From contig NZ_CP126741.1 in NCBI RefSeq assembly GCF_030246905.1, forward strand, positions 1,364,001 to 1,428,000: a DNA stretch of 64,000 nucleotides, written 5' to 3'. Below, piece after piece: positions 1-64,000 of the stretch (positions are counted from its first letter, which is position 1; every line of letters begins with the position of its first letter). This DNA comes from Microbacterium sp. zg-Y818. Its GTDB lineage: Bacteria > Actinomycetota > Actinomycetes > Actinomycetales > Microbacteriaceae. The translations under genes were made by a program, and so were the position numbers. The notes under the pieces were generated by a model that made no database searches, was not told the DNA's origin, and was given only the letters and a program-made list of their open reading frames with translations.

Positions 1-2
1 TC

Positions 3-254
3 GTCTCCGTCGCGGCTCCCGAGGGGTGGTCAGCCGCCGGGGTTCACCTCGACGGCACGGGCCAGCCTTCGGTGGAGGCGGTCGAGGCGGGGTTCGCTAA
101 CACGGCCGCCGAGTTGCGGCTGGACCCGGGAGGGACCGGCACGCTCGCCTTCAGTTTCGTCGGGCCGGTCCAGAGCGAAGTGCTGCCGAGCGTGCTCCAC
201 ACCCCGATGATCGACGCGCCGCCGGTCGAGATCAAGCCCGCGATCTGCGGGTGA
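3..254 (+). CDS. C-terminal end of an unidentified, probably extracytoplasmic protein (partial)
   Basis: An open frame enters from the left edge and ends at TGA 252-254. About 83 residues are visible. They are rich in small and hydrophobic residues with few charges, and a Cys lies next to the C-terminus, which resembles the beta-rich end of a secreted or membrane-anchored protein. A DUF4012-type protein is one possibility, but too little is present to name a family. The gene converges on the DNA polymerase gene, with its stop one base from that gene's stop, and no terminator hairpin is visible between them. Confidence 0.55.
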   Translation, partial: VSVAAPEGWSAAGVHLDGTGQPSVEAVEAGFANTAAELRLDPGGTGTLAFSFVGPVQSEVLPSVLHTPMIDAPPVEIKPAICG

Positions 255-255
255 C

Positions 256-1977
256 TCAGTCCTTCTGGGCGGACTGCGCGATGCGCACGTCGAGGGGGAA
301 GTCGATCGGGAACGTGCCGAACAGAAGTCGCCCGGCGGATGCCGCCGCCTCGGCGACCGCGTGAGCCGCGGCATCCGCCTGCGCAGCGGGGGCGTGCACG
401 ATCACCTCGTCGTGCAGGAAGAACGCCAGGTGCGCCCGCCGCTCAAAGGCGGGCCCGGACCGTGAGGCCGACTCGTGGGCAGGGACCGCCGGCAGCGCGG
501 CGAGTCTGCCGCGCAGGTCCGCCAGCCACGCCAGTGCCCACTCGGCAGCGGTGCCCTGCACGACGAAGTTGCGGGTGAAGCGACCTCGATCGCGTGCCCA
601 GCGCCGCGCGCGGGTCTCGTCTACGCCGGTGGCTTCCGGGTCGCCGGCTTGCCCCTGTGCCGCGCGCCACACTGCGGACGGCGGCGGCGAGGTGCGGCCC
701 AGCCGGGTGGCGACGATGCCGCCCTCCTCCCCCGTCCGAGCGGCGTCATCGACGAGGGCCATGGCGCGAGGGAACGTGCGACGCAATGCCGGCACGAGCC
801 GGCCGCTGTCGCCGGTTGTCGCTCCGTACATGGCGCCGAGCATGGCGAACTTGGCCTCGGACCGCGTCGACACGGCGCCGCGCTCGACGATGCCGGCGTA
901 CAGATCCCGCCCGCGGGCCGCCTCGGCCAGCGCGACGTCGCCGGCCATCGCCGCCAGCACTCGCGGCTCGAGTTGGGCGACGTCGGCGACCACGAGCACC
1001 CACCCGGGATCGGCGCGCACGGCGTCACGCAGCTGGCGTGGCAGCTGCAGCGCGCCGCCGCCCGATGACGCCCAGCGGCCGGTGACGACGCCGCCGGGGA
1101 CGTAGACGGGCCGGAATCGACCGTCATGCACCCACTCGTCCAGCCAGGCCCACCCGTTGGCGCTCAGCAGTCTTGCCAGGCGCTTGTACTCCAAAAGCGG
1201 CGCGATCGCCGGGTGGTCGTACTGCGCCAGCTCCCACTTGCTCGTCGACGTGGCGAGCACCCCGACCCGGTGCAGCGACCGCAGCAGCTTCGGCTGTGAG
1301 TCCAGGGCCGCCGTCGGGTCTCCGAGCGCCGCGCGCACCTGCGCCGCGGCGCGTTCGAGCTCACGCGGCTGGCTGCCCGCTGCCGGGCGAGGACCCAGCA
1401 GTTCGGTGAGGATGCCGTCATGGGCCGCCTCGTCCCAGGGCAGCCCGGCGGCGCGCATCTCTGCGGCCACCAGCGCGCCGGCGGACTCCGCCGCCAGCAG
1501 CAGGCGCAGACGTCCCGCTTCGGTCGCGCCGGCAAGTGCCGCCCGCTGGCGGGCGAATTCGGCGAGGGCGGCGTCGAGGGACTGCGGCAGAGAGGGGGCG
1601 GATGCCGTCTCGAACTCGAACAGCGTCGGCGGCGAATCGCCGGGATCGGGGGCAGCGGCATCCCACTCCCCCGCATCGCGCAGGGGCCCGGAGTCGGTCA
1701 CGTAGACGCTGCCGCGCAGGATTGCGTGACACAGGCGCAGATCGTGGCAGCGCGCAACGCGCACGCCGGCATCCAGCAGCCCGTCGTACCACGTGGGGGT
1801 GTCGCTCCACACCCACCGGGGTGCGTGGGCCGTCTCGGCGTCGGCCACCCAGGACGGCAGATCGGCGACCGCCACGCGGGCGGTCTCGCCGCCCTGGTCG
1901 TTCAGCAGTGCGGCGGTGATGCCGTCGCCATCACGTCCGACGGCGATCCACGTCGGCGACGACTCAGCGCCGGGCAC
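256..1977 (-). CDS. Bifunctional 3'-5' exonuclease/DNA polymerase-like protein (family A, short form)
   Basis: A 573-residue family A DNA polymerase homologue without a 5'-nuclease domain. Polymerase motif A (DVAQLEPRVLA) lies near residue 330, motif B (an R...K...YG pattern, AKFAMLGAMYG) near 370, and motif C (HDEV) near 520. The first 170 or so residues take the place of the 3'-5' exonuclease domain, but I cannot see a convincing DEDD set there, so proofreading activity is doubtful. Actinobacteria often carry this short protein beside a full-length polA, and its role is probably in DNA repair. The start is a GTG. It lies 12 bp downstream of the zinc-ribbon gene, so the two are probably cotranscribed. 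Confidence 0.88.
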   Translation of the reverse strand: MPGAESSPTWIAVGRDGDGITAALLNDQGGETARVAVADLPSWVADAETAHAPRWVWSDTPTWYDGLLDAGVRVARCHDLRLCHAILRGSVYVTDSGPLRDAGEWDAAAPDPGDSPPTLFEFETASAPSLPQSLDAALAEFARQRAALAGATEAGRLRLLLAAESAGALVAAEMRAAGLPWDEAAHDGILTELLGPRPAAGSQPRELERAAAQVRAALGDPTAALDSQPKLLRSLHRVGVLATSTSKWELAQYDHPAIAPLLEYKRLARLLSANGWAWLDEWVHDGRFRPVYVPGGVVTGRWASSGGGALQLPRQLRDAVRADPGWVLVVADVAQLEPRVLAAMAGDVALAEAARGRDLYAGIVERGAVSTRSEAKFAMLGAMYGATTGDSGRLVPALRRTFPRAMALVDDAARTGEEGGIVATRLGRTSPPPSAVWRAAQGQAGDPEATGVDETRARRWARDRGRFTRNFVVQGTAAEWALAWLADLRGRLAALPAVPAHESASRSGPAFERRAHLAFFLHDEVIVHAPAAQADAAAHAVAEAAASAGRLLFGTFPIDFPLDVRIAQSAQKD

Positions 1978-1989
1978 CGACGGAGACGG

Positions 1990-2721
1990 TCACAGGCCGG
2001 ACTCCTCCGTGCGCACCAGGATGCAGCCGCACTCGGGGCAGGTGACGACGGCGTTGTCCGGCGTCTCGCGGAGGTTCTGCAAGTCGGTGCCCGAGAGCAC
2101 CATGCGGCATCCCTCGCAGGTGCCGCGGCGCAGCAGGGCGGCGCCCGTCGAGCGCGCCGCGGTGCGGTCGTAAAGCGCGACCAGGTCGGCCGGCAGCGCT
2201 GCGACGATGGCCGCGCGGTCGCGCTTGGCCTGGTCCAGACGCGCCGTCGCATCGGCGACGACCGCCTTCGCCTCGTCTGAGAGGCGCACGCCCTCGGCGT
2301 TGGTCTCCGCCATGAGGGCCTCCTGCGCGACGACGGCCGCCTCGCACTGCTCCAGGCGCTCCATAACCTCGAGCTCCGCGTCTTCGAGGGCGCTCTTGCG
2401 CTTGGCAAGCGACGCGATCTCGCTTTCGAGGCCCTGCGCCTCCTTGGCGTTGGCGCTGGATGCCAGTCGGCCGGCATCCCGGTCGCTGCGCGCCTGCACG
2501 ACGGCGACGTCCGACTCGATGCGTGCCAGTTCGGTGCGGGCGTCGTCACGGGCGCCCAGCAGCCGCGACAGCTCCTGCGAATAGGCCTGGCGCTGCGCGA
2601 GCAGCTCCTTCACCCGGACTCCCTGCGGGGGGTTCTGGCGCAGCCGATCGGCCTGAGCGATCCTGGCATCGAGTTCAGTGAGGTCGAGGAGTCGGCGCTG
2701 GTCGGCGGGGCTGGCGTTCAC
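1990..2721 (-). CDS. Coiled-coil C4 zinc-ribbon protein (DUF164/CdsZ-like)
   Basis: A 243-residue cytoplasmic protein. Residues 1-170 are strongly helical with heptad-like Leu/Ala/Glu/Arg spacing, predicting a long antiparallel coiled coil. The C-terminus carries a four-cysteine zinc ribbon (CEGC ... CPECGC). Actinobacterial members of this family are thought to act in translation or RNA-related processes, but the exact role here is inferred only from the family. The GTG start follows a GAAGGG ribosome-binding site, and the gene is first in a two-gene unit with the short polymerase. Confidence 0.85.
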   Translation of the reverse strand: MNASPADQRRLLDLTELDARIAQADRLRQNPPQGVRVKELLAQRQAYSQELSRLLGARDDARTELARIESDVAVVQARSDRDAGRLASSANAKEAQGLESEIASLAKRKSALEDAELEVMERLEQCEAAVVAQEALMAETNAEGVRLSDEAKAVVADATARLDQAKRDRAAIVAALPADLVALYDRTAARSTGAALLRRGTCEGCRMVLSGTDLQNLRETPDNAVVTCPECGCILVRTEESGL

Positions 2722-2774
2722 CCCTTCAACCTACCGCCCGAGCGACGCTCCCACAGAGGCCTAGGATGGCTGGT

Positions 2775-2846
2775 GGCCGGTTGGCGCAGCGGTAGCGCAG
2801 CTCCTTTACACGGAGAAGGTCACCAGTTCGATCCTGGTACCGGCCA
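2775..2846 (+). tRNA. tRNA-Val (anticodon TAC)
   Basis: A 72-nt cloverleaf. The acceptor stem pairs GGCCGGT (2775-2781) with ACCGGCC (2839-2845). The D-arm uses GCGC/GCGC, and the T-arm pairs ACCAG with CTGGT around TTCGATC. The anticodon TAC is at 2807-2809 in the loop TTTACAC. The discriminator base is A, and CCA is not encoded. The outermost pair of the anticodon stem (2800 with 2816) is a G-A mismatch. Confidence 0.95.
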
Positions 2847-3016
2847 CGATGCGGCCCCAGCGGGCGAAAACCGTTGCGGACTGCACCACTCAGGCCCGCG
2901 ACCGCGGCGCGCTGAGTGGGTAGGCTGAACGATGGCGCTTTGTGCGGTGCGGACAACGTCCGCGCGATCCGCGCCACGAATACCTGGCACGATCTGCCAT
3001 ACGAGAAAGGTCTTCC

Positions 3017-5746
3017 GTGACTGTCAACGATCAGGATCCGTACTCGCAGGAGGCCCTCGATAGCGACCCGGAGGAGACCTCCGAGTGGCAGGAGTCGCTC
3101 TCGCAGCTCGTCGATGCCAAGGGCTCCGGCCGCGGCCGCGAGATCATGCTCAGCCTGCTGCAGAAGTCGCACGAGCTGCAGCTGAACGTGCCGCAGGTGC
3201 CGACCACGGACTACATCAACACCATCGCGCCCGAGAACGAACCCGAGTTCCCCGGTGACGAGGAGCTCGAACGCCGCTACCGCCGGTGGATCCGCTGGAA
3301 CGCCGCCATCACGGTGCACCGCGCGCAGCGCCCCGGTATCGGCGTCGGCGGCCACATCTCCACCTACGCCTCGTCGGCGTCGCTGTACGAAGTCGGCTTC
3401 AACCACTTCTTCCGCGGCCTTGACGACCCGTCCGGTGGCGACCAGATCTTCATCCAGGGTCACGCCTCCCCCGGCATCTACGCGCGATCCTTCCTCGAAG
3501 GCCGCCTCAGCACCGAGCAGCTCGACGGGTTCCGCCAGGAGGCGTCGAAAGCGCCCAACGGACTGCCGTCGTACCCTCACCCGCGGCTCATGCCGGACTA
3601 CTGGCAGTTCCCGACCGTGTCGATGGGCCTCGGCCCCATCAACGCGATCTACCAGGCGATGACCAACAAGTACCTCACCAACCGCGGCATCAAGGACCTC
3701 TCGGACTCGCACGTCTGGGCCTTCCTCGGTGACGGCGAGATGGACGAGGTCGAGAGCCGCGGTCAGCTGCAGGTGGCAGCCAACGAGGGACTCGACAACC
3801 TCACCTTCGTCGTCAACTGCAACCTCCAGCGCCTCGACGGCCCGGTGCGCGGCAACGGCAAGATCATCCAGGAACTGGAGAGCTTCTTCCGCGGTGCCGG
3901 CTGGAACGTCATCAAGGTCGTCTGGGGTCGTGGCTGGGACGAGCTGCTGCAGCAGGACGACGACGGCGCCCTCGTGCGCCTCATGAACACCACCCCCGAC
4001 GGGGACTTCCAGACGTACCGCGCCGAGGACGGCAAGTTCATCCGCGACCACTTCTTCGGTCGCGACGAGCGCACCGCCAAGATGGTCGAGGACTGGTCCG
4101 ACGACGACATCTGGGGCAAGCTCCGCCGCGGCGGGCTGGACTACCAGAAGGTCTACGCGGCCTACAAGACCGCCAAGGCTCACAAGGGTCAGCCGACGGT
4201 CATCCTCGCGAAGACCATCAAGGGCTACGGTCTCGGTCACCACTTCGAGGGACGCAACGCGACCCACCAGATGAAGAAGATGACGCTCGAGGACCTCAAG
4301 CACTTCCGCGACTCGATGCGCATCCCGATCACCGACGCGCAGCTCGAAGAGAACCCGTACCTGCCGCCGTACTACCACCCCGGTATGGAGGACGACACGA
4401 TCAAGTACATGGTCGAGCGTCGTCGAAACCTCGGTGGATTCCTGCCTGAGCGTCGCACGACGCACGTGCCGCTCCCCCTTCCCGACGACAAGGCCTACGC
4501 CCTGCCGAAGAAGGGCTCCGGTACTCAGGAGATCGCCACCACTATGGCGTTCGTGCGTCTGCTGAAGGACCTGCTGCGATCGAAGGACTTCGGTCACCGC
4601 ATCGTGCCGATCATCCCCGACGAGGCGCGCACGTTCGGTATGGACGCCTACTTCCCCACGGCGAAGATCTACAACCCGCACGGCCAGAACTACACCTCGG
4701 TCGACCGCGAGCTGCTGCTGGCGTACAAGGAGAGCCCGCAGGGCCAGATCCTGCACGTCGGCATCAACGAGGCCGGTGCCGTGGCGGCGTTCACCAACGT
4801 GGGTACCTCGTACTCCACGCACGGCGAGCCGCTCATCCCGGTGTACATCTTCTACTCGATGTTCGGCTTCCAGCGCACCGGCGACGCTCAGTGGGCAGCC
4901 GGCGACCAGATGGCCCGCGGGTTCATCATCGGCGCGACCGCCGGCCGCACCACGCTCACTGGTGAAGGTCTGCAGCATGCCGACGGTCACTCCCAGCTGC
5001 TGGCATCCACGAACCCGGCCACGATCTCCTACGACCCGGCCTTCGGTTACGAGATCGCCCACATCGTGCGCACGGGACTCGAGCGCATGTACGGCGGGAA
5101 CCACCCGGATCCGAACGTCATGTACTACCTCACGGTGTACAACGAGCCGTATGTGCAGCCGACGGAGCCCGAGGGCGTCGACGTGGACGGGATCGTCCGC
5201 GGCATCCACCGCATCTCGGTCGGCGAGGGCGAGGGTCCCCGCACCCAGCTGCTCGCGTCGGGTGTCGGCGTGCAGTGGGCGCTCGAGGCTCAGAAGCTGC
5301 TCAAGGACGACTGGGGCGTGATCGCCGACGTCTGGTCGGTCACGTCGTGGTCGGAGCTGCGTCGCGACGGCCTCGCAGCCGACGAGCACAACTTCCTGCA
5401 CCCCACGGAAGAGCCCCGCACCGCGTACATCACCGAGAAGCTGCGCGACGCGCAGGGTCCTGTGGTGGCGGTCAGCGACTTCATGCACGCGGTGCAGGAC
5501 CAGATCCGGCCCTGGGTGCCGCAGCGTTTCGCCACGCTCGGCGCCGACGGCTTCGGCTTCTCGGACACCCGCCCCGCAGCGCGTCGCTTCTTCAAGATCG
5601 ACGGTCCGTCGATCGTGGTGCGCACGCTCCAGGCGCTCGCGCAGGAGGGCGTCGTCGACCGTGGCCTCTCGGCGCAGGCGATCGACAAGTACCGTCTGTA
5701 CGACGTCACCGCCGGCACCAGCGGCAATGCGGGCGGCGAAAGCTGA
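3017..5746 (+). CDS. aceE: Pyruvate dehydrogenase E1 component, homodimeric type
   Basis: A 909-residue thiamine-diphosphate enzyme that decarboxylates pyruvate and acetylates the lipoyl arm of the E2 subunit, feeding acetyl-CoA into the citric acid cycle and fatty acid synthesis. The thiamine-binding region (GDGEMDE, about residues 235-241) and an early [15 protein letters not shown] stretch fit the AceE family, and the length is typical. I chose the GTG at 3017, which follows AGAAAGG and gives the usual N-terminus (VTVNDQDPY). The open frame extends 25 codons further up without a better start. E2 and E3 genes are not nearby. The lipid synthesis regulator follows 9 bp after the stop, linking acetyl-CoA supply with its main use. 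Confidence 0.97.
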
Positions 5747-5754
5747 TAAACCGT

Positions 5755-6975
5755 ATGGCCTCACCACCGACCGCGTCCGAGAAAGCCGAGACCCTCGCCT
5801 GGCTCCGGCGCGTCTCAGGCGACCTCGCGTCGGCGACCATCAAGCGACTGGAGGACACTCTCCCCTGGTACGCAGAGATGCCGCCGGCGCGCCGGTCGGC
5901 GGTGGGGCTGGTCGCCCAGGCCGGCATCACGTCGTTCATCCAGTGGTACGAAGACCCCACGTCCACGCCCTGGATAGCCGCCGACATCTTCGCCGCCGCT
6001 CCCCGTGAGCTGCTGCGCAGCGTCAGCCTCACGCAGACCCTGCAGCTCATCCGGGTGACCGTCGCGGTCACCGAGGAGCGGGTGGCGGGCCGCGACGAGG
6101 ACCTGCGCGAGGCGATCCTGCTCTACTCGCGCGAGGTGGCCTTCGCCGCCGCCGACGTCTACGCCCGTGCTGCCGAGGCCCGCGGTCTCTGGGACGCACG
6201 ACTCGAGGCGTTGGTGGTCGATTCCATCCTCACCGGCGAGACCGACGAAGAGCTTCCCAGTCGCATCGCCGCCCTCGGCTGGCACGGTCACGGCGAGGTC
6301 GCGGTGCTCGTCGGCACGACGCCCCCGCAGTTCGACGTCGACCAGGTGCGCCGCACCGCGCGCAAGCTCGACGTCGACGTGCTGATCGGAGTGCAGGGCT
6401 CGCGCCTCGTGCTCGTCATCGGGCGCTCGCAGCCCGCCGGACGCGAGGAAGCACCCGAGAACGAGCTTCCGTTCCCCGAGATCGCTCAGCGGCTCGAGCC
6501 GTGCTTCGGCCCGGGATACCTGGTGCTCGGCCCCGCCGTTCCGGCGCTGGTCGAGGCGAGTCAGAGCGCTCGTGCGGCGTTGGCGGGCTTCGCCGTGGCC
6601 CGCGCCTGGCGCAACGCCCCGCGGCCCGTCGAGGCGGACGATCTGCTCCCCGAGCGTGCGCTGGCGGGCGATTCCGTCGCCAAGCAGACGCTCGTGGAGC
6701 GCATCTACCGGCCGCTGCAGGCGCACAGCCCTGATCTGGTGGCGACACTGTGGAGCTACCTCGACAACGGGCGCTCGCTCGAGGCGACCGCCCGGGAGCT
6801 GTTCGTTCACCCGAACACCGTGCGGTACCGGCTCAAGCGCGTCTCCGACGTCATCGGCTGGGACGCGACCGGGCCGCGCGAGGCACTCATCCTGCAGACT
6901 GCGCTCATCCTGGGTTCGATCGGGACGGATGCCGCGCGTCGGCGACCCTCCCCTCACCGTCGCCCGCACGCGTGA
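5755..6975 (+). CDS. PucR/CdaR-type transcriptional regulator, FasR-like
   Basis: A 406-residue regulator. The C-terminal 60 or so residues form a PucR-type helix-turn-helix (LEATARELFVHPNTVRYRLKRV), and the N-terminal two thirds form a GGDEF-like, ligand-sensing style region without GGDEF catalytic residues. Its place just before fabD matches Streptomyces FasR (SCO2386), an activator of the fabD-fabH-acpP-fabF operon. That function is inferred from position and family. The ATG at 5755 lies 9 bp after the aceE stop, so it is probably expressed from the aceE promoter. Longer upstream extensions in the same frame only overlap aceE. Confidence 0.88.
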   Translation: MASPPTASEKAETLAWLRRVSGDLASATIKRLEDTLPWYAEMPPARRSAVGLVAQAGITSFIQWYEDPTSTPWIAADIFAAAPRELLRSVSLTQTLQLIRVTVAVTEERVAGRDEDLREAILLYSREVAFAAADVYARAAEARGLWDARLEALVVDSILTGETDEELPSRIAALGWHGHGEVAVLVGTTPPQFDVDQVRRTARKLDVDVLIGVQGSRLVLVIGRSQPAGREEAPENELPFPEIAQRLEPCFGPGYLVLGPAVPALVEASQSARAALAGFAVARAWRNAPRPVEADDLLPERALAGDSVAKQTLVERIYRPLQAHSPDLVATLWSYLDNGRSLEATARELFVHPNTVRYRLKRVSDVIGWDATGPREALILQTALILGSIGTDAARRRPSPHRRPHA

Positions 6976-7060
6976 GCTGTGGGGGCAGTACAAGGGATTC
7001 AGCGATTCTTGTGACGTGTTCGCCAGATGACCGGTCGTTCTTGTTGGCAGGATGGGTGAA

Positions 7061-7972
7061 GTGATCATCGCCGTCTTCCCCGGTCAGGGCTCGCAGACCC
7101 CCGGGTTCCTCTCCCCCTGGCTTGAGATCGACGGTGCTCGCGAGCGCCTCGCCGCCGCGTCCGACGCGGCAGGAGTCGATCTGATCGCCGCCGGCACCGA
7201 GTGGGATGCCGACCGCATCCGCGACACCAGCGTCGCCCAGCCGCTCATCGTCGCCGCCGGCCTGCTGTCGTGGGAGGCGCTGCTGGCCGCCGCGCCGGCC
7301 CGGCCCGAAGGGGTCGCCGGCCACTCCGTGGGCGAAGTTGCGGCCCTCGTGGCATCCGGCGTGCTCTCGTTCGACGAAGGCATGCGACTGGTGGGAGTTC
7401 GGGGTCGTGCGATGGCGGACGCCGCCGCCCTGGAGCGGACCGGCATGAGCGCCGTGCTCGGGGGCGACCAGGATGCCGTGCTCGCGCGACTTGCGGACCT
7501 CGACCTCACCGCGGCGAACCACAACGGCGGTGGGCAGATCGTTGCAGCCGGAGCGCTGGCGGCGCTCGCGGAACTGTCCGCGGAACCGCTGAAGGGCGCC
7601 CGCGTGATCCCGCTGCAGGTGGCGGGGGCTTTCCACACCCGCTACATGGTGCCCGCCGTCGAGACGCTGCGCACCGCCGCTGCCGACCTCGAGCCTGCGG
7701 ACCCCGCGCTCACCCTGTGGACCAACCACGACGGCGCCACCGTGACCGGCGGACGCGAAGCGCTCGACCTGCTGGTGGCGCAGGTCGCCTCGCCGGTGCG
7801 CTGGGACCTCTGCATGGCGTCGTTCGCCGAGCATGGGGTCACCGGCATCATCGAGTTGGCCCCCGCCGGCACCCTGACGGGCCTGGCGAAACGGGCGCTG
7901 CGGGGCGTTCCGACCGTGGCAGTGAAGACACCTGACGATCTGGGCGCTGCGGCGGCCCTCTTGGGAGCATGA
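7061..7972 (+). CDS. fabD: ACP S-malonyltransferase
   Basis: Transfers malonyl groups from malonyl-CoA to acyl carrier protein for fatty acid elongation. The nucleophile lies in GHSVGE (Ser 89 with this start), followed by the conserved AFHT histidine. The N-terminal PGQGSQ oxyanion motif is present, and the length is normal at about 303 residues. The GTG at 7061 gives the family-like start VIIAVFPGQG with AGG about 9 bases upstream. An ATG at 7052 would add three residues but has a ribosome-binding site almost touching it. The stop overlaps the fabH start in an ATGA, implying translational coupling. Confidence 0.95.
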   Translation: MIIAVFPGQGSQTPGFLSPWLEIDGARERLAAASDAAGVDLIAAGTEWDADRIRDTSVAQPLIVAAGLLSWEALLAAAPARPEGVAGHSVGEVAALVASGVLSFDEGMRLVGVRGRAMADAAALERTGMSAVLGGDQDAVLARLADLDLTAANHNGGGQIVAAGALAALAELSAEPLKGARVIPLQVAGAFHTRYMVPAVETLRTAAADLEPADPALTLWTNHDGATVTGGREALDLLVAQVASPVRWDLCMASFAEHGVTGIIELAPAGTLTGLAKRALRGVPTVAVKTPDDLGAAAALLGA

Positions 7973-8976
7973 AGATGAGCGCGACCCTGCACCAGGTCAC
8001 GGGCCCGGCCCACACCCGCATCTACGCCTACGGCGCCGCGCGCGGTGAGGTGTCCGTGCCCAACGACGACCTCGTGGGACCCATCGACTCCAGTGACGAG
8101 TGGATCCGCCAGCGCACCGGCATCGTCACCCGCACTCGAGCGGTCCGTGAGACCACCGCGGTGGATCTCGCGTCGACTGCCGCGGCCGAGGCCGTCGCCC
8201 GGTCGGGCGTCGACCCGTCCGAGATCGACGCGGTGATCGTCGCGACCGTCTCGAACCCCAAGCAGACCCCGTCGGTGTCGGCGATCGTCGCGGACCGCAT
8301 CGGGGCGAACCCCGCCGCGGCGTACGACGTGAACGCCGCCTGCGCCGGCTTCGCCTATGCGGTCGCGCAAGCCGACGCGCTCATCCGCGCCGGCGCCGCA
8401 CACTACGCCGTGGTCGTCGGGGCCGAGAAGCTCAGTGACATCGTCGACCCCACCGACCGCTCGATCTCGTTCCTGCTCGGCGACGGCGCCGGGGCCGTCG
8501 TCATCGGTCCGAGCGACTTCCCGGGCATCGGCCCGACCGTCTGGGGCTCCGACGGCTCGAAGGCCGACGCCGTCGGCATGAGTCACACTCTCGTGGACTT
8601 CCGCGACGGACTCGCCCCCTGGCCGACCCTCCGGCAGGAAGGCCCCACGGTCTTCCGGTGGGCGGTCTGGGAGATGGTCAAGGTCGCTCGCCAGGCGCTC
8701 GAGGCTGCGGGCGTGACGGCAGCGGATCTCGCCGCCTTCGTTCCGCACCAGGCGAACATGCGGATCATCGACGAGTTCGCCAAGCAGCTGAAGCTGCCCG
8801 AGTCCGTCGTCATTGCGCGCGACATCGAGACGACGGGCAACACCTCCGCAGCGTCCATCCCGCTCGCCACCCACCGGCTGCTCGAAGAGCACCCGGAGCT
8901 GTCGGGCGGCCTGGCGCTGCAGATCGGCTTCGGCGCCGGTCTCGTCTTCGGCGCGCAGGTGGTCGTGCTCCCGTGA
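7969..8976 (+). CDS. fabH: 3-oxoacyl-ACP synthase III
   Basis: Starts fatty acid chains by condensing acyl-CoA with malonyl-ACP. With the ATG at 7969 the catalytic triad is Cys 125 (AACAGF), His 260 (PHQAN) and Asn 291 (TGNTSA). The length of 335 residues is typical. An alternative ATG at 7975 would shorten it by two residues. In actinobacteria FabH often prefers branched-chain acyl-CoA starters, but the sequence alone does not fix that. The gene overlaps fabD by four bases and lies 79 bp before acpP. Confidence 0.95.
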   Translation: MKMSATLHQVTGPAHTRIYAYGAARGEVSVPNDDLVGPIDSSDEWIRQRTGIVTRTRAVRETTAVDLASTAAAEAVARSGVDPSEIDAVIVATVSNPKQTPSVSAIVADRIGANPAAAYDVNAACAGFAYAVAQADALIRAGAAHYAVVVGAEKLSDIVDPTDRSISFLLGDGAGAVVIGPSDFPGIGPTVWGSDGSKADAVGMSHTLVDFRDGLAPWPTLRQEGPTVFRWAVWEMVKVARQALEAAGVTAADLAAFVPHQANMRIIDEFAKQLKLPESVVIARDIETTGNTSAASIPLATHRLLEEHPELSGGLALQIGFGAGLVFGAQVVVLP

Positions 8977-9055
8977 GCGCGGCGACCGCGACCCTAAACT
9001 GAACAGCGGCCCGCCGGGCCGACCATCCCCGTCACACCTAAGAACAGGAGCACCC

Positions 9056-9304
9056 ATGGCTTACACGAACGACGAGGTCCTCGCAGGACTCGCCGAGCTC
9101 ATCACCGACGAGACCGGCATCTCGGCCGACGAGGTCGCGCTGGAGAAGTCGTTCACCGACGACCTCGACATCGACTCCATCTCGATGATGACGATCGTCG
9201 TCAACGCCGAGGAGAAGTTCGGCGTCACGATCCCCGACGAAGAGGTCAAGAACCTCAAGACCGTCGGCGACGCTGTCACCTACATCACGTCCAACCAGGT
9301 CTGA
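9056..9304 (+). CDS. acpP: Acyl carrier protein
   Basis: An 82-residue acidic carrier protein that holds growing acyl chains on phosphopantetheine. The attachment serine is Ser 41 in DLDIDSIS. The usual DSL motif reads DSI here, a common actinobacterial variant. ACAGGAG sits 5-11 bases upstream of the ATG and is the best ribosome-binding site in the operon, fitting the high demand for ACP. The gene lies between fabH and fabF, the standard actinobacterial order. Confidence 0.97.
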   Translation: MAYTNDEVLAGLAELITDETGISADEVALEKSFTDDLDIDSISMMTIVVNAEEKFGVTIPDEEVKNLKTVGDAVTYITSNQV

Positions 9305-9359
9305 GCCGGCACCGGTGGGGGCTGCGGCCCCCACCCGCTGGCGTGGAGGAACCACACAC

Positions 9360-10598
9360 ATGAGCAGCCCCCGCATCGTTGTCACCGGGATCGGCGCCTC
9401 GTCGCCGATCGGCGGCACCGCGCCCGAGAGCTGGTCCGCATTGCTGGCCGGTGCGTCCGGCGCGCGCACGTTGGAATACGACTGGGTGGAGGAGTACCAG
9501 CTGCCCGTCACATTCGCCGCGCAGGCCGCTGTGCGCCCGGACACCGTTCTGGCGCGGCCGGTCTCCAAGCGGCTCGACCCCGCGTCGCAGTTCGCGATGG
9601 TCGCCGCCATGGAGGCCTGGGAGGACGCCGGGGCCCCCGAGATCGATCCCGAGCGACTGGGTGTCGACTTCGCGACCGGCATCGGCGGCGTGTGGACCCT
9701 GCTCGACGCCTGGGACACGCTGCGCGAGAAGGGTCCGCGGCGCGTCATGCCGATGACCGTCCCGATGCTCATGCCCAACGCCGCTGCCGGCAACCTCTCG
9801 CTGCACTTCGGTGCCCGCGCCTACGCGCGCACCGTGGCCAGCGCCTGCGCCTCGAGCACGGAGTCGATCGTCAACGCCGTGGAGCACATCCGGGCCGGGT
9901 ACGCCGACGTCGTCATCGCCGGTGGCACGGAATCGGCCATCCATCCGATCACGGTCGCATCGTTCGCGTCGATGCAGGCGCTGTCGCGCCGCAACGACGA
10001 TCCTGCAACGGCGTCGCGACCGGCGAGCATCGACCGTGACGGCTTCGTCATGGGCGAGGGCGCGGGCGTGCTGATCCTCGAGACCGAGGAGCACGCCAAG
10101 GCGCGAGGCGCGAAGATCTACGCGGTGGTCGCGGGCGGCGGCGTGACCGCCGACTCGTACCACATCACCGCCAACGACCCCGAGGGCAAGGGCGCAGCGC
10201 GCGCCGTGTCCATGGCGCTCGCCCAGGCGGATGCCTCCCCTGACGATGTGACGCACATCAACGCCCACGCCACGTCGACTCCCGTGGGAGACCCGAACGA
10301 GTATCAGGCGCTGCGAGCGGTCTTCGGCGATCGCGTCGACGAGATCCCCGTGTCGGCGACGAAGGCATCGACCGGCCACCTGCTCGGCGGCACCGGAGCG
10401 CTCGAGGCGATCTTCACCGTGCTGGCCCTGCGCGACCGAGTCGCGCCGCCCACCATCAACCTCACCGAGCAGGACCCCGCCGTTCCCTTCCGACTGTCGG
10501 GGGAACCGACGCCGCTCGGCGACGGCGATCAGCTCGCGATCAGCAACTCGTTCGGCTTCGGCGGGCACAACGCGGTCGTCGCGTTCCGCTCGGTCTGA
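9360..10598 (+). CDS. fabF: 3-oxoacyl-ACP synthase II (beta-ketoacyl synthase)
   Basis: The elongating condensing enzyme of type II fatty acid synthesis, 412 residues. The Cys-His-His triad is Cys 163 (SACASS), His 303 (NAHATST) and His 340 (STGHLLGG). The ATG at 9360 follows GGAGGA and gives the usual N-terminus (MSSPRIVVTGIG). The open frame runs 15 codons upstream into acpP's 3' region without coding character. It is the last gene of the operon and is followed by a strong terminator. Confidence 0.95.
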   Translation: MSSPRIVVTGIGASSPIGGTAPESWSALLAGASGARTLEYDWVEEYQLPVTFAAQAAVRPDTVLARPVSKRLDPASQFAMVAAMEAWEDAGAPEIDPERLGVDFATGIGGVWTLLDAWDTLREKGPRRVMPMTVPMLMPNAAAGNLSLHFGARAYARTVASACASSTESIVNAVEHIRAGYADVVIAGGTESAIHPITVASFASMQALSRRNDDPATASRPASIDRDGFVMGEGAGVLILETEEHAKARGAKIYAVVAGGGVTADSYHITANDPEGKGAARAVSMALAQADASPDDVTHINAHATSTPVGDPNEYQALRAVFGDRVDEIPVSATKASTGHLLGGTGALEAIFTVLALRDRVAPPTINLTEQDPAVPFRLSGEPTPLGDGDQLAISNSFGFGGHNAVVAFRSV

Positions 10599-10610
10599 CC
10601 CCCGACGCCA

Positions 10611-10647
10611 CGCCCCCGGATGCTGTCGCTGACGGCATCCGGGGGCG
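10611..10647 (+). terminator. Terminator after fabF
   Basis: A perfect 13-bp stem: CGCCCCCGGATGC at 10611-10623 pairs with its reverse complement at 10635-10647 around an 11-base loop. Only a weak T-rich tail (TTCC) follows, as is common in high-GC actinobacteria. It may also end transcription from the convergent DUF3145 gene. Confidence 0.8.
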
Positions 10648-10744
10648 TTCCGGGTCTCAGGGAGGGGACGCTCTCCCGGTTCCCGGGAATGATCACCGAG
10701 GTCCGGTACTGGCGCCGCGTGCCCTGAGATCCGCGGCGGGGGTC

Positions 10745-11248
10745 TCATCCCACCTTGTGCAGCCACACCACCGATGCGTCATCGCCGGCGTGGCGGAAGG
10801 GCTCCAGCTCCTCGTCCCATGCGGAGCCGAGCGCGACCTGCAGCTCGTGCTGCAGCTCGATCGGGTCACCGGCGGCGACTTCCATCGCGTAGCGCACGCG
10901 ATCCTCGCCGATGACGATGTTTCCAGCGGTGTCGGTCTGGGCATAGTGGATGCCGAGCCCCGGCGTGTGCAGCCAGCGACCTCCGTCGCTGCGGGGCGTC
11001 GGGTCCTCGCTGACCTCGAAACGCAGGTGCTCCCAGCCGCGGATTGCCGTGGCCAGGGCAGCCCCCGTTCCGGCGGGGCCCTCCCAGTAGAATTCCGCGC
11101 GGCGGCTGCCGGCCAGCACCGGCTGGTCGGCCCATTCGAAGTTGACGGCGCGGCCGAGCGCGCGGCCCACAGCCCATTCGAGGTGCGGGCACAACGCGCG
11201 CGGCGCCGAGTGAATGTAGATCACTCCGCGCGCCTGTGGTGTCGCCAT
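10745..11248 (-). CDS. DUF3145 family protein
   Basis: A 167-residue protein matching the actinobacteria-restricted DUF3145 family, including its typical start (GVIYIHSAPRALCPHLEWA). Function is unknown; no signal peptide or membrane segment is visible, so it is cytoplasmic. It converges on fabF, a linkage often seen in Microbacteriaceae and suggestive, but not proof, of a lipid-related role. The ATG is preceded by GAAGGAGAG. Confidence 0.9.
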   Translation of the reverse strand: MATPQARGVIYIHSAPRALCPHLEWAVGRALGRAVNFEWADQPVLAGSRRAEFYWEGPAGTGAALATAIRGWEHLRFEVSEDPTPRSDGGRWLHTPGLGIHYAQTDTAGNIVIGEDRVRYAMEVAAGDPIELQHELQVALGSAWDEELEPFRHAGDDASVVWLHKVG

Positions 11249-11475
11249 GATCTCTCCTTCGTCAGGTACGTCTTCCCCTACGACCTGATGCGGACCACGG
11301 CTTCTTCGGTTGTGTTCCCGCCATTATCACGGAAGCACGTGCGGGATGACAAGTGTGTGATTCCGGCGATCGACGCGTGGGGGCGGCCTCTCCCCTTCCC
11401 ACGGATGCCTCACCTTGCGATGATCAGCAGGCCCGCGCCCTTCGGGCCGCCTTATCTCAACAAGGAGACACGATC

Positions 11476-11952
11476 ATGACTGGCAGCGACATCGGCCCTC
11501 GCCCTCACGCCTTCGACATCGAAGCCGCGACCCGGCAGAACGAGAACTACCGCGCGGTCGTGTGGACGGGGAAGCACCTGCAGGTCACGCTGATGTCCAT
11601 TCGCCCGGGTGAGTCCATCGGCCTCGAGGCGCATCCCGACACCGACCAGTTCCTTCGCCTGGATGCCGGTCGGGGTCGGGTCGTCATGGGCCCCGAGAAG
11701 GATCAGCTCGATTTCGAGCAGGATGTCGCGGACGGATGGTCCATCCAGGTTCCCGCAGGCACATGGCACGACGTCATCAACACGGGCGACGAAGCCCTGC
11801 GCCTCTATACGGTCTACGCGCCCTCACACCACGCGGCCGGGATCGTGCAGGCGACACGGGCCGACGCGGAGCGAGACGAGGCGGCCGGCACGGATGAGCC
11901 CCCGCCGTGGACGGCGCAGCCGCCCACGGTCGGCGACGACCAGCACGCTTAG
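11476..11952 (+). CDS. Cupin domain protein
   Basis: A 158-residue single-domain cupin. Motif 1 (LEAHPDTDQFL...GRGRVVMG) and motif 2 (VPAGTWHDVINTG) carry the His/Asp/His residues that usually bind a metal. The C-terminal 30 residues are acidic and look disordered. The substrate cannot be told; such proteins include small-sugar isomerases, dioxygenases and storage-like proteins. The ATG at 11476 follows AAGGAG by 9 bases. The 225-bp gap to the divergent DUF3145 gene should hold both promoters, but I could not pick clear -10/-35 pairs. Confidence 0.85.
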   Translation: MTGSDIGPRPHAFDIEAATRQNENYRAVVWTGKHLQVTLMSIRPGESIGLEAHPDTDQFLRLDAGRGRVVMGPEKDQLDFEQDVADGWSIQVPAGTWHDVINTGDEALRLYTVYAPSHHAAGIVQATRADAERDEAAGTDEPPPWTAQPPTVGDDQHA

Positions 11953-12114
11953 CCGCACGCGGGAGGACCCGATCCCTACGCAGGGTGGCTCGAGAACTCG
12001 GCGGGCTCCAATGTCGAGATCGTCGCGGGCGAGTCGTGATCGCGAGCAGTGCGAAGCTTCGCTCTCCCTCATCCCCTCTAGACCCGTGACCGTGTGGGAA
12101 TCGGGAGGGTTTTG

Positions 12115-12188
12115 TAGGGCGGGTGGGACTTGAACCCACGATCGTCGGGTTATGAGCCCGCTGCCTTGACCAGCTTGGCCACCGCCCC
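12115..12188 (-). tRNA. tRNA-Met (anticodon CAT)
   Basis: A 74-nt cloverleaf on the minus strand with anticodon CAT (12152-12154) in loop CTCATAA. The T-arm pairs GTGGG with CCCAC around TTCAAGT. The acceptor stem is GGGGCGG with CCGCCCT, giving a G-U pair at 1-72, and CCA is not encoded. C11-G24 favours an elongator, although three G-C pairs abut the anticodon loop as in initiators. A lysidine-modified tRNA-Ile2 also carries CAT, and I cannot exclude that. Confidence 0.85.
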
Positions 12189-12262
12189 CTCACAACGACC
12201 TTACTAGGCGTGCCTGGCTTCGCTCGCACCTGGCATGTGGGCGGCAGCTCTGAAGCGGACCC

Positions 12263-13279
12263 TCAGCCGCGGGGCTTGTCGCCGGGCGATGCAGGACCCT
12301 CGGTGCCCCCGGAACTGCCTCGAGGGAACGGCAGCTCCTGGCTCTGGGAGACCACCTGCGGGTGATAGCGCGCCAGCGTCATGACGCCCCAGATGGCGAT
12401 GGCGCCGGCGAGGGCGAACATGACGTAGCCCCAGACGGGGACCGCAGCGCCTTCGCCGAGCACGAGCAGGCCGAGAAGGACGGCGACCATCGGGTCGACG
12501 ACCGTGAGGCCCGCGATCACCAGGTCGGGCGGGCCCGATGAGTATGCGGTCTGCACGAAGTAGGCGCCCAGCGCCGTGCCTGCCAGCAGCGCTACGACGC
12601 AGAGCACTGTCAGCCACTCGAAGTCGCCCGCCTCGATGCGTTTGATCACGATCTTGGCGAGGGTCGCGACGAATCCGTACACGATGCCCGCGGCCAGGAT
12701 GTAGAACAGCGCCCGGATGCCATGGCGACGCCTCACCAGCAGCCATGAGACGACGAGGACTGCCGCGACGATCACGAGGATGATGAGCACCGTGATCAGC
12801 TGGCGGTTCGTGACGGTCTGCTCGACGGCGAACAGTGCCGCGACGATCACGAACCAGAAGATGCCGCCGACGCAGGCGATGATCGCCATCAGCGACCGGC
12901 GGGTGGGGGCATGCCCGGTCACACGCGCATTGAGCAGTGTGGTGATGACGAGCGCCACGGCGCCCAGGGGCTGCACGACGATCAGGGGCGCGACGGTCAG
13001 CGCGCCGAGCTGGCAGACGATGGCGAGGCCGAGCATGAGCGTGCCGACCACCCACGAGGGCCGCGCGAGCAGCTGTCGCAGCTGACCGCCGGTGAGCCCA
13101 GTCGAGCCGTCCTTGCCGCTGAGGCGCTCGACCTTCTCGACACCCCGATGCTGGTACTGGGCACCGAACGACATGAAGACGGCGCCGGCGAGCGCCAGCG
13201 GGATTCCGAGCAGCAATCCGGGGTTGCGGAAGACGCCGACCAGCTGGTCGCCGACATCTTCGATACCCACCGCCCACAT
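12263..13279 (-). CDS. Multi-helix membrane transporter of the DMT/NIPA type
   Basis: A 338-residue integral membrane protein with about nine hydrophobic helices. The pattern resembles actinobacterial drug/metabolite transporter and NIPA-like magnesium transporter families (FRNPGLLLGIPLALAGAVFMS; a late VDPMVAVLLGLLVLGE helix typical of EamA-type repeats). A charged loop of about 30 residues follows the first helix. The ligand is unknown. I chose the ATG at 13279; the open frame extends further but would overlap def. The start lies 46 bp from the divergent def start, so the two promoters share a short space. Confidence 0.8.
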   Translation of the reverse strand: MWAVGIEDVGDQLVGVFRNPGLLLGIPLALAGAVFMSFGAQYQHRGVEKVERLSGKDGSTGLTGGQLRQLLARPSWVVGTLMLGLAIVCQLGALTVAPLIVVQPLGAVALVITTLLNARVTGHAPTRRSLMAIIACVGGIFWFVIVAALFAVEQTVTNRQLITVLIILVIVAAVLVVSWLLVRRRHGIRALFYILAAGIVYGFVATLAKIVIKRIEAGDFEWLTVLCVVALLAGTALGAYFVQTAYSSGPPDLVIAGLTVVDPMVAVLLGLLVLGEGAAVPVWGYVMFALAGAIAIWGVMTLARYHPQVVSQSQELPFPRGSSGGTEGPASPGDKPRG

Positions 13280-13325
13280 CACCCCTCGACAGTAGCGCCA
13301 ACGCCTTCTCGGTAGGCTCAAGGAC

Positions 13326-13892
13326 GTGGCTGTTCTACCGATTCGCATCATGGGCGATCCCGTCCTGCACTCCCCCGCCGCCCCCGTCGACGAGATCACC
13401 GACGAGGTGCGTCAGCTGGTGGCCGACATGTTCGAGACGATGGATGCCGCGCCTGGCGTCGGCCTAGCGGCCCCGCAGGTGGGTGTGCCCCTGCGCATCT
13501 ACACGTACACGTACGAAGACGACGACGGTCAGCCGTGGCGCGGCGTGATCCTCAACCCCGAGCTGTGGATGCGCCCCCCAGAGCCCGGCTCCCCCGACCC
13601 CGAGTCGGAGTCCGAAGGATGTCTGTCGTTCCCCGGCGAGCGGTTCCCGCTACGGCGCTCGGATGAGGTCCTGGTCACCGGCATCGACCTCGACGGCGCA
13701 CCCGTGCGCATCGAGGTCGACGGGTGGCGCGCGCGCATCATGCAGCACGAGTTCGACCACCTCGATGGCATCCTCTACGTCGATCGCCTCGACGACGGCG
13801 ACTGGAAGACCGTGCAGAAGATCGCCCGCAAGCGCGGCTGGGGTCGCCCTGGAGTCAGCTGGATGCCGGGAGTCGACGACCTCGACGCCTGA
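13326..13892 (+). CDS. def: Peptide deformylase
   Basis: Removes the formyl group from the N-terminal methionine of new proteins. All three metal and catalytic motifs are present: GVGLAAPQVG near residue 45, EGCLSFPG with metal ligand Cys 99, and HEFDH with ligands His 141 and His 145 and catalytic Glu 142. The length of 188 residues is usual. It starts at GTG with AAGGA very close, and a -10-like TAGGCT lies about 15 bases upstream, suggesting a very short or absent leader. Confidence 0.95.
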   Translation: MAVLPIRIMGDPVLHSPAAPVDEITDEVRQLVADMFETMDAAPGVGLAAPQVGVPLRIYTYTYEDDDGQPWRGVILNPELWMRPPEPGSPDPESESEGCLSFPGERFPLRRSDEVLVTGIDLDGAPVRIEVDGWRARIMQHEFDHLDGILYVDRLDDGDWKTVQKIARKRGWGRPGVSWMPGVDDLDA

Positions 13893-13917
13893 CCCTTTCG
13901 CTCCTGGATGCGTAGAG

Positions 13918-13934
13918 CTATCGTATTTCGATAG
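13918..13934. promoter_or_regulatory. Palindromic operator candidate before the DUF2975/XRE pair
   Basis: CTATCG (13918-13923) and CGATAG (13929-13934) form a perfect inverted repeat with a 5-base AT-rich spacer, and a further TATCGA copy lies at 13940-13945. It lies 28-44 bases upstream of the membrane protein start and stands out in an otherwise GC-rich region. The likely binder is the XRE-type protein encoded second in the operon, which would make it autoregulated. This is inference. Confidence 0.5.
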
Positions 13935-13961
13935 ATATGTATCGAGGTTCGGAGGTGTGCG

Positions 13962-14447
13962 ATGGGTGCTTTCGTGATCGGTGCGCTCCGTGTGGTGCTG
14001 GCTGTGTCCTTCGCCGGAGCCCTCTTCGTGCAGGCAGTGATGGTTCCTCTGTTGTGGGTCGACCTCGAGGGGGCGCCCGACGCCGCGCGTGTCACGGCGG
14101 TCGTGATCGTGGTGCTCGGGATCATGACCCTGCAGGTGTGCGCCGTGTGCATCTGGCAGCTCCTCTCGATGGTGCGCCACGGGTCCGTCTTCTCGTCACG
14201 GGCGTTCCGCTACGTGGATGCGATGATCGGTGCGATTCTCACCGCGGCGGTGCTCGTCTTCGCGCTGGCGGTGCTCTTGGCTCCGGGAGAGGTGGCGCCC
14301 GGCCTAGTCGGGCTGATCTGTGGGGCCGCACTGGTGATCGGCGGTGTCGCGTTGGTGGTCTACGTGCTGCGGATGCTGCTGGCGCAGGCCGTCGAGCGTG
14401 AGGTCGAGGCGCGGCGGCTGCGGTCTGAGCTGAGCGAGGTGATCTGA
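13962..14447 (+). CDS. DUF2975 membrane protein
   Basis: A 161-residue protein with four predicted membrane helices, at roughly residues 5-30, 43-65, 85-107 and 112-136, matching the DUF2975 family. The C-terminal 25 residues are charged and probably cytoplasmic (AVEREVEARRLRSELSEVI). GGAGGT at 13951-13956 is a strong ribosome-binding site for this ATG. The stop overlaps the next start by one base (TGATG). DUF2975 proteins are typically paired with a small YozG-type regulator, as here; their function is not established. Confidence 0.85.
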   Translation: MGAFVIGALRVVLAVSFAGALFVQAVMVPLLWVDLEGAPDAARVTAVVIVVLGIMTLQVCAVCIWQLLSMVRHGSVFSSRAFRYVDAMIGAILTAAVLVFALAVLLAPGEVAPGLVGLICGAALVIGGVALVVYVLRMLLAQAVEREVEARRLRSELSEVI

Positions 14448-14710
14448 TGCCGATCGTCGTCGACATCGACGTCATGCTCGCCCGACGCAAGATGCCGGTC
14501 GCGGTGCTCGCCGAACGCGTGGGCATCACGGCGGCGAACCTCGCCGTGCTGAAGAACGGACGTGCGAAAGCGGTGCGCTTCACCACCCTCGAGGCGCTCT
14601 GCCAAGCCCTCGACTGTCAGCCGGGCGACCTGCTGCGGTGGGAGCCGCAGGGCGCGGTCGACCTTTCGCCGCACGCAGAAGGGGAAGCGACCGCCGACGC
14701 GAGGGCGTGA
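14447..14710 (+). CDS. YozG/XRE-family helix-turn-helix regulator
   Basis: An 87-residue DNA-binding protein. The helix-turn-helix spans about residues 16-60 (VAVLAERVGITAANLAVLKNG, then LEALCQALDCQPGDLLRW), the compact Cro/C1-like form that often accompanies DUF2975. It is translationally coupled to the membrane protein. It probably binds the palindrome at 13918-13934; this has not been shown. The last 20 residues are acidic and variable. Confidence 0.85.
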   Translation: MPIVVDIDVMLARRKMPVAVLAERVGITAANLAVLKNGRAKAVRFTTLEALCQALDCQPGDLLRWEPQGAVDLSPHAEGEATADARA

Positions 14711-14800
14711 CCTGCCTCATCCGATCCGCCCTCGCAACCCCCGTTCGCGCGCCGTCATCGATCGGTAGCGTTCCCCGCACACCCACGCGAGGAGGACGGC

Positions 14801-15766
14801 ATGGCTCGGTTCGGATACACACTCATGACGGAGCAGAGCGGTCCACGTCAGCTCGTGGACTACGCGGTGAAAGCCGAGGCGGCCGGGTTCGACTTCGTCG
14901 TCTCGAGCGATCACTACTCCCCCTGGCTCACCGCTCAGGGGCACGCCGCATATGCCTGGAGCATGCTCGGGGCCGTCGCCTACGCCACCCACGACGTGGA
15001 GCTCATGACCTACGTCACCTGCCCGACCATGCGCTATCACCCCGCGATCGTCGCGCAGAAGGCGGCGACGATGCAGCTGCTCTCGGAGGGCCGCTTCACC
15101 CTGGGCCTCGGGTCCGGTGAGAACCTGAACGAGCATGTCGTCGGCGAGGGGTGGCCGGCGGTGCAGATGCGCCAGGACATGCTGGTCGAGGCGATCGAGA
15201 TCATCCGTGCGCTGCACACCGGAGAGCTCGTCACCTACGACGGCCAGTACTTCCGGGTGGATTCGGCGCGCATCTGGGACTGCCCCGAGGGTGGCGTGCC
15301 TCTCGGCGTCGCGGTGTCGGGCGAGTCCTCCATCGAGCGGTTCGCGGGACTGGCTGACCATCTCATCGCGGTGGAGCCGCAGGCGGAGCTGATCGAGGGG
15401 TGGGATGCCGTGCATCCAGAGGCATCCCGCAAGATCGGCCAGATCCCGATCAGCTGGGACCCCGACCGCGAGGCGGGGATCGCACGCGCCCACGAGCAGT
15501 TCCGGTGGTTCGCGGGCGGATGGTCCGTCAACGCGGACCTGCCGACGCCGGCCGGCTTCGCCGCGGCATCCCAGTTCGTCCGGCCCGAAGACGTCGCCGA
15601 ATCCATCGCCGCGGGCCCCGACCTGGACGAGCTGGCCGAGAGCGTACAGCCCTTCCTGGACGCGGGCTTCACCGACGTCGCGATCGTGCAGGTCGGCGAC
15701 GAGCAGCAGGACCGCTTCGTGACCGAGGTCGCCCGGCCGCTCCTGGAGAAGCTGCGCACGCTCTGA
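14801..15766 (+). CDS. F420-dependent LLM-class oxidoreductase
   Basis: A 321-residue luciferase-like (alpha/beta barrel) flavin or F420 oxidoreductase. The N-terminal FGYTLMTEQ, the SSDHYSPW segment and the LGLGSGENLNEHVVG motif are typical of the actinobacterial subfamily that includes F420-dependent glucose-6-phosphate dehydrogenase-like enzymes. The physiological substrate is unknown. The ATG follows AGGAGG by 6 bases. It stands alone, with 90 bp to the regulator upstream. Confidence 0.88.
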   Translation: MARFGYTLMTEQSGPRQLVDYAVKAEAAGFDFVVSSDHYSPWLTAQGHAAYAWSMLGAVAYATHDVELMTYVTCPTMRYHPAIVAQKAATMQLLSEGRFTLGLGSGENLNEHVVGEGWPAVQMRQDMLVEAIEIIRALHTGELVTYDGQYFRVDSARIWDCPEGGVPLGVAVSGESSIERFAGLADHLIAVEPQAELIEGWDAVHPEASRKIGQIPISWDPDREAGIARAHEQFRWFAGGWSVNADLPTPAGFAAASQFVRPEDVAESIAAGPDLDELAESVQPFLDAGFTDVAIVQVGDEQQDRFVTEVARPLLEKLRTL

Positions 15767-15884
15767 CCCTGCCGCGCGCCCTCGCCCTTCCGAATCTCAC
15801 CGGTGGAGCCGGATGTTCACGCCCGCGTGACGCGTGGCCTAAGCTGGTACCGAGGATCCCGCGTCATCTGCGCGGCCCTCGACC

Positions 15885-15920
15885 GAAGGCCAGGGCTTCC
15901 ACCCCTGGCCTTCACCTTTT
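15885..15920 (+). terminator. Rho-independent terminator, possibly of a short transcript
   Basis: A perfect 11-bp stem: GAAGGCCAGGG at 15885-15895 pairs with 15903-15913 around a 7-base loop, followed by ACCTTTT. It lies 119 bp past the oxidoreductase stop, so it either ends that message or belongs to a small RNA (see findings). Confidence 0.75.
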
Positions 15921-15937
15921 GCCGGCCGCTGGGCGCC

Positions 15938-16120
15938 TCAATCCTCCGCGTCCGCGATGGCCTCGCCGTCGGCGTCGAGCGGTATCGGGCGCTCATGCGG
16001 TGGCAGGGGCTCCGGCAGGCCCGTCTCCGGGTCGAGGGGGCGATCGTCGTCGATGAAGGGGATGGGGACGCCCGTGCGAGGGTCGATGAGACCCTCGCCG
16101 TCGGGGATACTCAGGCTCAT
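15938..16120 (-). CDS. Small acidic proline-rich protein with an internal repeat
   Basis: A 60-residue protein of unknown function. It holds two copies of a DPxTGxPxP unit, at residues 13-21 (DPRTGVPIP) and 30-38 (DPETGLPEP), followed by an acidic tail (DADGEAIADAED). A good ribosome-binding site (AGGAAAGG) lies 6-13 bases before the ATG, which is the main reason I believe it is translated. It has no signal peptide or membrane segment and is probably disordered. I do not recognise a named family. Confidence 0.6.
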   Translation of the reverse strand: MSLSIPDGEGLIDPRTGVPIPFIDDDRPLDPETGLPEPLPPHERPIPLDADGEAIADAED

Positions 16121-16411
16121 GTCGCTTTCCTTTCCTCTCGGCCAGGATGCGACGCTGCCGGGGGCCGCGCACCCCGTTGACGGGGGCGCAGCCCCCCGCT
16201 AGGCCGCGACAGCGTGTTGCAGATTCTGCACGGTCGTCTCGGATGGCCGACCTCCATACTCCGCCGCGGCGGTGTCGTCGTGCTCGTGGGATCGGCGCCC
16301 GTTATAAACACGGTCGATTAGGCATATAGGTGAATCACCCTCGCCCATAGGCGTGCATCCTCGTATGTTGGCGATGAGGCATTGCCGCCCCGCCTACCCG
16401 AGACATCGAGG
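16121..16411 (+). promoter_or_regulatory. Promoter region of the ABC importer operon
   Basis: This 291-bp gap has an AT-rich segment at about 16300-16375, unusual for this genome. It contains CCGT-TATAAAC-ACGG (an inverted CCGT/ACGG pair with a -10-like core) and then ATTAGGCATATAGG, another -10-like element. A TATAAAC core also lies upstream of the catabolic operon, in the matching orientation. No hairpin or small gene is evident in the rest of the gap. Confidence 0.4.
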
Positions 16412-17251
16412 ATGATGACCCTGGACACCGATGCGACCGTCGGCCTTGACGAGCGCGATATGCCCGCCCCTGCCCTGACGATCCGTGACGTGGGCATCGG
16501 CTTTCGCGGCGTCCGCGCGCTGGACGCCGTCAGCTTCTCGATCCCTCGCGGCGGAACGAGCGCGGTCATCGGGCCCAACGGGGCGGGCAAGACGACCCTG
16601 TTCAACTGCATCAGCGGGATCTACCGCCACGAGGGCGAGATCGAGCTGGCCGGCCGGCCCATGAGCGGCGTGCCTGCGCAGGCCCGGGCGATTGCAGGCA
16701 TCGCCCGCACCTTCCAGACGCCCGCGCTCCTTCCCGACCTCAACGTCTTCGAAAACGTCCTGCTGGGTGCGCACGGTGCAATGCGCGCCGGAATGTGGTC
16801 CGCCGCGCTGCGGATCGGCCGAGCGAGCCGCGAGGAACGCGCCGTCCGCCTCGAGGCGTGGGATCTGATGGGTCCGCTCGCGCTGCAACCTCTGGCGCTC
16901 GCGCCGGTGAGCAGCCTGGCCCACGCCGATCGACGCCGAGTGGAAGTGGCGCGCGCGCTGCTGTCACGTCCCTCGCTGCTCCTGCTCGACGAACCCGCCG
17001 CCGGACTGAGTGCCGACGAAGCCGACGAACTGCTGGAGGTCATCGCCGACTTCGGGGCCGACACACACATGACGAGCCTCCTCGTCGAGCACGACGTCGG
17101 CCTCGTCATGCGCGTCGCTCGCTTCGTCGCGGTGCTCGACGCCGGCCGGCTGCTCGCCTCCGGGGACCCGACAACCGTGTCCGCTGACCCCCGCGTGATC
17201 GCCGCGTACCTCGGTGCCGACGCGCCTTCTGACGGGGAGCTGCTGCCATGA
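16412..17251 (+). CDS. ABC transporter ATP-binding protein, LivG-type
   Basis: One of two cytoplasmic ATPases of a branched-chain-type importer, 279 residues. Walker A (GPNGAGKT) is near residue 54, the Q-loop lies in FQTPALLP, Walker B and D-loop are LLLLDEPAAGLS, and the H-loop is LLVEHD. The signature motif, normally LSGGQ or LSYGQ, reads LAHAD (SSLAHADRRRVEVARAL) and lacks the glycine, which is odd. The start is uncertain: ATGs at 16412 and 16415 have GAGG almost touching, and an internal ATG about 16 codons later is possible. The stop overlaps the next start (ATGA). Confidence 0.85.
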   Translation: MMTLDTDATVGLDERDMPAPALTIRDVGIGFRGVRALDAVSFSIPRGGTSAVIGPNGAGKTTLFNCISGIYRHEGEIELAGRPMSGVPAQARAIAGIARTFQTPALLPDLNVFENVLLGAHGAMRAGMWSAALRIGRASREERAVRLEAWDLMGPLALQPLALAPVSSLAHADRRRVEVARALLSRPSLLLLDEPAAGLSADEADELLEVIADFGADTHMTSLLVEHDVGLVMRVARFVAVLDAGRLLASGDPTTVSADPRVIAAYLGADAPSDGELLP

Positions 17252-18021
17252 CCGTCCTCACGACCCAGAACCTCCGCGCGCGCTACGGCGGGGTCGAAGT
17301 GCTCCACGGTGTGGATCTCACCGTCGAGGAGGGTGAGATCGTCGCCTTGCTCGGCGCGAACGGCGCCGGCAAGACGAGCCTGCTCCGTGCCATCTGCAGG
17401 CAGGTCGACTCGACCGGTGCCATCACACTCGACGGCACCCGCATCGACAAGATGACGACGGCGCGCGTGGCCCGCCTCGGCATCGGCCATGTCCCCGAGG
17501 GCCGCGGAACCTTCACGGAGCTGACCGTCGAGGAGAACCTGCGCCTGGGCATTCTCGCCCGGCCTCGCCCCGTGCGTGCGACGGCGGACGAGGACCTGGA
17601 CCTGATCAATGAGACCTTCCCGGTGCTGCACGAGATGCGCGGCCGCCAGGCGGGGGCGCTGTCGGGAGGACAGGCGCAGATGCTCGCAGTGGCGCGGGCA
17701 CTTCTCGCCCGACCCCGGCTGCTTCTCGTCGACGAGCCGTCACTGGGGCTCGCCCCCCTGACCACGCTGGAGCTGTTCAACCGCTTCCAGTCGCTGCGGG
17801 ACGCGTGGTCGCTGACGATCCTGCTCGCCGAGCAGAATGCGCGATTGTCGCTGCGGGTGGCCGACCGCGCGGTCGTCCTCACCCGGGGTCGTGTGTCGCT
17901 CGAGGGCCCCGCCGCGGATCTGCAGGATCACGACGCGCTGCGTGCGGCCTACCTCGGCGAGGGGCCGTCCGCTCCTGCGGACCGCCCGTTCCCTTCGACC
18001 CGAGGAGCGCTCGATGACTGA
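17248..18021 (+). CDS. ABC transporter ATP-binding protein, LivF-type
   Basis: The second ATPase, 257 residues. All motifs are intact: Walker A GANGAGKTS near residue 38, the LSGGQAQM signature, Walker B LLLVDEPSLGLAP, and the H-loop replaced by LLAEQN as is usual in LivF. It overlaps the LivG-type gene by four bases and the first permease by eight bases, so the operon is tightly coupled. Its signature motif is normal, unlike that of its partner, so the dimer should keep at least one canonical ATP site. Confidence 0.92.
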   Translation: MTVLTTQNLRARYGGVEVLHGVDLTVEEGEIVALLGANGAGKTSLLRAICRQVDSTGAITLDGTRIDKMTTARVARLGIGHVPEGRGTFTELTVEENLRLGILARPRPVRATADEDLDLINETFPVLHEMRGRQAGALSGGQAQMLAVARALLARPRLLLVDEPSLGLAPLTTLELFNRFQSLRDAWSLTILLAEQNARLSLRVADRAVVLTRGRVSLEGPAADLQDHDALRAAYLGEGPSAPADRPFPSTRGALDD

Positions 18022-18895
18022 GTTCTTCCAGATCTTCCTGGACGGCCTCACCACCGGAACCGTCTACGCCGCCCTCGCCCTGGCGCTGAGCGTCGTGTTC
18101 CAAGGCACCGGCATGCTGAACTTCGCGCAGGGGGAGCTCGCCGTCGTGGCCGCCTTCATCGCGTTCACGACGCTGTCGACCGGCATCTCGCCGTGGCTCG
18201 CGATCCTGATCGCCGTCGCCGCATCCGCCGTGATCGGCGCCCTCGTGCACGTGCTGGTGGTCCGCTGGGCCGACACCCGCAATGAAGGCGTGCTGATGGC
18301 GATGGGTGTGGCGTTGCTCCTCGGGATCAGCGCGCTCGCCGGCATCATCTGGGGAACCGACCCGCGCAGCTACCCCAGCCCCTTCGGCTCCGGACTCATC
18401 GAGTTCGCCGGACTGCGCCTCACCTACCAGCAGGCCGGTGGCGCGCTCCTCGTCGTCGTCGCGATGAGCCTGACCGCGCTCCTCTTCCAGAAGACCCCGA
18501 TCGGATTGCGTCTGCGCGCCGTCGCGCAGAATGCCCCCTCGGCGGCACTGCTGGGGCTGTCGGCCCCCGTGTGGCTCGCCCTGGGGTGGGCGATCGCCGG
18601 CGCCGTCGGCGCGGTGGCCGGCGTCGTGGCCGCCCCCACCCTGGGACTGTCCCCGTCGATGATGAACTTCCCGCTGTTGATGGCCCTCGCCGCCGCCACG
18701 CTCGGAGGCTTGACCAGTCGAGTGGGCGCGGTCGTCGGTGGCCTGCTGATCGGCGTCGTCACGGCGTTCGCCGGCCGGTACATCCCCTTCCTCGGCGGGG
18801 ACCTCAACATCGTGGTCGCCTTCGTCCTCATCGTGATCGTCCTGCTTGTCAAGCCCGGCGGACTCTTCGGAAAAGAGCGGATGGTGCGCGCATGA
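18014..18895 (+). CDS. Branched-chain-type ABC permease, LivH family
   Basis: A 293-residue inner-membrane permease with about eight hydrophobic helices, starting FLDGLTTGTVYAALALALSVVFQGTGMLNFAQGEL, the family hallmark. The ATG at 18014 lies within the end of the LivF-type gene and is preceded by CGAGGAG. Upstream codons in the same frame only overlap the ATPase. Substrate choice is set mainly by the binding protein, and homologues serve amino acids, urea and aromatic acids. Confidence 0.92.
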   Translation: MTEFFQIFLDGLTTGTVYAALALALSVVFQGTGMLNFAQGELAVVAAFIAFTTLSTGISPWLAILIAVAASAVIGALVHVLVVRWADTRNEGVLMAMGVALLLGISALAGIIWGTDPRSYPSPFGSGLIEFAGLRLTYQQAGGALLVVVAMSLTALLFQKTPIGLRLRAVAQNAPSAALLGLSAPVWLALGWAIAGAVGAVAGVVAAPTLGLSPSMMNFPLLMALAAATLGGLTSRVGAVVGGLLIGVVTAFAGRYIPFLGGDLNIVVAFVLIVIVLLVKPGGLFGKERMVRA

Positions 18896-20010
18896 CCAGT
18901 CCCATCCCCTACCCCCATGCGCGGCCCTGGTACCGCACCCCGCGGGGCCTGCTCACCCTCGCCCTGTTCTCGGTGGGCGTCGCGATCCCGTTCCTGGTGA
19001 GCGACTACGACCTGTTCAACATGACGCGCGTGCTCGCGATCGCTCTGGGTGTGGCGGGTCTGAACCTCCTCGTCGGGTTCTCGGGGCAGATCAGCGTCGG
19101 CCACGGCGCGATCTTCGGCATCGGCGGCTACACGACGATGCTCCTGATGCTGAGGATCGACGTGCCGTGGCCGCTCGCCCTCGTGGCGAGCATCGGCGCA
19201 GGGCTCCTCGTCGGCCTCGTGATCGGCATTCCGGCGCTGAAGCTCGGCGGACTGAACCTCGGGCTGTTCACCATAGCCATCGCCGCGGTCTTCCCGCTCG
19301 TGGTGAGCCGGTTCAGTGACTTCACGGGCGGGACCGTGGGGCTGGCGCTGCCGACCTCTCCCTTCGTCGCGCCCGACGGGATCGCGCTCACGCCCGCCCA
19401 GTTCGGTTTCCTCTTCGCCCTCCTGGCGCTCGCGGGCGCGCTCGTGCTCCTCCGCAACATCACGGTGGGTCGCTTCGGCCGCGCCTACGCCGCGGTTCGG
19501 ACGAACCGGATCCTCGCCGTGTCCAACGGCGTGCGCGTGCCCCAGCTGAAGCTCATCGCCTTCGTCGTCAGCTCGGCCGTGGCGGGTCTGGCCGGCGGCA
19601 TCCTCGTGCTCGTCCTGACGGTCGCGACGCCCGACAGCTACCTGCTGACGTTCTCGCTGATCCTGCTCATGGCCGCCACGGTCGGAGGCAGCCGCTCGTG
19701 GATCGGCGCGATCGTGGGTGCGGCGATCGTCGTGTACCTCCCCGACTTCGCCAGCAAGGTCCTGCCCGGCCAGGCGTCAGGGCAGTTCGCCCAGCTCATC
19801 TTCGCCGTGCTCCTCGGTGTCTGCCTGATCCTCGCGCCCGGCGGCCTGGCCGCGTGGGGCACGTCGATCGCCCGCCGCGGCGCCGCGCTCGTGCGCGGTC
19901 GCCGAAGCACCGCCCCACGCACCCCCGAGACCGAATCCGGCAGCAGCACCGACCCCGAGTCCTATCCCGAAACAACAACAGCATTCACACGAAAGGAAGC
20001 GAATCGATGA
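18892..20010 (+). CDS. Branched-chain-type ABC permease, LivM family
   Basis: A 372-residue partner permease with about ten membrane helices and the family motif LNLLVGFSGQISVGHGAIFGIGGY. The last 50 residues are hydrophilic and rich in Arg, Thr, Glu and Ser, and look like a disordered cytoplasmic tail. The ATG at 18892 overlaps the LivH-type stop by four bases. The gene's own stop overlaps the binding protein start. Confidence 0.92.
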   Translation: MTSPIPYPHARPWYRTPRGLLTLALFSVGVAIPFLVSDYDLFNMTRVLAIALGVAGLNLLVGFSGQISVGHGAIFGIGGYTTMLLMLRIDVPWPLALVASIGAGLLVGLVIGIPALKLGGLNLGLFTIAIAAVFPLVVSRFSDFTGGTVGLALPTSPFVAPDGIALTPAQFGFLFALLALAGALVLLRNITVGRFGRAYAAVRTNRILAVSNGVRVPQLKLIAFVVSSAVAGLAGGILVLVLTVATPDSYLLTFSLILLMAATVGGSRSWIGAIVGAAIVVYLPDFASKVLPGQASGQFAQLIFAVLLGVCLILAPGGLAAWGTSIARRGAALVRGRRSTAPRTPETESGSSTDPESYPETTTAFTRKEANR

Positions 20011-21236
20011 TGAAGACGTCACGACGAGCTCGCTCCGCCGTCATCTCCGCCGCCGCGGTAGCGGTCACCGCACTGCTGCTCAGCGGCTGCACGGGACGGC
20101 AGGCCGCGAACGAACCAGCCGCTGAGCCGCAGGATGACAGCCCGATCGTCATCGGGGCCAGCTGGCCCCAAAGCGGGCCGCTCGCCGCCGCGGCCGCAGG
20201 CTTGCACGGCTTCGAGGCCTACATCGAGATGACCAACGCCGAAGGCGGCATCGACGGACGCGAGATCAAGCTCGTCACCGCTGACGACGGCTATGACCCC
20301 GCCCGTCTCGCCGACAACCAGCGCAGCTTCGTGGAGAAGGAGGGCGCCATCGCCGTCGTCAACTTCGGCGGCATCGCGGTTCCCGGCCGGCCGTATCTCA
20401 ACGACAAGAAGGTCGCGCAGATCGCACTGGCCGGGCAGACCCCGCTCAGCGACGTGGAGAACTTCCCCTATACGCGCGCCTTCTGGCCCGACGTGGTGTG
20501 GGAGGGCCAGCTGCACGCCCAGTGGCTGCAGGAGAACCGCCCCGACGCGGTCGTCGGCTTCATCGGGTTCAACAACGACCTCAGCGAGAGCCACATCGCG
20601 GGTCTCGAGGCCGGTGGCCTGGCCCCCGCGCAGGTCGCCATGGTTCCCCCGGGCACGGCCGACCTCACCGCGCAGGTCAGCCAGTTCCAGGCGGCGGGCG
20701 TGGACACCGTCATCATCAACATCGGCGCCCCCACGATCGGCGCGGTCACGAAGTACATGGACGAGATCGGCTACGAGCCCACTCTCCTGCTCGCAGGCAA
20801 CATGGCCGACTTCGTCACCGTGGTCGACCCCGCCGGCGCGGACGCCGTCGCCGACGCCTACGCGTTCCACTGGGGCAAGGACCCGGCCGACCCGAAGAAC
20901 GCCGAGGATGCCGCGACCCAGACGTTCATCGAGGTCATGACCGAGTACGGCTACGAGAGCGACATCCGACAGGCCCTCGCGTTCAACGGCTACGGACTGG
21001 GTGCCGCGCTGGTGGAGGCACTGAACAACGCTCCCGAGCTGACCGCAGACGGGCTGCTCGAGGCGTGGGACGCTCTCGAGGACACCGAGAACCCGTACCT
21101 CCAGGACGGCATGACGCTGGACGCGGGCTTCGGCGGGCGACTCATCTTCCAGGTGCAGCTCACGCAGTTCGACGGTGAGACCTGGGTGCCGCAGGGCGAC
21201 GTGATCGACCTCCGCGACCTCGGCATCGTCGAATAG
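20007..21236 (+). CDS. ABC transporter substrate-binding lipoprotein, LivK-type
   Basis: A 409-residue lipoprotein. The signal peptide ends in LLLSGC with the lipidated Cys 28, and a Leu/Ile/Val-type periplasmic binding fold follows (IVIGASWPQSGPLAAAAAGLHGFEAYI, then GREIKLVTADDGYDP). It should capture the substrate outside the membrane for the two permeases. The ligand is not known; the convergent aromatic catabolic operon suggests an aromatic or related acid. Start: ATG 20007 with GAAAGGA 9 bases upstream; ATG 20010 is equally possible. It is the last gene before a strong terminator. Confidence 0.92.
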   Translation: MMKTSRRARSAVISAAAVAVTALLLSGCTGRQAANEPAAEPQDDSPIVIGASWPQSGPLAAAAAGLHGFEAYIEMTNAEGGIDGREIKLVTADDGYDPARLADNQRSFVEKEGAIAVVNFGGIAVPGRPYLNDKKVAQIALAGQTPLSDVENFPYTRAFWPDVVWEGQLHAQWLQENRPDAVVGFIGFNNDLSESHIAGLEAGGLAPAQVAMVPPGTADLTAQVSQFQAAGVDTVIINIGAPTIGAVTKYMDEIGYEPTLLLAGNMADFVTVVDPAGADAVADAYAFHWGKDPADPKNAEDAATQTFIEVMTEYGYESDIRQALAFNGYGLGAALVEALNNAPELTADGLLEAWDALEDTENPYLQDGMTLDAGFGGRLIFQVQLTQFDGETWVPQGDVIDLRDLGIVE

Positions 21237-21248
21237 CCGCAACGCAAG

Positions 21249-21287
21249 AGATCGCCCCCCGCACGGATACCGTGCGGGGGGCGATCT
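21249..21287. terminator. Bidirectional terminator between importer and catabolic operon
   Basis: A perfect 18-bp stem with a 3-base loop (ATA): 21249-21266 pairs with 21270-21287. It sits between two converging operons and should stop transcription from both sides. Confidence 0.9.
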
Positions 21288-21307
21288 TCTGTGCTCCCGA
21301 GGAGCCG

Positions 21308-22279
21308 TCAGCGACGACGCGCCCGTGAGCGCGGGCGTGCGGGCGGCAGAACCGGAGCCGGCACGGGCGCGCCGACGCGGGCGCGGATCTCGCCGATGCC
21401 CTCGACGACCATCCGCACCTCGTCGCCGGTCTGCAGCGGAGGCGGAATGAGGCCCTGGTTGCGTCCCCACAGCTCGCCGAGGCATCCACCGTTGCCGACG
21501 GTGCCCGAGCCGAGCACATCGCCGGGGACCACTCGCGAGTTGCGCGACGCGTACGCCACGAACTCCGGGAACGGCCAGCCCGCGTTGGACACGAGGTCCT
21601 CGCCGACGAGCGCGTCGTTGACGTACACCTCGGCGTGGACGGCGAGGAAGCCCTCCGCGTCGAGGTAGGGCGCGAGCTCGTCCGCCGTCACGATCCAGGG
21701 CCCCAGCGTCGTGCCGAAGTCCTTGCCCTTGCACGGCCCGAGGCGCACCTTCATCTCGCGGGCCTGCAGGTCGCGGGCCGACCAGTCGTTCATGATCGTG
21801 TACCCGAAGATGTGCTCGGCGGCCGCGTCCGGCGTGAGGTTGGACCCCGTCGATCCCGGCACTGCCCCGATCACGACGGCGACCTCGAGCTCGAAGTCGA
21901 GGCGCTCGGTGACCGGTGGCGTGACCTCCTGGAACGGGGCGAGGATCGTGTGCGGGTTCGTGAAGTAGAACGTCGGCGCCTGGTACCACTCGGGCGGCAC
22001 GTCGCTCTTCCCCTCCACTCCGGCACTGACGCCTTCGACGTGCTCCTCGAAGGCGACGAAGTCGCGCACGGAGGGCGGTACGACGGGGGCGAGGAGGTCC
22101 ACGTCGGCGAGCGGGATGCCGGCGGTGTCGGCGACGCGCGACAGCAGCGCGGCCGCTCCGTCGATCCCCCGGGCGAGGGCGTGGGCGACCGTCAGCCCGT
22201 CGGGGAAGGGCACGACGCGGTCGTCCACGACGAAGCCCTCCCCCACGGTCTCTTCGTGGGTCCAGCGAGCGATTCTCAT
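21308..22279 (-). CDS. FAH-family hydrolase/hydratase (second copy in the cluster)
   Basis: A 323-residue fumarylacetoacetate hydrolase-family enzyme. The metal ligands Glu 130, Glu 132 (LDFELEVAVV) and Asp 165 (YTIMNDWSARDLQ) are present. Family members cleave or hydrate acylpyruvates and 2-oxo-dienoates from ring cleavage. The early EEH motif (residues 78-80) resembles fumarylacetoacetase-like and 2-hydroxyhepta-2,4-diene-1,7-dioate isomerase-like proteins. The ATG at 22279 overlaps the amidohydrolase stop by four bases. It is last in the operon. The tail (ARPRSRARRR) is strongly basic, which is unusual. Confidence 0.88.
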   Translation of the reverse strand: MRIARWTHEETVGEGFVVDDRVVPFPDGLTVAHALARGIDGAAALLSRVADTAGIPLADVDLLAPVVPPSVRDFVAFEEHVEGVSAGVEGKSDVPPEWYQAPTFYFTNPHTILAPFQEVTPPVTERLDFELEVAVVIGAVPGSTGSNLTPDAAAEHIFGYTIMNDWSARDLQAREMKVRLGPCKGKDFGTTLGPWIVTADELAPYLDAEGFLAVHAEVYVNDALVGEDLVSNAGWPFPEFVAYASRNSRVVPGDVLGSGTVGNGGCLGELWGRNQGLIPPPLQTGDEVRMVVEGIGEIRARVGAPVPAPVLPPARPRSRARRR

Positions 22280-23298
22280 GCGTTCACCGTCTTTCCCAGC
22301 AGGGCCGCCGCGTTCGAGCGCAGGATGCGCTCCGCGGTCTGCGGTGCGAGACCGGCGGACTCCACGAAGGCGACGGGATCCTCCGAGCCCATGTCGAACG
22401 GGAAATCGCTGCCGAGCACGACCTGGCTCTCGCCGGCGACCTCGATGAGGTGACGCAGCGCGCCGGCGTCGTGGACGACCGTGTCGAACCAGATCTTCCG
22501 CAGGTAGCTGGACGGTGCGTGCGCGCAGCCGCGCGCATCGGGACGCACGCGCCACGCGTGATCGCTGCGGCCGATCGAGGTCGGCAGGTACCCGCCGCCG
22601 TGCGCCGCGACGAGCCGAAGACCGGGGTGACGGTCCAGCACCCCCGCGAAGATCAGGTGCGACAGGGCGACGGCGTTCTCGACGGGCTGCCCGACGGTGT
22701 TGGCGAGGTAGAACCGGTCGAGCCGCTCGTCGAGCGAGCAGCCGAACGGATGCAGGAAGACGACGCAGCCGAGCTCCGCCGCGCGCGCCCAGAACCGCTC
22801 CAGCCGCTCATCCGACAGTTCCACGTCACCGGCGAAGGAGGAGATCTCCACCCCCGCGAGCCCGCGGCCGAGCACGGCGTCGTCGAGCAGTTCGACGAGG
22901 CGCTCCGGATGCTGCAGGGGCACGAGTCCCAGTCCCACGAGGCGATCGGGCGCCTGTGCGGTGTGCTCTGCGATGAGGCGGTTCGCTTCGGCCGCGGCCC
23001 ACACCGCAAGTCCCTCGGGCGCCCACGGATAGAAATGGTTGGGCGAGGCGCTGACCCACTGCACGTCGACGCCCTGCGCGTCCATCGCCACCAGGCGCAG
23101 GCCCACGTCGGTGAGCTTGGGGACGCGGGCACCGACCATCGGTCCTGACACCGCCTGGCTGTCGGCACCGTGGCGCACGAGCTCCAGTGCAGCGGCCTCG
23201 GCGACGAGATCGGGGGCGCGGCGCGCGACCTCGGCGTGCAGCCCAGGCAGGAGAAGATGGGCGTGGACGTCGGTGACGGGCTGCCGCGGCGCGGTCAT
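22276..23298 (-). CDS. ACMSD-like amidohydrolase/decarboxylase
   Basis: A 340-residue TIM-barrel amidohydrolase of the aminocarboxymuconate-semialdehyde decarboxylase group. Metal ligands are His 12 and His 14 (DVHAHL), His 184 (FLHPFG), His 234 (AAHGGG) and Asp 299 (GSDFPFD). Related enzymes decarboxylate aromatic acids or ring-cleavage products without redox change. Here it could decarboxylate the substrate or a cleavage product. It overlaps both neighbours by four bases, so it should be made in step with them. Confidence 0.88.
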   Translation of the reverse strand: MTAPRQPVTDVHAHLLLPGLHAEVARRAPDLVAEAAALELVRHGADSQAVSGPMVGARVPKLTDVGLRLVAMDAQGVDVQWVSASPNHFYPWAPEGLAVWAAAEANRLIAEHTAQAPDRLVGLGLVPLQHPERLVELLDDAVLGRGLAGVEISSFAGDVELSDERLERFWARAAELGCVVFLHPFGCSLDERLDRFYLANTVGQPVENAVALSHLIFAGVLDRHPGLRLVAAHGGGYLPTSIGRSDHAWRVRPDARGCAHAPSSYLRKIWFDTVVHDAGALRHLIEVAGESQVVLGSDFPFDMGSEDPVAFVESAGLAPQTAERILRSNAAALLGKTVNA

Positions 23299-24428
23299 GC
23301 GGGCTCCGCCATCTTCTGCGCGATCCCGAAGATCAGCCCGCCGGCGTCGGCGCTGCGATCACCGTCGATCTGCCATTGGCCGAGTTGCACCGACGCCGCC
23401 ACCACCGCCCCCGCGCGGGGGATGCGGCGGGCGTGGAACTCGTCCCACATCCCCTGGTCGAGGCTCTCGCCCCGCGTGAGCAGTTCGGTGAGGACGAAGG
23501 CATCCTCCAGCCCCTGCGCGGCGCCCTGGGCGATCGTCGGGGGGCAGCTGTGCGCGGCGTCACCGATGATGACCACGCGGCCACGGTTCCACGGCTCTGC
23601 CACGAGATGCTGCGTGAACCACGTGTAGTGCGCGTCGGCGCCGGCTTCGATGTCGGCGCGGATCTGGTTCCACGGCCCGTCGTACGCGCGCGATGCCTCG
23701 AGCATGAGCCGGCGCGCCTCGTCAGGGTCGACGCCGAAGCGGTCTTCGGCCTTCTCCACGAGGAACGCGTACATGCTGTCCTCACCCGTCGGGGTGTAGC
23801 CGGCGATGTAGACCGGTCCGCCGTAGTAGAGCGTGCTGCGTTCGACCTCCGCCGGGCGCGAGACGAACGTGCGCCAGATCCCCATCCCCGTCGACTCGGG
23901 CTTCGCCTCGATCCCGATGAGCTCGCGCACCGTCGAGTGCAGCCCATCCGCGCCGATCACGAGGTCGTAGCGACCCGCAGGCGCGCCCTCGATCTCGATC
24001 TGGACGCCGTCCGCATCCTGGGTGAGGCCGGTCAGCTTCGCCCCGAAGTGCACCTGCACGCCCGCGCGCTCGGCGTGCGCCAAGAGGATGCGGGCAAGCT
24101 CTGCCCGCGGCATCCCCATCCCGGCCGGATAATCCGGACCTCCCGTCTTCACATCGGGAAGCTCGGCGACCACGGGAGCACCGGGACCGGGCGCGCGCAA
24201 GGTGAGCCCCTCGAACGGGTATCCGGCCTCGCGGATGTCGTCCCACGCGCCCAGCGCGTCGAACACCCGCAGGGCGTTGCCCTGCAGGCTGATGCCGGAG
24301 CCGAGGGCGGTCAGCTGCGGCTTGGCTTCGAAGAGATCGACCTCGACGCCGGCCTTGGCCAGCTGGATGCCGGCGGCCAGGCCGGCGACGCCGGACCCCA
24401 CGATCGCGACGGTGTGCACTGCAGTCAT
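23295..24428 (-). CDS. FAD-dependent aromatic monooxygenase (group A)
   Basis: A 377-residue flavoprotein hydroxylase of the salicylate or 3-hydroxybenzoate hydroxylase type. FAD motifs are GSGVAGL (residues 11-17), the DG motif (VIGADGLHSTVR, near 160) and the GD motif (VIIGDAAHSCPPTIAQG). It should use NAD(P)H and oxygen to hydroxylate a ring and prepare it for cleavage. A short inverted repeat (CAGAAC/GTTCTG, 24431-24448) covers its ribosome-binding site. It lies 42 bp after the cyclase gene stop, the largest gap in the three middle genes. Confidence 0.9.
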   Translation of the reverse strand: MTAVHTVAIVGSGVAGLAAGIQLAKAGVEVDLFEAKPQLTALGSGISLQGNALRVFDALGAWDDIREAGYPFEGLTLRAPGPGAPVVAELPDVKTGGPDYPAGMGMPRAELARILLAHAERAGVQVHFGAKLTGLTQDADGVQIEIEGAPAGRYDLVIGADGLHSTVRELIGIEAKPESTGMGIWRTFVSRPAEVERSTLYYGGPVYIAGYTPTGEDSMYAFLVEKAEDRFGVDPDEARRLMLEASRAYDGPWNQIRADIEAGADAHYTWFTQHLVAEPWNRGRVVIIGDAAHSCPPTIAQGAAQGLEDAFVLTELLTRGESLDQGMWDEFHARRIPRAGAVVAASVQLGQWQIDGDRSADAGGLIFGIAQKMAEPA

Positions 24429-24470
24429 GTCAGAACCTCTCTGTTCTGTTCGGGTGTGCGGTGGTGTGTG

Positions 24471-25469
24471 TCAGAAGACGGCCACCGGATTGATCGGCGA
24501 ACCGACCGCCCCGGTGATCGGCAGTGGTGGCGCCGACAGCAGCACGTCCCAGCGTCCGCGTGCGGCGCACGCGTCGGCGAGCTCGTCGAAGTCCCACATC
24601 TCGCCGATCGTGAGTCCCATGTTCGGGATAGCGATCTGGTGCAGCGGCTGGAACGACGGCGCGTCGAACTCGTTGGGGCGCACTTCGAAGCCCCACGTGT
24701 CGGTGGCGACCGCTGCGATCTCGCTCCGGTGCAGCCAGCCGGCGGTGGTCAGCGACATGCCGGCCGCTTCGCCGCCGGCATAGTCGTTCCACCCCTCGCG
24801 TCGGGCACGGGCGAGCCGGCCCGTGCGCACCAGCAGGATGTCGCCGCGTCCGACCCGGCTGGACTCCCCCTGTGCCGCGATGCACGCGTCGAGGTCGGCG
24901 GCGGTGATGCCGTAGCCGTCGGGCAGTTCTCCGGTGTCGGGCTGCAGGAAGCGGCCCATGTCGAGCAGGACGCCACGGGAGACGATGACAGCGGCCGCGT
25001 GCTCGATCCCGGTGACGAGGTCGCCGTCACTGGTGACGACATCGCCCGCACGGCGACCGTTCCACGCCATCCCGTGGTCGAAGATGTGGCCGAGGCCGTC
25101 CCACTGCGTGGAGCACTGCAGAGGCATCGTGATGTAGTCGTCGGCGCCGCCGATGCCGTGCGGGAACGGCTGGTTGCCGCGTTCGGCGTCGGTGCCGGTG
25201 TCGGTCATGGTGTGGACGGGATTGATCCGGCGCCGCCACCCCTTCTGGGGGCCGTCCGTGTTGAACGCCTGCGACAGCGAGACGACACGCCCTTGCGTCA
25301 CGAGTGCCGCCGCCTCGACGCGCTTGGCCTCGTCGATGAAGTTGAGGGTGCCCAGGACGTCGTCCTCGCCCCACCGGCCCCAATTGCGATACGCCATCAC
25401 GCGCGCGGCGATCTCGCCTTCGGGATCGTTGCGGTCGAGGTCGGCGGGATGTTCGCTCGGCGCGGTCAT
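24471..25469 (-). CDS. Cyclase-family (kynurenine formamidase-like) metal hydrolase
   Basis: A 332-residue protein of the cyclase superfamily that includes kynurenine formamidase and isatin hydrolase. These enzymes normally use an HxGTHxDxPxH motif to bind metal. Here the stretch is STQWDGLGH (residues 120-128): Asp 124 and His 128 are kept, but the first His of the motif is Gln 122. I believe this is a known subgroup of larger cyclase proteins. It may hydrolyse an amide or lactone made by ring oxidation. It overlaps the upstream FAH gene by four bases. Confidence 0.85.
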   Translation of the reverse strand: MTAPSEHPADLDRNDPEGEIAARVMAYRNWGRWGEDDVLGTLNFIDEAKRVEAAALVTQGRVVSLSQAFNTDGPQKGWRRRINPVHTMTDTGTDAERGNQPFPHGIGGADDYITMPLQCSTQWDGLGHIFDHGMAWNGRRAGDVVTSDGDLVTGIEHAAAVIVSRGVLLDMGRFLQPDTGELPDGYGITAADLDACIAAQGESSRVGRGDILLVRTGRLARARREGWNDYAGGEAAGMSLTTAGWLHRSEIAAVATDTWGFEVRPNEFDAPSFQPLHQIAIPNMGLTIGEMWDFDELADACAARGRWDVLLSAPPLPITGAVGSPINPVAVF

Positions 25470-26431
25470 GCGGCCGCCTCCGCGACGCAGCGGACGACTT
25501 GCGTGCCGACGCCCTCGATCGTGCCGGTCATCACGTCACCGTCGCGCAGGAATCGTTTCCAGTGCTGGCCGTTGCCCGCGGGGCTGCCGGTGAGCAGGAT
25601 GTCGCCCGGCAGAAGCGGCAGCGTCTGGGACGCGGTCGACACGAGCGCGGCGACGTCGAAGACCAGCTCCGCGGTCGTGGCATCCTGCATCACCTCGCCG
25701 TTCAGCTCCAGGCGGATGGCGAGGTTCGCGGGGTCAACGAACGGCGCCGGGACGAGGTAGGGCCCCGTGGGGAGGAAGCCCGGCGCGTTCTTGGCGCTGA
25801 ACCAGTCGGCGCCGATGTCGCCCACGTCGGAGGGGAAGAGCAGATCGCGGGTCGAGATGTCGTTGGTGATCGTGTACCCCGCAACGTGGCTCATGGCCTC
25901 GTCTCGCCCCACGCGGAACGCCTCGGGGCCGATGACGACGGCGAGTTCGAGCTCCCAGTCATGCACGTCACTGTAGGACGGAAGCGTGAGGGGGACGTCG
26001 TCTCCCACGACGCACTGCGGCATGCCGATGAAGACGAACGGGCGACCGCTGGCGGCGCGCGCATCCATGATGCGTTCGGCACGGGCCCGCGCCTCCTCCG
26101 GCGTCAGCGCCGACTCGCCCTTGGTCAGTCCGCCGACGATCAGCTGCACGACGTGCGTGCGGTAGTTCGCGCCGGCCTGGAGCACCTGCCGCGGCTGCAC
26201 CGGCGCGGTCAGGACCGCCTCGGACAGCGCAGTCCACGGCCCCTCCGCCTCGGCGAGCGCGGCGAGGCGGTCCCAGTCGGGGGCTGCGAGGAACGCGTTC
26301 AGATCGGACGCACCGAGTTCCTCCTCACCGAGGGGGCGGATGCGGTCGCCCGCGACGAGCCCGAGAACGACATCATCGCCCTGTCGGTATCGGCCGAGCG
26401 CGAAGGGGGCGGTGGGTGGGGTATGGGTCAT
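25466..26431 (-). CDS. FAH-family hydrolase (first copy in the cluster)
   Basis: A 321-residue fumarylacetoacetate hydrolase-family enzyme with metal ligands Glu 160, Glu 162 (HDWELELAVV) and Asp 191 (YTITNDISTRDLL). It differs clearly from the second copy at 21308-22279, so the two probably act on different steps, such as hydration or isomerisation versus C-C hydrolysis. The ATG at 26431 lies 76 bp after the dioxygenase stop with GAGGAGG upstream. Confidence 0.88.
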   Translation of the reverse strand: MTHTPPTAPFALGRYRQGDDVVLGLVAGDRIRPLGEEELGASDLNAFLAAPDWDRLAALAEAEGPWTALSEAVLTAPVQPRQVLQAGANYRTHVVQLIVGGLTKGESALTPEEARARAERIMDARAASGRPFVFIGMPQCVVGDDVPLTLPSYSDVHDWELELAVVIGPEAFRVGRDEAMSHVAGYTITNDISTRDLLFPSDVGDIGADWFSAKNAPGFLPTGPYLVPAPFVDPANLAIRLELNGEVMQDATTAELVFDVAALVSTASQTLPLLPGDILLTGSPAGNGQHWKRFLRDGDVMTGTIEGVGTQVVRCVAEAAA

Positions 26432-26507
26432 GAATCCTCCTCGAGTCGTGACGTAGTGCGACCCGGGACGGCCGCTTCAGCGGCCGCCCCGGGACAGAGA
26501 ACAGCGC

Positions 26508-27521
26508 TCAGCCGTGACGGGTGTACGGGTTCAGCAGCGCCGCCTTGATCTCGTCGGGCACGCCTTCCTCCGTGGCGGTGGGCCCGTCGGCGGGCGGGAA
26601 CGACTCGGTCATCGACATCGGCATGGCGCCGTTGCGGTACATGTTGCTCGACCCGAGCGACGGCTTCCACGTCTGCGGCTCCCAGTCGGGCACGTAGTTG
26701 CGGTACCCCCCGGTGTTCAGTTCGACCCGCATGCTCGAGGGCTCACGGTAGTAGAGGAAGCTCTGCTCGCCGATGCCGTGGATGGAGGGCCCGTACTCGA
26801 TCGCGGTGCCGCGCTCCATCAGGACGTCGGCGGCGATCAGCAGCTCCTCCCGCGTGTCGACCCAGAAGGCGTAGTGGTTGACCCGCCCGGCGCGCGAGGA
26901 TCCGTCGAGCACAACGCCGAGGTCGTGAGACTTCTCGTTCGTGGTCAGCACCGAGAACACCGACATCGGCGCTTCGTCGAGCACGGTACGGGCCATGATC
27001 CGGAAGCCCAGCACCTCGTTGTACCAGCGCGCGAATCCGTCGACATCGCTCGTGGCGATCGTGACGTGGTCGAGCTGGCGGGGGGCGCCGGCAACGTGGC
27101 TGCGCTTCTGCGGACGGTCGGGGTAGATCGACGCGACCGACGGATCTGCGCGGTGGCGCGTGACGTCCCAGTGCAGGGTCATCGAGTGTCCCCACGGTCC
27201 CGTGAAGCGGTAGGCGCGACCGATGGCGTGCGCCTCGATCCATTCGCCCTGCACTCCGGCGCCCTCGATGCGGCGGACGGCCTCTTCCAGCGCCTCGGCA
27301 CTGGAAGTACGCCATGCCATCGTCTCGAGAGAGGGCTCGTCGCCGGGCACCACCACGAGCGAGTAGGCGTAGTAGTCGCCCCAGCAGCGCAGGTAGACGG
27401 CATCGCCCACGCGGTCGACTTCGGTGAGACCGACCTGATCCTTGTAGAACTCCACCGAGGCCTCGACATCCGTCGACGTGATCGAGACGTACGAGAGGTG
27501 GGAGAGAAGCGTGATCATCAT
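26508..27521 (-). CDS. Type I extradiol ring-cleavage dioxygenase (VOC family)
   Basis: A 337-residue two-domain vicinal oxygen chelate enzyme. The second domain carries the full iron triad: His 152 (LDHVTIATS), His 216 (VNHYAFWVD) and Glu 267 (MRVELNTGG), with likely second-sphere His 199, His 249 and Tyr 257. The first domain lacks the triad, as is usual. It should open a catechol-like ring next to its hydroxyl groups, and it heads the operon. Start: ATG 27521 or 27518, just after GAAAGGTC; the frame extends 32 codons further without a ribosome-binding site. Confidence 0.9.
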   Translation of the reverse strand: MMITLLSHLSYVSITSTDVEASVEFYKDQVGLTEVDRVGDAVYLRCWGDYYAYSLVVVPGDEPSLETMAWRTSSAEALEEAVRRIEGAGVQGEWIEAHAIGRAYRFTGPWGHSMTLHWDVTRHRADPSVASIYPDRPQKRSHVAGAPRQLDHVTIATSDVDGFARWYNEVLGFRIMARTVLDEAPMSVFSVLTTNEKSHDLGVVLDGSSRAGRVNHYAFWVDTREELLIAADVLMERGTAIEYGPSIHGIGEQSFLYYREPSSMRVELNTGGYRNYVPDWEPQTWKPSLGSSNMYRNGAMPMSMTESFPPADGPTATEEGVPDEIKAALLNPYTRHG

Positions 27522-27716
27522 TGACCTTTCCGAGAGGGCTTCCATGCGCCTCGTGTTTCCCACTATCCGCATCTCGGACGTATCAGGGAACACCCGGTTG
27601 CCAATGCGCAGCATCAATCCCGTTTATATGTAGGCCCGATGGGTGTGCCAGTGTTCCACGCTGCGCTCGCGTCGAGTACTTTGCGCGATAGGCAGCCGGA
27701 GAGTGCCCCAAAGCAA
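27522..27716 (-). promoter_or_regulatory. Promoter region of the catabolic operon
   Basis: On the minus strand this gap carries CATATAAACGGG at about 27622-27633, a -10-like TATAAA about 105 bases before the dioxygenase start. The importer promoter has a matching TATAAAC core in the same relative orientation, which could mark a common regulator or only two AT-rich -10 elements. No gene is visible in the gap. Confidence 0.35.
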
Positions 27717-27744
27717 GAACTCCCTTGATGAATCAAGGGAGTTC
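27717..27744 (-). terminator. Terminator of tRNA-Asn
   Basis: A 12-bp perfect stem (GAACTCCCTTGA with its reverse complement) around a 4-base loop. On the minus strand it lies 10 bases past the tRNA 3' end and is followed by TTGCTTT, a weak U-tract. Confidence 0.8.
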
Positions 27745-27753
27745 GGGGCTTGT

Positions 27754-27829
27754 TGGCTCCCCGGCTTGGACTCGAACCAAGAACCTATCGGTTAACAGCC
27801 GATTGCTCTGCCAATTGAGCTACCGAGGA
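27754..27829 (-). tRNA. tRNA-Asn (anticodon GTT)
   Basis: A 76-nt cloverleaf with encoded CCA. The acceptor stem pairs TCCTCGG with CCGGGGA and the discriminator is G. Anticodon GTT is at 27794-27796, and the T-arm pairs CTTGG with CCAAG around TTCGAGT. It sits between the catabolic operon promoter and the ABC ATPase gene, marking the accessory cluster's right edge; tRNA genes often border inserted regions. Confidence 0.95.
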
Positions 27830-27891
27830 TCATGCACACCTTGCGGCGGGCAACTCGTCAATCCTAGCAAACGTCAGAGGGTGCTCGTGAC

Positions 27892-28671
27892 TTACGACGC
27901 GACCAGTCTCGGGTTCGCATCGTCGCCGGGCGTCCACAGCAGACCGCCCGTCCCGTGGCCGGTCGCGACGGTGTGTCCGCCGCGAAGGACGAGCACGTCG
28001 GCATCCAATTCGTCGACGGCGGCCGCTTCATTGGTGACGATGACGGCGGCCATGCCGTACTCCGCCCGGCGGCGCAGGATCGCGTCGCGCGCGGCCCGCC
28101 TCACCTCGACGTCGAGGTTCGCGTACGGTTCATCGGCGACCAGCAGATGCGGACGCAGCATGAGTGCGCGCGCCAGCGCGACGCGCTGGCGCATGCCCGC
28201 GCTCAGCTCGTAGGGGTACTTCTGTGCCGCACCCAGGGGCAGTTGCAGTTCGTCGAGCAGAGCGGCGACGCGCACCGCCAGTGCGCGCTGGTTCACCCTC
28301 CGGTCGCGACTGGTGACGGGCTCCCCCACCACCTCTGCGACGGTCGAGCGTGCCGGAAGGTCGGCGCCGGCCCGCTGGGGAAGGTAGCCGGTGAGGTAGG
28401 TGTGCAGGCGGTGGGCGCGTCCGCGGCGGCCGAGCCGCACGCCTTCGACGACGGCACTGCCACCCACGAGCGACAACGCAGAGCCGCCGCGGCCCGCCAA
28501 GACCGCGGCCAGGCTGGACTTGCCGGAGCCGGTGGGTCCCATGAGGGCGAGCGTGCCGCCGCGCGGGAGGGTGAACGTGGCACCGTCCACGACCCGCTGC
28601 ATCGACCCGGTGTGGGCGATGGAGAGGTCGTCGCACCGGACAGAGAACTCGTCGCCACTGCTCGGGGTCAT
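27892..28671 (-). CDS. Orphan ABC transporter ATP-binding protein
   Basis: A 259-residue ATPase. Walker A is GPTGSGKSS (near residue 45), the signature is ELSAGMRQRVALARAL, and Walker B is LLVADEPYANLD. The layout resembles the ATPases of peptide/nickel-type importers. No permease or binding protein gene lies beside it, so its partner subunits must be elsewhere. The predicted H-loop position reads VTNEAAA where a His is expected, so catalysis may be altered. It lies 32 bp downstream of dnaG. Confidence 0.82.
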   Translation of the reverse strand: MTPSSGDEFSVRCDDLSIAHTGSMQRVVDGATFTLPRGGTLALMGPTGSGKSSLAAVLAGRGGSALSLVGGSAVVEGVRLGRRGRAHRLHTYLTGYLPQRAGADLPARSTVAEVVGEPVTSRDRRVNQRALAVRVAALLDELQLPLGAAQKYPYELSAGMRQRVALARALMLRPHLLVADEPYANLDVEVRRAARDAILRRRAEYGMAAVIVTNEAAAVDELDADVLVLRGGHTVATGHGTGGLLWTPGDDANPRLVAS

Positions 28672-28703
28672 GGTCCCATCCTGCCCGGTCGGGCGGGCGC
28701 GGG

Positions 28704-30572
28704 CTACTCGGCGATCAGCCGGGCACGCTCGACGTCGAGCTCCCGAAGGCGGATGCGCACCGCGCGGCCCCCGTCGGAGTCCACATCAACACGCTGGATG
28801 TGCCGCATGAGCTCGCTCTTCTCGCGTTCGATGACCCGCAAGCGCAGCCGACGCGCGAGGTCGGCGGTCGAGGCCAGGGCGCCGGCTTCGGTGCGCGCCG
28901 GGAAGTCGGCCGTGAGCAGTTCGGCGGCCAGGGTGCGGTAGGGCTCGCGCACCGCTTCGACGGCGGCCGCCGCCCAGCCGATCCGGGTACGGTCGGGCTG
29001 TTCGACGACGGCGCGACGTACGGCTTCGAGCGCAGGATGGTGGAACGGCAGCGCCAGCGCGGGGTCGAGGATGGCGGCATCCACCGCGTGACCGTACTGC
29101 AGCACGCCCATGATCGCGTCGCGCTCGAGCGCCACGTCGGCGGTGCGCGGAAGCGATGCCAGCGTCACCCGCGGCGTCGGCGCCTCGCCGCCGTCCGCGA
29201 CCGGCGCTGTGGACGAGGTGGGGGCTGCATTCTTCGGCGGATGCCGGTCGCCACCGCTGCGGGCGGCGCGTTCGACCGCCTGGCTCACCTCGCCGAGGTC
29301 GAGCCCGAGCTTGCGCGCGAGCACGCGGGTGTAGCCCGGACGCAGCGAAGGATCGCGGATGTCGGCGACGATCGGCGCGGCGGCGCGGAGCGCCCCGACC
29401 TGACCCTCGACCGTGGCAAGGTCGAACCCGGCGAGGCGCTGCTCGATGACGAACTCGAACATCGGCGACTTCGACTCGAGCAGGGCGCGCACGGCGCCGT
29501 CGCCGCGCTGCACACGCAGGTCGCACGGGTCCAGTCCCCCGGGGGCGACGGCGACGTAGGTCTGCGCGGCGAAGCGCTTCTCCTCGGAGAATGCGCGCAG
29601 AGCGGCCTTCTGCCCGGCAGCGTCGGGATCGAAGGTGAAGACGACCTCGCCCGAAACGTCGCTGTCGCCCATGACCCGGCGCAGCACCGTGATGTGCTCG
29701 GACCCGAAGGCGGTGCCGCACGTGGCGATGGCGGTCGTGACCCCCGCGAGGTGGCATGCCATGACGTCGGTGTACCCCTCGACGACCACGACGCGGTGCT
29801 GGCGGGAGATGTCCCGCTTGGCGAGATCGAGGCCGTAGAGCACCTGCGACTTCTTGTAGATCGTCGTCTCGGGGGTGTTGAGGTACTTCGGGCCCTGGTC
29901 GTCGTCGAAGAGCTTGCGCGCGCCGAAGCCGATGACCTGCCCGGTGACGTCGCGGATGGGCCAGACCAGCCTGCCCCGGAACCGGTCGTACACACCGCGC
30001 TGGCCCTGCGAGAGCAGGCCCGCCGCGACCTGCTCGTCGTCGCTGAAGCCTTTCGACTTCAGCGCGTCCCGCAGGTGCGACCAGCCCTTGGGGGCATAAC
30101 CGACCCCGAAGTGCGCGGCCGCGTTGGCGTCGAACCCGCGCCCGCCCAGAAAGCTGCGCGCGGCCTCGGCCTCGGGGATCGACAGCTGCGAGCGGAACCA
30201 CTCCGCTGCTGCCGCATTGGCGGCGTAGAGCCGTGACCTGCCCGAGGTCTCGGGTGCGGCCGCGCCGTCCTCGTAGTGCAGCGTGTAACCCAGGCGGCCG
30301 GCCAGCCGCTCCACCGCCTCGGTGAATGAGACGTGGTCCATCTGCCGCAGAAAGGTGTAGACGTCGCCCGATTCCCCGCAGCCGAAGCAGTGGTAGAAGC
30401 CGGCCTGCGAGCGCACGTTGAAGCTGGGGCTGCGCTCGTCGTGGAATGGGCAGAGCCCCTTGAGCGATCCGACGCCCGCGGGCTTGAGAGCGACGCGCTC
30501 ACCGATGACGTCGGCGATGTTGGTGCGGGCCTTCACCTCGTCGACGTCGGCCTGACGGATGCGCCCCGCCAT
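28704..30572 (-). CDS. dnaG: DNA primase
   Basis: Makes RNA primers at the replication fork, 622 residues. The N-terminal CHC2 zinc finger uses Cys 41, His 44, Cys 62 and Cys 65 (CPFHDE ... HCFGC). The TOPRIM core includes VVVVEGYTDVM near residue 262 and a DPDAAGQ motif. The C-terminal helicase-binding domain follows a low-complexity linker. The ATG at 30572 overlaps the dgt stop by one base (TGATG). Longer upstream extensions lie inside dgt. Confidence 0.96.
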   Translation of the reverse strand: MAGRIRQADVDEVKARTNIADVIGERVALKPAGVGSLKGLCPFHDERSPSFNVRSQAGFYHCFGCGESGDVYTFLRQMDHVSFTEAVERLAGRLGYTLHYEDGAAAPETSGRSRLYAANAAAAEWFRSQLSIPEAEAARSFLGGRGFDANAAAHFGVGYAPKGWSHLRDALKSKGFSDDEQVAAGLLSQGQRGVYDRFRGRLVWPIRDVTGQVIGFGARKLFDDDQGPKYLNTPETTIYKKSQVLYGLDLAKRDISRQHRVVVVEGYTDVMACHLAGVTTAIATCGTAFGSEHITVLRRVMGDSDVSGEVVFTFDPDAAGQKAALRAFSEEKRFAAQTYVAVAPGGLDPCDLRVQRGDGAVRALLESKSPMFEFVIEQRLAGFDLATVEGQVGALRAAAPIVADIRDPSLRPGYTRVLARKLGLDLGEVSQAVERAARSGGDRHPPKNAAPTSSTAPVADGGEAPTPRVTLASLPRTADVALERDAIMGVLQYGHAVDAAILDPALALPFHHPALEAVRRAVVEQPDRTRIGWAAAAVEAVREPYRTLAAELLTADFPARTEAGALASTADLARRLRLRVIEREKSELMRHIQRVDVDSDGGRAVRIRLRELDVERARLIAE

Positions 30573-31945
30573 CAAAGCCCCTCGAGGGGCTCGGGCAGCG
30601 CGTACGCGTCCGAGGCGATGACCCGGCTTCCCGGCGCCCAGAGGCCGAGGCTCGCCAGATCCACCGGCTCGACCAGGCGTGAGTGCCACGAGATTGCGAA
30701 ACGGTCGGTGAGCGTGGCGACCTGATCGACCACGACCCGGCGGCGCGCGGCGTCGGTCTCGGCGCGGGCGAAGTCCTCGGCATGGAGCAGGTCCAGGTGG
30801 TCGGGCCGCTCCCACAGCGCGGTCGCGAGGCGCTTGAGCAGGCGGCGCTGCTCCTTGTAGAGGCCCTTGCGACCTTCGATGGAGACGACGAACGCGCCGA
30901 TGATGCCCTTGAGCACCGCCATCTCGGCCTCGATCACCCGCGGCACGATGACGCGACCGCGGTAGCGCGTGAGCACCGGGGTATCGAAGTGCTCGCGTGT
31001 AGCCGATGTGGCGGCGCGGGCGAAGCGGCCGATGAGGTCGGAGGTGAGGTTCTTCAGCCTGGCATGCGCGGCACGCGACCCGTCGAAGGTCGTGATCCAC
31101 TCCGGCATCCGCATCAGACGGAACAGCGCGTCGTCGAGCTCGTCACGGGCGAAGTCGTAGCCGACCCAGGTCTGGATCGCGCTGAGGATGGCCTCGTGCT
31201 CGCGCGGGTCCGACAGGCGCTGCGGCTCGAGATAGCCGTTCACGATCGCGTCTTCGAAGTCGTGCACCGAGTAGGCGATGTCGTCGGAGAGGTCCATCAC
31301 CTCGGCTTCGATGCAGCGCAGTCGTCCCGGTGCATCCTGGCGCATCCAGCGGAAGACGGCCTCGTCCTCGGGGTAGACGCCGAACTTCAGGCGCCCCCCG
31401 GGATCGGGGACGGGGTGCTCCGCGGTCCACGGGTACTTGCAGGTCGCGTCGAGACTCGCCCGGGTGAGGTTCAGGCCGAAGCTCACCCCGTCGTCGTCGA
31501 CGACCTTCGGTTCCAGGCGCGAGAGGATCCGCAGCGTCTGCGCGTTGCCCTCGAACCCGCCGATGTCGGCGGCCCAGTCGTTCAGTGCCCGCTCGCCGTT
31601 GTGACCGAAAGGCGGATGCCCGATGTCGTGGCTGAGGCAGGCGGTGTCGACGACGTCGGGTGAGAGCTGAAGCGCGGTCGCCAGCTCCCGCCCCACCTGT
31701 GCGACCTCGAGCGAGTGCGTCAGACGGTTGCGGGCGAAGTCGTACGGGCTCGCCGGGCTGAGTACCTGGGTCTTGGATGCCAGGCGTCGAAGCGCGGCCG
31801 AGTGCAGCACCCGCGCGCGGTCGCGAGCGAAGCTGTCGCGCTGCGACCGGTGGCGCTCGGGGTGGAACCGTGCCGCGTCGTCGTCGTCGTATCCGTCGGG
31901 GCGCCCGGTGAAGACGCCGACGCCGCTGGCCCGCTCACCCGCCAC
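30572..31945 (-). CDS. dgt: Deoxyguanosinetriphosphate triphosphohydrolase-like protein
   Basis: A 457-residue HD-domain enzyme that hydrolyses dNTPs to nucleosides and triphosphate, lowering dNTP pools. HD residues include His 77 (LTHSLEVAQVGREL) and His 106-Asp 107 (CLSHDIGHPPFGHNGE). I used the GTG at 31945, which overlaps the dusB stop by 11 bp; no other start lies between the dusB end and the conserved region. The order dusB-dgt-dnaG is typical of actinobacteria. Confidence 0.92.
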   Translation of the reverse strand: MAGERASGVGVFTGRPDGYDDDDAARFHPERHRSQRDSFARDRARVLHSAALRRLASKTQVLSPASPYDFARNRLTHSLEVAQVGRELATALQLSPDVVDTACLSHDIGHPPFGHNGERALNDWAADIGGFEGNAQTLRILSRLEPKVVDDDGVSFGLNLTRASLDATCKYPWTAEHPVPDPGGRLKFGVYPEDEAVFRWMRQDAPGRLRCIEAEVMDLSDDIAYSVHDFEDAIVNGYLEPQRLSDPREHEAILSAIQTWVGYDFARDELDDALFRLMRMPEWITTFDGSRAAHARLKNLTSDLIGRFARAATSATREHFDTPVLTRYRGRVIVPRVIEAEMAVLKGIIGAFVVSIEGRKGLYKEQRRLLKRLATALWERPDHLDLLHAEDFARAETDAARRRVVVDQVATLTDRFAISWHSRLVEPVDLASLGLWAPGSRVIASDAYALPEPLEGL

Positions 31946-33098
31946 TGTTGTCGATCTCCGCTTCTGCGAGCAGCGCGCCGGCGTCGGCGGCGATGTCGCG
32001 CGAGGCGAGCCACCCATCGGGCAGCGCAGGGCGCTTGGGGGTGCCGGCGCGGCCGCGCTGGCCTTCGGCGCCGCTGCCAGGGTAGGGCGCGTCGAGGTCG
32101 AGGGTGGCGAGCACCTCGTCGATCTCGGCGAGGCTCGACACGGTGGCCAGCCGCGCCCGGGTGTCGCCGCCCACGGGGTAGCCCTTGAAGTACCACGACG
32201 CGTGCTTGCGGATGTCGCGGCAGCCGCGGTCTTCGCTTTCGTGGAATTCCACGAGCAGGTCGGCGTGCCGGCGGAAGGCGGCCGCCACGAAGCCGAGCGT
32301 GGCGTCCACCGGCGGCGCAGTCGCGGAGCCCGGAGCAAGCGAGCGCGCGAGATCCCCGAAGAGCCACGGACGCCCGAGGCAGCCGCGACCGACCACGACG
32401 CCGTCGCAGCCCGTCTCGCTCATCATGCGCACCGCGTCTTCGGCGGACCAGATGTCGCCGTTGCCGAGCACGGGCACGCTGGTGACGGTCTCTTTCAGGC
32501 GCGCGATGGCATCCCAGTCGGCGTGCCCCGAGTAGAACTCCGCCGCGGTGCGGGCGTGCAGGGCCACGGCGGCGACGCCGGCATCCTCGGCGATGCGCCC
32601 GGCATCGAGATAGGTGAGGTGATCGCGGTCGATGCCCTTGCGCATCTTCACGGTCAGGGGGATGTCGCCTGCGGCCCGGGCGGCGCGCGTGACGATGTCG
32701 CGGAAGAGCCCGAGTTTCCAGGGCAGTGCCGCTCCCCCGCCCTTGCGGGTCACCTTGGGTACGGGGCAGCCGAAGTTGAGGTCGATGTGGTCGGCGTGGC
32801 CCTCGTCGACGATGATGCGCACGGCGGCTTCGACCGTGACCGGATCCACGCCGTACAGCTGGATGGAGCGAGGTGTTTCGGACTCGTGGTGGCGGATGAG
32901 ACGCATGGTCGTGGCGTTGCGCTCGACCAGCGCACGGCTGGTGATCATCTCGCTGACGTACAGCCCGGCGCCGTATTCGCGGCACAGCCGCCGGAAGGCG
33001 GTGTTGGTGATACCCGCCATCGGAGCCAGCACGACGGGCGCATCGAGCTCGATCGGCCCGATGCGCAGCGTGGGGGCGAGTGCGACGGTGGAAGACAT
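31935..33098 (-). CDS. dusB: tRNA-dihydrouridine synthase (DusB-type)
   Basis: A 387-residue FMN enzyme that reduces uridines in the tRNA D-loop. The N-terminal VLAPMAGITNTAFRRLCREYGAGLYVSEM and the catalytic Cys 111 (DLNFGCPVPKVTRKGGG) are canonical. The ATG at 33098 follows GGAGAGG; the open frame extends 11 codons further without support. It heads the dusB-dgt-dnaG operon and is divergent from the glutathione peroxidase gene across 62 bp. Confidence 0.94.
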   Translation of the reverse strand: MSSTVALAPTLRIGPIELDAPVVLAPMAGITNTAFRRLCREYGAGLYVSEMITSRALVERNATTMRLIRHHESETPRSIQLYGVDPVTVEAAVRIIVDEGHADHIDLNFGCPVPKVTRKGGGAALPWKLGLFRDIVTRAARAAGDIPLTVKMRKGIDRDHLTYLDAGRIAEDAGVAAVALHARTAAEFYSGHADWDAIARLKETVTSVPVLGNGDIWSAEDAVRMMSETGCDGVVVGRGCLGRPWLFGDLARSLAPGSATAPPVDATLGFVAAAFRRHADLLVEFHESEDRGCRDIRKHASWYFKGYPVGGDTRARLATVSSLAEIDEVLATLDLDAPYPGSGAEGQRGRAGTPKRPALPDGWLASRDIAADAGALLAEAEIDNSGG

Positions 33099-33160
33099 CC
33101 TCTCCATTCTCCCAGATGCTGGCCGCCCCACAGGCGACCCACGGCCCTATCGTGGAGAAC

Positions 33161-33664
33161 ATGACCGACGACCAGAGTGTGGACATCCGCCAGATCCCCT
33201 TCCGCACGGCCGACGGGGAGCAGAAGACGCTCGCCGATCTCGGCGACGGACCCTTCCTCGTCGTCAACGTCGCATCGAAGTGCGGCCTGGCGCCGCAGTA
33301 CGAGACGCTCGAAGAACTGCAGCGCACCTACGGCGACCGTGGGCTGACGGTCGTGGGGTTCCCGAGCAACCAGTTCATGGGCCAGGAGCCCGGCTCGATG
33401 GAGGAGATCCTCGAGTACTGCTCGACCACGTGGGGCGTGACCTTCCCGGTGCAGGAGAAGATCCACGTCAACGGTCGCAACGCGGCTCCCCTGTACAAGG
33501 CGCTGAAGAAGGCCCGCAACGTCGAAGGAGCCCGAGGGCCCGTGATGTGGAACTTCGAGAAGTTCCTGGTCACCCCCGACGGCGCCGTTCACCGGTTCCG
33601 TCCGCAGGTCAAGCCCGACGCACCCGAGGTCATCGCCGCGATCGAAGACGCACTGGCGGGCTGA
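33161..33664 (+). CDS. Glutathione peroxidase-family thiol peroxidase
   Basis: A 167-residue peroxidase of the cysteine type. The catalytic Cys 41 lies in NVASKCGLAPQYE, the Gln in FPSNQFMGQEPGS, and the Trp-Asn pair in VMWNFEKFLV. Actinobacteria make no glutathione, so thioredoxin or mycothiol is the likely reductant. It removes hydrogen or lipid peroxides in the cytoplasm. The ATG at 33161 follows GGAGA; a longer frame start at 33080 lies in the dusB promoter area. Confidence 0.92.
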   Translation: MTDDQSVDIRQIPFRTADGEQKTLADLGDGPFLVVNVASKCGLAPQYETLEELQRTYGDRGLTVVGFPSNQFMGQEPGSMEEILEYCSTTWGVTFPVQEKIHVNGRNAAPLYKALKKARNVEGARGPVMWNFEKFLVTPDGAVHRFRPQVKPDAPEVIAAIEDALAG

Positions 33665-33698
33665 GAGCGCCGGCGGGCGGGCGCGCGTCGCAACATAC

Positions 33699-33736
33699 GA
33701 GAAGGGCCTCGCCGCAGCAGCGGCGAGGCCCTTCTC
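33699..33736. terminator. Bidirectional terminator between peroxidase and DsbA-family genes
   Basis: A perfect 17-bp stem: 33699-33715 pairs with 33720-33736 around the tetraloop AGCA. It lies between converging genes. Confidence 0.9.
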
Positions 33737-33743
33737 ATCGGTC

Positions 33744-34439
33744 TCAGGCGGCGGGGACGGCGGAGTCCGGGTCGGACTGGGTGGTGCGCTCCGCCCACAC
33801 CTGTCGTGCGATCTGCGCGAACGCGTCGGCGGGCTGGGCGCCGCTCACACCGTACTTGCCGTCGATGACGAAGAACGGCACGCCGGTGATCCCATAGGCC
33901 TGCGCCTGCGCCTGGTCGGCGCGAACGTCGGCCAGGTACTGACCGCTCTCGAGCGCCGCGCGGGCGGCCTCGGCGTCGAGGCCGGCATCGGCCGCCAGTT
34001 GCACGAGGTCATCGATACGGCCGACGTGACGCCCCTCGGTGAAGTACGCGGCCATCAGTCGCTCGGCCATCTCGTGCTGGCGACCGTGTGCCTTGGCGAA
34101 GTGCAGCAGCTCGTGCGCCTTGACGGTGTTGGTGTGCTTCAGGAGGTCGAACCGGTAGTCCAGTCCGGCTTCGGCGGCGACCCCCGTGACGCGCTCGAGC
34201 ATCTGCTGCACCTGCTCGCGGGGCATGCCCTTGTGGCCGGCGAGGAAGTCGATCTCGTCGCCGTCGAAGTCGACGGGCGTGTCGGGTGACAGCTCGTACG
34301 AGTGGTAGGTCACCTCGACGATGGGCGCGTCGGCGTCGGTGGATGCCGCGGCCAGCCCGTTCTCGAGGTTGCGCTTGCCGATGTAACACCACGGGCAGGC
34401 GATGTCACTCCATACGTCGATCTTGATGGCATCCGTCAT
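33744..34439 (-). CDS. DsbA-family thiol oxidoreductase (FrnE-like)
   Basis: A 231-residue protein with a thioredoxin fold, an inserted helical domain and the redox motif CPWC at residues 15-18 (SDIACPWCYIGKRNLE), followed by the cis-Pro loop GVPFF. There is no signal peptide, so it works in the cytoplasm, like FrnE of Deinococcus and polyketide-type isomerases. Function beyond thiol-disulfide exchange is unknown. It stands alone between the terminator and uppS. Confidence 0.9.
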   Translation of the reverse strand: MTDAIKIDVWSDIACPWCYIGKRNLENGLAAASTDADAPIVEVTYHSYELSPDTPVDFDGDEIDFLAGHKGMPREQVQQMLERVTGVAAEAGLDYRFDLLKHTNTVKAHELLHFAKAHGRQHEMAERLMAAYFTEGRHVGRIDDLVQLAADAGLDAEAARAALESGQYLADVRADQAQAQAYGITGVPFFVIDGKYGVSGAQPADAFAQIARQVWAERTTQSDPDSAVPAA

Positions 34440-34481
34440 GCCGGGGCCAACGCCGCGCTCGGGCGATCTATTCCGTGCGGG

Positions 34482-35285
34482 TCATACACTCGGCGCGTCG
34501 ACCGCCCCGCCGAAGCGGCGGTCGCGATCGAGATAGATGCCGATCGCGCGCCACAGCTCGGTGCGGGAGAAGTCCGGCCACAGGGTGTCGAGGAACACCA
34601 TCTCGGCGTAGGCCGCCTGCCACAGCAGGAAATTCGACGTGCGCTGCTCGCCGCTGGACCGCAGGAAAAGGTCGACGTCGGGCATGTCGGGCACGTACAG
34701 GTGGCGCTGGATCAGCTTCTCGCTCACCGCCGAGGGCTTGATCCGGCCCGCGGCAACGTCGTCGGCGATCGCCCGGACGGCGTCGACGATCTCGACCCGG
34801 CCACCGTAGTTGACGCACATGGTGAGAGTGAGCACGTCGTTGCCCGCCGTCAGCTGCTCGGCGTACTGCAGCTCTTTGATGACCGAGCCCCACAGCCGCG
34901 GCTTGCGGCCCGCCCAGCGCACGCGCACGCCCCACTCATTGAGCTGGTCGCGCCGGCGGTGCAGCACGTCGCGGTTGTAGCCCATGAGGAAGCGCACCTC
35001 TTCGGGCGAGCGCGCCCAGTTCTCGGTGGAGAACGCGTACACCGAGAGGTTCTTGACGCCTGCCTGGATGGCGCCGGCGACGACGTCGAGCAGCACCTCC
35101 TCGCCGGCCTTGTGGCCCTCGATCCGGGTGAGGCCGCGCCGGTTCGCCCAGCGGCCGTTGCCGTCCATGACGATGGCGATGTGCTGCGGCACGCCCTTCT
35201 TGGGGAAGTCAGGCGGGTACTGTCCCGTCCAATCCAGGGGGCGGTACGGCACCGCGTCGCGGTGCGTGTAGGGCTTGGGTGTCAC
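34482..35285 (-). CDS. uppS: Isoprenyl transferase (undecaprenyl diphosphate synthase family)
   Basis: A 267-residue cis-prenyltransferase that builds the polyprenyl diphosphate carrier for peptidoglycan. The family start [13 protein letters not shown] carries the catalytic Asp; [13 protein letters not shown] and the C-terminal [19 protein letters not shown] are also present. The GTG at 35285 overlaps the recO stop by four bases. The N-terminal 30 residues before the core are longer than in E. coli, which is common in actinobacteria. Confidence 0.95.
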
Positions 35286-36034
35286 CGTGAAGCTCCCGCT
35301 CTCGGGGTCTGGGCTGTCGCCACGTGCGAAAGCGAGCGGATGCCGCGCTCCAGATGCCATTGCGCGTATGCGGCCACGAGTCCCGACGCTGCACCGGACG
35401 CGCCGTCGGTCGCGCCGTCTACGACGTCCCAGTCCCCCGCCAGCAACGCACGAAGCTGCGCTCCCGTCTCGGGATGCACGCGCGCCGAGCCGGCCGGCGC
35501 GCACGCGGCGCACACCATGCCGCCCAGCTGAGCGACGAACCACTCGTGCGGGCCCTTCGCCCCGCATCGGGCGCAGTCGAGCAGGTTGGGTGCCCAGCCC
35601 GACAGCGCCATGACGCGCAGCAGGTAGGAGTCCAGCACGGCCCGCGACGCGTGCTCTGCGCGCGACAGCGCCCGCAGGCCGCCGACGAGCAGCAGGTACT
35701 GCTGCGAGGTGGTCTCGGCCTCGTTCAGCCGGTCGGCGGTCTCGACCATGGCGCTGGCGGCGGTGTAACGGTCGTAATCGGCGGCGATCTGCGCGCCGTA
35801 GGAGCCCAGCGACTCGGCCTGCTGCACGATGTCGAGCGATCGGCCTTGGTAGAGCTGCACATCGGCGACCATGAACGGCTCGAGCCGGGAGCCGAACCTC
35901 GACGAGGTGCGGCGCACGCCCTTCGCGACCGCGCGCAGCTTGCCGTGGCGGCGACTGAGCATCGTCACGATGCGGTCGGCTTCACCCAGTTTGTGGGTGC
36001 GCAGAACCACGACTTCGTCGCGATAGGTGGGCAC
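35282..36034 (-). CDS. recO: DNA repair protein RecO
   Basis: A 250-residue recombination mediator that loads RecA on gapped DNA with RecR. The N-terminal OB fold ([39 protein letters not shown]) and a C4 zinc finger (CARCG ... CAAC) are present. The start is GTG 36034; the frame upstream overlaps the divergent channel gene and lacks coding character. It is coupled to uppS. Confidence 0.93.
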
Positions 36035-36097
36035 CCCTCCATTATCGACCGGCGAGGCGCACTCGCGTCGCGGCGCGGCGACGGCAACAATGAACGC

Positions 36098-36838
36098 GTG
36101 CCCGAAACCACCTTCGCCATTCCGCTGTGGGCGGACCTTCTCGCGGTCGGACTGGGCGGGGTGCAGGGCGCTCTGTTCGCGGCTGGGTTCACCGGGCGAC
36201 GCCTCGACCTGCTGGGTGTGGCGATCATCGGCATCGTCATGGGCATGGGCGGCGGCCTCATCCGCGACCTGCTGCTGAACACCACACCGGTGACGCTGCA
36301 GAGCAACTGGTACCTGCTCACGGCGATGGGTGCGGCACTGGTGGGCATGCTGCTGTCCGGCATCTTCCAGCGGCTCAACCACGTGATCATCGCGCTGGAT
36401 GCCGTCGTGATCGGGCTGTTCGGCGCCTTCGGCACGAGCAAGGCGCTGGCCCTCGGGCTGCCGATGGTGCCGGCGGTGTTCATCGGGGTGTGCTCGGCGG
36501 TGGGCGGCGGCATCCTGCGCGACGTCATCATGGGGCTGCCGGTCGCCATCATGCACGTCGGGTCGCTGTACGCGGTGGCTGCGGGCGTCGGTTGCTTTGT
36601 CCTCGCGGGACTCGACGCGCTGGGGGTGCCGCTCACTGCTGCCGCGGTCGCCAGCGTCGTGGTGACCGCTGTGATCAGGCTGCTCGCCGTGATCTTCGAC
36701 ATCTCACTTCCCGAGCAGCGGCGTCTTCACCGCCGCAAGGTCGCTGTCGAGACGAGCGCGATCCCGATCGTCACGCAGGATCCGCCCCGCCGCGCGTGGC
36801 TCCGCCGCCCCCGCCCGCGCCCCCGCCCTCAGCGCTGA
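36098..36838 (+). CDS. TRIC/UPF0126-family cation channel
   Basis: A 246-residue membrane protein with about seven helices and two repeats of the family motif: [17 protein letters not shown] and [18 protein letters not shown]. Bacterial TRIC homologues form trimeric potassium channels. The C-terminal tail is cytoplasmic and ends in an Arg-Pro run ([11 protein letters not shown]), which is not part of the family. It starts at GTG 36098, 63 bp from the divergent recO start. Confidence 0.88.
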
Positions 36839-36901
36839 GACGAAAACCGACGGCCGAGACAGCGGGTGATACCCACGGTCTCGGCCGCCAGCATTCGTCT
36901 C
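36837..36901. terminator. Nested bidirectional hairpin between the channel gene and leuA
   Basis: Two nested stems: GAGACGAA (36837-36844) with 36894-36901, and CGGCCGAGAC (36851-36860) with 36878-36887. The first bases overlap the channel gene stop. It lies between converging genes, so it probably terminates both. Confidence 0.85.
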
Positions 36902-36926
36902 ACGGCCCTGAGGGACCGCGGCGGTG

Positions 36927-39083
<2,157 letters not shown>

Positions 39084-40022
39084 TTAGGGGACGAGGGCGA
39101 GCTTGCCGCCGGGGTGGCCGGACAGCAGAACCTCCAGTGCGTCGTGCAGGCGTTCGAGCGGGAAGACGCCCGCGATCGGCACCTCCAGCTCCCCCGCCCC
39201 GGCGAGGGCGATGAGGTCGGCCCGCACGCTGTCGCGGTATGCGGCGCTCGCCGGCATGCCACCGGCGATGCGACGGATGCCGAGGCTCTCGGCCGCGCCG
39301 GTCGCGGCGATCGTCACCACGCGCGACGGATCGGCGACGACCTCGAGGGAGACGCGCAGGGCCTCGTCGGTCCCGGCTGCGTCGAGCGCGGCGACCACGG
39401 GGGCGCCCTCCGCGGCATCCCGCACGCGATCCAGCAGCCCTTCGCCGTACGCCACCGGCACCCCGCCGTAGCGACGCACCCGTTCGAACGACGAGGGCGA
39501 CGCCGTCGCGATGACGCGCGCGCCGAGGCGCCGCGCCAGCTGCAGCACCGCCACCCCCACGGCGCCGGACCCGCCGTGCAGGAGGACGGTCTCCCCCGGC
39601 GCCACGCCCGTCACATGCAGCAGCTCGGATGCCGTCGTGCCGGCCAGCAGCAGGTTCGCCGCCTGCGGGTGCGTCAGCGACGCGGGCTTGGCGAACACCG
39701 TGTCGGCGGGGACCGTGAGCTCGGTCGCGTATCCGCCGGTGATGCGGAAGGCCAGCACCTCGTCGCCCACCGCGGCGGTGCCCGAGGCGATCTCCGTGCC
39801 CGGTCCGATCGCCGTCAGCACGCCGGATACCTCGTACCCGATCGGCACGGGCAAGACCAGGCCGGGCCGTTCGACGGCCACGTGCTTCACGTCGGCCGGG
39901 TTCATTCCCGCGGCCGCCACCCTGATCGTGACCTCGCCGTGGAGGGGCGCTGGGACCTCGACGTCGACGAGCTCCCAGCCCTCCGGTGGGCCCCAGCGCG
40001 GCGCCTCCCAGCGGCGGGCCAT
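39084..40022 (-). CDS. Zinc-independent quinone oxidoreductase-like MDR protein
   Basis: A 312-residue medium-chain dehydrogenase/reductase. The N-terminal GroES-like domain (AAAGMNPADVKHV ... PIGYEVSGVLTAIG) is followed by an NADPH-binding Rossmann fold (LLHGGSGAVGVAVLQLA). No zinc-binding Cys set is present, as in quinone oxidoreductases. The substrate is unknown. The ATG at 40022 overlaps the era stop by one base (TGATG), so it is probably cotranslated with era. Confidence 0.88.
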   Translation of the reverse strand: MARRWEAPRWGPPEGWELVDVEVPAPLHGEVTIRVAAAGMNPADVKHVAVERPGLVLPVPIGYEVSGVLTAIGPGTEIASGTAAVGDEVLAFRITGGYATELTVPADTVFAKPASLTHPQAANLLLAGTTASELLHVTGVAPGETVLLHGGSGAVGVAVLQLARRLGARVIATASPSSFERVRRYGGVPVAYGEGLLDRVRDAAEGAPVVAALDAAGTDEALRVSLEVVADPSRVVTIAATGAAESLGIRRIAGGMPASAAYRDSVRADLIALAGAGELEVPIAGVFPLERLHDALEVLLSGHPGGKLALVP

Positions 40023-40921
40023 CAGAACCCGAGGCGCCCGAGCTGCTTCGGGTCGCGCTGCCATTCCTTGGCGACCCGCACGTGCAGCTTCAGGAACACC
40101 CGGCTCCCGATCAGCGGCTCGATCTGCGCGCGGGCGCGGGCGCCCACGTCGCTCAGCCGTGAACCCCGGTGGCCGATGATGATCGCCTTCTGGCTGTCGC
40201 GCTCCACGACGATGCTCGCGAAGATGTCGGTGAGGTCGCTGTCCTCGCGCTGGGCGATGTCATCGACCGTCACCGCGATCGAGTGCGGCAGCTCGTCCCG
40301 GACGCCCTCGAGCGCCGCCTCACGGATGATCTCGGCGATGCGGTCCTCGGTCGACTCGTCGGTGACGACGCCTTCCTCGTACAGCGCCGGTCCCGGCGGC
40401 ATGAGCGAGAGCAGTTCGTCGGCAAGCACATCGAGCTGGTTGTTCGTGAGCGCGGACAGCGGAATCACCGCGTGCCAGTCCTCACGCAGCCCATCGACCT
40501 CGATCAGCCGTTCGGTGATCTGCTCGCGGCTGCCCACGTCGGTCTTGGTCACGAGCGCGACCTTCTTGGCGCGCGGGTAGTTCGACAGCGACTCCGCGAT
40601 GCGGCGGTCTCCGGGCCCGACCTTCTCGGTCGCGGGGACGCAGAACGCGATGACGTCCACGTCACCCAGCACCTGTTCCACGAGATCGTTCAGACGCTCG
40701 CCGAGCAGGGTGCGGGGTCGATGGATGCCGGGGGTGTCGACGATCACGAGCTGGCCGTCCGGCCGATTCAGGATGCCGCGGATGGCTCGCCGAGTCGTCT
40801 GCGGCTTGTCGCTGGTGATCGCGACCTTCTCGCCGACCAGCGCGTTGGTGAGGGTGGACTTGCCCACATTGGGGCGTCCGACGAAGGTGACGAAGCCGGA
40901 GCGGTGGACGTTCTCGTCGAT
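40022..40921 (-). CDS. era: GTPase Era, with no canonical start codon
   Basis: A ribosome assembly GTPase that binds the 3' end of 16S rRNA. G1 (GRPNVGKST), G2 (KPQTTRR), G3 (DTPGIH), G4 (TKTD, where NKxD is usual) and the KH domain GHRGSRL are clear. The first standard start in frame is GTG 40867, inside G1, which would destroy the P-loop. Coding similarity continues upstream (DENVHRSGFVTFVGRPN) to an in-frame TGA at 40931-40933, the stop of the upstream choloylglycine hydrolase gene. Between them lies only an ATC at 40921, six bases after GAGAG, giving a normal 299 residues. Either ATC is used, or the gene is damaged or misread. Confidence 0.85.
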   Translation of the reverse strand: MDENVHRSGFVTFVGRPNVGKSTLTNALVGEKVAITSDKPQTTRRAIRGILNRPDGQLVIVDTPGIHRPRTLLGERLNDLVEQVLGDVDVIAFCVPATEKVGPGDRRIAESLSNYPRAKKVALVTKTDVGSREQITERLIEVDGLREDWHAVIPLSALTNNQLDVLADELLSLMPPGPALYEEGVVTDESTEDRIAEIIREAALEGVRDELPHSIAVTVDDIAQREDSDLTDIFASIVVERDSQKAIIIGHRGSRLSDVGARARAQIEPLIGSRVFLKLHVRVAKEWQRDPKQLGRLGF

Positions 40922-40930
40922 GCGAAACTC

Positions 40931-41905
40931 TCAATTCTGCATATGGATCTGCTGCCCCTTGATCAGGGGGTAATCCACCAGTGTAGTTGCGTCGAGATCC
41001 TCCTTGTGCATGTCGACGCCGGTGACCTGGCTGTTCTCGTAGGTCGTGTAGTAGTAGATGCCCTTGTCGGTGTTGCAGCACGACGAGTAGATCGTGATCT
41101 CGAACTTGCCCGGCTCCACCTCCACCAGGCCGCGCTGCTGCGCGACGGATCCGAGGATCTGGAAGAACTGGCTGATCGATTCCGATTCGGAATCCCCCGA
41201 CACGGAGTTCATCTTCGTGAAGACGGCCTTCACGAAACGGGATGCCGACGACAGGTCGCCGGGCAGTCCGATGGCCCCCATCCCCCGGCTGTAGACGTCG
41301 AAGTCCAGTTCCGGGGCGAAGGTGTTCTCCGGGGGGTTCTTCGTCAGGTGCATGAAGTTGTTGAGGTTGAACGACTGGATGTCGAAGGTGGGGTTGTTGG
41401 TCATGATCCCGTACGGGTTGTCGTAGACCTTGAGGCCCTCCTTCACGCTCTCGACGGTGATCGAGCTGTCCCTGTCGCTGATGATCCAGTGCAGGGGCGA
41501 CGGCGGGAACTCGGCGCTGAACGCAGCATCGGTCACGACGAGGTCCGCGAGCGCGGCCCGCACCTCGGCGACACTCTCGAACTGTGCGAGCACCCACGGG
41601 ATGAACTCGAACGACCCGACGTTCGTCTTCTCCGGGTTCTCCTGCTTGTAGTCGGCGTTCCCGGGGAAGTTGAGCCCCGCCATGCTGAGGCCCTTCTCGT
41701 TCGTCGCGTCGTAGTACAGCGGGTAGCCGTCGGCGATGTTCGCCATGCCGATGATGGCGTGGTGCGTTGCGAGCGTCGGCACCTTGCGGAACTCGAACGG
41801 GAAGTTCCGCGGGGTGATCGTGACCGTCTCGTGGTACGAGAATTCGAGGTCGAGATTGCGCCCGAAGTAGTGGTCTTTGGTGGTGTAGTTCGCGCCTGTG
41901 CACAT
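40931..41905 (-). CDS. Choloylglycine hydrolase-family Ntn amidase (bile salt hydrolase/penicillin V acylase-like)
   Basis: A 324-residue N-terminal nucleophile hydrolase. Removing Met 1 exposes Cys 2 (MCTG). The other active-site residues are in place: Arg 16 and Asp 19 (FGRNLDLEF), Asn 79 (GLNFPG), Asn 171 (TNNPTF) and Arg 223 (SSASRFVKAVF). The sequence resembles bile salt hydrolases of gut bacteria and penicillin V acylases, which cleave amide bonds; the natural substrate here could be a bile salt, penicillin V or an acyl-homoserine lactone. No signal peptide is present. The ATG follows GGAGG. GC is lower than its neighbours (58% at 41401-41460, 77% at 42001-42060), suggesting transfer. 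It sits between corC and era. Confidence 0.9.
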   Translation of the reverse strand: MCTGANYTTKDHYFGRNLDLEFSYHETVTITPRNFPFEFRKVPTLATHHAIIGMANIADGYPLYYDATNEKGLSMAGLNFPGNADYKQENPEKTNVGSFEFIPWVLAQFESVAEVRAALADLVVTDAAFSAEFPPSPLHWIISDRDSSITVESVKEGLKVYDNPYGIMTNNPTFDIQSFNLNNFMHLTKNPPENTFAPELDFDVYSRGMGAIGLPGDLSSASRFVKAVFTKMNSVSGDSESESISQFFQILGSVAQQRGLVEVEPGKFEITIYSSCCNTDKGIYYYTTYENSQVTGVDMHKEDLDATTLVDYPLIKGQQIHMQN

Positions 41906-41996
41906 GTGACGACCTCCGATGTCGCGGTGTCCGGCTGGTCCGGTAGCGCAACAGTAGGGGCGCTCGTGCACGCGCCGCTACGGGTCGGGTGGCCCG

Positions 41997-43364
41997 CTAC
42001 GAGGACTGCGCGGCTTCCGCATCGCCCCGGCTCACGCGTACCTCGCCGGTGCGCGTCCGCGGGATCTGGCCGGTGCGCGGGGCCCGGGCGCTGTCGTCCG
42101 CGCTCTCGAGGGGTTCCGCGCGCTCCACGAACACCGTCGCGAGCCCGCGCCCACGGCCGCGCGATGCGCCGCCGGTGAGTACGAGACCCTGCGTCTCGGC
42201 GGTGACGCCGGGCATCGGGACGCGTCCCAGGGCCTTGCCCAGCAGTCCGCCGATCGAATCCACTTCGTCGTCCTCGAGCTCGATGCCGAACAGCTCGCCG
42301 ACTTCGTCCAGGCCCAGGCGCGCACTGACCCGGAACCGGCCCTCCCCGAGGTCGACCACCTCCGCTGCCCGCGCGTCGTACTCGTCGGCGATCTCGCCGA
42401 CGAGCTCCTCGATGAGGTCCTCGAGGGTCACCAGGCCCGACACTCCGCCGTACTCGTCCACGACGAGGCACACGTGCACGGCGTCGCGCTTCATCTGCTG
42501 CAGCAGTGTCTCCGCCTTCATCGACTCCGGCACGAAGACGGCCTTGCGCGCGATGCGGCTGACGGCGGCGTTGCGCCACGCGCTCTCGTCGCGGAACGCG
42601 AACTGCACCAGGTCCTTCAGGTAGAGGACTCCCACCACGTCGTCGGCCTCGTCGTCGACGACAGGGAGGCGCGAGACGCCCCTGTCGAGGAACAGCTTCA
42701 TCGCCTCGTGGGTGCTTGCTTCGGCATCCACCGACACCATGTCGGTGCGGGGAACCATCACGGCGCGCACGAACGTGTCGGTGAAGTCGAACACCGAGTG
42801 GATGAGCTCGCGGTCGTCCTCCTCGATGAGGTCCTGCGAGGCGGCCTCGTCGACCATGCTCAGCAGCTGCTCCTCCGAGGCGAACGTCGCGTTGCGCGAC
42901 ACCCCGGGCGTGAAGCGGTTGCCGAGGATCACCAGCAGGTGGGCGAGCGGTCCCAGCACGATGCGGGCACCGCGCACGATCGGCGCGGCGTTGCGCAGCA
43001 GCCCGGTCGCGTGCTGGCGTCCCGCCGAACGCGGACTGGCGCCCACCAGCACGAACGACACCACGGTCATGAGGAGCGCGGCGGCGAGCATCGCCCACCA
43101 GATGTTGTCGAAGGCCAGGGTGAATGCGACCGTCACCAGCACCGCGGCGGTGGTCTCGGCGAGGATGCGGATGAACACCACCGCGTTGCCGTGCGCCTCG
43201 GGGTCGTCTGCGATCTTGGTCAAGGCGGTGCGCGACCGGGCGGTGGCGGCGAGTTCGGTGAGGCCTGCGCGCCCCGTGACCGCCAGAGCGGCGTCGAGGG
43301 CCGCCATGAGGCCGCCGAGGGCCACCAGAACAACGGCGGCGAGCAGCAGCAGCAGCTCGGTCAT
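41997..43364 (-). CDS. CorC/HlyC-type membrane protein (CNNM, CBS pair, CorC domain)
   Basis: A 455-residue protein. An N-terminal CNNM (DUF21) domain with about four membrane helices is followed by two CBS domains (about residues 200-320) and a C-terminal CorC_HlyC domain. Family members are linked to magnesium or cobalt export and were first called hemolysins. The ATG overlaps the ybeY stop by four bases. In Microbacteriaceae corC normally leads directly into era; here 91 bp and the choloylglycine hydrolase gene follow. Confidence 0.9.
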   Translation of the reverse strand: MTELLLLLAAVVLVALGGLMAALDAALAVTGRAGLTELAATARSRTALTKIADDPEAHGNAVVFIRILAETTAAVLVTVAFTLAFDNIWWAMLAAALLMTVVSFVLVGASPRSAGRQHATGLLRNAAPIVRGARIVLGPLAHLLVILGNRFTPGVSRNATFASEEQLLSMVDEAASQDLIEEDDRELIHSVFDFTDTFVRAVMVPRTDMVSVDAEASTHEAMKLFLDRGVSRLPVVDDEADDVVGVLYLKDLVQFAFRDESAWRNAAVSRIARKAVFVPESMKAETLLQQMKRDAVHVCLVVDEYGGVSGLVTLEDLIEELVGEIADEYDARAAEVVDLGEGRFRVSARLGLDEVGELFGIELEDDEVDSIGGLLGKALGRVPMPGVTAETQGLVLTGGASRGRGRGLATVFVERAEPLESADDSARAPRTGQIPRTRTGEVRVSRGDAEAAQSS

Positions 43365-43831
43365 GTGCGGGGGCGCCGCCGCTCAGCCGCGGCGAAGTCG
43401 AGGATGAGCTGCTTCTGCAACCCGAACATCTCGCGCTCTTCTTCGGGCTCGGCGTGATCGAAGCCGAGCAGATGCAGCAGACCGTGCGTCGTGAGCATCA
43501 CCAGTTCGTCAAGCGTGGAGTGGCGTGCCGCCAGCGCCTGCGCCTCGGCCACCTGCGGGCAGAGCACGATGTCGCCCAGCAGCCCGGCGGGGGTCGGCAT
43601 GTCTTCCGTTCCGGGGCGCAGCTCGTCCATCGGGAAGCTCAGCACGTCGGTCGGACCGGGCTCGTCCATCCACTGCACGTGCAGCGCCTCCATCGCGCCT
43701 TCGTCGACGAGCAGAATCGCCACGTCGGCGTCGGGACTGACGTTGAGGCCCGCGAGGTTGTGCTCCATGAGTCGCAGCAGCACGGTCTCGTCGACCGGCA
43801 CTCCCGACTCGTTGTTGATCTCGATGGTCAT
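43361..43831 (-). CDS. ybeY: Endoribonuclease YbeY
   Basis: A 156-residue metal-dependent RNase needed for 16S rRNA maturation and ribosome quality control. The zinc site is HGLLHLLGFDH with His 116, His 120 and His 126. Length is usual. It overlaps both phoH and corC by four bases, forming the classic phoH-ybeY-corC unit. Confidence 0.95.
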   Translation of the reverse strand: MTIEINNESGVPVDETVLLRLMEHNLAGLNVSPDADVAILLVDEGAMEALHVQWMDEPGPTDVLSFPMDELRPGTEDMPTPAGLLGDIVLCPQVAEAQALAARHSTLDELVMLTTHGLLHLLGFDHAEPEEEREMFGLQKQLILDFAAAERRRPRT

Positions 43832-44925
43832 GAGCGTCCTCGTTTGGGAATGTGGTCGCGCGGCCCGGCGGTGCGCGACGCACCGCGCCGTTCGGCGCGG
43901 TTGGCGAATTCGGATGCCTCATCGCGCTCACGCCGGTGGGCGAGGCGCTGCTCGTCGTAGACGCTGTACGCGTCGACGATGCGCCCGACAAGGGTGTGAC
44001 GCACGACGTCGTCACTGGTGAGCTGGGCGAAGTGGATGTCGTCGATGTCCTTCAGCACGCGCGTGACCAGGCGCAGCCCCGAGGTGCCCTGCGGCAGGTC
44101 GACCTGGGTGATGTCGCCGGTGACCACCATGCGGGTGCCGAAGCCCAGGCGGGTGAGGAACATCTTCATCTGCTCGGGGGTGGTGTTCTGCGCCTCGTCG
44201 AGCACGACGAAGGAGTCGTTCAGGGTGCGACCGCGCATGTACGCCAGCGGCGCGACTTCGATGGTGCCGCTGGCCATGAGCTTGGGAACGAGCTCGGGGT
44301 CGAGCATCTCGTTGAGTGCGTCGTACAGCGGGCGCAGGTAGGGGTCGATCTTGTCCGTCAGCGAGCCCGGCAGAAAGCCCAGCCGCTCCCCCGCCTCGAC
44401 GGCGGGACGGGTGAGGATGATGCGGTTGACCTCTTTGCGCTGCAGGGCCTGCACGGCCTTGGCCATCGCGAGGTAGGTCTTGCCGGTACCGGCCGGACCG
44501 ATGCCGAAGACGATGGTGTTCTCGTCGATCGCGTCGACGTAGGCCTTCTGACCCGCGGTCTTCGGGCGGATCACCTTGCCGCGCGTGGTCAGGATCGCCT
44601 CGCCCATGACCTCGGACGGCCTCGGGCCGTCGCTGCGCAGCATGCGGCTCGAACTCGAGACGTCGACGGCGTCCAGTCCCTGACCGGCGCGGGTCATGGT
44701 GATCAGCTCGTCGACGAGCTCGCGTGCGGCGACCACCGCAGCGGCGTCTCCCGACAGCGTGATCTCGTTTCCCCGCACGTGCACGTCCACGTCGGGGTGC
44801 TCCCGCTCGACCACCCGCAGCAGGCGGTCCTGCGGTCCCAGCAGCTGCACCATCGCGACGCCGTCGACCCAGATGCGGTCGACCGTGACGTCGCCCGAGG
44901 GCTCCCCTGCGTCAGCTTGCGACAC
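43828..44925 (-). CDS. phoH: PhoH-family ATPase
   Basis: A 365-residue PhoH-like protein. The Walker A is [13 protein letters not shown] and the Walker [10 protein letters not shown], in a fold related to superfamily I helicases; an N-terminal KH-like region precedes it. Its role with YbeY is thought to be in RNA metabolism. The GTG at 44925 follows GGAGGA and lies 14 bp inside the end of the HIT gene. The upstream open frame has no coding character. Confidence 0.93.
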
Positions 44926-45259
44926 TCGACTCCTCCAAGCCACCGGCCAGCACGTGCGCGTGCACGTGGAAGACGGTCTGACCGGCACTCGGGCCGGTGT
45001 TGAACACCAGACGGAAGTCGCCGTCACCGTGCTCGGCGGCCAGGCTCGAGGCCAGGCCGACCATCTCGGCGAGCAGCTGCGGGTCACCCGCGGCGAGCTC
45101 GGCGACGTTGCGGTACTCCTGTGTCTTGGGGATGACGAGCAGGTGCACCGGGGCCTGCGGGGCGATGTCGCGGATGGCGAACGCGTTCTCGGTCTCGGCG
45201 ACGATGTCGGAGGGGATCTCGCCGTTGAGGATGCGGGTGAACACGCTCGGTTCAGTCAT
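44912..45259 (-). CDS. HIT-family nucleotide-binding protein
   Basis: A 115-residue histidine-triad protein with motif HVHAHV (His 98, 100 and 102). Family members hydrolyse adenosine phosphoramidates or related nucleotides in the cytoplasm. It precedes phoH in many actinobacteria. The ATG at 45259 gives the standard start (MTEPSVFTRILNGEIPSDIV). Confidence 0.93.
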   Translation of the reverse strand: MTEPSVFTRILNGEIPSDIVAETENAFAIRDIAPQAPVHLLVIPKTQEYRNVAELAAGDPQLLAEMVGLASSLAAEHGDGDFRLVFNTGPSAGQTVFHVHAHVLAGGLEESSVAS

Positions 45260-45329
45260 GCGGTCCAGTCTACCGAGCACCCCGCTCACTGCGCCCTGCC
45301 CCGGGACGCGGGCGGGCGCCGCGTCGCCG

Positions 45330-46064
45330 TCACCAGCGGCCGAGCGACGCGTTGACGACCGCGAGGGCAGCCGGTCCCGCGGTCGAGGTGCGCAGCACCG
45401 TGGCGCCCAGGCGCACCTGCACCGCGCCGGCGGCATCCAGCGCCTGCAGCTCTTCCGGCGCGATGCCGCCCTCGGGGCCCACCACCAGCACGACGTCGCG
45501 ATCGTCATCGGTCAGCGCAAGCGTCGTCAGAGCAACGGATGCCGTGGGCTCGAGAACCAGCACGTGGGCCGTCTCGGCCATCTGCGTCAGCTGCCGGGTG
45601 GTGACGACGGGGGCGACCTCCGGAAGCCACGCCCGGTGCGCTTGCTTTCCGGCCTCGCGGGCGATGGTCGCCCAGCGGGAGCGGCCCTTCTCGGCCTTGG
45701 CCGCATCCCAGCGCGAGATGCTGCGGGCCGCCTGCCAGGGGATCACCTCGTCCACGCCGAGCTCGGTCGCGGCCTGCACGGCGAGCTCGTCGCGGTCGCC
45801 CTTCGCCAGCGCCTGCACGAGCACCACGCGGCGAGCCGGCGCCGGTACGACCTCGCGCTCGAGGACCTCGACGACGACCTCGCGAGGCGCGACCGACGCG
45901 CAGACGCCGGTGAGCCAGGTGCCACGGCCGTCGCCGAGGGTGACGCCCTCGCCCACGCGCACGCGCCGGACGGCGGCGGCGTGGTGCGCCTCGGCTCCCG
46001 TCAGCGTGACGTGGTCGCCGGGCGCGGCTCCCTCGGCCGCGTCATCGACGAAGTGCAGCGCCAT
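45330..46064 (-). CDS. rsmE: 16S rRNA (uracil-1498-N3)-methyltransferase
   Basis: A 244-residue SPOUT methyltransferase. The C-terminal knot has VLVVGPEGGIAPEEL and a VRLGATVLRTSTAGPAAL stretch, the AdoMet-binding hallmarks; a PUA-like domain is N-terminal. It methylates U1498 in the decoding region. It lies 2 bp after dnaJ, so it is in the hrcA-dnaJ unit. Confidence 0.95.
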   Translation of the reverse strand: MALHFVDDAAEGAAPGDHVTLTGAEAHHAAAVRRVRVGEGVTLGDGRGTWLTGVCASVAPREVVVEVLEREVVPAPARRVVLVQALAKGDRDELAVQAATELGVDEVIPWQAARSISRWDAAKAEKGRSRWATIAREAGKQAHRAWLPEVAPVVTTRQLTQMAETAHVLVLEPTASVALTTLALTDDDRDVVLVVGPEGGIAPEELQALDAAGAVQVRLGATVLRTSTAGPAALAVVNASLGRW

Positions 46065-46066
46065 CG

Positions 46067-47176
46067 TCAGGCGCGGAATCGGTCGCGAAGCTTGGAGAAG
46101 AGACCCTGGTGGAACTCGGCCAGCCGCGGGCTCGGCGACTTCGTGCGCCGGGCGAAGTCCTCGATGAGGGCACGCTCCTTGGCGTCGAGGCGCGTAGGCG
46201 TCACCACGTGCACGGCCACCCTCAGGTCCCCGCGCTGTGCGCCGCGCAACGGCGTGATGCCGCGGCCCTTGATCGTGAGCACGTCGCCGGACTGCACGCC
46301 GGGGCGCACCTCGAGGTCGACCGGACCGTCGAGCGATTCGATGGTCGTCGTCGTGCCGAGGATGGCGTCGGGCATGGACACCTCGAGAGTGGCGAGCAGG
46401 TCATCGCTCTCGCGGCTGAAGGTCTCGTGCGACGCCACCGTGACCTCGATGTACAGGTCGCCGTTCGGGCCGCCCGCGGGGCCGACCTCGCCCGATCCCG
46501 GCAGCTGCAGGCGCAAGCCGGTCTCGACGCCCGCGGGGATGTCGAGCGACACCGTGCGCCGGGCGCGCACGCGTCCCTGGCCCTGGCACGTGGTGCAGGG
46601 GAACGGAATGGTCGTGCCGTAGCCCTGGCACACGTTGCAGGGCTGCGAGGTGACCATGTTGCCGAGCAGGCTGCGCACGGTGCGCTGCACGTGTCCGGTG
46701 CCGTGGCAGATGTCGCAGGTCGCCGGCTGCGTGCCGGGCTGGCAGCACGAGCCCTGACAGGTGTCGCAGAGCACCGCGGTGTCGACCTCGATGTCGCGGT
46801 GCACGCCGAACACGACGTCGCCCAGCTGCAGCGTGACGCGCACCAGCGCGTCCTGCCCGCGTTCGCGGCGCGATCGCGGGCGCCCCGACCGGCCCCCGCC
46901 GCCGCCGGCACCGAAGAACGTCTCGAAGATGTCGCCGAAGTTGGTGAATCCGCCGGCGCCGCCGAGGCCGCTGTCGCCGCCCATGTCGTAGCGCGCGCGC
47001 TGGTCCGGGTCGCTGAGCACGTCGTAGGCGTGGGTCACCAGCTTGAAGCGCTCCGATGCCTCCTCGCCCGGGTTGACGTCGGGGTGCAGTTCACGCGCGA
47101 GACGGCGATACGCCTTCTTGATCTCGTCAGGGGTCGCGTCGCGCGAGACGCCGAGTACGTCATAGTGGTCAGCCAC
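46067..47176 (-). CDS. dnaJ: Chaperone DnaJ
   Basis: A 369-residue type I J-protein that stimulates DnaK. The J domain carries HPD at residues 31-33, followed by a Gly/Phe-rich linker and a zinc region (about 135-205) with four CxxC pairs. The first repeat reads CDTCQGSC where CxxCxGxG is usual, a variant I associate with this actinobacterial DnaJ2 group. It follows hrcA by 39 bp and is probably under HrcA/CIRCE control. Confidence 0.95.
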
Positions 47177-47215
47177 AGTCGCCTTTCGTGCCGCGGCAAG
47201 GCGGCGTCGGGTTCG

Positions 47216-48253
47216 TCAGCGCGAGCGCTCGTCTTCTTCGAGCAGCCGGCTCAGATAATGTGCGACGGCGCGTACGGCCGCCATGTTCGTGGGGTAATCC
47301 ATGCGCGTGGGGCCGAGCAGCCCGATGCGCGCACGGGAACCGGTGGCGTCGTAGTCGCCGGTGATGACGGATGCCTCGGCGAGCCCGAACGGCTCGTTCT
47401 CGCGCCCGATGCTCGCCGCCAGACCCTGGTCGTCCGGGACCATCTCGGTCATGAGGCGGATGAGCGTCACCTGCTCCTCGATCGCCTCCAGCAGCGGGTA
47501 GATGCTGCCGCGGAAGTCCTGCTCCCGCCGCGCAAGGGTGGCGCTGCCGGCGAGCATGAGGCGATCCTGCCGGAACTCCTCGAGCTCCTCGGCGACGACC
47601 ATTGCGATCGAGCGGACGGCGTGGTCGAACGGATCGGGCTGCGCCGGTGCGGCGAGCAGGTCCGCGATGGCCTGGGCGCCGCCCTGCACGCTGCTGCCGG
47701 TGAGCATGCTGGCAAGCCGTGTCCGCACCCGGGTCATGCCCTCGTCGTCGAGTTCGGTCGGCACGGTCGCGATGCGCTGGGACACCCGGCCGATGTCGGT
47801 CACGACGATGACGATCACGCGGCCGCCGCCGAGGTTGACCAGCTCCAGGTGCGACACATGCGCCCGGGCGAACGACGGATACTGCACGATTGCGACCTGG
47901 CCGGTCAGCTGGGTCAGGGCGCGCACGGTGCGCGCGAGCAGGTCGTCGAGGTCGCCGGATCCTTCGAGGAACGACTCGATCGCCGACCGCTGCGCCGTGG
48001 TCAGTGGCCGCAGCTGCGCGAGGTGATCGACGAAGACGCGGTAGCCCTTGTCGGTGGGTACCCGCCCGGATGAGGTGTGCGGTGCGACGATGAGCTCTTC
48101 GTCTTCGAGCTGCGCCATGTCGTTGCGGATCGTGGCCGCCGAGACGCCGAACGCGTGGCGCTCGACGATCGCCTTGCTTCCCACGGGTTCGCGGGTGTCG
48201 ACGTAGTCCTGCACGATGGCGCGCAGCACCTGCAGGCCCCGTTCGCTGACCAT
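47216..48253 (-). CDS. hrcA: Heat-inducible transcription repressor HrcA
   Basis: A 345-residue repressor of heat-shock operons that binds CIRCE and needs GroE to be active. The N-terminal winged helix has REPVGSKAIVERHAFGVSAATIRNDMAQLE. The ATG at 48253 gives the standard start (MVSERGLQVLRAIVQDYVDTREPVGS is the family pattern in part). A CIRCE element lies 14 bases upstream, so it controls itself and dnaJ. Confidence 0.95.
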   Translation of the reverse strand: MVSERGLQVLRAIVQDYVDTREPVGSKAIVERHAFGVSAATIRNDMAQLEDEELIVAPHTSSGRVPTDKGYRVFVDHLAQLRPLTTAQRSAIESFLEGSGDLDDLLARTVRALTQLTGQVAIVQYPSFARAHVSHLELVNLGGGRVIVIVVTDIGRVSQRIATVPTELDDEGMTRVRTRLASMLTGSSVQGGAQAIADLLAAPAQPDPFDHAVRSIAMVVAEELEEFRQDRLMLAGSATLARREQDFRGSIYPLLEAIEEQVTLIRLMTEMVPDDQGLAASIGRENEPFGLAEASVITGDYDATGSRARIGLLGPTRMDYPTNMAAVRAVAHYLSRLLEEDERSR

Positions 48254-48267
48254 CCCACTCCCCTCCG

Positions 48268-48294
48268 CTGGCACTCGTTGTCGGTGAGTGCCAA
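48268..48294. promoter_or_regulatory. CIRCE operator (HrcA binding site)
   Basis: CTGGCACTC-N9-GAGTGCCAA matches the CIRCE consensus TTAGCACTC-N9-GAGTGCTAA, with 8 of 9 arm bases complementary. A -10-like TAGAAT (minus strand, 48300-48295) abuts it, so HrcA binding would block RNA polymerase. Confidence 0.92.
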
Positions 48295-48322
48295 TTCTAC
48301 CGTGTCGACCTTGCAACCGGCG

Positions 48323-49540
48323 TCAGGCGGTCAGGGCGCGCACGACCGCGTCGGCGAGCAGGCGGCCACGGCGGGTGAGCACGATGCGGCCCCGCAAGGC
48401 CGAGGCGCCGTCGATCAGACCGTCGGCGATCAGGGCCGCCACCGCGTGCCGCCCGGCATCCGTCACCTCGGAGACCGCCAAGCCGTCGCGGATGCGCGAG
48501 CGCAGCAGCACGTCCTCGAGGTTGCGGGATGCCGCGTCGGGGCGTTCCCTGCCCGCTGCGGGAGACTCGCCTGCGGCCAGGCGCTGGGCGTAGGCGGCGG
48601 GGTGCTTCACGTTCCACCAGCGCAGCCCCGCGACGTGGCTGTGCGCGCCGGGGCCGTACCCCCACCAATCGGAGCCGCGCCAGTATGCGAGGTTGTGCCG
48701 CGAGCGGTGCGCCTCGCCACGCGCCCAGTTCGACACCTCGTACCAGTCGAAGCCGGCGCCGGCGAGCATCTCGTCGGCCAGCTCGTACATGTCGGCCTGC
48801 AGGTCGTCGTCGGGGGCCGGGACCTCGCCGCGGCGGATCTGGCGGTGCAGCTTCGTGCCCTCCTCGATGATGAGGGCGTAGGCGGAGATGTGGTCGGGGG
48901 CGAGCGCGACGGCGGTCTCGATCGACCGCCGCCAGTCGTCGAGCGACTCCCCGGGCGCACCGTAGATGAGGTCGACGCTCACGTCGAGCCCCGCGCTCCG
49001 GGCGGCGGCCACCGCAGTGGCGACGTTGTCGGGGTTGTGGGTGCGGTCCAGCGCCGCCAGCACGCGGGGGACGGCGGACTGCATTCCGATCGACAGCCGG
49101 GTGACGCCGGAGGCGGCGAGGTCGGCGACCACCGTCTCGGTGACAGTGTCGGGGTTGGCCTCGACCGTGACTTCGGCCCCCGGCGCGATGCCGAAGCAGT
49201 CGCGCACCCCGGCGAGCATGCGGCCGAGGTCGCCGGCGGGGAGCAGGGTGGGCGTGCCGCCGCCGAAGAAGACGGTGCTCGCCGGGCGGATAGCCCCGGC
49301 GGCGGCCAGCACCTCGCGCGACAGCGCGACCTCGCGCAGCAGCGTGTCGGCGTACTGGTCCTGGCGTGCGCCGCGCAGCTCCCCCGCGGTGTAGGTGTTG
49401 AAGTCGCAGTACCCGCAGCGGACGCGGCAGAACGGCACGTGCAGGTAGACGCCGAAGTCGACTGCTGGGTCGACGGGGAGGTCCTGGGGCAGCGCGCCGT
49501 CTGCAGGCGCCGGGTCGCCGACGGGAAGAGTGGAGGGCAT
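48323..49540 (-). CDS. hemW: Radical SAM heme chaperone HemW
   Basis: A 405-residue radical SAM protein. The cluster motif is HVPFCRVRCGYCDF with Cys 38, 42 and 45. GGGTP (TVFFGGGTPTLL) and the C-terminal HemN-like domain are present. HemW binds heme and is a chaperone rather than a coproporphyrinogen oxidase. The ATG at 49540 overlaps the DUF1990 stop by one base. Confidence 0.93.
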   Translation of the reverse strand: MPSTLPVGDPAPADGALPQDLPVDPAVDFGVYLHVPFCRVRCGYCDFNTYTAGELRGARQDQYADTLLREVALSREVLAAAGAIRPASTVFFGGGTPTLLPAGDLGRMLAGVRDCFGIAPGAEVTVEANPDTVTETVVADLAASGVTRLSIGMQSAVPRVLAALDRTHNPDNVATAVAAARSAGLDVSVDLIYGAPGESLDDWRRSIETAVALAPDHISAYALIIEEGTKLHRQIRRGEVPAPDDDLQADMYELADEMLAGAGFDWYEVSNWARGEAHRSRHNLAYWRGSDWWGYGPGAHSHVAGLRWWNVKHPAAYAQRLAAGESPAAGRERPDAASRNLEDVLLRSRIRDGLAVSEVTDAGRHAVAALIADGLIDGASALRGRIVLTRRGRLLADAVVRALTA

Positions 49541-50190
49541 CAGGACGATGTCGTGTACAGCGGCGAGATCGCCCGCAGGTAACCGCGGAACAGTTCGCGG
49601 CGCCGGCGCCGCACGAGCGGCGGCAGCAGGCGGTAAAGCGGCGCGGTCGGCGCGTCGAACGCGCGGACGGTGAACCAGACCTCGTCGTTGTCGCGCCACT
49701 CGATCATGAACGACTCCTCGCCGCTGACGACCGAGCCGCCGACGGTGCCGAGGGCGAAGCCGATGCGGCGGGCCTCTTCGACGCAGAAGATGACGCGCAG
49801 TTCGGCGTCGGCGCGGTGGCCCTTGACGCGGCCGCGCACGTGCACCGTGGTGCCGGCGCCGACGTAGGGGGTGCCGTCGGCGTCGTAGCGCTGCTCAGCC
49901 TCGCGGCGGCTGGGGGCGATGGCGTTGCCCTCCGCGTCGAACGCGACACCGGAGTAGGACGGTCCAGACGCCGGGCGAACGTCCTCGAGCTCCAGGCCCG
50001 CCCCGCGCTGCGCGCCCCACGACAGCAGCGCTTCGCCGGCCGTGCGGAAGCGGTCCTCGCCACTGCCGAGGCGCCACGCCTCTGCGGCGGGGATGCTGCG
50101 CTCGGGCGGGTACTGCAGAAGGTCGGACGCCTGCGTCGCCCCGACGGCGGCGTAGTCGACCGTCTCGTCCCTGAAGGTCCCGCGGCGCAT
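49540..50190 (-). CDS. DUF1990 family protein
   Basis: A 216-residue protein matching the DUF1990 family, found mostly in actinobacteria and plants. The core runs from YAAVGATQASDLLQYPP to FMIEWRDNDEVWFTVRAFD; the fold is probably START-like. Function is unknown. It is coupled to hemW by a TGATG overlap and lies 42 bp after lepA. Confidence 0.85.
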   Translation of the reverse strand: MRRGTFRDETVDYAAVGATQASDLLQYPPERSIPAAEAWRLGSGEDRFRTAGEALLSWGAQRGAGLELEDVRPASGPSYSGVAFDAEGNAIAPSRREAEQRYDADGTPYVGAGTTVHVRGRVKGHRADAELRVIFCVEEARRIGFALGTVGGSVVSGEESFMIEWRDNDEVWFTVRAFDAPTAPLYRLLPPLVRRRRRELFRGYLRAISPLYTTSS

Positions 50191-50232
50191 GGAATCCAGC
50201 CTACTTCGTGAGGGTGCGTGAACGGTGGTCGA

Positions 50233-52077
50233 CTACTTCTTGCCGTCGACGTCGCCCGACAGGGCGGCGATGAACGCCTCCTGGGGCACCTCGACGCGGC
50301 CGACCATCTTCATGCGCTTCTTGCCTTCCTTCTGCTTCTCCAGCAGCTTGCGCTTGCGCGTGATGTCACCGCCGTAGCACTTGGCCAGCACGTCCTTGCG
50401 AATGGCGCGGATGTTCTCGCGGGCGATGATGCGTGCGCCGATGGCCGCCTGGATGGGCACCTCGAACTGCTGGCGCGGGATGAGTTTGCGCAGGCGCTCG
50501 GTCATCAGCGTTCCGTACGCGTAGGCCTTGTCGCGGTGGACGATCGAGCTGAAGGCATCCACCTTCTCGCCCTGCAGCAGGATGTCGACCTTGACGAGAT
50601 CGGCCGTCTGCGAGCCGGCGGGCTCGTAGTCCAGGCTCGCGTAGCCCTGCGTGCGGCTCTTGAGGTGGTCGAAGAAGTCGAACACGATCTCACCGAGCGG
50701 CATGTTGTAGCGCAGCTCGACGCGGTCCTCGCTCAGGTAGTCCATGCCCAGCAGGGTGCCGCGGCGGCCCTGGCAGAGCTCCATCACGGTGCCGACGTAT
50801 TCCTTGGGGAGCAGGATGCCGACCTTGACGACGGGCTCCGACACCTCGGCGACGCGCCCATCGGGGTACTCGCTGGGGTTGGTGACCGTGATCGTCTCGC
50901 CGGTGTCGGTATGCACCTCGTACGGCACCGACGGCGCCGTGGTGATGAGGTCCAGGCCGAACTCGCGCGAGAGCCGCTCGGTGATGATCTCCAGGTGCAG
51001 CAGGCCCAGGAATCCACAGCGGAAGCCGAAGCCCAGCGCCACCGAGGTCTCGGGCTCGTACTGCAGCGAGGCGTCGGAGAGCTTGAGCTTGTCGAGGGCC
51101 TCGCGCAGCTCCGCGTAGTCGCTGCCGTCGATCGGGTAGATGCCGGAGAAGACCATCGGCTTCGGGTCGGTGTAGCCGGGAAGCGCCTCGGTGGCGGGCT
51201 TGCGGTGGGTGGTGATCGTGTCGCCGACCTTGGACTGGCGCACGTCCTTCACACCGGTGATGAGGTAGCCCACCTCGCCGACGCCGAGCCCTTTCGTGGG
51301 GACCGGCTCGGGGTTGGACACCCCGATCTCCAGCAGCTCGTGCGTGGCCCGCGTCGACATCATCTGGATGCGCTCGCGCGGCTCCAGCTTGCCGTCGATC
51401 ATGCGTACGTAGGTCACCACGCCGCGATAGGAGTCGTAGACCGAGTCGAAGATCATGGCACGGGCGGGTGCGTCGGCGTCGCCGCGCGGCGCCGGCACAT
51501 CGCGGACGATGCGGTCGAGCAGCTCTTCGACGCCCACGCCGGTCTTGCCGCTGACGCGCAGCACGTCCTCGGGCCGTCCGCCGATGAGGCCGGCAAGCTC
51601 GGCGGCGAACTTGTCCGGGTCGGCCGCCGGAAGGTCGATCTTGTTCAGCACCGGGATGATCTGCAGATCGTTCTCGAGCGCGAGGTACAGGTTGGCGAGC
51701 GTCTGCGCCTCGATGCCCTGGGCGGCATCCACGAGAAGGACTGCCCCCTCACAGGCGGCGAGGGACCGACTGACCTCGTAGGTGAAGTCGACGTGCCCGG
51801 GAGTGTCGATCATGTTCAGTGCAAAGGTCTCGCCGCCTGCGGCCCACGGCATGCGTACCGCCTGCGACTTGATCGTGATGCCGCGCTCACGCTCGATGTC
51901 CATGCGGTCGAGGTACTGGGCGCGCATGTCGCGATCGGACACGACGCCGGTGATCTGCAGCATGCGGTCGGCCAGCGTGGACTTGCCGTGGTCGATGTGG
52001 GCGATGATGCAGAAGTTGCGGATCTGCGCGGGCGGCGTGGCTGCGGGCGCGAGCGGCGTGAGGGCACGGGGTGACAT
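50233..52077 (-). CDS. lepA: Elongation factor 4
   Basis: A 614-residue translational GTPase that acts on stalled or assembling ribosomes. G motifs: AHIDHGKST near residue 28, DTPGH ([13 protein letters not shown]) and NKID (VLNKIDLP). The LepA C-terminal domain follows domains II-V. It probably starts the lepA-DUF1990-hemW unit, since upstream is a 225-bp gap to the divergent nuclease gene. Confidence 0.96.
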
Positions 52078-52302
52078 GTCGCGTCGAGTCTACCGGGGCT
52101 GCGCCGCGGTCGCGGGCTCGGTCGCGCGCCGGGCTGCGCGCGGGATCCTAAGGGATGCGGGGTGCGACACGCCAGCCCTGGTTCGGTGAGAACAAGTTAA
52201 CCGACGTGTCATCGATCTGACCCCTGAATTGAGCCGTCTGCTCAGTAGCGTGTCCGATGTCTGCGCGATTCCCCCAGCGCCCGACCATCACAGGAGACGA
52301 TC
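52078..52302. promoter_or_regulatory. Divergent promoter region between lepA and the secreted nuclease
   Basis: No gene is visible here. An AT-richer part at about 52185-52260 (GAGAACAAGTTAACCGACG) is likely to hold the nuclease promoter. A phosphate-type operator is possible but not convincing (see findings). CAGGAGACGATC gives the ribosome-binding site for the GTG at 52303. Confidence 0.4.
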
Positions 52303-55300
52303 GTGACGCAACGCCCCCTTCCTCTGTCCGCACGGCCCGCGCTTCGGCGGCCCTGGGCGCTGCTCACGGTTGCGGCGACGGTCGCGGCCGGTGTCTCGCT
52401 CGCGCCGGCCGCACACGCCGCAGTGAGCATCGGGGCGCCGGTCGTGATCGCGGAGGTGTACGGCGGCGGCGGCAACTCCGGTGGCGCCTATCAGCGTGAC
52501 TTCATCGAACTCGCCAACGTCTCCGACTCCGAAGTGGACCTCTCCGCGTACAGCGTGCAGTACGCCTCCGCCACCGGTGGCAACTGGCAGGTCACCGCGC
52601 TCACCGGCCAGGTGCTTCCCGCCGGCGAACGCCTGCTGATCGGGCAGGCCACCGGCACCGACACGACCCAGCCGGTGTTCGAGGCCGACGTCGACGGGAC
52701 CATCGCCCTCAGCGGCGGTCAGGGCAAGGTCGCCCTGGTCTCCTCGCTCACCCCGCTGTCGGGCGCGAGCGCCCTGGTGGACCTTCCCCAGGTCGTCGAC
52801 TTCGTCGGCTGGGGCGGCGCGACCCACTTCGCCGGAAGCGCCGCCGCGCCCGGCACCACCAACGCGCAGAGTGTGAGCCGCGACGAGGCGGCTGCCAACA
52901 CGGCCGACAACGCCGCGGACTTCACCGCCGCCGCGCCCACGCCCCAGGGTCTCGGCGCGGGAGGCACCGATCCGGATCCCGAGCCCGAACCGGAACCCGA
53001 GCCCACCGTCGTCGCGATCGCCGACATCCAGGGCGCGCAGGCGGAGTCGCCCCTCGTCGGCCGCACGGTCACGACCACCGGCGTGGTGACCGCGCACTAC
53101 CCCACCGGCGGTTTCGGCGGCTACGTCATCCAGACCCCCGGCACCGGAGGGGCGCTGGACCCCGCCACCCACGTGGCATCCGACGCCGTGTTCGTCCGCG
53201 CGCCGGAGGCCGTGTCGGAGGTCGCCCTGGGCGACACCGTGCAGGTCACCGGCCTCGTCGGCGAGTATCAAGGCCTCACCCAGCTGACCGTCTCCCCGGG
53301 TGCCGCCGCCGTGGTCGAGCCGGCGGCAGCGCCGGTCCCGGCCACCGTGGGCTGGCCCGCTGACGACGCGCAGCGCGAGGCGCTCGAGTCGATGCTCGTC
53401 GCCCCGCAGGGGTCGTTCACGGTGACCAACACCTACTCGACCAACCAGTACGGCGAGGTGGGGCTCGCCGCGGGCGAGACTCCGCTGCGTCAGCCGACCG
53501 ACGTGGCACGCCCCGGCAGCCCCGCGGCCGACGCCGTCACCGCGGACAACGCCGCGCGGGCCGTGACGCTCGATGACGGCGCGAGCATCAACTTCCTCAG
53601 TGCCGCCAACAGCGCGCTCACCCCCGGGTACGTTTCGCTCGCCGAGCCCATCGTCGTCGGCGGCGCGGTGGAGTTCGCCGAGCCGGTCATCGTCGACTAC
53701 CGCAACGGTTCCTGGAAGCTCAACCCGACCGCACCGCTGACCGGAGACGGCTCCGGCGCTGACGGAGTGTCCTTCACAAGCCCCCGCACCGCCGCGCCCG
53801 AGGAGGTGGGTGGCGACCTGTCGATCGCCTCGTTCAACGTGCTGAACTACTTCACCACCGTCGGCACCGACAGCGCCTCGTGCGTCGCCTACACCGACCG
53901 CTTCGGCGACGGCGTGACGGTGCGCCAGGGCTGCGACCAGCGTGGGGCGTGGGACGCCGAGGACCTGCAGCGTCAGCAGGACAAGATCGTCGCGGCCATC
54001 GAGCAGCTGGATGCCGACGTTGTGGGGCTCATGGAGATCGAGAACTCCGCCGTCCTCGGCGAAGAGGCCGACGAGGCCACCGCGACGCTCGTCGATGCTC
54101 TCAACGCCGCGTCTGAGCAGGAGAAGTGGGCGTACGTCGCCTCGTCCGAGGATCTGCCCGATCTGTCGCAGCAGGACGTCATCACCAATGCGATCATCTA
54201 CCAGCCGGCCGCGGTCTCGCCCGTCGGTGCGGCGATGGCGCTCGGCGACCAGAGCGGTTCCGACCAGGCCTTCGGCAACGCCCGCGAGCCCATCGCGCAG
54301 GTGTTCGAGCCCGCCGACGGCGGCGCGCCCTTCCTGTTCGTCGTGAACCACTTCAAGTCGAAGGGCTCCCCCGGTCCCTGGCCGGGCGACGCCGACACCG
54401 GCGACGGTCAGGGCTCGTCGAACGAGTCGCGCGTGCGCCAGGCCACGGCGCTGCGCGACTGGGTGGCCGACGTGCAGGGCGATGTGGATGCCGTCGCGCT
54501 CGTGGGCGACTTCAACTCCTACGGCCAGGAGGACCCGCTGCAGGTGCTGTACGAGGCCGGGTTCGCCGGCGCGGAGTCGGCGTTCGGCGTGACCACGCAG
54601 TCCTACAGCTTCTCGGGTCTGTCGGGCTCGCTCGACCACGTGCTGCTCAACGAGGCGGCTCTGGGCCGCGCGACCGGAGCGGACATCTGGAACATCAACT
54701 CCGGCGAGGCCCTCGCCCTGGAGTACAGCCGGTTCCGCTCGCACGGCACCGAGTTCTACGCCCCCGACGTCTACCGCTCCAGCGACCACGACCCCATCAA
54801 GGTGGGGATGAGCGCGGCCGCCGCTCCCGTCGAGCTGACCCTGCTCGGCATCAATGACTTCCACGGGCGCATCGACGCCAACGCGGTGAAGTTCGCCGGC
54901 ACGATCGAGCAGCTGCGCGAGAGCGCCGCCGGCGATGTGCTGTTCCTCTCGGCGGGCGACAACATCGGCGCCTCGCTGTTCGCATCCTCTGTCGCGCAGG
55001 ACCAGCCGACCATCGACATGCTGAACGCGCTCGATCTGGCATCCAGTGCGGTCGGCAACCACGAGTTCGATCGCGGCTGGGACGACCTGGCGGGCCGCGT
55101 GACCGACGCGTTCGACGCGCCGCAGCTGGGTGCGAACGTCTACCTGGCCGGCACCGAGACCCCGGCCCTACCCGAGTACTCGCTGCACGAGGTGGACGGA
55201 CTCACCGTCGGCGTCATCGGCGCCGTGACCGAGGAGACCGCGACGCTCGTCTCCCCCGCTGGGATCACCGCGCTCGAGTTCGGTGACCCCGTCGAGGCCG

Positions 55301-57042
55301 TCAACCGCGTCGCCGCCGAGCTGAGCGACGGCGACGCAGCCAACGGCGAGGCCGACGTGCTCGTGGCGCTCTACCACGAGGGTGCCGGCGCCGGCACTCC
55401 CGACGGCGCGACCCTCGAAGAGGAGCTCGCCGCGGGCGGCCCCTTCGCCGCGCTGGTGAACGACACCGCCGCCGAGGTCGACGCGATCTTCACCGGGCAC
55501 ACGCACAAGGAGTACGCGTGGTCGGCCGCCATCCCCGGCACCGACCGCACCCGTCCGATCGTGCAGACCGGTTCGTACGGCGCCCGCGTCGGTGAGATCA
55601 CCCTCACCCTCGACGCCGACAACGGCGAGGTCATCGCGCACACCGAGCGCAACGTCGAGCGCACCACGGTCGACGACGCCACCCTCGTCGCGCAGTACCC
55701 CCGCGTGGCCGAGGTGTCCGCGATCGTTCAGGCGGCACTGGCGGCAGCCGCCGAGGTCGGCAACACGGCCGTCGGAGAGGTCGCGGCCGACATCACCACC
55801 GCGTACTCCGGCGGCTCGTTCGTCGACGGCGTGTGGACCGGCGGCACCCGCGATGACCGGGCGTCGGAATCGACGCTCGGCAACACCGTCGCGAACATGC
55901 TGCGCGACTCGCTCGCCGACCTGCCGAACGGCGCCGTCATCGGCGTCACCAACCCGGGTGGGCTTCGTGCGGACCTGTGGGACACGCAGGCGGAGTTCGG
56001 AGCGACCGCGGTTCAGGGGCTGCCCGACGGCACGGTGTCGTTCTCGCAGGCCAATGCGGTGCTGCCGTTCAACAACACGCTCGGCCTCGTGACGCTGACG
56101 GGTGAGCAGTTCACCACCATGCTCGAGCAGCAGTGGCAGCGCGATGCCGACGGCAACGTCCCGCAGCGTCCGTACCTGCAGCTCGGCCTGTCGGACAACG
56201 TCGCCTACACGTTCGACCCCGCCCTCCCCGAGGGTGAGCGGATCACGTCGGTGACGGTCGACGGCCAGCCCATCGATCCGGCGGCGGAGTACCGCATCGG
56301 CACGTTCTCGTTCCTGGCCAGCGGCGGTGACAACTTCCGCGTCTTCACCGAGGGCACCGGGTACGTCGACACCGGTCTGCTCGACTACGAGGCGTGGGTC
56401 GACTACATCGCCGACAACTCCCCTCTTGCCCCCTCGTACGCCAAGCAGGCCGTGCAGGTCACCGGGGTGCCCGAGACGGTCGAGGCCGGCGCGCAGGTGC
56501 AGTTCTCGGTGGCGGGGCTGAACCTCACCAGCCGCGGCGCTCTCGAGAACACCACGCTGTCGGTCGCTCTCGGCGACGCGGTGTTGGGTGAGGTGCCCGT
56601 CACCGCCGGCGCCGCGACGGTCTCGGTCACGCTGCCGGCCGGGGTCGCCGCGGGCGCTGCGGCGCTCACGTTGACGGCCCAGCCCTCGGGCACCGTCGTC
56701 TCGGTGCCGATCGAGGTGGCGGCGAGCACCGTCGAGAAGGCGCAGACCAGCACCCGCCTCGTGGCGCTGCTGCCGGTGCACATCAACCGTTTCCTGCCCA
56801 CGACGCTCGTCGCGTACGTGCAGCAGAGCGGGACACGGGCCGACGGCACAGTCGAGTTCCGCGAGGGTGGACCCGATGGCGCCGTCATCGGCACAGCTCC
56901 CGTGCGCGGCGGACTGGCGTCGCTGCGGCTGGGCACGCTCACCCGCGGCACCCACTCGTACACGGCCGTCTTCGTCCCCCGGGATGCCGAGACCGTGGCC
57001 GGGTCGGAGAGTGCGCCGGTGAAGGTGCGCGCCATCGGCTGA
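52303..57042 (+). CDS. Secreted ExeM/NucH-type endonuclease fused to a 5'-nucleotidase
   Basis: A 1579-residue extracellular enzyme. A Sec signal ends at about residue 46 (APAAHA-AVS). A lamin-tail-like domain (about 47-170), a [12 protein letters not shown] linker near 225-237 and an OB-fold region follow. An exonuclease/endonuclease/phosphatase domain spans about 505-840 ([23 protein letters not shown]). A metallophosphatase and 5'-nucleotidase C domain spans about 845-1370 ([34 protein letters not shown]). Ig-like domains end the protein. It should degrade DNA outside the cell and release nucleosides and phosphate. There is no LPXTG anchor or transmembrane tail. Start: GTG 52303, after CAGGAGACGATC. 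Confidence 0.93.
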
Positions 57043-57107
57043 CGAAGTGCTGGGCGTCCGGCCGGAGCTGCGTGCTCCCCCGGGCGCCCGGCTCGTAGGG
57101 TGGACCC

Positions 57108-57851
57108 ATGACGGTGCAGGTGGTGCTGGTCCACGGGATCCGCACGTCGGCGACGATGTGGCGAGCCCAGGTGGAGCACCTGGCTGCCCGTGGCATCCCC
57201 GTCCAAGCGCTGGATCTGCCGGGACACGGCACGCGCATGGCCGAGACGTTCACGTTAGAGGGTGCGTTCGCGACGATCGACGAGGCGGTGCGGGATGCCG
57301 CGACCCGCGGTCCCGTGCTGCTGGTGGGTCACTCGATGGGCGGGCTGATCTGCACCGAGTACGTCGGTCGCGAGGACCGGCCGCCGGTCGCCGGCTTCAT
57401 CGGCGCCTCGTGCACCTCGGTGCCGCGTGGCGTGGGGTTGACCGCGTACCGGCTGATCGCGCGCGGATTCGACGCGCTGCCGAGTCACGGCATCTGGTTC
57501 ACAAAGCGGATGCTGGCACGCACGCTGCCGCCCGAAACGCGGGAGGACTTCGGGGCGGGCGGATACGCGTTCACCGCCCAGGACGTTGCGCTCCGGAGCC
57601 TGTCGGTCCTGGACCTGCTGGCGGCCCTGCGACGGATCGACGTGCCCACGTGGTTCGTCAACGGCCAGTACGACCAGCTGCGGGTGAACGAACGGCTGTT
57701 CTGCCGGCTCGTGCCGCAGGCGGAACTCATCGTCGTGCCCCGGACCACCCACCTGGTGACCGCCATGCGTCCCGCGGTGTTCAACGCCGTGCTCGACCTC
57801 GCCGTCGCGACGCTCGAGCACGAGGTGGCGCCGTCGGGTCGAGTCGTCTGA
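57108..57851 (+). CDS. Alpha/beta hydrolase
   Basis: A 247-residue cytoplasmic serine hydrolase. The oxyanion segment is [12 protein letters not shown], the nucleophile elbow GHSMGG, and later acid and His residues lie in [11 protein letters not shown] and PRTTHLV. Substrate unknown; esterases and lactonases have this form. It lies 65 bp after the nuclease gene, with no terminator between, so it may be cotranscribed. Confidence 0.88.
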
Positions 57852-57967
57852 GCCTGCTAGACTCTGTAGTCGGCTTGCGTGTGGGTTTCCTCCTCACACG
57901 ACTGCCGGGGGCACCCCTCTACTGCCGCTCGGCATTTCCTATCACTCCGAACGAAAGATACGTCGAC

Positions 57968-58228
57968 GTGGCGAACATCAAGTCGCAGATCAAGCGCAAC
58001 AAGACCAACGAGAAGGCCCGCGAGCGCAACAAGGCCGTCAAGAGCGAGCTTCGCACCGAGGTGCGTCGCACCCGCGAGGCCATCGCCGCCGGCGACAAGG
58101 CCGCGGCCGAGAAGGCCCTCATCAAGGCGGCCAAGAAGCTCGACAAGGCCGTCAGCAAGGGCGTCATCCACGAGAACCAGGCGGCGAACCGCAAGTCGGC
58201 CATCGCCAAGCAGGTTGCCGCGCTCTGA
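57968..58228 (+). CDS. rpsT: 30S ribosomal protein S20
   Basis: An 86-residue, Lys/Arg/Ala-rich helical protein of the 30S body, starting [20 protein letters not shown] after the initiator. It starts at GTG 57968 with GAAAG upstream. It lies near holA, an arrangement seen in many bacteria, and is followed by a hairpin terminator. Confidence 0.96.
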
Positions 58229-58244
58229 CACGCAGCTGAACGTC

Positions 58245-58273
58245 AAGGCCCGTCCCCGCGTGGGGCGGGCCTT
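58245..58273 (+). terminator. Terminator after rpsT
   Basis: AAGGCCCG-T-CCCC (58245-58257) pairs with GGGG-CGGGCCTT (58262-58273) around GCGT, with one bulged T. A short T-rich tail (CGTCGTT) follows. Confidence 0.8.
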
Positions 58274-58286
58274 CGTCGTTGGTCGG

Positions 58287-58360
58287 AACTCCTCAAGACG
58301 GCGCGGGTCCGAGGCTGTTCGGGCGGTCTGGGGCCCGTCCGTGCTCGTCCTTGAGGAGTT
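58287..58360. repeat. Extragenic palindrome in the rpsT-holA gap
   Basis: AACTCCTCAAG at 58287-58297 is perfectly complementary to CTTGAGGAGTT at 58350-58360, with partly complementary GC-rich bases between. It could be a REP-like element. The rest of the gap up to 58592 shows no gene or tRNA. Confidence 0.5.
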
Positions 58361-58592
58361 GCGGGCGGGGGCGCGCGCGGTGGGGGCGCTCGCGGCCGTC
58401 GCACGGCCCGCGCCCACGGGCTCACCACAGCCGCCACGGGGGATCGCCGCCGCCGTCGCGAGCGAGACACGCGGGACCCGAACGCCGACGCACCCGCTCA
58501 GGTGGCAGATGTTGCGGCATCCATGGGCCGTCGCTGACCACCTCTGCCACACGAAGCGGCGGTGCCCGGCTCCAGGTGTCGGGATGCCGCGG

Positions 58593-59645
58593 TCAGCCGC
58601 CGAACGGCTGCCGGGTGGCGATGACGGTGACGAGGCGCTCCAGCGCGAACACGGGGTCGCGGGAGCCGCCCTTGACCTCGGCATCGGCCCGCGCCGCGGC
58701 CTGGATCGCCATGCCGAGCGACGACTCGTTCCAGCCCATCAGGTCCCGGCGCGCGCGATCGACCTGCCAGTCCTTCAGCCCCAGGCGGCCCGCGAGCGCG
58801 CCGGAGGGCTCGCGGTGTCCGGCGACCTTGGCCATCGTGCGCAGCTTCATCGCGATGGCGGCGACCATCGGCACCGGGTCTGAGCCGGATGCCAGCGCCT
58901 GGCGCAGCGCCAGCAGCGCCTCACCGTAACGGCCGGCGATGGCGGTGTCGGCCACGGTGAAGGCCGACGTCTCGACTCGGCCGCCGTAGTAGCGGGTGAC
59001 GATGGCTTCGGTGACGTCGTCGGGGACGTCGACGATGAGCTGCTGGCATGCGGCGGCGAGTTCGGTCAGGTCGTCGGCGAACGCCGAGACCAGGGCGCGT
59101 AGGGCGGCCGGGGCGATGCGCTTGCCGGCGGCGGAGAACTCCCCCGCGGCGAAGTCGTATCGGTCGCTGTCGCGCTTGACCGCGGGGCAGGCGATCTCGA
59201 CGCCGCCGCCGGTGCCGGCGCGGATCGCATCGAGCAGCTTCTTGCCGCGCACGCTCGACGAGGTGTGGCGCAGCACCACCGTGGCGCCGTCCTGTGGGTG
59301 GTCGAGGTACGAGATCGCCTCGGCGAGGAACGTGTCGGAGCACTTCTCCACGCCCGACACACGCACCAGTCTCGGCTCGCCGAAGAGCGACGGCGACGTG
59401 ACCCCCAGCAGCGTGCCGGCGGCGTAGTCGTCGGCACGGATGTCGGTGACTTCGAGGCTCGGATCTTCGGCCCGCAGGTAGTCGCGCAGCCCGGCGATGG
59501 CGCGCTCAGCGCACACCTCTTCAGGACCGGAGACGAGAACGATGGGGGCGGGCTGCGGCTTGCGCCACGACAGCTGCGGGATCTTGCTCGCCGCGGCCTT
59601 GCCTGCGGGCTTGCGCGCAGCGGGTCTGCGCGCGGGAGATGCCAT
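58593..59645 (-). CDS. holA: DNA polymerase III subunit delta
   Basis: A 350-residue clamp-loader subunit that opens the sliding clamp. It has the HolA pattern: an N-terminal PIVLVSGPEEVCAERAI core, a middle TVVLRHTSSSVRGKKLLDAI segment and a helical C-terminal collar. The first 25 residues are basic and Ala/Pro-rich, an actinobacterial extension. It follows comEC by 9 bp. Confidence 0.92.
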   Translation of the reverse strand: MASPARRPAARKPAGKAAASKIPQLSWRKPQPAPIVLVSGPEEVCAERAIAGLRDYLRAEDPSLEVTDIRADDYAAGTLLGVTSPSLFGEPRLVRVSGVEKCSDTFLAEAISYLDHPQDGATVVLRHTSSSVRGKKLLDAIRAGTGGGVEIACPAVKRDSDRYDFAAGEFSAAGKRIAPAALRALVSAFADDLTELAAACQQLIVDVPDDVTEAIVTRYYGGRVETSAFTVADTAIAGRYGEALLALRQALASGSDPVPMVAAIAMKLRTMAKVAGHREPSGALAGRLGLKDWQVDRARRDLMGWNESSLGMAIQAAARADAEVKGGSRDPVFALERLVTVIATRQPFGG

Positions 59646-59654
59646 GTCTCCAGC

Positions 59655-62021
59655 CTATCCCGGGGTGCCGACGTCGACGCCCAGCGGAGCGCGCTCGCGC
59701 CACACGGTCAAGCCATCCGCGCCGGCGGAGGAGATCACCAGGATGCCGTCGCGATCCGTGCGCGCGATGGTCGCTCCCACCTCCACGAGCAGGTCGAGGA
59801 TTTCGCCGCGCGGATGACCGTAGTCGTTGTCGACGCCGACGGTGACCAGCGCCACCGCGGGCTGCAGCATGCGGTACAGCCGCTGGGCCTGGTCGGCACT
59901 GCCATGGTGGGCGACTTTGATGACGGCATAGCCCGCGGCGAGCCGCCCCGACGCGGCCAGGGCCTCTTGCGGCGAGGCAGACAGATCGCCCAGGAAGAGT
60001 GCCGCGGGCACCCCGCCGCCCGAGACATCGACGACGACCGAGGCGTCGTTTCCGGCGGGGAACGCCGCCGACCCGGCGTTCGGCCACAGCACGCGCCAGC
60101 GCGCCTGCCCGAGTACCCCCGAGACGCCCGCGGTGCCTTCGGCCCGGCGCGCCCCGCCCGCCTCGAGCTGTCGGAGGGCGGTGTGCGCCGCCGCATCCGC
60201 GGGCGGTCCATGCACCACGAGGTCGACGCGGCCGGCCACCGCTTCCAAGCCGCCCACGTGATCGGCATCGAAATGCGTCAGCACGAGCAGGGCGATGCGA
60301 CGGATGCCGAAACGACGCAGACACTCTTCCAGCGCCGCCGGGTCTGGCCCGGTGTCGATGAGGGCGACCGCCCCTCCCGAGCGCACCAGCACCGCATCCC
60401 CCTGGCCGACATCGCACGCGGCGATCGACCACCCGGTGGGCACCGTCGCCGGGGCGATCGCCGTCGACAGCAGGGCGGCCCCTGCGCCTGCCCCGGCGAG
60501 CATCGCCAGCAGCACGGCGCTGGCGGCGCGCGCCCGCCGCCAGGCGCGCGTCGGCGCGCCGGCTGCGCAAACGACTGCCACCGCCGCGCCCACCGCGGCG
60601 AGGGCGACGACTCCCCGCACGCCTTCGGGCCACGGCACGGTCGCGCCCGGCAGGCCCGCCGCGGTGAGGGCGGTACCCGCGATCCAGGCGGCGGGGGGCC
60701 AAGCCGCTGCCGTCAGCCCGGCCTGCAGCACGGGGATCGGCGCGGCCAGACATGCGGCGAGGCCCACGACGGTCGCGACAGGCGCGGCGGGGGCCGCGAG
60801 CAGGTTCGCCGCGACGGCGTACAGCGCGACGGACGGCTCCACGATGATGAGCAGCGGCCCGCAGGCGAGCTGTGCGGCCAGCGGTACGGCCAGGGTCAGC
60901 GCGAGGGGGCGTGGCATCCATCTGCCGATGCCGTCGGCCAGTGGACCGGAGAGCAGCAGAAGTGACCCGGTTGCCGCCACCGACAGCGTGAAGCCGATCT
61001 CAGCGGCGATCCAGGGGTCGGCGACCAGTAGCGCGACCACCGCGAGGCACAGCACCGAAAGACCGGCGCCGACCCGCCCGAGCAGCACGCCCAGCATCGC
61101 GATCGAGGCCATCGCCGCCGCGCGCACGACGCTGGGCTCGGGTGTCACGAGAACGACGAATCCGGCGAGGACCGCCAGCCCGCAGGCGACCCTGACGCCG
61201 CGGCGGGCCCCGCAGAGCGCGGCGACGGCGAAGGCGATCCCGACCACCAGCGCGCAGTTCGCCCCCGAGACCGCGGTCAGGTGCGACAGCGAAGACGCCT
61301 TCATCGCGGCATCCAGATCATCCGAGACGGCTGATGTGTCCCCGACGGCGAGGCCGGGGACGAGCCCGCCACCCGGGTGCGGCAAGCCGTGGGTGGATGC
61401 CACGAGTCGCTCGCGCAGGTGTGCGGTCGCGGCGAAGGCGCCCACGGGCCCCGTCTGCACGGTGAGCCCACCGGTCGCGCGGACGACCAGCACGGCCCGC
61501 TCCCCCGGGTGCGATGCGAACGCCGTGCCGACCGCCTCGACGCGGGCGCCGGGGGCGAGGTCGCCGGGAGCGTCCACGTCTTCGGGCGCCACGCGCACCG
61601 TCACAGGCAGGGACGTCACGTGCACGGTGGGCCCGATCACGACCCGGTCGGCAACGGCGTCGAAACCCAGTCCCTGCGCGGACGGCTCCACCTTGCCGGT
61701 GACGACGGCCGTAACGCTCAGCGCGCGGCCGCCGTCCACATCGAGATGCTCCACGGACCGGCCGGGCTGCGCGAGGGCCAGGTGCGACAGCACCGCGCCG
61801 GCCGCGGCGCACGCGATCACCGCCGCAGCGAACCCGGTGCGGACGGAAGGCCGCCGAGTGCTGCACGTCAGCCCCAGTGCCGCGAGACACAGCACCCACG
61901 CGGTGATCGCCGCGACGGGGGTCGCCTCGACATGCACGGCGCCCACCAGCGCCGCCGCCCAGGCGCCGCCGACGGCGGGCACCAGCCGCAGGTCGCGTCG
62001 TCGCGCGCGGCGCAGGCTCAC
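59655..62021 (-). CDS. comEC: ComEC/Rec2 family DNA uptake channel
   Basis: A 788-residue membrane protein. About ten hydrophobic helices include the Competence domain (residues about 245-500, VVGIAFAVAALCG and following), and a C-terminal metallo-beta-lactamase-like domain carries LTHFDADHVGG and VAHHGS. It should carry single-stranded DNA across the membrane in competent cells; most relatives of this organism are not known to be competent. It overlaps comEA by four bases. Confidence 0.92.
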   Translation of the reverse strand: MSLRRARRRDLRLVPAVGGAWAAALVGAVHVEATPVAAITAWVLCLAALGLTCSTRRPSVRTGFAAAVIACAAAGAVLSHLALAQPGRSVEHLDVDGGRALSVTAVVTGKVEPSAQGLGFDAVADRVVIGPTVHVTSLPVTVRVAPEDVDAPGDLAPGARVEAVGTAFASHPGERAVLVVRATGGLTVQTGPVGAFAATAHLRERLVASTHGLPHPGGGLVPGLAVGDTSAVSDDLDAAMKASSLSHLTAVSGANCALVVGIAFAVAALCGARRGVRVACGLAVLAGFVVLVTPEPSVVRAAAMASIAMLGVLLGRVGAGLSVLCLAVVALLVADPWIAAEIGFTLSVAATGSLLLLSGPLADGIGRWMPRPLALTLAVPLAAQLACGPLLIIVEPSVALYAVAANLLAAPAAPVATVVGLAACLAAPIPVLQAGLTAAAWPPAAWIAGTALTAAGLPGATVPWPEGVRGVVALAAVGAAVAVVCAAGAPTRAWRRARAASAVLLAMLAGAGAGAALLSTAIAPATVPTGWSIAACDVGQGDAVLVRSGGAVALIDTGPDPAALEECLRRFGIRRIALLVLTHFDADHVGGLEAVAGRVDLVVHGPPADAAAHTALRQLEAGGARRAEGTAGVSGVLGQARWRVLWPNAGSAAFPAGNDASVVVDVSGGGVPAALFLGDLSASPQEALAASGRLAAGYAVIKVAHHGSADQAQRLYRMLQPAVALVTVGVDNDYGHPRGEILDLLVEVGATIARTDRDGILVISSAGADGLTVWRERAPLGVDVGTPG

Positions 62022-62632
62022 ACCGTCACCAGATCCCGCAGCGACGCGAGCATCTTGTCGCCGATGCCGGGCACCGCCAGCAGATCGTCGACACTGGTGA
62101 ACCGCCCGTTCTCGTCGCGCCAGTCGATGATGCGCTGGGCCAGTGCCGGCCCGATGCGCGGCAGGGTGTCGAGCGCCGCCAGATCCGCGGTGTTGAGGTT
62201 GACCTTGCCGCCGTCGGCGCCCGGTGGGCCGCCAGGAGCGGATCCCGGCGCGGTGGGGGCCTCGCCGATCAGGGGCACGCGAAGCTGTTCTCCATCGCCG
62301 ATGACCCGCGCGAGGTTGATCGCGCCCTGGTCCGCGCCCTCGGTGAGCCCGCCGGCGGCCGCCACCGCATCGACCACGCGTGCACCCTCGGCCAGTCGGT
62401 ACAGCCCCGGAGACGCCACCGCGCCGAACACGTGCACGTACACCTCCGCGGCCGGCACGGTTGCGCCGGGCGTGGCCTGGGTCTCTGCGATCGTGACGGA
62501 CTCGACCGGTACCGACGACGTGCGCACGATGCCGATGGCGACGGTCACCGCCAGCGCCGCGATCACGACGACCGTCACTGCGCCGACGCCGAGGCGCCGA
62601 CGGGCGGGCGGTGCGGAAGGATCGCCGGTCAC
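62018..62632 (-). CDS. comEA: ComEA-like helix-hairpin-helix DNA-binding protein
   Basis: A 204-residue membrane-anchored protein. One membrane helix lies at about residues 15-35, followed by an SLBB domain (VYVHVFGAVASPGLYRLAEGARV) and two helix-hairpin-helix motifs (VNLNTADLAALDTLPRIGPALAQRIIDWR and LLAVPGIGDKML, in part). It should bind incoming DNA outside the membrane for ComEC. Confidence 0.92.
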   Translation of the reverse strand: MTGDPSAPPARRRLGVGAVTVVVIAALAVTVAIGIVRTSSVPVESVTIAETQATPGATVPAAEVYVHVFGAVASPGLYRLAEGARVVDAVAAAGGLTEGADQGAINLARVIGDGEQLRVPLIGEAPTAPGSAPGGPPGADGGKVNLNTADLAALDTLPRIGPALAQRIIDWRDENGRFTSVDDLLAVPGIGDKMLASLRDLVTV

Positions 62633-62845
62633 TCCGTCACGTTAGGTGTGGCGACCCCTGCCGCATCCGCCGCACGGCTGCATCCGTGGAGGCGGTGGCT
62701 GTGGCGGCGGCGGTGGAGGAGACGGCGGTGGGTGTCAGCGCGGCGGCGCCTTGCCGCCCGGTCGCGACACACGTGCGAAACGCGGGCGTCACCCCGGCGT
62801 CGTGATCCTCTGGGATCCTGCCTGTACCCACAACCGGAGGCCACG
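62633..62845. promoter_or_regulatory. Divergent promoter region between comEA and the peptidase
   Basis: This gap of 213 bp carries no gene. A GC-rich part (62680-62760) shows only low-complexity GGCGG repeats. CCGGAGG at 62834-62840 is the ribosome-binding site of the rightward gene. I could not define -10/-35 elements. Confidence 0.35.
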
Positions 62846-63553
62846 ATGCACCAGCGCCCCGCAGCCATGTTGCTGCACGTCCGCGACGAGAGGCCCCACG
62901 CTCCCGACTCCCAGCGGCAGCTGAACGTGCTCAACGACGCCACCGTGCGAGCGGTGAACGCGCTCGGCTGGACAGCCGAGCTGGTCGCCGCAGCCGAGGT
63001 GGATGAGCAGTCGGTTCTCGAGCGAGCACAGCGGGTGGACGTCGTCGTCGTGCTCGGGGGTGAGGACGTGGACCCCGCGTTCTACGGCGGGGCGCGGGAC
63101 TATCCGGGATCCGGCCTGCACGAGCCCGTGGCGGACCGCGTCACCATCGCCGTGATCCGGGATGCCGTCGAGCGCAGCACGCCGCTCCTCGGCATCTGCC
63201 GCGGGCTGCAGCTGATCAACGTGGCTCTGGGCGGCACGCTCGTGCCCGACATGCACGGGCACCGCTCCGCGGAGGGCGACCCCTTCGTCGCCACCCCGGT
63301 GATCGCGCAGGGTGAGAGCGCCGTAGGGGCCCTCGCGGAGACCGGACCGGTGCTGTGCACCCACCACCAGGCGATCGACGAGCTCGCGCCGGGACTGCGC
63401 GTGCTGGTGCGTGCCGTCGACGGCGTCGTCGAGGCCGTCGCTCACGAATCGGCGCCGGCAGTGGGCGTGCAGTGGCATCCCGAGCACCCCGACACCGCGT
63501 CGACGCAGGTCGCTGCGCTGCTGCGTCATGTGACGGGTCGGGGCGCCCTGTGA
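62846..63553 (+). CDS. Class I glutamine amidotransferase-like peptidase C26
   Basis: A 235-residue gamma-glutamyl hydrolase-type enzyme, like PuuD and other gamma-glutamyl-GABA hydrolases. The nucleophile Cys lies in GICRGLQLINVALGG, with His and Glu in VQWHPEH. It cleaves gamma-glutamyl amides in the cytoplasm. ATG 62846 follows CCGGAGG by 5 bases. It converges with leuS, with 18 bp between the two stops. Confidence 0.9.
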   Translation: MHQRPAAMLLHVRDERPHAPDSQRQLNVLNDATVRAVNALGWTAELVAAAEVDEQSVLERAQRVDVVVVLGGEDVDPAFYGGARDYPGSGLHEPVADRVTIAVIRDAVERSTPLLGICRGLQLINVALGGTLVPDMHGHRSAEGDPFVATPVIAQGESAVGALAETGPVLCTHHQAIDELAPGLRVLVRAVDGVVEAVAHESAPAVGVQWHPEHPDTASTQVAALLRHVTGRGAL

Positions 63554-63571
63554 AGCTGAGCGCGCTGCGGG

Positions 63572-64000
63572 TCAGCGGGTGCTGAAGCTGACCACCTTCG
63601 GTGGCCGCACCACCGCGCGCGTGATCTCGCGGCCGGCGAGAGAACGCACAATGCGCTCGTCACCGCGCGCGAGCGCCTCGAGCTCGGCGGCCTCGATGCG
63701 GGCGGGGACCTCGAGGGTCGCCCGCACCTTGCCGTCGATCTGGACCGCCACCTTGACGGTGTCCTCGACGAGAAGGGTCGGGTCGGCCTGCCGCCACGGT
63801 GCGAGCCCGATCGACGGCTGGTAGCCGAGGATCTCCCACATCTCCTCCGCGGTGTGCGGCGCGAACAGGTCGAGCACCAGCGCAGTCACCTCGGCCGCCT
63901 CGCGCACGGCGGGGTCGGCCGCGCCCGCTCCGCTGTCGATGACCTTGCGGGTGGCGTTGACGAGCTCCATGAGTCGAGCGACGACGACGTTGAACTTCGT
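63572..64000 (-). CDS. leuS: Leucine-tRNA ligase, C-terminal part
   Basis: The last 142 residues of leucyl-tRNA synthetase, cut by the right edge. The helical anticodon-binding domain (MELVNATRKVIDSG ... LDLFAPHTAEEMWEILGY) and the small C-terminal domain (VAVQIDGKVRATLEVPA) are typical of LeuS. The catalytic part and start lie outside the window. It lies upstream of comEA in the conserved actinobacterial order, with the peptidase inserted between. Confidence 0.9.
   Translation of the reverse strand, partial: TKFNVVVARLMELVNATRKVIDSGAGAADPAVREAAEVTALVLDLFAPHTAEEMWEILGYQPSIGLAPWRQADPTLLVEDTVKVAVQIDGKVRATLEVPARIEAAELEALARGDERIVRSLAGREITRAVVRPPKVVSFSTR

Follow-up and report, generated by a model that had tools for sequence, protein, structure and literature searches.

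Eleven neighbouring genes in a stretch of 64,000 nucleotides from Microbacterium sp. zg-Y818 (contig NZ_CP126741.1; hereafter the window) probably form a cassette for the uptake and A-ring meta-cleavage of flavonoid-type aglycones whose A ring is 5,7-dihydroxylated, a substrate and a set of reactions that we infer from sequence and gene neighbourhood. The original prediction had taken the substrate to be an aromatic or heterocyclic acid; we favour a flavonoid-type aglycone instead, because related operons adjoin glycoside-cleaving genes and because, in some of them, the acylpyruvase–decarboxylase pair of this cassette is replaced by a hydrolase of the kind found in two flavonoid pathways, fde and ifc.

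Organization and probable mobility of the cassette

An importer operon, LivGFHMK (16412–21236, forward strand), converges on a six-gene catabolic operon (21308–27521, reverse strand). Pfam content and coordinates confirm this arrangement, which had been described from the letters of the sequence: ABC_tran and BPD_transp_2, each twice, and Peripla_BP_6 on the forward strand; FAA_hydrolase, twice, Amidohydro_2, FAD_binding_3, Cyclase and an extradiol Glyoxalase on the reverse strand. Intergenic gaps are −4, −5, −4 and −4 bp in the importer operon and, by coordinate, −4, −4, 42, −4 and 76 bp in the catabolic operon. This packing, with a promoter motif that precedes both operons, gives the proposed joint expression a basis. 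The start of FAH2 is most likely at 22279, rather than that of the longer open reading frame.

16293..27635, no strand: cassette block; a block at a different site in the relative G066 aligns with it over 11351 bases at 96.6% identity
16303..16318, +: putative LysR operator TATAAACACGGTCGAT, 93 bp upstream of livG
16412..17251, +: livG, ABC ATPase (PF00005, PF12399)
17248..18021, +: livF, ABC ATPase (PF00005)
18017..18895, +: livH, permease (PF02653), start codon not fixed
18892..20010, +: livM, permease (PF02653)
20007..21236, +: livK, substrate-binding protein (PF13458)
21308..22279, −: FAH2, fumarylacetoacetase-like; predicted 3,5-dioxo-acid hydrolase, last step
22276..23298, −: ACMSD-like amidohydrolase; predicted pyranone-carboxylate decarboxylase
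23295..24428, −: FMO, FAD monooxygenase; predicted A-ring hydroxylase
24471..25469, −: CYC, PF04199 cyclase-type hydrolase; predicted pyranone lactonase
25466..26431, −: FAH1, HpcE/acylpyruvase-like FAH enzyme; predicted acylpyruvate hydrolase
26508..27521, −: VOC, catechol 2,3-dioxygenase-type extradiol dioxygenase; predicted A-ring cleavage
27613..27628, −: putative LysR operator TATAAACGGGATTGAT, 91 bp upstream of the dioxygenase gene
27754..27829, −: tRNA-Asn adjoining the cassette

In the relatives G066 and G433 the cassette is absent from this tRNA-Asn-adjoining site. Because it is far more similar to the G066 block, which lies elsewhere, than is the primase gene of the same relative (84% identical), the cassette has probably moved, and its differing placement in relatives suggests that it was probably transferred.

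Catalytic motifs and nearest relatives

Each enzyme carries the catalytic motifs sought in it, and the key residues show little or no variation across its relatives, kept at ≥ 43% identity (VOC 67, FAH1 80, CYC 114, FMO 109, ACMSD-like 82, FAH2 112). VOC residues H151, H215, E266, H198, H247 and Y256 are invariant in the 67 relatives; transferring roles from XylE, we take them to include two His and one Glu as metal ligands, with a catalytic His and Tyr. H12, H14, H183, H233 and D298 of the ACMSD-like enzyme, presumably metal ligands, are likewise invariant. The best solved relatives of this enzyme are ACMSDs (up to 163 bits), so that its earlier label holds by sequence, and it has no NCBIfam match at E ≤ 0.001, hence none to an ACMSD equivalog of the kynurenine pathway.

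The nearest relatives of VOC are catechol and homoprotocatechuate dioxygenases; among solved proteins 9WGJ, named catechol 1,2-dioxygenase, scores best (173 bits). VOC scores 245.7 bits against the catechol 2,3-dioxygenase equivalog TIGR03211 (cut-off 320.2) and 151.7 bits against HpaD (curated cut-off 321.4). FAH1 reaches 118 bits against HpaG (curated cut-off 276.4). FMO is nearest to 6-hydroxynicotinate 3-monooxygenase and passes a single subfamily model, PRK06847, which names no function. Fumarylacetoacetases are the best solved relatives of FAH2, with the motifs DF....H, ELE and NDWSARD aligning; it scores 86 bits against fumarylacetoacetase TIGR01266 (cut-off 375), and six proteobacterial FAH proteins examined all lack its DF..F..H motif. 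All matches of the enzymes to named NCBIfam equivalogs fall under their cut-offs. Kynurenine, hydroxybenzoate and 4-hydroxyphenylacetate routes, which were considered first, were rejected on these cut-offs. In an AlphaFold model of CYC, made from 18 close relatives, the region likely to hold the active site is poorly modelled (mean pLDDT 63.6). We found no experimental test of any enzyme of this set in the literature searched, mainly open access. The predicted functions are consistent with the earlier picture of an importer beside a meta-cleavage route in which hydroxylation would precede cleavage, with a decarboxylase and two different FAH enzymes.

Recurrence of the set and apparent exchange of one step

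The enzyme set recurs across Actinobacteria, including Microbacterium, Arthrobacter, Streptomyces and Geodermatophilus. We compared the best 80 of at least 566 CYC relatives, in neighbourhoods of up to 10 kb on each side of CYC (some contigs end sooner). All six enzyme kinds, counting either VOC or VOC2, lie near CYC in 54 of these best 80 loci, so the co-occurrence search that the original prediction had suggested finds the set conserved elsewhere; FMO and FAH2 are near CYC in 78. FAH1 and the ACMSD-like enzyme occur together in all 58 of the best 80 loci that have them. Among the other 22, 20 carry an alpha/beta hydrolase like those of fde and ifc and two have neither; pair and hydrolase coexist in none of the best 80. 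Thirty-four further loci (28 genomes) comprise 22 with the pair, eight with the hydrolase, two with the ACMSD-like enzyme alone, two with neither and none with both. Because the loci are related, counting them does not give independent observations, and a CYC tree serves as a guard: on it the pair/hydrolase label switches nine times (8–10 in bootstraps), at least four of the switches being forced by the branches starred on the tree. The switches could also reflect transfer of CYC itself. The best solved relative of the sister-cluster hydrolase is 2,6-dihydroxypseudooxynicotine hydrolase, and the window cluster has no alpha/beta hydrolase of this kind. The acylpyruvase–decarboxylase pair appears to stand in for one hydrolase of the known pathway.

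Sugar-removal genes beside related operons

A C-glycoside oxidase or deglycosidase gene lies within 10 kb of CYC in 34 of the best 80 loci and a GH78 rhamnosidase gene near it in seven, at least one gene of either sort being present in 40 of the 80. The neighbouring oxidase has 8QVE, 7DVE (MtCarA) and 7QF8 (PsG3Ox) as best solved relatives (340–379 bits); the deglycosidase matches 7DNM, which we take to be a C-glycoside deglycosidase, at 93 bits and Pfam CGDB at 29.9 bits (cut-off 27.6). These counts include weak members, two of 28 oxidase matches being just 39–40% identical and one of seven GH78 matches 34%. C-glycoside genes occur in just one of the 34 further loci and GH78 in two, and the glycoside link therefore rests mainly on Microbacteriaceae. 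Neither the C-glycoside oxidase query nor GH78 found a match in the present genome.

A proposed A-ring route

In the proposed route, LivGFHMK would import the aglycone, FMO would hydroxylate C8, next to the 7-OH, and VOC would cleave between C8 and C8a, leaving ring C as a 4-hydroxy-2-pyranone (a lactone) with an acylpyruvate side chain. FAH1 would hydrolyse the acylpyruvate to pyruvate and a pyranone carboxylate, which the ACMSD-like enzyme would decarboxylate; CYC would then open the lactone to 5-aryl-3,5-dioxopentanoate or its saturated analogue, and FAH2 would cut this fumarylacetoacetate-like diketo acid into acetoacetate and the B-ring acid. CoA transfer and thiolysis would follow, and the B-ring acid, if protocatechuate, would enter the beta-ketoadipate pathway. 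In sister clusters, a single alpha/beta hydrolase would replace the FAH1 and decarboxylase steps, releasing oxaloacetate and arriving at an identical lactone. Both operons would be switched on by a LysR protein whose gene lies outside the cassette.

The contig carries, at 86–87 kb, a LysR gene with 74% identity to the one beside the operon in G066; LysR genes adjoin 44 of the best 80 related loci and 27 of the 34 further loci; FdeR, the regulator of the fde pathway, is presumably also of LysR type. A promoter motif is common to the LysR gene, the importer operon and the catabolic operon; with its degenerate positions fixed after all three sites had been seen, the pattern has three genome-wide matches, and the reversed-pattern control one, with one mismatch. 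It has a single two-mismatch match, in L004, among seven loci besides that of G066, and none in the remaining six (L157, L001, L012, L067, L007, L009). Only before livG of G066 was a near-perfect dyad seen, matching at 12 of 13 positions; dyads elsewhere are unrelated. Being nearly absent from other loci, the motif could be peculiar to this lineage. The LysR protein encoded outside the cassette probably switches on both operons, judging from the shared motif; the earlier statement that no regulator is included is correct for the interval, the candidate regulator being encoded outside it.

Alternative readings

It is unlikely that the importer is a generic transporter lying beside the catabolic operon by chance. 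Of 119 genomes of the genus, 32 have CYC; six of these, and no others, have LivK relatives, which in five of the six lie within 4 kb of CYC; the motif that precedes both operons also argues for a functional link. The chance reading draws on the sixth genome, G084, in which LivK is unlinked to CYC, and on the presence of LivK in just two of the best 80 of at least 566 related loci and one of the 34 further loci, from most of which it is absent, so that other transporters must serve there.

The substrate could be another plant polyphenol aglycone (a xanthone, anthraquinone, chromone, dihydrochalcone or isoflavone) undergoing the same kind of chemistry, since CarA-type oxidases and soil deglycosidases also act, in the available text of the reports, on carminic acid, an anthraquinone, and mangiferin, a xanthone (PMC8563793, PMC10646112). 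We think this distinctly unlikely, because the predicted lactonase followed by a diketo-acid hydrolase presupposes a pyranone C ring, as flavonoids and chromones have, and the relatives fde and ifc are described as acting on a flavanone and isoflavones. Degradation of an aromatic acid, monocyclic or heterocyclic and of the hydroxybenzoate, anthranilate or kynurenine type, would agree with the nearest relatives of VOC, FMO and the decarboxylase. It is nevertheless improbable: the named equivalogs are all missed, the eleven genes include no aldehyde dehydrogenase or aldolase, and such a route leaves unexplained the cyclase and fumarylacetoacetase-like pair, the glycoside-cleaving neighbours and the mutual exclusion with the fde/ifc-kind C–C hydrolase.

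We return to the flavonoid A-ring route and propose, tentatively and as something close to an even call, that it is undescribed and widespread in Actinobacteria; that it assigns new functions to an ACMSD-family decarboxylase, a cyclase-family lactonase and an FAH-family hydrolase; that the acylpyruvase–decarboxylase pair and a single C–C hydrolase have repeatedly been interchanged for one step; and that the cassette is mobile, often tied to sugar-removal genes, with its regulator elsewhere in the chromosome. Flavonoids shape root microbiomes, and the A-ring routes that we found described are those of Proteobacteria and, by metabolites, one fungus. If the proposal is true, Actinobacteria gain a route, defined gene by gene and open to testing, that leads from glycosides to central metabolites, functions are suggested for enzyme families so far annotated in general terms, and one enzyme and an unrelated pair provide a case of repeated replacement.

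Comparison with known systems

We found no described pathway with this enzyme set in the literature, mainly open access; the earlier expectation to that effect stands, except that the first steps resemble those of fde (Herbaspirillum) and ifc (Variovorax V35). Both were likened by description, and fde-like operons of other Proteobacteria were used for sequence comparison. In naringenin degradation by Herbaspirillum seropedicae SmR1, the available text describes a FAD monooxygenase acting at C8, the A-ring dioxygenase FdeC, a 3-oxo-delta-lactone following the A ring's putative release as oxaloacetate, and then hydroxylation, ring opening, decarboxylation and dehydration to a butenone (PMC10755750, PMC8552027, PMC11303751). 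The C8 monooxygenase, the A-ring dioxygenase and the lactone would, by analogy, have predicted counterparts here; the post-lactone steps, as described, differ from those proposed for CYC and FAH2. Fde-like plasmid operons likewise carry a PF04199 cyclase and an FAH enzyme. The cassette differs in having no Rieske protein, cupin or alpha/beta hydrolase and the FAH1/ACMSD-like pair instead, a dioxygenase of another branch, an ABC importer and an actinobacterial host; a Rieske partner (FdeD) is absent from the six operon genes, where gaps are at most 76 bp.

A group A FAD monooxygenase and a VOC are present in both, the window FMO being 35–38% identical to FMOs of fde-like operons. Fde-like VOCs are 24–27% identical to the window VOC over 123–214 aa and nearer to VOC2 (26–34%), and proteobacterial cyclases barely match CYC (25% identity, E about 1e-4). 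Operons of Azospirillum, Diaphorobacter and Burkholderia hold hydrolase, VOC, Rieske, FMO, cyclase and FAH together; Sphingobium TomTYG65 has FMO, VOC, hydrolase, cyclase and FAH in the proposed order, adjoining Gfo/Idh and TIM-barrel genes; and a Rhizobium K84 dioxygenase 49% identical to the window VOC lies within 7 kb of a fde/ifc-kind alpha/beta hydrolase. Plasmid searches with the cyclase returned unrelated clusters or unannotated records.

Isoflavone degradation by Variovorax sp. V35 shares FMO and VOC as first steps and, in the available text, passes through a pyranone intermediate, X3; an ifc mutant accumulates a hydroxypyranone, and locus 59470 is reported to resemble 2,6-dihydroxypseudooxynicotine hydrolase (PMC11069340). 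This hydrolase gene is of the same kind as that in the sister clusters; with the ifc alpha/beta hydrolase gene disrupted, daidzein loss continued (PMC11069340). X3 is processed there by the cupin IfcD, whereas a cyclase-type lactonase and FAH2 are proposed here.

Within soil Actinobacteria, C-glycoside deglycosylation clusters (CarA/CGD, PsG3Ox), as far as the available text describes them (PMC8563793, PMC10646112, PMC11673046), free the aglycone that this operon would degrade; they adjoin its relatives in 34 of the best 80 of at least 566, and the oxidase was not found in this genome. FAH2 has its nearest solved relatives in fumarylacetoacetase of the tyrosine pathway, but its predicted substrate bears an aryl in place of the fumaryl group. 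The ACMSD-like enzyme, nearest to the ACMSD of the kynurenine pathway, is here partnered with FAH1 wherever it occurs among the best 80 loci (58 of 58).

Layout and conservation of the cassette

The genome holding the cassette is a single contig of 3.23 Mb and belongs to Microbacterium; within this genus, locus L153 of genome G065 matches L003, from Microbacterium sp. K24, without a difference over 19.9 kb. Within both operons of the cassette, adjacent genes overlap by 4–5 bp or are separated by gaps of at most 76 bp.

16412–21236, + strand: livG, livF, livH, livM and livK, importer
27521–21308, − strand: VOC (extradiol dioxygenase), FAH1, CYC (PF04199 cyclase), FMO (FAD monooxygenase), ACMSD-like and FAH2 (transcription order), catabolic operon

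We scanned species genomes for CYC and kept 80 loci, the best 80 of at least 566 relatives. CYC, FMO and FAH2 all lay within 10 kb at 78 of these; FAH1 was found at 58 and ACMSD at the identical 58, also within 10 kb. VOC was present at 64 loci and VOC2, a second dioxygenase type, at 14, with both at one locus and neither at three. Of the 119 genomes examined for the genus, zg-Y818 among them, 32 carry CYC relatives (E ≤ 1e-60). With a different CYC as query, 41 of 394 class-level genomes carry one (E ≤ 1e-70), a count that takes in relatives of ∼50% identity. LivK relatives (E ≤ 1e-60) occur in six of the 119, every one among the 32 CYC-bearing genomes; LivK lies within 4 kb of CYC in five, and is unlinked in the sixth, G084.

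Three loci (L159, L160 and L161, family f25) form a divergent CYC-cluster branch, 60–62% identical to the window CYC, and their genomes also hold a second CYC locus. One record, entered as Planococcus sp. APC 4015, has a cluster 70–81% identical to that of the window that groups within Microbacterium on the CYC tree; it is perhaps a mislabelled or mixed assembly. The zg-Y818 genome has two more PF04199 cyclase genes (G000:C1:1974857-1975315 and 2028003-2028437), 34–35% identical to CYC.

Two mutually exclusive gene sets and the proposed chemistry

The 20 loci that carry an alpha/beta hydrolase are all distinct from the 58 with FAH1 and ACMSD; two (L042 and L053) have neither set. A further sample, 34 loci in 28 genomes once two duplicates were dropped, comprised 22 with FAH1 and ACMSD, eight with the hydrolase, two with ACMSD alone (L159 and L161) and two with neither (L132 and L134); FMO and VOC were likewise not found in the latter stretches, of 14.0 and 15.5 kb. 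On a CYC tree of 114 proteins, with four unlabelled proteins left uncounted, the label switches between the two sets nine times (8–10 in bootstraps), and at least four switches are forced by well-supported branches. Because the sets are mutually exclusive and have switched repeatedly, we conclude that they probably do the same job. All four pairings of dioxygenase type with set occur among the 80 loci.

Cleavage of a 7,8-diol at C8–C8a would leave ring C as a pyranone bearing an acylpyruvate side chain. FAH1, whose relatives include HpcE and the acylpyruvase FAHD1, would release pyruvate from this chain, and the ACMSD-like enzyme would strip the carboxylate left behind; the hydrolase may combine both steps through release of oxaloacetate. 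The closest solved relative of the hydrolase is 2JBW, 2,6-dihydroxypseudooxynicotine hydrolase, an enzyme described as cleaving a C–C bond.

CYC would then open the lactone, giving a putative FAH2 substrate predicted to differ from fumarylacetoacetate solely at the acyl end. FAH2 is closest to fumarylacetoacetases, with which the Asp and His of DF....H and the ELE and NDWSARD motifs align; the motif aspartates, histidine and glutamates are invariant in 112 relatives, and presumably act as in mouse FAH, by analogy.

Neighbouring genes

A C-glycoside oxidase or deglycosidase adjoins 34 of the 80 loci. The oxidase is found at 28 (at least 71% identity to the query in 26) and the deglycosidase near 29; a GH78 rhamnosidase is near seven, one at just 34% identity. 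Protocatechuate 3,4-dioxygenase is near six loci and 3-oxoacid CoA-transferase near 13. The 34 further loci gave C-glycoside genes at one, GH78 at two and CoA-transferase at eight. The solved structures closest to the oxidase are 8QVE, 7DVE and 7QF8, the latter two called MtCarA and PsG3Ox in PMC11673046; the deglycosidase hits 7DNM and the CGDB family of Pfam. In zg-Y818, a search with the oxidase query, run without a positive control, gave no match and one for GH78 found none; a protocatechuate dioxygenase and two CoA-transferase genes are present.

At one locus (L011:2213-3604) both deglycosidase subunits are in one protein, residues 6–110 resembling DUF6379/CGDB beta-subunit chains and 143–457 alpha-subunit TIM barrels, which are separate chains in the matched structures. 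Relatives of this protein are present at 28 other loci.

Putative regulation and probable mobility

The pattern TATAAACNNGNYYGAT, with at most one mismatch, has three matches genome-wide, and a reversed-pattern control has one.

93 bp before livG: TATAAACNNGNYYGAT site
91 bp before VOC: TATAAACNNGNYYGAT site
∼47 bp ahead of a LysR gene (86–87 kb), counted from its likely start: TATAAACNNGNYYGAT site

Because the pattern was fitted to these three sites, the count is suggestive of a link between the LysR gene and both operons, but no proof. This LysR protein and the one encoded next to the operon in the relative G066 share 74% identity. The zg-Y818 LysR gene (G000:C1:86118-87023) has no pathway genes around it and adjoins a purL-like gene, as judged by eye.

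Window 16293–27635 is 96.6% identical to a G066 block near 0.29 Mb, whereas the chromosome flanking the cassette on either side is 81–87% identical to G066, and the G066 primase gene at 1.58 Mb (dnaG-like, by eye) is 84% identical to its zg-Y818 counterpart. The tRNA-Asn site lacks the cassette in G066 and in a second relative, G433. Given this higher identity, the other site in G066 and the absence at tRNA-Asn, sequence comparison indicates that the cassette has most likely been carried from one site or strain to another. The ∼1.6 kb before it (14655–16293), which contains an F420-dependent oxidoreductase gene (14801–15766, TIGR03557), is without counterpart at the same G066 site.

Comparison with known pathways

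In the Herbaspirillum naringenin (fde) pathway, FdeE is reported to hydroxylate C8 and FdeC to cleave the A-ring, and putative oxaloacetate loss gives a 3-oxo-delta-lactone, followed by hydroxylation, opening, decarboxylation and dehydration (PMC10755750). These later steps differ from the pathway end proposed for the window operon. In Variovorax (ifc), IfcA is reported to 8-hydroxylate daidzein and IfcB to act as the dioxygenase; a hydroxypyranone, X3, builds up without both cupins, and the step leading to X3 was assigned no gene (PMC11069340). The ifc locus 59470 is likewise reported to resemble 2,6-dihydroxypseudooxynicotine hydrolase.

Azospirillum, Diaphorobacter and Burkholderia plasmids group hydrolase, VOC, Rieske, FMO, cyclase and FAH genes, and these operons are judged fde-like by gene content. 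The hydrolases encoded there share 50% identity with the actinobacterial hydrolase, and the FMOs 35–38% with the window FMO. For the FAH enzymes of these operons, comparison with FAH2 gives a better score than comparison with FAH1; a check of six other proteobacterial FAH proteins found the FAH2 motif DF..F..H in none. A Sphingobium sp. TomTYG65 plasmid (L094/L169) carries a run of MFS, FMO, VOC2-like dioxygenase, alpha/beta hydrolase, cyclase, FAH, Gfo/Idh oxidoreductase and TIM-barrel protein genes adjoining a beta-glucosidase gene, likely a proteobacterial glycoside-to-ring-cleavage operon. Its order of FMO, VOC, hydrolase, cyclase and FAH matches the proposed order of steps.

Since a Rieske partner and an alpha/beta hydrolase, both sought in the window cluster, are absent from it, we do not count the cluster as a member of fde/ifc; it would function like these pathways, as a variant form.
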